From Candidatus Mcinerneyibacteriota bacterium (lineage in GTDB: Bacteria > AUK180 > JAQVHJ01): a stretch of 8,215 nt of DNA. Below are positions 1-8,215 of the stretch, in pieces. Every line of letters starts with the position of its first letter. Position 1 is the first letter of the stretch. Made by a program: the position numbers and the translations under genes. The notes beneath the pieces were generated by a model. The model did no database searches, was not told the DNA's origin, and saw nothing but the letters and a program-made list of their open reading frames with translations. Location of the stretch: assembly GCA_030630935.1 (NCBI GenBank), contig DAOVMD010000119.1, positions 1-8,215 of the forward strand, given 5' to 3'.

Positions 1-950
1 ATCCGTTTATTCTTTTCTATTACTTAATTTCCATTTTTTTATCGGTTCACAGATTAAAGAAGGTTATAAAGGATATTAATCCTGAGATTATTCATGCAAA
101 TTCAATCAGATCAGGAATAATTACTTCGCTTGCAAAAAAGAAAGAATTTTTAATTTGGCATATTAGAGATATATTAGGTTCAGGGTTAATGGGGTATATA
201 ATCCGGAAATTAGCGAGGAAGGCTGATAAGTTAGTTTATATCTCCGAATTTTTAAAGACAGAATTTTGTCTCAAGGATAATGAATTATTACAGAAATCTA
301 TAGTGGTTTATAACGGAATCGATTTCACCAAGATTGATGCAGCTACTAATCTTGAACATTTTAGAGAAGAATTCAGATTAAATAATGGATCTTGGCCTTT
401 GATCGGGTGTATAGGTTATATTGCTCCATTAAAAGGCCAGGAAGAATTTATTCGTGCTGCATCTCAAATTATTAGGAAATACCCCGGTGCAAAATTTTTT
501 ATTGCCGGTGATGTGATTTTTAGGCAGAAGAACCAGAGGTATTTTAAGAGATTGAAGAAGTTGATAGACCATGACCCGGAACTCCGAATGAATGTTTTTT
601 GGACAGGATTTTATAATGATATTTATTTATTAATAAAGTCTATGGATCTGATTATTCAACCATCCTGGATTGAAGGCTGGGGAAGAACGATTTGTGAAGG
701 ATTTGCATGTGGAATTCCTGTGGTTTGTTCAAAAGTCGGTGGCATCCCGGAAATTGTTAAATATGGAACAAATCGTTTTTTAGTTAATTCTCAAAATGTT
801 AAAGAGATATTAAACAAAACAATAGATATTCTTGAGAATCTAGACTTAATAAAGAAATATATTATAGAAAATCAAGAGTATGTCAAGCAAAAATTTACTT
901 TAAATAATTATACTAATAACATAATAGGAGTTTATGATGAAAGCGATTAA
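1..950 (+). CDS. GT4-family glycosyltransferase, 5'-truncated by the window edge
   Basis: Retaining GT-B glycosyltransferase that would transfer a sugar from a nucleotide donor to a growing surface glycan at the cytoplasmic membrane face. The frame is open from base 3 with no stop, so the ATG at 189 is internal: the codons before it encode GT4 N-domain sequence, including INPEIIHANS and the HIRD motif. 315 residues are visible; compared with usual GT4 length about 50-70 N-terminal residues are missing. The first visible residues (about 1-16, PFILFYYLISIFLSV) are very hydrophobic and may attach to the membrane. The C-domain has a donor-site lysine in APLKGQ (visible residue 144) and the E-x7-E motif EGWGRTICE (224 and 232), followed by GIPVV and GGIPEIV. 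The arginine usual in the GRL...KG donor loop is replaced by tyrosine (CIGYIAPLKG), a variation also met in other GT4 groups. The 3' end overlaps the next gene by 17 bp. Family is secure; donor and acceptor are unknown. Confidence 0.9.
   Translation, partial: PFILFYYLISIFLSVHRLKKVIKDINPEIIHANSIRSGIITSLAKKKEFLIWHIRDILGSGLMGYIIRKLARKADKLVYISEFLKTEFCLKDNELLQKSIVVYNGIDFTKIDAATNLEHFREEFRLNNGSWPLIGCIGYIAPLKGQEEFIRAASQIIRKYPGAKFFIAGDVIFRQKNQRYFKRLKKLIDHDPELRMNVFWTGFYNDIYLLIKSMDLIIQPSWIEGWGRTICEGFACGIPVVCSKVGGIPEIVKYGTNRFLVNSQNVKEILNKTIDILENLDLIKKYIIENQEYVKQKFTLNNYTNNIIGVYDESD
926..930 (+). promoter_or_regulatory. Shine-Dalgarno AGGAG for the second glycosyltransferase
   Basis: AGGAG lies inside the end of the upstream glycosyltransferase gene, 3 nt before the ATG at 934 and 6 nt before a second in-frame ATG at 937. 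Normal spacing favours 937 as the real initiation codon; the two choices differ by one methionine. Position inside the upstream coding sequence implies translational coupling. Confidence 0.6.
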
Positions 951-2127
951 AGAATTAATTATATCAACACACAATCCAGTTATTAAAGGTGGAGTTTTAA
1001 AAATGATGTTATTTATTGGAGATAATCCCCCTGATAATAGCTTTCAAACTAAATATTATTATCCGTCTCACTCAATTTTAGATTTGTTTAAATTTAAAGT
1101 AGTTTCAGAGGAATTATCCGGACAGAAAGCATTGAAATATTTTACTTTTCCATATATAGAATTTTTGCAATATTTATTTCCAGCCCTTTATATGAAAAAA
1201 TTTGATTCTCAAGCCATTTATTTCGGAGTTGGAGGTACTGCTCTTTCAGCTTTACTATTATATTTTAAAAGTTCAAAATATCTAATTTGGATTGCGACAA
1301 CTTATAAATCAGAATTTAAAACCCAGAAAAATATTTTTCGTAATTTCCAAATTTATTATCTATTAAATTTAATATTATATCCTTTAAATAGGTTCTTTGA
1401 AAAACTAGTTATAAAAAATGCAAAACGTATAATATCATTAAGCTCCTTTACCAAAGGGAATTTATTAAAGGAGTATAATATTTCCGAGGATAAAATAAAA
1501 ATTCTAAATATCCCAGTAGATACAGATTTCTTTTATTTTAAAAGAAGAATACTTCCGGAAAACAGACGGATAAAGATTCTAAATGTATGCAGGTTAGATG
1601 ACCCGAGAAAAAATTTAGTATTATTGGTAAATGCAGTGTGTGATCTTATTACAAGAGGATATAATATTGAATTGATTTTAGCAGGATCTTCAAAAAAGAA
1701 AAAGATGAAAACATTAAAAAAAGCACTTCAAAAAATTCGTGGATATTACCGATTAGAAACAAGTGAAAGATATGTTGTCACAAATGAACTATATCAGGAC
1801 GCTGATTTATTCGTTTTAACTTCAAGGCAAGAAGGTCTGGGGATAGTTATATTAGAAGCGATGTCATCGGGAATTCCTGTAATTTCAACAAAGTGCGGTG
1901 GTCCCGAAGAAATTATTATTAATAAAGAGAATGGTATATTGATAATGAATGAATCGAAAGAGGAACTTATTAATGCTATTATATCATTAATAACGAATAG
2001 GGATTTGTATAATAAATTATCTATTGAGGGAAGAAATACAATAGAAAAAAAGTTTTCCCCTGAAGTTTTAGTGAAGCAACTAAAACAAATTTATCAAGAA
2101 GAATATCCTGAATTAATAAAGGAATAG
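934..2127 (+). CDS. GT4-family glycosyltransferase
   Basis: GT-B fold glycosyltransferase of 397 residues, a full length for GT4, presumably adding one sugar to the same glycan as its neighbours. The N-domain begins with a beta strand and glycine loop (ELIISTHNP then IKGG), which supports the start at 934/937 over a later ATG pair at 1003. The middle shows AKRIISLSSFTKGNL, a typical end-of-N-domain signature. The C-domain carries the donor-binding arginine and lysine in CRLDDPRKN (R220, K226) and the E-x7-E motif EGLGIVILE (E300, E308), followed by GIPVIS and CGGPEEI. No signal peptide; moderately hydrophobic stretches occur near residues 147-160 (YYLLNLILYPL). It overlaps the upstream gene by 17 bp and ends 7 bp before the amidotransferase. 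The gene is clearly more AT-rich than its neighbours, which suggests a separate acquisition history. Family is secure, sugar specificity unknown. Confidence 0.92.
   Translation: MMKAIKELIISTHNPVIKGGVLKMMLFIGDNPPDNSFQTKYYYPSHSILDLFKFKVVSEELSGQKALKYFTFPYIEFLQYLFPALYMKKFDSQAIYFGVGGTALSALLLYFKSSKYLIWIATTYKSEFKTQKNIFRNFQIYYLLNLILYPLNRFFEKLVIKNAKRIISLSSFTKGNLLKEYNISEDKIKILNIPVDTDFFYFKRRILPENRRIKILNVCRLDDPRKNLVLLVNAVCDLITRGYNIELILAGSSKKKKMKTLKKALQKIRGYYRLETSERYVVTNELYQDADLFVLTSRQEGLGIVILEAMSSGIPVISTKCGGPEEIIINKENGILIMNESKEELINAIISLITNRDLYNKLSIEGRNTIEKKFSPEVLVKQLKQIYQEEYPELIKE
2118..2123 (+). promoter_or_regulatory. Shine-Dalgarno AAAGGA for the asparagine synthase-like gene
   Basis: AAAGGA lies at the end of the upstream glycosyltransferase gene, 11 nt before the ATG at 2135. 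The spacing is long, but this start is fixed independently by the catalytic Cys2, which must become the N-terminal residue of the mature glutaminase. Confidence 0.45.
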
Positions 2128-2134
2128 ATTTTCA

Positions 2135-4009
2135 ATGTGCGGAATTTTTGGTTTCATAGATAAGACCGGTCATGGGGTAAATAAAGAGACACTCAAGAGT
2201 ATGGGTGATTCAATAGTTCATCGCGGTCCTGATGATGAAGGTTTTTATATATATAACAATATCGGTTTGGGAATGAGGAGATTGAGTATAATAGATCTTA
2301 CAACCGGTCATCAACCCCTCTACAACGAGAATAAAGATATCATCGTGATTCTCAATGGAGAGATTTATAATTACAAAAGAATTAAAGATAATATTCTTAC
2401 TGGCGAGCATAATTTCAGAACCAGTTCGGATGTAGAAGTTATAATTCATCTGTATGAAGAGAAGGGTATAGATTTTTTAAATGATTTAAATGGTATGTTT
2501 GGTTTCAGTCTACTTGACCTTAGGAAGCGGAAGTTATATATTATCAGGGATCGACTGGGTATTAAACCTGTTTATTATTATGAAGATAAAAACCACTTTA
2601 TTTGGGCATCAGAGATTAAGGCAATTCTGAGTTCAGGTTTAGATATTGATAAAACAATTGATTATGAGGCATTATATTATTTTTTAAATATGGAATATTT
2701 CCCCGGGTATAAGACTACGTTCTCAAGAATAAAAAAACTAGCTCCCGGACATTATATTGAGATTGATATCGATTCCGGTAAACAAATTTTCAAACGATAT
2801 TGGGATGCCGAATTTAATAAAAACTCGGATAACTTAGATTTCAATTCTGCTCTTGAAAGGTTTGGTGAGTTACTTCGCGATGCTGTTTCACTCAGGATGA
2901 TTTCAGATGTACCATTCGGCTGTTTTTTAAGCGGCGGAATAGATTCTTCTGTAATTTCGGCATTGATGAGCGAAATTACGAGCTCGGAAATAAAAACTTT
3001 CTCACTTGGTTTTGGTACTACAAAAGAGCTCAAGTGGTTTGATGAACTTGAGTACTCTGATATTGTTGCTGAGCATATTAAGTCCCATCATAGTTCCTGG
3101 ATAATAAAAGGCAGTGAAGTTCGAGATGCTCTTGATAAAATTCTCTGGCATTTTGATGAGCCTTTTGGGCGCGGGTTCCATACTTATTTTGTTTCTAAAA
3201 TGTCAAAGGAACATGTGACAGTTGCTTTATCCGGTTTAGGTGCTGATGAGATACTTACCGGTTATGAGAAACATATGAAGATGAGGAATTTCAAATATAT
3301 AACGATGTTTCCTGAGTTTATGTCTCAACTTCCATTATCAATATTACATAAAATAACAAAAAATAAAAAAATACAAAAACTAAAGGCAATTCTTACAAGA
3401 GATATGCATAGAAGATATATTGGTTGGATGCAGGTTCTTCGAGAGGATATGCTGAATGAAATTATAACGAAGCAATTTAAAGATAAAGTATCAGAGGATG
3501 TTATAAACTATTTTCAAAGTCAATGGCCGCTCTCAGGATTGAGTGAAAATGACTCCATCTCATATCTCGAGTTAAAGACGACCATGGTTGATGATTTCCT
3601 TAATTACACAGATAAAACTTCCATGGCTCATTCCTTAGAGGTTCGTGTGCCCTTTCTTGATCATAGATTAGTAGAGTTTGTTCTCGGGCTGCCATTTAAT
3701 TTCAAGAATAAGGGTAACAATGCAAAATATATACTTAAGAAGATGTCAGAGAAACTTCTCCCCGATGAAATTATCTACCGTAAAAAGCACCCGTTCTTCT
3801 TACCATTAACGGTTTGGATTAAAGATGACTTTAAAGATTTAATCAAGGATACTTTTAATAGTAGCTTTATAGAAAATAACCCATTGTTTAATCAAGCAGG
3901 TTTAAATAATTTGCTGAATGACCATATCTCCAATAACCGGGATCGTTCCAGGGAGATTTGGTTATCTTTTATTACTATTCGATGGTTAGAGAATAATATA
4001 AATAATTGA
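2135..4009 (+). CDS. asnB: Asparagine synthase (glutamine-hydrolysing)-like amidotransferase
   Basis: Two-domain class II amidotransferase, 624 residues. The N-terminal glutaminase (about 1-200) starts MCGIFG; Cys2 would be the nucleophile after Met removal. HRGPD (29-33), R49, NGEIYN (74-79) and D99 match the glutamine site. The C-terminal synthetase (about 240-600) has the ATP PP-loop SGGIDSS (266-272), SGLGADE (366-372) and DKTSMAHSLEVRVPFLDH (493-510). It would hydrolyse glutamine, channel ammonia, and amidate a carboxylate activated as an adenylate. In housekeeping enzymes the acceptor is aspartate. In O-antigen and exopolysaccharide clusters, members of this family are associated with amidating other carboxylates such as uronic acids, and that fits this glycan context better. 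The synthetase motifs differ in wording from textbook AsnB (SGLGADE rather than SGEGSDE). It sits 7 bp after one gene and 9 bp before the next. Family secure; the true acceptor is inferred only. Confidence 0.93.
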   Translation: MCGIFGFIDKTGHGVNKETLKSMGDSIVHRGPDDEGFYIYNNIGLGMRRLSIIDLTTGHQPLYNENKDIIVILNGEIYNYKRIKDNILTGEHNFRTSSDVEVIIHLYEEKGIDFLNDLNGMFGFSLLDLRKRKLYIIRDRLGIKPVYYYEDKNHFIWASEIKAILSSGLDIDKTIDYEALYYFLNMEYFPGYKTTFSRIKKLAPGHYIEIDIDSGKQIFKRYWDAEFNKNSDNLDFNSALERFGELLRDAVSLRMISDVPFGCFLSGGIDSSVISALMSEITSSEIKTFSLGFGTTKELKWFDELEYSDIVAEHIKSHHSSWIIKGSEVRDALDKILWHFDEPFGRGFHTYFVSKMSKEHVTVALSGLGADEILTGYEKHMKMRNFKYITMFPEFMSQLPLSILHKITKNKKIQKLKAILTRDMHRRYIGWMQVLREDMLNEIITKQFKDKVSEDVINYFQSQWPLSGLSENDSISYLELKTTMVDDFLNYTDKTSMAHSLEVRVPFLDHRLVEFVLGLPFNFKNKGNNAKYILKKMSEKLLPDEIIYRKKHPFFLPLTVWIKDDFKDLIKDTFNSSFIENNPLFNQAGLNNLLNDHISNNRDRSREIWLSFITIRWLENNINN

Positions 4010-4012
4010 GGA
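4008..4012 (+). promoter_or_regulatory. Shine-Dalgarno GAGGA overlapping the amidotransferase stop codon
   Basis: GAGGA begins inside the TGA stop of the upstream amidotransferase and sits 6 nt before the ATG at 4019. The closer ATG at 4014 encodes only two residues before a stop, so 4019 is the usable start. Ribosomes ending the upstream gene would be placed directly over this site. Confidence 0.6.
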
Positions 4013-4018
4013 TATGAA

Positions 4019-5023
4019 ATGAGTGTAAAGAAAATTAAAGATGAAAAAATTCTAATATTAGGCGGGAGCGGTTTTATAGGAAGTAACCTTGTAAATTACT
4101 TAATAGAAAATAATGTTAAGCATATCACAGTAGTAACCGAGAAGATAGATGAAAGGGTTTCATATAACCTTGGAGACTTGAAAGATAAGATTAGGGTTAT
4201 TGAAGCGGATATCCGTTATGAAAAAGAGATAGAAAAATTAGTGAAGGATCATACCCTAATCTTTAATTTTGCGGCTCAATCAGGGGCAGTTAACAGTACA
4301 GAAAAACCGTTCTTGAATCTTGATATCAATGGAAAAGGTGTTCTTAACTTATTGAATGCTTGCAGGAATAATAATACATCTGCAAAAGTTATCTTTCTCT
4401 CTTCAAGATTAGTTTATGGAATTGTAGATAGAATTCCCGTGAAGGAAAGCCAACCCCTTAATCCCGGAAATATTTATTCTATACATAAAATTTTAGGTGA
4501 GTATTACATGCAGCTTTATGCAAAGTTATACGGGATAAAAACAATTATTCTTCGTCTTACAAACCCCTATGGACCTCGACAACCGTTCTGGCAAAGTGAA
4601 TATGGAATTATTAATTATTTTATATATCTTGCAATGAAGGATGAAGAATTGAAAATATTTGGTGATGGAAAGCAGCTCCGGGATTACATTTATATTGATG
4701 ATTTGACCAAGGTTTTAATTACAATTGCCTGCGCAAATTATAAACCGGGAGCGATTTTCAATTTGGGTTCTGGTAAAGGAGTGAAGTTTATTGATATGGC
4801 AAGAGCTGTATGTAAAATAATCGGTCGGGGTAGAGTGAAAAAAGTTCCCTGGCCAAAATTATATAAGAAGGTTGAGACAGGAGATTTTGTTTCAGATATT
4901 TCAAAAATTAAAAATTCATTTTCCTGGATTCCTGAGGTAGACCTGGAACCCGGGATTAAGAAGACTGTTGATTTCATTAAGAATCATCCTTTATTTATTG
5001 AACGATTAAAAGGTGAGCTCTAA
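4019..5023 (+). CDS. NAD(P)-dependent nucleotide-sugar epimerase/dehydratase (extended SDR)
   Basis: Cytoplasmic extended short-chain dehydrogenase/reductase, 334 residues, normal for this family; it likely epimerises or dehydrates an NDP-sugar for the glycan built by the neighbouring transferases. The N-terminal Rossmann fold has GGSGFIG (15-21), D64 after the third strand, and NFAAQSG (83-89). The catalytic set is present: S129 in FLSSRLVYG, and Y153 and K157 in YSIHK. The substrate domain has NPYGPRQPFW, IFGDGKQLRDYIYIDD and a C-terminal GDFVSD...SWIP signature common to nucleotide-sugar epimerases. Oddity: the acidic residue that usually ends strand 2 and holds the NAD ribose is Thr40 followed by Glu41 (VVTEKID), so cofactor preference is uncertain. 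It follows the amidotransferase by 9 bp and precedes the radical SAM gene by 12 bp. GalE-type 4-epimerase, UDP-uronate epimerase and NDP-sugar dehydratase remain possible; sequence reading alone cannot choose between them. Confidence 0.9.
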   Translation: MSVKKIKDEKILILGGSGFIGSNLVNYLIENNVKHITVVTEKIDERVSYNLGDLKDKIRVIEADIRYEKEIEKLVKDHTLIFNFAAQSGAVNSTEKPFLNLDINGKGVLNLLNACRNNNTSAKVIFLSSRLVYGIVDRIPVKESQPLNPGNIYSIHKILGEYYMQLYAKLYGIKTIILRLTNPYGPRQPFWQSEYGIINYFIYLAMKDEELKIFGDGKQLRDYIYIDDLTKVLITIACANYKPGAIFNLGSGKGVKFIDMARAVCKIIGRGRVKKVPWPKLYKKVETGDFVSDISKIKNSFSWIPEVDLEPGIKKTVDFIKNHPLFIERLKGEL

Positions 5024-5026
5024 AGG
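5022..5026 (+). promoter_or_regulatory. Shine-Dalgarno AAAGG for the radical SAM gene
   Basis: AAAGG overlaps the TAA stop of the epimerase gene and lies 9 nt before the ATG at 5036. The short T-rich spacer contains no other start codon. Confidence 0.5.
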
Positions 5027-5035
5027 TTTTTATAA

Positions 5036-6493
5036 ATGAGAATATTGTTTTTAAATCCGCCATTTCTTTATAAGTTTTCGAGAGAGCAGCGTTCTCCGGC
5101 TGTTACCAAGAGCGGAACTATTTATTATCCCATGTGGTTAGCCTATGCTGCGGGGTACAGTGAACAGAATGGCCATGAGATATTTTTAATTGATTCACCT
5201 GCGGAAGATTTAGGATTTAAGGAGATTAAGGATAGGTTAAATAAAAATGATTTCATACCAAATCTTGCCGTACTTGCAACCAGTACACCAAGTATTTATG
5301 AAGATATTAAAACTTCAGAATGGCTAAAACAGACTTATTCAGGTGTGAAAGTAATTTTAGTTGGTACTCATCCAACATCATTGCCGCTCGAAACATTTGC
5401 GATATCGGACCAGATCGATTTCATTGCATTACGAGAATATGATGAGACTATCGTTGAATTAGCGAATAACCTCGAGAATAAAATCCCTCTTGATAACATA
5501 AAAGGTCTTGTATTTAAAAAGGGAGGAGAGATTATCAATACTGGTTTAAGAGATTATATTGAGGACCTGGATAAGCTGCCTTTTGTTACGGGGGTTTATA
5601 AAAGATTTCTTGATTATAAAAATTATTTTTACTCTGCAAATCTTTTTCCGGTAATCACAATAATTACCGGTCGAGGTTGTCCTTTTCAATGTGAATACTG
5701 TTTATATCCTCAGACCATGCTTGGCAATAGATTTCGGAAAAGGTCTCTTAAGAATGTTGTTGAAGAAGTTAAATATATCAAGGAACAATTTCCTAAAGTA
5801 CGTGAGATTTTTTTTGAGGATGATACACTTACTGTTGATAAGGAACGAGTAATCAGGTTTTGTAATTTGATAATTAAGAATAAATTAAAGATAAAATGGT
5901 CAACCAATTCCCGTGCTCAGGTTGATCTTGATACACTTAAATTAATGAAGCGCGCCGGCTGCAGACTTTTATGTGTCGGGTATGAGAGCGGGAACCAGGA
6001 GATCCTTGATAACTTAAATAAGAAGATTACACTCGATGAAGAATTGCAATTTTCAAAAGCGGCAAAGCGTGCCGGGATAAAAATTCACGGTTGTTTTTTA
6101 TTCGGGTATAAAGGTGAGACAAAAGAAACAATTGAAAAAACAATCAATTGGGCAATTCAATTAAATGCTAATACTGCGCAGTTTTTCCCACTAATGGTTT
6201 ACCCTGGAACAAAGGCATATACCTGGGCTGAGTCAAGAAACCTGATAAGAACAAAAAACTATCGGCACTGGTTAACCGATACCGGGCTTCATAATACCAT
6301 TCTTGATAGTGAACATTTTACCGGTGAAGAGCTGGTTAAATATTGTGATCTCGCCAGGAAAAGGTTCTACTTAAGACCTTCATATATTATCAAGAAGATC
6401 TTTGAAGGAGTTTTTCACCCTAAAGAAGGGATTCGGTTAACAAAAGCATTTTTTCGATTCATTAAGTATCTATTAGGTGGTTCAGATGTCTAA
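5036..6493 (+). CDS. Radical SAM protein with B12-binding-like domain, HpnJ-like
   Basis: Cytoplasmic iron-sulfur enzyme of 485 residues. The N-terminal 150 or so residues resemble a cobalamin-binding Rossmann domain (NPP at 7-9, YYPMWL at 30-35, TSTPS at 82-86, GTHPTS at 110-115); the classic DxHxxG lower-ligand motif is not seen, as in several other members of this class. The radical SAM core carries C215-x3-C219-x2-C222 in GRGCPFQCEYC for the 4Fe-4S cluster, EDDT (261-264), and GYESGNQ (315-321). The C-terminus (RKRFYLRPSYI onwards) resembles the tail of hopanoid-type members. The string of motifs YPMWL, TSTPS, LPFV..VYKR, TGRGC, CLYPQT and VGYESGNQ recalls HpnJ, which acts on the sugar head group of bacteriohopanetetrol; this is from memory, not an alignment. 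Here it lies 12 bp after a sugar-nucleotide enzyme and overlaps a glycosyltransferase by 8 bp, so a sugar or glycolipid substrate is inferred. Methylation or carbon-skeleton rearrangement are both possible. Confidence 0.9.
   Translation: MRILFLNPPFLYKFSREQRSPAVTKSGTIYYPMWLAYAAGYSEQNGHEIFLIDSPAEDLGFKEIKDRLNKNDFIPNLAVLATSTPSIYEDIKTSEWLKQTYSGVKVILVGTHPTSLPLETFAISDQIDFIALREYDETIVELANNLENKIPLDNIKGLVFKKGGEIINTGLRDYIEDLDKLPFVTGVYKRFLDYKNYFYSANLFPVITIITGRGCPFQCEYCLYPQTMLGNRFRKRSLKNVVEEVKYIKEQFPKVREIFFEDDTLTVDKERVIRFCNLIIKNKLKIKWSTNSRAQVDLDTLKLMKRAGCRLLCVGYESGNQEILDNLNKKITLDEELQFSKAAKRAGIKIHGCFLFGYKGETKETIEKTINWAIQLNANTAQFFPLMVYPGTKAYTWAESRNLIRTKNYRHWLTDTGLHNTILDSEHFTGEELVKYCDLARKRFYLRPSYIIKKIFEGVFHPKEGIRLTKAFFRFIKYLLGGSDV
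6475..6480 (+). promoter_or_regulatory. Shine-Dalgarno AGGTGG for the GT2-GT4 fusion gene
   Basis: AGGTGG lies within the last codons of the radical SAM gene, 5 nt upstream of the ATG at 6486. It supports that ATG, which overlaps the upstream stop by 8 bp, as the true start. Confidence 0.6.
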
Positions 6494-8215
6494 AATTAAA
6501 TATTCAATAATAATTCCGGTTTATAATGGCTCTCGATTTATAGAAAGTGTTTTGCTTTCCTTTGAGAACCAGACAGTTGAACAAGCTTTATTTGAAATTA
6601 TTTTTATTGATGATGGTTCAACTGATGACTCTGTTGAAAAGTTAAATAAATACAAGGATGATTTAAATATTACAATTGTGTCTCAGGAGAACCAGGGACC
6701 TGCAGCTGCAAGGAATGTTGGAATATTAAAAGCAAAGGGTGAGATAATATTATTTACCGATATTGATTGCATCCCAAACCCTAACTGGATAGAAGAAATG
6801 ATAAAACCATTTTCGGATCCCAAGATATTTGGAGTTAAGGGAACCTATTCCACAAGTCAAAAGTCTATCGTTGCTCAATTTGCGCAGGTTGAGTATGAAT
6901 TTAAATACAAATATATGAAACGTCAGAAATATATTGATTTTATTGATACTTATTCTGCGGCATATAGAGCTTCAATATTTAAGGCTGAAGTTTTATTTGA
7001 TAAGGATTTCAGGTTTGCTTCAGGAGAGGATATTGCTCTTTCATATTATCTATCTGACCGCGGGTATAAGATGGTATTTAATCCGAAGGCTGTAGTGGAG
7101 CATTTTCATCCGGATTCAGTTTTAAAATATTTAAAGCGAAAATATAAAACTGCTTTTTGGAGAATACTTCTTTATAAAAAATTTCCCGACAGGATAATAA
7201 GAGATACTCATACCCCGCAATTTCTGAAGCTTCAAATAATTCTACTTCTGATTTTCATTATCACAGTGGTTATTTCAATTTTTTATTCTAATACATATTA
7301 TGTAGCAGGAGTGATTGGTATCTTATATGTTTTATCAATGCTGCCTTTTTGTATTTTCAGTTCAGTTAAAAGGTTTTATTTGATTATTGCCTTTCCTTTC
7401 TTAATTCTCGGGAGAACAATTGTATTTGTGGCAGGTTTAATTTCAGGATATATTGGTTTTAATATTGTTAATCGAAAGGAATTCCAAACTTGTTATTATC
7501 CAAAGAAAAGAAAACTGCTTATTATGTATAAATATTTTTTCCCTGAGGTTGGTGGGATAGAATCTTTTCTAAAACTTCTATGTAATTACACATCTGATAT
7601 GTATGATGTTATAGTTTTAGTATCAGCAAAGAACTCAAAGACGAGGATAGAGATGATTGACCAGGTCCATATTATCAGAACAGGAACAATTATAAATGCA
7701 CTTTCTACTCCATTCTCGACGATGTATTTTTATTACTTAAGCAGGATTAATCCGGACTTAATAATTATTAATCTTGCAAACCCGATCAGTGTTCTTGCAT
7801 ACATGCTTATTCAACCCTCGGGGAAATTAATTGCAGCATACCACATGGATATTGTAAGGCAGAAGAATATATTTCAGTTATATAAACCTATTTTAATTTA
7901 TTTTTTGAAGAAATATCCGGTTCGAATTGTTGCATCAAGCTATAAGTATGTTGAGAGTTCCAGGATTCTTAGAAGATTCAAAGATAAAATTACTGTGATT
8001 CCCTATACAATTGAAGTCAGTAAAATTAAACCTGAACAAGTTATCCCGATGAATCCAGGATACAAGTATATTTTATTTATAGGACGTTTGATTTATTATA
8101 AGGGTGTTCAGTATCTTCTGAATGCAATGAAGCATGTTAATGAGGATTGTCATTTAATAATCATTGGGGGTGGGAAATTAGAGAATAAATTAAAGGAACA
8201 GGTTCAGAAGAGTGA
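6486..8215 (+). CDS. Bifunctional GT2-membrane-GT4 glycosyltransferase, 3'-truncated by the window edge
   Basis: One frame stays open for 576 codons from the ATG to the window edge, with no stop between two transferase domains. Residues 1-235 are an inverting GT2 (GT-A) domain: IIIPVYNG at the start, IDDGSTDD with D42/D43, ENQGPAAARN, the metal-binding DID (92-94), the GED catalytic-base region (E181-D182), and EHFHPDS (205-211). About residues 249-268, 271-293 and 298-320 are strongly hydrophobic and probably three membrane helices. A retaining GT4 (GT-B) domain follows from about 343: KLLIMYKYFFP, VGGIESF (355-361), VIPYTIE, and donor-loop GRLIYYKG with R534 and K539. The visible part ends before the E-x7-E motif, so about 120-180 residues are missing. 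The start is supported by AGGTGG 5 nt upstream and overlaps the radical SAM gene by 8 bp. The protein would place two consecutive sugar transfers on one membrane-anchored chain. The order of transfers and the sugars are unknown. Confidence 0.9.
   Translation, partial: MSKIKYSIIIPVYNGSRFIESVLLSFENQTVEQALFEIIFIDDGSTDDSVEKLNKYKDDLNITIVSQENQGPAAARNVGILKAKGEIILFTDIDCIPNPNWIEEMIKPFSDPKIFGVKGTYSTSQKSIVAQFAQVEYEFKYKYMKRQKYIDFIDTYSAAYRASIFKAEVLFDKDFRFASGEDIALSYYLSDRGYKMVFNPKAVVEHFHPDSVLKYLKRKYKTAFWRILLYKKFPDRIIRDTHTPQFLKLQIILLLIFIITVVISIFYSNTYYVAGVIGILYVLSMLPFCIFSSVKRFYLIIAFPFLILGRTIVFVAGLISGYIGFNIVNRKEFQTCYYPKKRKLLIMYKYFFPEVGGIESFLKLLCNYTSDMYDVIVLVSAKNSKTRIEMIDQVHIIRTGTIINALSTPFSTMYFYYLSRINPDLIIINLANPISVLAYMLIQPSGKLIAAYHMDIVRQKNIFQLYKPILIYFLKKYPVRIVASSYKYVESSRILRRFKDKITVIPYTIEVSKIKPEQVIPMNPGYKYILFIGRLIYYKGVQYLLNAMKHVNEDCHLIIIGGGKLENKLKEQVQKS

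Follow-up and report, generated by a model that had tools for sequence, protein, structure and literature searches.

The 8,215-nt stretch of DNA analyzed here, which we call the window (the entire contig G000:C185, 1-8215), encodes within a glycan operon a B12-binding/radical SAM protein whose nearest characterized family, as supported by profile and tree, is HpnJ; by its sequence the protein is a member of a separate clade (clade B) and not HpnJ itself. HpnJ forms a cyclitol ether from lipid-linked glucosamine (PMC12583986). We tentatively propose, at a little less than an even chance, that the window protein contracts the ring of a sugar linked to a membrane lipid, or rearranges the skeleton of that sugar in a similar way. 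A preliminary description of this DNA had likened the protein to HpnJ from the series of motifs along it and had suggested a relative acting on another sugar or glycolipid, possibly by ring contraction or C-methylation. That observation is borne out by our analysis, and the interpretation, which is partly supported, appears broadly right.

The radical SAM open reading frame was confirmed as a genuine gene (Table 1). Its product has the architecture of the B12-binding/radical SAM superfamily, with a B12 domain followed by a core that carries the CX3CX2C motif, here GCPFQCEYC. In the alignment the three cysteines of the motif are invariant, and the P225 and Q226 that follow are kept in at least 90% of sequences. 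An AlphaFold model computed from an input of 44 relatives, with rows from plasmid records left out (pLDDT 94.8, pTM 0.93), is predicted to have the fold of B12-type radical SAM enzymes, a fold that does not by itself choose the reaction. The structural matches of the model were led by AprD4, followed by MgmA (Z 31.4) and then by CysS, OxsB and TsrM.

Table 1. Genes of the window and features of the radical SAM protein (positions are those of the window).
Feature	Position	Strand	Details
GT4 glycosyltransferase, cut by contig start	3..950	+	
GT4 glycosyltransferase	934..2127	+	
AsnB-type glutamine-hydrolysing amidotransferase, N-terminal Cys2	2135..4009	+	TIGR01536 470 bits (cut-off 267)
Extended SDR (NAD-dependent epimerase/dehydratase family)	4019..5023	+	RmlB-like 163 bits, under cut-off 365
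HpnJ-sister B12-binding/radical SAM protein	5036..6493	+	485 aa; ATG start, TAA stop
B12-binding domain, residues 21-142	5096..5461	+	Pfam PF02310, 37 bits (cut-off 32.1)
Radical SAM core, residues 209-373	5660..6154	+	Pfam PF04055, 87.5 bits
CX3CX2C [4Fe-4S]/SAM motif C215/C219/C222, then HpnJ-group signature P225-Q226	5678..5701	+	
GT2 fused via membrane helices to GT4 domain, cut by contig end	6486..8213	+	

The HpnJ-like motif series noted in the preliminary description is matched by the profile scores. Among NCBIfam families, HpnJ (TIGR03471) was the best by far, at 405 bits (E 3.5e-121), with residues 1-479 of 485 aligned to positions 1-467 of the 472 in the profile; this is about twice the score of the second profile, BchE (191 bits). 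However, 405 bits lies below the HpnJ equivalog cut-off of 577.6 bits, and the window protein reaches the cut-off of no NCBIfam family. When the HpnJ profile was run over 386 genomes, six proteins scored 746-805 bits, the next scored 461 and the window protein 405. The window protein shares with HpnJ the same full-length layout of B12-binding and radical SAM domains, the CX3CX2C motif and the PQ signature, but is only 34-40% identical to it; identity to the annotated HpnJs on Mycetohabitans plasmids is 36%, and in the one Mycetohabitans HpnJ neighborhood inspected, hpnI and hpnK lie on its flanks. BchE resembles the window protein as a non-methylase of the same superfamily; however, the score falls far below the BchE cut-off (TIGR02026, 481 bits) and no photosynthesis genes accompany the protein in the window. 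A scan of viral sequences found no relatives.

In phylogenetic trees the window protein falls within a supported clade of 33 members, clade B (UFBoot/SH-aLRT 100/99), and outside the clade of true HpnJs (100/100). These two and a third clade, clade C (100/99), form a group that excludes further B12-type paralogues (100/97), and the same grouping was found in two other trees (SH-aLRT 96-97); the order of branching among the three has a support of only 88/76. BchE, AprD4 and MgmA lie outside this group in two trees, though on long branches. The window protein is thus placed beside HpnJ and not far off among unrelated methyltransferases. Sixteen positions show conservation across HpnJ, clade B and clade C that does not extend to the outgroup (R19, P85, D90, K98, P205, P225, Q226, T264, N291, R310, F339, H351, G352, G360, Y389 and P448), and all are present in the window protein, which favors a shared chemistry. 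Clade B also has an N-terminal signature of its own, S15-R16-x-x-R19-S20-P21 ... T28-x-Y30, which is clade-wide and at which HpnJ differs. This signature favors a different substrate, and the reaction may differ too.

These comparisons bear on the alternative that the enzyme is a methylcobalamin-dependent C-methyltransferase whose target is an unactivated carbon in a sugar of the glycan. Cobalamin-dependent radical SAM enzymes most often catalyze methylation (PMC13142503), the predicted fold resembles those of the methylases TsrM, CysS, TokK and MgmA, and a clade-B locus in Lawsonia has several methyltransferase genes as neighbors. However, the methylase profiles score far lower than HpnJ (PhpK, 134 bits against a cut-off of 600; HpnR, 86 against 650; KedN5, 58 against 700), and every residue specific to the HpnJ group is kept. 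We consider C-methylation unlikely, although it takes the largest share among the alternatives to ring contraction.

Could the protein instead be a plain HpnJ, with the other hopanoid genes in the missing part of the genome? HpnJ is the nearest characterized family and the genome is 80% complete. The preliminary description had seen no hopanoid gene in view, and indeed none lies within the window, where neither HpnI nor HpnK was found. Hopanoid genes just outside the window were sought at the level of the whole genome: at that completeness, we found no match to squalene-hopene cyclase or HpnK, and no HpnH that scored above its cut-off. Among the clade-B genomes in the tree, which are mostly more than 90% complete, squalene-hopene cyclase was present in 0 of 24, against 5 of 6 genomes with a true HpnJ (p 4e-5). 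The background rate of the cyclase in our sample is about 12%, and the comparison of clade B with that background (0/24 vs 46/362) is not significant (p 0.095); absence alone is therefore weak, and the contrast with the true-HpnJ genomes is the informative part. In addition, no hpnI neighbor was found in the clade-B loci. Together with the score under cut-off, the clear gap to the true HpnJs and the position outside their clade, the missing squalene-hopene cyclase and hpnK led us to reject HpnJ proper as the identity of the protein, and its being a plain HpnJ in an incomplete genome is highly improbable. As a separate observation, genome G067 (locus L090), listed as 99% complete, encodes a true HpnJ with a strong score (775 bits) but had no squalene-hopene cyclase that we could see.

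In place of a hopanoid locus, the window holds an operon of the exopolysaccharide type. All of its genes lie on a single strand, in the order GT4, GT4, AsnB-type amidotransferase, SDR, radical SAM and GT2-GT4 fusion, and successive genes either overlap slightly or stand no more than 12 nt apart, in agreement with the glycosyltransferases, sugar-nucleotide enzyme and amidotransferase described previously. The probable start of the GT2-GT4 gene is the ATG at 6486 (the ORF list gives GTG 6477), so that its first 8 nt would coincide with the end of the radical SAM gene, stop codon included.

To this setting belongs a further alternative, that the enzyme deoxygenates a sugar in the manner of AprD4, as a radical 1,2-diol dehydratase, with the upstream SDR reducing the keto product. 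AprD4 acts on an aminosugar, and its complex with the aminosugar paromamine is the solved structure that best matches the full-length model (Z 37.8, 419 residues, rmsd 2.9); the SDR gene ends only 12 nt upstream of the radical SAM gene. AprD4 is active without cobalamin despite its B12-type domain, and such independence would suit a genome without visible B12 genes: no cobalamin riboswitch, CobA/BtuR or B12-binding_2 protein was found in the window's genome (80% complete), nor a B12-binding_2 protein in its family neighbor (72% complete). That absence also counts against the ring contraction proposed here. Across clade B, a B12-binding_2 protein occurs in 20 of 24 genomes, and the window protein may use cobalamin. 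Sequence comparison argues against the deoxygenase. Identity to AprD4 is 19%, the AprD4 profile (NF033070) gives 82 bits against a cut-off of 500, AprD4 carries CX3CX3C (GCPYPCRFYC) where the window protein has CX3CX2C, and in the trees AprD4 stands on its long branch outside the HpnJ group. The upstream SDR is also not conserved across clade B, and was rejected as an AprD4-style reductase partner. An AprD4-like reaction is, in our estimate, the least probable of the alternatives apart from plain HpnJ.

The glycan context extends to most relatives of the window protein, which supports the earlier suggestion of an HpnJ relative at work on another sugar or glycolipid. Of the 33 clade-B loci, 19 have a glycosyltransferase or polyprenyl-phosphate sugar transferase no more than three genes away; such genes make up 19 of 64 immediate neighbors and 6 of 123 at a distance of 4-6. 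A pooled Pfam scan of 129 clade-B neighbors ranked GT2 first (18), followed by Bac_transf (8), GT1/GT4 (8), DUF362 (6) and GT9 (5). The remaining 14 loci have no glycosyltransferase within three genes; among them are Zixibacteria loci in which the gene stands beside geranylgeranyl-reductase-like and ThiF-like genes. The link of clade B to glycan genes is strong but not universal.

One partner recurs. A GT2 homologous to that of the window (36-44% identity) is present in 11 clade-B loci, mostly directly downstream of the radical SAM gene (it is the second gene in one locus, and the third and on the opposite strand in another), and has hydrophobic C-terminal stretches that resemble membrane helices. 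Four loci carry it as a fusion with a polyprenyl-phosphate sugar transferase. Pairwise distances of the GT2 and radical SAM proteins correlate (Mantel r 0.84, 0 of 5000 permutations); the loci compared were those selected for carrying the GT2, and shared ancestry of the genomes adds to the correlation. HpnI was rejected as the identity of this GT2, which gave no match to that family and scored best to EpsD and MftF, both well under cut-off. The window's genome has a second clade-B paralogue, on contig C143 (L021:4920-6347), which is 41% identical to the window protein and has a relative of 69% identity in a genome of the same family (G001). A GT4 gene precedes it with a 4-nt overlap, and a GT2 and a WbaP-like polyprenyl-phosphate sugar transferase, named by sequence inspection and similarity to Pfam-identified genes, lie nearby.

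With a conserved GT2 as partner, the substrate is more likely to be a glycan attached to the membrane than a free sugar nucleotide. In hopanoid synthesis HpnI adds a sugar to the lipid and HpnJ remodels that sugar (PMC12583986), and the pairing of GT2 with the clade-B enzyme parallels that of HpnI with HpnJ. These observations suggest a model in which the partner GT2 would put a sugar on a membrane-lipid carrier, in other loci together with the polyprenyl-phosphate sugar transferase; the carrier would most likely be an undecaprenyl-type or lipid A-type glycolipid en route to a surface polysaccharide. By analogy with HpnJ, a 5′-deoxyadenosyl radical would abstract a ring hydrogen of the pyranose, the bond to the ring oxygen would be cleaved and a C-C bond closed, giving a cyclopentitol held through an ether bond. 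The lipid-linked substrate, the use of cobalamin and the ring contraction are inferred. A further precedent is calditol synthase (Cds) of the Sulfolobales, which is required for the glucose head group of a membrane lipid to become a cyclopentyl ring by contraction (PMC9385802). We compared it by description; the kind of chemistry proposed is the same, on a lipid-linked sugar, but its substrates are archaeal tetraether lipids and not a surface glycan, and no HpnJ-profile match at E 1e-70 was found in Sulfolobus acidocaldarius. Ring contraction or rearrangement is rated the most likely reaction because of the shared residues and the precedents of HpnJ and calditol synthase.

Some neighborhoods are of a different kind. 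In one subgroup of clade B (L008, L067, L075 and L080), DUF362-ferredoxin and GT9 genes lie just upstream of the radical SAM gene, and L075 has in addition a lipid A-type acyltransferase, a hydrolase and two further B12-type radical SAM genes. Locus L079, the closest relative of the window protein in one tree, has the order GT4, GT4, DUF362-ferredoxin, radical SAM, GT2 and sugar transferase. In all five of these loci the DUF362 protein, with its 4Fe-4S ferredoxin domains, is encoded directly upstream, which makes it a candidate for supplying electrons to the radical SAM enzyme. That some clade-B members adjoin DUF362-ferredoxin, acyltransferase and other B12-type radical SAM genes, and not sugar-nucleotide enzymes, would also fit a different reaction, for example epimerization, dehydrogenation or cross-linking of the glycan or of the lipid that carries it, and cobalamin-type radical SAM enzymes do catalyze varied ring-forming and rearranging reactions (PMC13142503). 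We regard this as unlikely, somewhat below C-methylation and above an AprD4-like deoxygenation.

Members of clade B were found in metagenome-assembled genomes labelled Nitrospirae, CSSED10-310, Zixibacteria and Diapherotrites and in genomes of many families, and this patchy distribution suggests transfer. A member with 49% identity to the window protein lies within a glycan gene cluster on a small plasmid of Lawsonia intracellularis (L107:7026-17215). Five methyltransferase genes, a SIS-domain gene, a HAD/GHMP kinase pair and GT2s surround it, and the set looks like a heptose-containing glycan cluster. A literature search, with most subscription journals outside its scope, found no account of HpnJ-like enzymes in polysaccharide loci or of the Lawsonia copy.

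Sugar-to-cyclopentitol ring contraction is already known from hopanoids and from the calditol lipids of archaea. Clade B, found in several bacterial phyla, in genomes without the hopanoid cyclase and in association with glycan assembly, would extend ring contraction, or another radical reaction, to surface polysaccharides or glycolipids. It would offer a way, open to testing, to unusual surface sugars, and perhaps more radical SAM enzymes that do not methylate, in a group where the use of cobalamin is poorly understood. With the conserved GT2 partner as a guide, a search for the substrate becomes practical. We would go further only with more doubt than attaches to the reaction itself: it is possible that a widespread, undescribed enzyme class makes carbocyclic (cyclopentitol) residues by contracting polyprenyl- or lipid-linked sugars. 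If so, some bacterial surface polysaccharides or glycolipids contain sugars with all-carbon rings.

Two further arrangements of related genes were seen. On contig C4 of the window's genome (L022:502-7845), three tandem B12-type radical SAM genes precede two genes resembling acyltransferases and one resembling GH3 (names assigned by eye), possibly a small biosynthetic cluster. In three loci of family f68 (L085, L096 and L097), a clade-C HpnJ-like gene is preceded by an SDR and overlaps by 4 nt the gene after it, which encodes a second, distant HpnJ-like radical SAM protein.
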